DNA of 5,766 nucleotides from JAMORN01 sp027063545 [NCBI: bacterium]. Lineage in GTDB: Bacteria > JAMORN01. Within the stretch, counting starts at the first letter, position 1. Every line of letters starts with the position of its first letter. Below the pieces are notes generated by a model. That model searched no databases, was not told the DNA's origin, and worked only from the letters and a program-made list of their open reading frames with translations. The DNA lies in the NCBI GenBank assembly GCA_027063545.1, contig JAMORN010000172.1:1-5766 (forward strand). Direction: 5' to 3'. A program made the position numbers and the translations under genes. Below are positions 1 to 5,766 of the stretch, piece by piece.

Positions 1-3000
1 ACTGGATAGTTCTAAATAATTATGGGAATAATCCGGCAACCTCATCTACCGTTGCATCAGCACCTGTTTCTTTTGTTATAAGAACAAACTCTCAACTTGT
101 ATCTCCTGTAAATTTATATCCAACTCAGGGAGATTCATTTAATTATGTTGATGATACTACAATAGTATTTAGATGGACAAATGGAGGTAAAGATGCTATA
201 AAATATGAGTTATACATATTTGTTTATGATACAATAAATGGGGTAGAGGCTGCTATAAATGTTTGGAATACTGTAACAACTGATACATTTTTTATCCTAA
301 ATACACATGATGCTTTATATAAAGGAAAATTTTTATGGAAGGTTTATGCTGTAGATGACCAAGGTTTTAGTAAAGTTTCAGATCCTACATGGTTTTATTA
401 TAATGCTAAAATGGCTACTTTATCAATAAAAACTTATGGAATAATAAATGATACAACACTTCCTCTTGCCTTTGTTAGTATAGATTTAATACCTTTATCA
501 GGATCTAGTGATATTATTCCGATTGTAACAGATAATAATGGGGGATATAAGAGGGTATTCTTATTAGGTAAATATAAGTTAGTGGCAAATAAAGATGGGT
601 ATAAGTCTGAGACCAAGTATGTAGATCTACTTAAAGAGGATTCTACTTATTATGTTAGTTTTGTTTTAGAAAAAGCAGCAGGCCGTGTTATTGGTAAAGT
701 TGTAAATAAAGAGGATTCATTACCAATATCTGAAGTAAATGTAATAGCAACAAATGTCAATGGAGAAAAGAGCGAAACTCAAACAGATAAATCTGGTTAT
801 TTTGTATTAGATATACCTGAAGAAGGCTCTTGGGTAATAAATATTGAGAAAACAGGATATATATCTCCAAGCCCAAGAAATATTACAATACAACAAGGTG
901 ATATTTTAGATTTAGGCTCTATACCTATAGAAAAGGCTCCTTATAGAATTTATGGAATAATAAAGAATGAGGATGGTTATCCTATATCAAGAGCCACAAT
1001 AGAGATTATTAATCTGATTACAAATGAAGTATATGATGAGGTTATAACAGGCGATGATGGAACATATAGTTTTTATGTGCCTTATGGTAGTTGGAGGGTG
1101 TATGTAAATACTGCAGGTTTTATCCCAGAATATAAAGATATAGAGAATCTTGGGTATGATAATGAGGTTAATTTTGTCCTTAAAGTAGGAGGTCTTATCA
1201 GTGGAGTTATATATAGAGTAAACTATAATGTAGAAACAGGCGAGTTTGATCCACCTGCTCCTATTCAGAGAGAAGCAAATATAATTGCTTACAATATTGA
1301 AACTCAAGAAGAGTTTAAGACATCTCCAGATGTTTATGGTAAATATTCTTTAGGGGTAAGTTATGGTAGGTATATTTTAAAAGCAGAAGGTCCAAATTAT
1401 ATTGATTACATTTATCCAGACACAATAACTATTACTGAAACTAATAGATCTTTTACCCAAAATATTTACTTAAGAAGTTATGGTGATATTGTATCTTATA
1501 CTTTTGATACTTTAAATAATCCGATTGAAGGAGCGTATATTTCATCTTTTAAAGATAATAAATTTATTAAAGGTGTATATACAGATCAAGATGGGAAAGG
1601 TTTTTTAGAGGATTTAGAAGATGGTAGTTATACCATTTTTGCAGCAAAGAAGATGTATATTACTTCTATAAAGAAAACTATTACTATAGATTCAGGAGTT
1701 GTTGATAGTGTTTTACATTTTAATATAATAAGAGGTCCTTATAGATCTTTAAATGTTAAAGTATTGTATAATGGAAATGATTATACAGAAGGATTTTTAA
1801 ACTTAATATCTCCTTATCCAGATAAAGCTATTCTTTTAGATAATAACTATTATAATATAGATTCATTAACAACAGATATATATTATTTTAAATACATTCC
1901 TGAAAATTCAAATATTATAGGAATATATCAAGGAAGTTTTGATTTAACATCAACTACACAAGAGAATATTTTAGATACAATTTATTTACCCTTTACATGT
2001 TTATATGATGATACGTTAGCTTTATATAATGGAAATAGTATTATTTTTAAAATATATAATAGTAGTCCTTCTTTAAATATTACAGGTAAAGTATTTTATA
2101 GATATAAAGGAGAAGATGAGTATAAAGAACTTTCATTAAATAAAAATCCAACAGGTGATACTTTATATGCCACTTTAAATAATGTTATAACAGACAATCT
2201 ATTAGAATATTATTATGAAATTGCCACTTCTGATGGAAATATATATTCAAATATTGACTATCCATACTATAGTTATATACCTAAAAAGATAAAATTGGAA
2301 TATGCTAAATTTAAGCCAGCAGTGGTAGAACCTCCAGATAAAAAGATTGTATTAAAAGATTATCCTATATATTTAACAGTAGAAGGATATTATAGAGGTC
2401 AAGTTTTTTCAAACTTAATATCAAAAATAGAATGGTTTTCTTCAGATACCTCAATTTTATCTATGAATAAATCTACAACTAGAGAAGGAGAGTTTATCAC
2501 TTTATATCCTAAAAAGGTAGCCTCTAGTGTCTCTATAAGAGCTGTAGTTTATGGAACATCAGGTGAGAGGGATACACTTTTAGCTTATTTTAATATAATT
2601 GAAGGAGAAATTGATTCAGCATATATTTTAAGAAAAGATAAAAAAGTAGATGATAGAATGGTAGCAAATAATGAAGAGGCTATTTTTGTTGTTATGGGAA
2701 AAGTTAAAACCGATAGCGGAATTGTATATTTAGACCTTCCTGCTATATGGAGTATTTACCCCAAATCAGGTGGAGAGATAGAAGCTGGATATTTAACTAT
2801 AAAAAAGAATTTTGTTGGACAGATGAGGGTTATTGCAACAGTAAAAAATTATAAAACATTATATTATAATGAGTCTCCATCAACTAGGTATGCAAATAGG
2901 TTTTTACATGTATATGCACCAATAGTTGAACCTGATACAGTATCTGATTATAGAGGATTAACTATTATAGTAAATGATAGTAGTTTAATAAATTCAACAA

Positions 3001-3647
3001 CAGATAAGTTCTTTTTGTCTTATACATTAATGAGCAATTATCAAAAGCAAGTAGATACAATGGAGGTTGTAAGTAATATCTATAATCTATATATGGAACA
3101 GAACAATATATTTAACAAACCTCTTACCTTAATCTATAAAATTCCAGAGGAATTAAGAAGTAGAAAGAATTTTATGTTAGGATACTATGTAGATTCTTTA
3201 ATGAAATTTGTTTTTATTGAAAAATTAAAAAGAGTAAATGATTCTATTGTTGTAGGAAGCATAAAACATTTTTCTACTTATGCAATTTTTACAGAAAAAG
3301 AACCTGTATCAATAAAAAATGTTCAGTTTGTTCCTAATCCATTCTCTCCTTATGTATGGGCTAGGGATAATAATAGGGAAAGCCCGGGACTTGCTATAAA
3401 GTTCTATGCTTCAGTTCTTCATGATCCAGTTCCTAACATAAAGATTGAAATATATACAATAACAGGTGTTAAGGTGTGGGAAAAAGAGGTAGAAAATGCA
3501 GAAAACGGATATCAAACAGTATATTGGGATGGTAAAACATTAAATGGTAAAATGGCAAGAAATGGAAGATATATTGTAAAGATTAAAGTATGGGAAACAA
3601 CAGGGGCAGAAGCAGTTTATAAAGGATTAGTAGTCCTAATTAAATAG
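1..3647 (+). CDS. Large multi-domain secreted/surface protein with FlgD-Ig-like C-terminal module, 5'-partial
   Basis: The frame is open from base 3 to the TAG at 3645-3647, giving 1214 visible residues; the true start lies left of the window. The ATG at 411 is internal: no Shine-Dalgarno precedes it, and residues 1-136 upstream are well-formed FnIII-like sequence. Visible domains by approximate residue: end of one beta-sandwich 1-27; FnIII-like 35-134; five carboxypeptidase-regulatory/CnaB-like domains 140-576 (pattern G-x-V...P-I...A...T-D-x-x-G-x-Y/F...G-x-Y/W...GY); degenerate beta domain 578-663; Ig-like with YYYEIATSDGN 664-762; Big2-like with IEWFSSDTSILS 769-866; another Ig-like 869-973; domain ending HFSTYAIF 976-1096; FlgD-Ig-like module 1100-1214. 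No catalytic motif, membrane helix or LPxTG is visible, and there is a single Cys (residue 666). Such proteins are normally exported and surface-bound or released; roles in adhesion or envelope scaffolding are inference. It probably forms an operon with the barrel gene 18 bp downstream. The reading frame is certain; the biological role is unknown. Confidence 0.93.
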   Translation, partial: WIVLNNYGNNPATSSTVASAPVSFVIRTNSQLVSPVNLYPTQGDSFNYVDDTTIVFRWTNGGKDAIKYELYIFVYDTINGVEAAINVWNTVTTDTFFILNTHDALYKGKFLWKVYAVDDQGFSKVSDPTWFYYNAKMATLSIKTYGIINDTTLPLAFVSIDLIPLSGSSDIIPIVTDNNGGYKRVFLLGKYKLVANKDGYKSETKYVDLLKEDSTYYVSFVLEKAAGRVIGKVVNKEDSLPISEVNVIATNVNGEKSETQTDKSGYFVLDIPEEGSWVINIEKTGYISPSPRNITIQQGDILDLGSIPIEKAPYRIYGIIKNEDGYPISRATIEIINLITNEVYDEVITGDDGTYSFYVPYGSWRVYVNTAGFIPEYKDIENLGYDNEVNFVLKVGGLISGVIYRVNYNVETGEFDPPAPIQREANIIAYNIETQEEFKTSPDVYGKYSLGVSYGRYILKAEGPNYIDYIYPDTITITETNRSFTQNIYLRSYGDIVSYTFDTLNNPIEGAYISSFKDNKFIKGVYTDQDGKGFLEDLEDGSYTIFAAKKMYITSIKKTITIDSGVVDSVLHFNIIRGPYRSLNVKVLYNGNDYTEGFLNLISPYPDKAILLDNNYYNIDSLTTDIYYFKYIPENSNIIGIYQGSFDLTSTTQENILDTIYLPFTCLYDDTLALYNGNSIIFKIYNSSPSLNITGKVFYRYKGEDEYKELSLNKNPTGDTLYATLNNVITDNLLEYYYEIATSDGNIYSNIDYPYYSYIPKKIKLEYAKFKPAVVEPPDKKIVLKDYPIYLTVEGYYRGQVFSNLISKIEWFSSDTSILSMNKSTTREGEFITLYPKKVASSVSIRAVVYGTSGERDTLLAYFNIIEGEIDSAYILRKDKKVDDRMVANNEEAIFVVMGKVKTDSGIVYLDLPAIWSIYPKSGGEIEAGYLTIKKNFVGQMRVIATVKNYKTLYYNESPSTRYANRFLHVYAPIVEPDTVSDYRGLTIIVNDSSLINSTTDKFFLSYTLMSNYQKQVDTMEVVSNIYNLYMEQNNIFNKPLTLIYKIPEELRSRKNFMLGYYVDSLMKFVFIEKLKRVNDSIVVGSIKHFSTYAIFTEKEPVSIKNVQFVPNPFSPYVWARDNNRESPGLAIKFYASVLHDPVPNIKIEIYTITGVKVWEKEVENAENGYQTVYWDGKTLNGKMARNGRYIVKIKVWETTGAEAVYKGLVVLIK
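105..404 (+). other. FnIII-like domain, in the coding sequence upstream of the apparent ATG
   Basis: Residues 35-134 of the visible protein read as a fibronectin-III/Ig-like beta-sandwich. It opens with PVNLYPTQGD, followed by strand motifs IVFRWTNGG, YELYIFVYDT and GKFLWKVYAVDDQG, and closes with DPTWFYYN. The F-x-W, Y-x-L-x-I and W-x-V-x-A-x-D spacing is typical of FnIII-like repeats in bacterial extracellular proteins. Residues 1-27 end in a similar strand (APVSFVIRT), so at least one more such domain probably lies off the left edge. This domain is the main evidence that the gene does not begin at 411. Confidence 0.75.
420..1730 (+). repeat. Tandem carboxypeptidase-regulatory-like domains, about five diverged copies
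   Basis: These are protein-level repeats of roughly 82-97 residues at about 420-677, 681-938, 942-1187, 1188-1478 and 1479-1730. Each opens with a short strand such as GRVIGKVVN or YRIYGIIKN and continues with LPISEVNVIA- or YPISRATIEI-like sequence. A T-D-x-x-G-x-Y/F turn follows (QTDKSGYF, TGDDGTYS, YTDQDGKG), then a G-x-W/Y-x-I strand (EGSWVINIEKTGY, YGSWRVYVNTAGF). Copy 4 has an insertion near its start, and copy 5 lacks the initial G-x-V consensus. The copies are diverged at DNA level, so this is old domain duplication and not an unstable DNA repeat. In known families these domains act as structural spacers or ligand-binding stalks. Confidence 0.78.
3300..3644 (+). other. C-terminal FlgD-Ig / type IX-like sorting module
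   Basis: The last 115 residues contain FVPNPFSPY, then SPGLAIKFYAS, KIEIYTITGVKVWEKE, YWDGKTLNGK, ARNGRYIVKIKV and a terminal KGLVVLIK. The order PNPFSP / I-x-I-Y-x-x-x-G / G-x-x-x-x-x-WDG-x-x-x-x-G / NG-x-Y is the hallmark of FlgD Ig-like C-terminal modules in FCB-group secreted proteins. It resembles the T9SS type A sorting domain in position and fold pattern. That it acts as an export or attachment signal is inferred from the family and from the adjacent PorV/PorQ-like gene. It could instead be only a structural Ig cap. Confidence 0.8.
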
Positions 3648-3652
3648 ATAAA

Positions 3653-3659
3653 AAGAGGT
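3653..3659 (+). promoter_or_regulatory. Shine-Dalgarno for the barrel gene
   Basis: AAGAGGT lies 6 nt before the ATG at 3666 and is close to the AAGGAGGT consensus. It sits inside the 18-bp gap after the TAG at 3645-3647. There is no room for a separate promoter in that gap, so the downstream gene is most likely expressed from the transcript of the large upstream gene, though a promoter inside that gene cannot be excluded. Confidence 0.75.
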
Positions 3660-3665
3660 ATAGTT

Positions 3666-5228
3666 ATGAAAAAGAGTATATTTTTCTTTGTATTACTTAT
3701 AATTATGGGTTTTAGTATGAATCTAAAGGCAAAAAGTGAGGATTTTTCTAATTTATTTCGTTTGGCAGTTTTTGATATAAAAAGTGATGTTTTAGATGAT
3801 TCTATTTTAGTTTTATTTACAGATAGTTTGAAAAAGGAGTTAAAGTCTTTAGGTCTTTATTATATAATACCAAAAGAAGATTTAAAAAGAGCACAAAAGG
3901 AAATAAGAAAACCAGAATTAACTAGAAAAAGAGATTATGTTAGGGTAGGAAGAAGAGTTGGTGCTGACAAAATATTTTTTGGTAGCATAAATAAAATAAA
4001 TGAGATGTATGAAATAAAAGTAAAACTTTATGATATAGAATCAAAGAGTGTTGAAAGACAAGCAACTCTTTATACTATAGCAGATTATGATAGTATTTTT
4101 AAGTTTGTTCCTGCTATTATATGGAAACTTTATTATCCACAAGATTCAACAATGATGGTTAAAGGAGTTTTTGAGGATTATAGTCAAAAATTAAATCATA
4201 CCAAAATAAATGGTATAATAACAGGCATAGGTTTTTTGAGTATATTAATCTATAATTTATATGATAAAAGACTTTTTTATGATGATGATATTTTAACACC
4301 TGTTGATTCTTTACAGATAAGTTATTATTCAATAGGACTATCTTCAATACAAGCAAGTTTTATAAATAGTGGGTATTCTGCAAGAGGAGAGGGGATATCT
4401 GCTTATATGGGATTAGCAGATGATCCTTTTTGTTTTTTATATAATCCCGCATCTTTAGCAAGAATAGAGTCAAGAGGTGTAGGTTATTCATTTATTACAA
4501 CCCCAATAAATAGTGATATATCAATTGTAGAAAATTCTATATCCTATGTAGATAATTTAACCTCTAAAACGTATTATGGAACCGCAATTGTTACAACAAC
4601 AGATGGTGGTCTTATGAGTGAACTTACATATTATCTTTCTGGAGCAATACTATTTAAAAGGCTTTGGTTTTTGCCAAAATTTTCTTTAGGTGCAAATTTA
4701 AAATTTAGAACAGCTTCATTTGGTTATGGGGAGTTATCAGAAGGAGAAGATAGGGTTAGAGGTAATGCTCATGGTTTTGGGATTGATATAGGTGGAACAG
4801 CTAATTTTACAGATTATCTTGTTGGGGGTATGGCTCTTCAAGATGCTTATAATTATCTTGTGTGGAATAATTATTTAACAAATAGAATTTATAGAGAGGA
4901 TCTTCCTAGAGTTTATAGAATGGGGTTAGCATATAAAACTGAACGCTTTATTATGACAATGGATTGGTTTAAGAGTATATATGTAGAACAAAGTGAAGCC
5001 TTTTCTTTTGGGCTTGAGTATAGTCCTTTTGAATATCTTTCTTTTAGAGGAGGATGGTTTCAAGATGGTGAGGATCAAAATAGAAAGAAATTTAGTATAG
5101 GCTCAGGTATAAATTATTTATTTAATATCCCTCCGTATGGGAAGTATGATGTAAAACTTGATTATGCTTTTGAATATTTCCCTAATTTAGTTAATACTCA
5201 TACTTTTAGTTTTATTGTTGAATTTTAA
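3666..5228 (+). CDS. CsgG/FlgO-like periplasmic domain fused to PorV/PorQ-like outer-membrane beta-barrel
   Basis: This is a 520-residue protein. The ATG at 3666 is supported by the Shine-Dalgarno and an immediate signal peptide: MKK, a hydrophobic core at 5-17, and probable cleavage after LKA at residue 22. There is no lipobox Cys. Residues 32-155 follow the CsgG/FlgO/TolB-N-like alpha/beta pattern: LAVFDI, an amphipathic helix with LTDSL-like FTDSLKKELK, YYIIPKEDLKRAQ, then VGRRVGADKIFFGSINK and YEIKVKLYDIESKSVERQ. Residues 181-198 form a short hydrophobic segment. From about 220 to 520 the sequence is beta-barrel-like. It begins with the PorV/PorQ/UPF0164-type signature ISAYMGLADDPFCFLYNPAS (NPA after a DD) and continues with alternating aromatic strands such as FSFGLEYSPFEYLSFRGGWF. 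It ends HTFSFIVEF, an outer-membrane C-terminal signal with terminal Phe. PorV proteins bind C-terminal domains of type IX cargo at the outer membrane. The adjacent upstream gene encodes such a cargo-like protein, so a receptor or anchor role is inferred. A general outer-membrane porin or lipid transporter is the alternative. Confidence 0.88.
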   Translation: MKKSIFFFVLLIIMGFSMNLKAKSEDFSNLFRLAVFDIKSDVLDDSILVLFTDSLKKELKSLGLYYIIPKEDLKRAQKEIRKPELTRKRDYVRVGRRVGADKIFFGSINKINEMYEIKVKLYDIESKSVERQATLYTIADYDSIFKFVPAIIWKLYYPQDSTMMVKGVFEDYSQKLNHTKINGIITGIGFLSILIYNLYDKRLFYDDDILTPVDSLQISYYSIGLSSIQASFINSGYSARGEGISAYMGLADDPFCFLYNPASLARIESRGVGYSFITTPINSDISIVENSISYVDNLTSKTYYGTAIVTTTDGGLMSELTYYLSGAILFKRLWFLPKFSLGANLKFRTASFGYGELSEGEDRVRGNAHGFGIDIGGTANFTDYLVGGMALQDAYNYLVWNNYLTNRIYREDLPRVYRMGLAYKTERFIMTMDWFKSIYVEQSEAFSFGLEYSPFEYLSFRGGWFQDGEDQNRKKFSIGSGINYLFNIPPYGKYDVKLDYAFEYFPNLVNTHTFSFIVEF

Positions 5229-5766
5229 AAGAATTATTAAAATAAATATTACACCAACAATAGATGTAATAGAGCCTATAGGAAGATTGTAATTTTTTAT
5301 TATATTTTTTGAAATAAAATCACTAATACTTAAAAAACTAATACTATATAGAATAATCAAAAGGAATTTATTTTTATAATCTTTTTTTTCAATAAAACTG
5401 ACAAAATTAGGAATTATTAAGCCTATAAAACCAACAGGTCCTATAGTAGCAGCAACAAAAGATACACTTATAGATGAGATTATAAGTAGTTTAATAAAAT
5501 TTTTATCATAGTCTATTCCTTTAGAAATAATATATTCTCTTCCAAGAGGAGAAACTTCTATAAAAAAGAGATTTTTGTATGTATATATTGTAAAAATAAT
5601 AGAGATAAATAGCAATATTGTTGGGTATTTATATCCATATATATCTAAAGAACCTAGAAGATATAGAATTAAAGATTTAGATGAGGTATTTGAAAGAAAT
5701 ATATTGAGAATTGAGATAATTGATGAAGAAAAAAAACTAAAGAATACTCCTATTATTAAAAGAAGA
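5187..5766 (-). CDS. FecCD-family iron-siderophore ABC transporter permease, 5'-partial
   Basis: The minus-strand frame is open from the right edge to the TAA at 5187-5189, giving 192 visible C-terminal residues. Family members have about 320-340, so roughly 130-150 N-terminal residues lie outside. The TTG at 5613-5615 is not the start: the 50 codons upstream read as family sequence, including LILYLLGSL, matching the conserved WLLGSL region. Further landmarks by visible residue are the cytoplasmic ATPase-coupling helix LGREYIISKGI (74-84), GPVGFIGLIIPN (109-120), SDFISK, and LPIGSITSIVG (161-171). The protein is strongly hydrophobic with several membrane helices. It would form the inner-membrane channel of an ATP-driven importer for ferric siderophore, heme or cobalamin-type substrates; the substrate cannot be read here. 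PN replaces the common PH after GLIxP, as I recall for catecholate-type permeases (YclN/FatD-like). The partner ATPase and binding-protein genes are not in the window. Confidence 0.88.
   Translation of the reverse strand, partial: LLLIIGVFFSFFSSSIISILNIFLSNTSSKSLILYLLGSLDIYGYKYPTILLFISIIFTIYTYKNLFFIEVSPLGREYIISKGIDYDKNFIKLLIISSISVSFVAATIGPVGFIGLIIPNFVSFIEKKDYKNKFLLIILYSISFLSISDFISKNIIKNYNLPIGSITSIVGVIFILIILLKFNNKTKSMSIN

Follow-up and report, generated by a model that had tools for sequence, protein, structure and literature searches.

The locus described here raises the question of what a single protein that joins a periplasmic-type domain to an outer-membrane barrel might do for its cell, and whether the gene directly ahead of it is part of the answer. 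The window, meaning the whole stretch of 5,766 nt that was analysed, is contig C172 of a 1.57-Mb genome (355 contigs, 82.7% complete), whose phylum is represented by one genome in the set examined. A 520-aa ORF with an ATG start runs uninterrupted, without internal stop, at 3666-5228 on the forward strand, and the observation from the sequence-only reading that this ORF consists of two domains was confirmed. The features of the locus are as follows:

3..3647, + strand: upstream putative cargo ORF of at least 1214 aa, running off the contig and containing five CarboxypepD_reg stretches
3330..3644, + strand: C-terminal domain (CTD) of the putative cargo (VPNPFSP...WDG...NGRY...VLIK), domain start set by eye
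3654..3658, + strand: AGAGG, ribosome-binding-site-like, 7 nt before the ATG of the fusion ORF
3666..5228, + strand: full fusion ORF (signal peptide, LpoB/TolB-N/CsgG-like domain, linker, PorV/FadL-like barrel)
3666..3731, + strand: predicted signal peptide, residues 1-22, called from a hydrophobicity peak alone
3759..4130, + strand: N-terminal periplasmic-type alpha/beta domain, residues 32-155, with an LpoB/TolB-N/PelC/CsgG fold (profile and model)
4206..4262, + strand: hydrophobic linker segment (residues 181-199; mean Kyte-Doolittle value of 1.52 across these 19 residues)
4341..5225, + strand: PorV/FadL-like outer-membrane barrel of about 14 strands, residues 226-520 (profiles and model)

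The stop codon of the putative cargo ORF lies 18 nt before the ATG of the fusion ORF, on the same strand. FlgD_ig was matched within the putative cargo CTD at 3417-3593 (30.7 bits, over the cut-off of 27), and no TIGR04183 match was obtained for this CTD. The downstream neighbour is a converging FecCD-type permease ORF, which overlaps by 42 nt and is truncated where the contig stops.

A sequencing error that fuses two adjacent genes could give rise to such an ORF, and an assembly or annotation artefact of this kind would fit a single assembly with the contig number and completeness given above, as well as the failure to find the exact domain order elsewhere in the scans described below. Against it stand the one open frame with one ribosome-binding-site-like motif and one leading signal peptide. 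Save for the stretch at residues 181-199, no separate signal peptide precedes the barrel part, and the methionine nearest upstream of that stretch, M163, would give a poor leader. The same domain pair is also present in other lineages, and an artefact is considered highly improbable.

The N-terminal part had been read as a CsgG/FlgO-type fold over residues 32-155. Pfam matches to this part were weak, with LpoB (PF13036; E 0.0026) at 18.1 bits, below its gathering score of 22.3, and DUF3280 (E 0.0076) at 17 bits against a cut-off of 30.1. A profile of fifteen relatives, from which the window protein had been left out, matched residues 32-155 with E 8e-17, and in the controls for this and the corresponding barrel profile none of 200 shuffled copies nor the reversed sequence was listed; as the relatives were gathered by similarity to the window protein, the leave-out results speak for consistency rather than discovery. 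The two halves of the protein were folded separately because joint alignments placed rows wrongly. The AlphaFold2 model of residues 23-205 had a mean pLDDT of 82.2 (values of 90 or higher in 112 of 183 residues), and comparison with the PDB returned LpoB (Z 11.9), TolB (11.7), FlgT (11.1), PelC (11.0) and CsgG (9.9). Profile kinship and shared fold place residues 32-155 in the LpoB/TolB-N/PelC/CsgG fold superfamily, so that the proposed superfamily stands. The closest kin are others than had been proposed: judged from the model, the nearest solved relatives are LpoB and TolB-N, not the CsgG pore. Compared with the LpoB, TolB-N, PelC, CsgG and FlgT periplasmic domains, which have this fold in common with it, the window domain is only about 7-15% identical and is fused to a barrel. 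The CsgG secretion pore carries membrane-spanning hairpins inserted in the domain. A pore of this type was rejected for the window protein, since five short strands and no additional hairpin were seen when residues 23-205 were modelled.

Three kin of the window domain (L002, L004 and L006) score above the cut-off of CsgG PF03783. The same domain was found to precede unrelated OMP_b-brl barrels (L006, and L004 below cut-off) as well as PEGA, TPR/PDZ and FGE-sulfatase domains, and so has the look of a periplasmic module of general use. This versatility would suit an envelope protein that works through its LpoB/TolB-N-like domain, in cell-wall synthesis or stress sensing, and uses the barrel as a mere outer-membrane anchor; the gene context that bears on this explanation is given below.

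For the C-terminal half, a PorV-like barrel had been proposed at residues 220-520. NCBIfam model PorV_fam (NF033709) matched residues 230-520 with E 2e-15 and 57.2 bits, below its cut-off of 90, and PorV/PorQ was the sole significant sequence family for the barrel. The equivalog model for PorV of the type IX secretion system (T9SS; NF033710) reached 15.2 bits against a cut-off of 250. Because both scores lie below the curated cut-offs, the barrel is named PorV-like here and is regarded as a distant homologue, not as a PorV. A barrel profile built without the window protein matched residues 227-520 (E 2e-35). The AlphaFold2 model of residues 160-520 had a mean pLDDT of 73.8, with the barrel mostly at 80-97. 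It was comparable both to FadL-type channels (FadL, CymD, TodX; Z 28.4-31.2) and to chain F in the type 9 translocon structures 6h3i and 8gl6, which we take to be PorV (Z 29.8-29.9, 272-276 residues aligned; best chain 8gl6_F with Z 29.9, rmsd 3.1 and 276 aligned). Profiles, model and PDB comparison are concordant: residues 226-520 form a FadL/PorV-type barrel. The proposal is thus borne out, and the separate structure predictions that had been suggested for the two parts gave LpoB, TolB-N, FlgT and CsgG for the first and FadL and type 9 chain F for the second.

By fold alone, the type 9 translocon chain ties with the FadL transporters in Z, and canonical FadL proteins carry hydrophobic molecules, according to the available part of the source (PMC12611786). 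The protein could accordingly be pictured as a FadL-type channel that passes hydrophobic molecules or other solutes and whose periplasmic domain receives the substrate or couples the channel to the envelope, the CTD neighbour being incidental. The sequence evidence runs the other way, PorV/PorQ being the only significant family and PF03349 (FadL/TodX) being absent from the Pfam matches of the fusion protein at E 1, as does the gene context set out below (CTD genes ahead of PorV-like genes, and co-variation of barrel and CTD within genomes). A channel of this kind is regarded as unlikely.

A role of the BamG kind, as an accessory of outer-membrane assembly whose added domain docks to BAM or Tol-Pal, would draw on the same fold. 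Chains of BAM complexes, presumably BamG, gave Z 26.5-27.1 against the barrel model and thereby trail the FadL and type 9 structures by about 1 to 5 Z. BamG is described, in the accessible text of PMC12611786, as a FadL-like outer-membrane subunit of BAM that is conserved in six of seven other FCB phyla. BamG NF053685 was absent from the NCBIfam matches of the fusion protein at E 1, and the cargo-linked context of the locus is unlike that of a housekeeping subunit, so that this role is judged very improbable. PorP/SprF (TIGR03519) was likewise absent from the NCBIfam matches at E 1, and membership in both the BamG and the PorP/SprF families was rejected, neither curated model being listed for the fusion protein. 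A PDB sequence search with the single fusion sequence returned nothing at E 1; absence from the listing of such a PDB-based family search does not exclude a family.

The domain pair is not confined to the window. At least twelve further ORFs in seven genomes carry both domains, and in all twelve the barrel comes first on profile reading (113 loci sampled, some overlapping and part of longer match lists). In a second scan, both domains were found in one ORF in 32 of the best 80 of 201 loci, again with the barrel first in every case (32/32); the two sets of fusions share some loci. Twenty of these 32 are labelled Elusimicrobia, Elusimicrobiales or Endomicrobiales, and the other twelve come from unclassified 'bacterium' MAGs or carry a doubtful label. 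Among seven fusions scanned with NCBIfam, L085 (132.7 bits) and L087 (110.7 bits) pass the PorV_fam cut-off of 90, while the other five, like the window protein, remain below it (39.6-48.4 bits); fusions L118 (148.8 bits) and L132 (116.3 bits) pass as well. CsgG PF03783 was above cut-off in four of five fusions scanned (L085 with 26.4 and L087 with 27.9 bits). The suggestion that such fusions might occur in candidate phyla was therefore right in kind, as Elusimicrobiota and MAGs lacking a phylum label also carry the pair.

The expectation that the same domain order would be found in other genomes was not upheld: the N-terminal domain before the barrel was seen in this assembly only, neither locus scan containing another case, which is one of the outcomes that the sequence-only reading had named as refuting it. 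Nor did any match outside the window listed in a tblastn search of 386 genomes cover both halves (57 genomes with a match at 1e-5, the source genome included), and a scan of genome contigs with the window protein alone gave 106 pattern matches and no relative. Near kin with the window order could be missed, because the tblastn search scored at most three candidates per genome and because the 201-locus scan was led by an Elusimicrobia fusion and ranked by likeness to it, with motifs that are absent from the window N-terminal domain. In comparison with the window protein, the fusions of Elusimicrobiota and unlabelled MAGs have the same two domain families and often lie behind a CTD-protein gene; their CsgG/LpoB-like domain is C-terminal and separated from the barrel by a linker that is Lys/Pro-rich, TPR or Ig-like. 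A barrel with an even number of strands has both termini in the periplasm, so that the extra domain would end up on the same side of the membrane in either order.

The gene upstream was then considered across these loci. Under one rule (CTD match required to end close to the C-terminus; a wider gap allowed; 45 loci added), a CTD-protein gene lies directly upstream of 19/35 other fusions, 49/88 plain PorV-like genes and 0/99 CsgG-type genes without a PorV match, 77 of the latter having an upstream ORF. For the remaining 16/35 fusions no upstream CTD gene was detected by this rule. An earlier, stricter rule, with the window left out, gave 17/36, 18/49 and 0/98, respectively, with no adjacent same-strand ORF at 32 of the 98 CsgG-type loci. 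The fractions are not population estimates, because the plain PorV set was picked by score, long ORF and similarity to the window protein; one genome can contribute several rows, domains with other fusion partners are part of the CsgG-type set, and the CTD profile was built from eleven source-genome CTDs including that of the window. Fusions differ from CsgG-type genes (Fisher p 7e-14, uncorrected for kinship) and show no difference from plain PorV-like genes (Fisher p 1.0). As no difference from plain PorV-like genes was seen, the context speaks for the PorV half of the fusions and is silent on the added domain. That the PorV-barrel fusions share the context of plain PorV-like genes and not that of CsgG-type genes argues against an envelope protein led by its N-terminal domain, an explanation which is regarded as rather improbable.

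Three proteins encoded upstream of Elusimicrobiota fusions (L118, L132 and L127) were scanned and pass TIGR04183, the 'T9SS type A sorting domain', with 27.5, 24.9 and 27.1 bits (cut-off 23). The five closest barrels among the tblastn matches listed, from five families, are all without the N-terminal domain, and all follow a protein with a tail like that of the window ([NT]PFSP ... WDG ... NGRY ... VK). Four of the upstream frames overlap the barrel frame and one ends about 380 nt before it.

Barrels and their adjacent CTDs also co-vary in related loci. Their distance matrices were correlated (Mantel r 0.686, 69 pairs), and shuffling partners within genomes gave a mean r of 0.538, with 0/5000 shuffles reaching the observed value; after removal of close copies (59 pairs), 1/5000 reached the observed r. 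The within-genome shuffling keeps species history, uses genome labels assigned by hand and rests on 27 pairs of eleven genomes, the window pair not being among them. Because duplicated, co-moving cassettes give the same signal, the co-variation supports pairing by descent and only suggests function. For the window itself, the two nearest barrels by alignment distance have CTDs ranked 4 and 5 of 68, and several other near barrels are paired with CTDs that are distant (ranks 19, 30, 48 and 50 of 68).

The source genome was searched for SprA, PorU and CTD substrates as parts of a type IX-like system. SprA is represented by a 1246-aa fragment, open at both ends, on contig C259 (TIGR04189, 262 bits, cut-off 200), and a PorU-like peptidase match on contig C66 reached 130.7 bits against the NF033707 cut-off of 420. 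FlgD_ig was matched fourteen times, five times over cut-off; one of these five is that of the window and one lies in a FlgD-like ORF. Several proteins of the genome have tails of the NPFNP...SGVY type; that on contig C220 was tested and passes TIGR04183 with 36 bits. SprA was matched in six of seven fusion genomes (three over cut-off; the exception is 81% complete), in all eight other genomes given the same search and, at 1e-10, in 130/386 sampled genomes, and is not special to fusion genomes. The sequence-only reading had suggested that a periplasmic domain tethered to the barrel could recruit cargo, peptidoglycan or translocon parts, perhaps as a receptor. The gene context points to type IX-like secretion, and the upstream CTD protein together with SprA in the genome favours the role of a cargo shuttle.

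We therefore propose, with moderate confidence, that the ORF encodes a dedicated, tethered PorV-like cargo shuttle or anchor, forming half of a cargo/shuttle gene pair in a type IX-like pathway. The large upstream protein would be exported by Sec and would then leave through the SprA translocon, at whose exit the outer face of the PorV-like barrel may catch the FlgD_ig-type CTD. The LpoB/TolB-N-like domain, fused ahead of the barrel and presumably lying in the periplasm, could tie the shuttle to a periplasmic partner, for which the cell wall, a Tol-Pal-like component or a component of the translocon are candidates. Such tethering would deliver the cargo to, or retain it at, a fixed place. Weighing against this proposal are the PorV scores below cut-off and the tie in fold with FadL transporters, the missing TIGR04183 match of the window CTD, the PorU-like match below its cut-off, the presence of SprA in genomes other than the fusion genomes, the fusions with no CTD gene detected upstream, the near barrels with distant CTDs, the hydrophobic linker stretch and the domain order that was seen in a single assembly.

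Two known systems resemble this arrangement in part. With PorV of the type IX system of Bacteroidota, the window protein shares a FadL-type barrel over its whole length, a PorV_fam match, a CTD neighbour and SprA in the genome, but its barrel is only 15-17% identical and scores below the curated cut-offs, it possesses the extra N-terminal domain and it has a CTD protein of its own alongside. In Flavobacterium johnsoniae one PorV is said to serve all type A CTDs, whereas for type B cargo a PorP/SprF-like, cargo-specific shuttle gene commonly lies directly downstream of the cargo gene, as stated in the portion of the source available (PMC12618676). For Porphyromonas gingivalis, the available text of another source describes a complex of PorP with the peptidoglycan-binding protein PorE, which has been proposed as a cargo anchor (PMC9143113). 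As far as these partial sources go, the window and the PorP/SprF and PorE systems thus have in common that the shuttle gene immediately follows the gene of a CTD cargo and that the shuttle is linked to a periplasmic element (PMC12618676, PMC9143113). The window barrel differs in matching PorV_fam and not the PorP family, and the window CTD is FlgD_ig-like; PorE has an OmpA-like domain, whereas the periplasmic element of the window protein is fused and has the LpoB/TolB-N fold. By analogy, the fusion looks like a PorV-like counterpart of the SprF/PorP-PorE arrangement, with both functions in one chain.

An outer-membrane shuttle of the T9SS type is already known. What appears to be new is the fusion to an LpoB/TolB-N-like domain, whichever comes first, together with the pairing of PorV-like genes with cargo genes outside Bacteroidota. 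The literature covered describes type IX secretion from Bacteroidota and the FCB group, one review placing the T9SS in the FCB superphylum, in so far as the text available of these sources shows (PMC12618676, PMC11205867), and no description of a fusion of PorV with a CsgG/LpoB-like domain was found in the accessible text of the open-licence literature. More tentatively, PorV-like shuttles outside Bacteroidota may form cognate cargo/shuttle pairs, with a PorV-like barrel for each CTD in place of a single carrier for all, and in a subset of them a periplasmic LpoB/TolB-N-like module may have been fused at either end, apparently repeatedly, so that a mobile shuttle became a tethered surface anchor; this wider reading is quite possible. 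Secretion cargo may then come with dedicated, tethered catchers. If so, substrate choice and final placement of surface proteins can be encoded pairwise, and such loci would offer a simple handle on how the final location of a surface protein is determined by its shuttle.

The linker between the two halves deserves separate mention. Residues 160-231, which include the hydrophobic stretch at 181-199, were modelled with low confidence, and this stretch might hinder export of the barrel by acting as a stop-transfer segment. It was rejected as a general part of the N-terminal domain module: among N-terminal CsgG-like ORFs without a PorV match, such a stretch was found within 80 aa after the domain in 5/80, compared with 20/300 background windows. 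A similar GG-rich hydrophobic stretch forms the end of the short protein L015 and, with lower scores, of L165, L168 and L020.

The CsgG/LpoB-like domain that precedes the barrel in the window ORF was also recognised in the following proteins (coordinates are locus-internal here and below):

L213, 1591-3039 (-), contig C208 of the same genome: second protein with a CsgG/LpoB-like domain in front
L082, 2795-5392 (-), and L098, 955-3423: C-terminal CsgG/LpoB-like domain

What follows the domain in L213 resembles, in its sequence, a barrel of another kind, for which the family search gave no match. This genome uses the N-terminal module more than once. Sequence reading also places the domain at the end of two copies of a protein-kinase-like protein and of one that is WD40-like; the module is one that is reused widely. 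The signal peptide and N-domain of the window ORF (3666-4067 of the window) gave a weak NCBIfam match to NF049867, 'TP0183 family DNA metabolism protein' (E 0.0014), a name that may be worth re-examining.

Two further contigs of the genome encode barrel-like proteins or their putative partners:

L212, 1-1977 (-), contig C124: PorV-family barrel with a propeller-like insert
L221, 1458-3721 (-), contig C189: protein with a weak FlgD_ig match at its end

The L212 barrel, of which a partial form (L030) scored 95.4 bits against the PorV-family cut-off of 90, is interrupted after its first part by approximately 450-470 aa, and its remainder then reaches the contig end. The insert matched a regulator propeller weakly and under the cut-off of that family (PF07494, E 0.0026), and the protein reads as a PorV-like barrel carrying a propeller-like insert. 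In L221, a 316-aa barrel-like ORF, matching none of the families searched, directly follows the listed protein; these genes are possibly another cargo/barrel pair.

Among fusions of a PorV-like barrel with a CsgG/LpoB-like domain in other genomes, the following were noted:

L142, 2899-4777, Desantisbacteria: barrel and CsgG-like part in two overlapping frames
L118, 4495-5865: protein downstream of the fusion (similar in L120, L122, L123, L124, L128 and L132)

The overlapping frames of L142 would represent either separate genes or a frameshifted fusion. The fusion of L147 aligns closely with those of L142 (a MAG) and L145 (unclassified bacterium), but its record is titled Marinifilum sp.; that title may be wrong. 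Several Elusimicrobiota fusions are followed by a 446-488-aa protein, the tails of which are alike; the L118 protein, the only one scanned, matches thioredoxin/AhpC and metallophosphoesterase.
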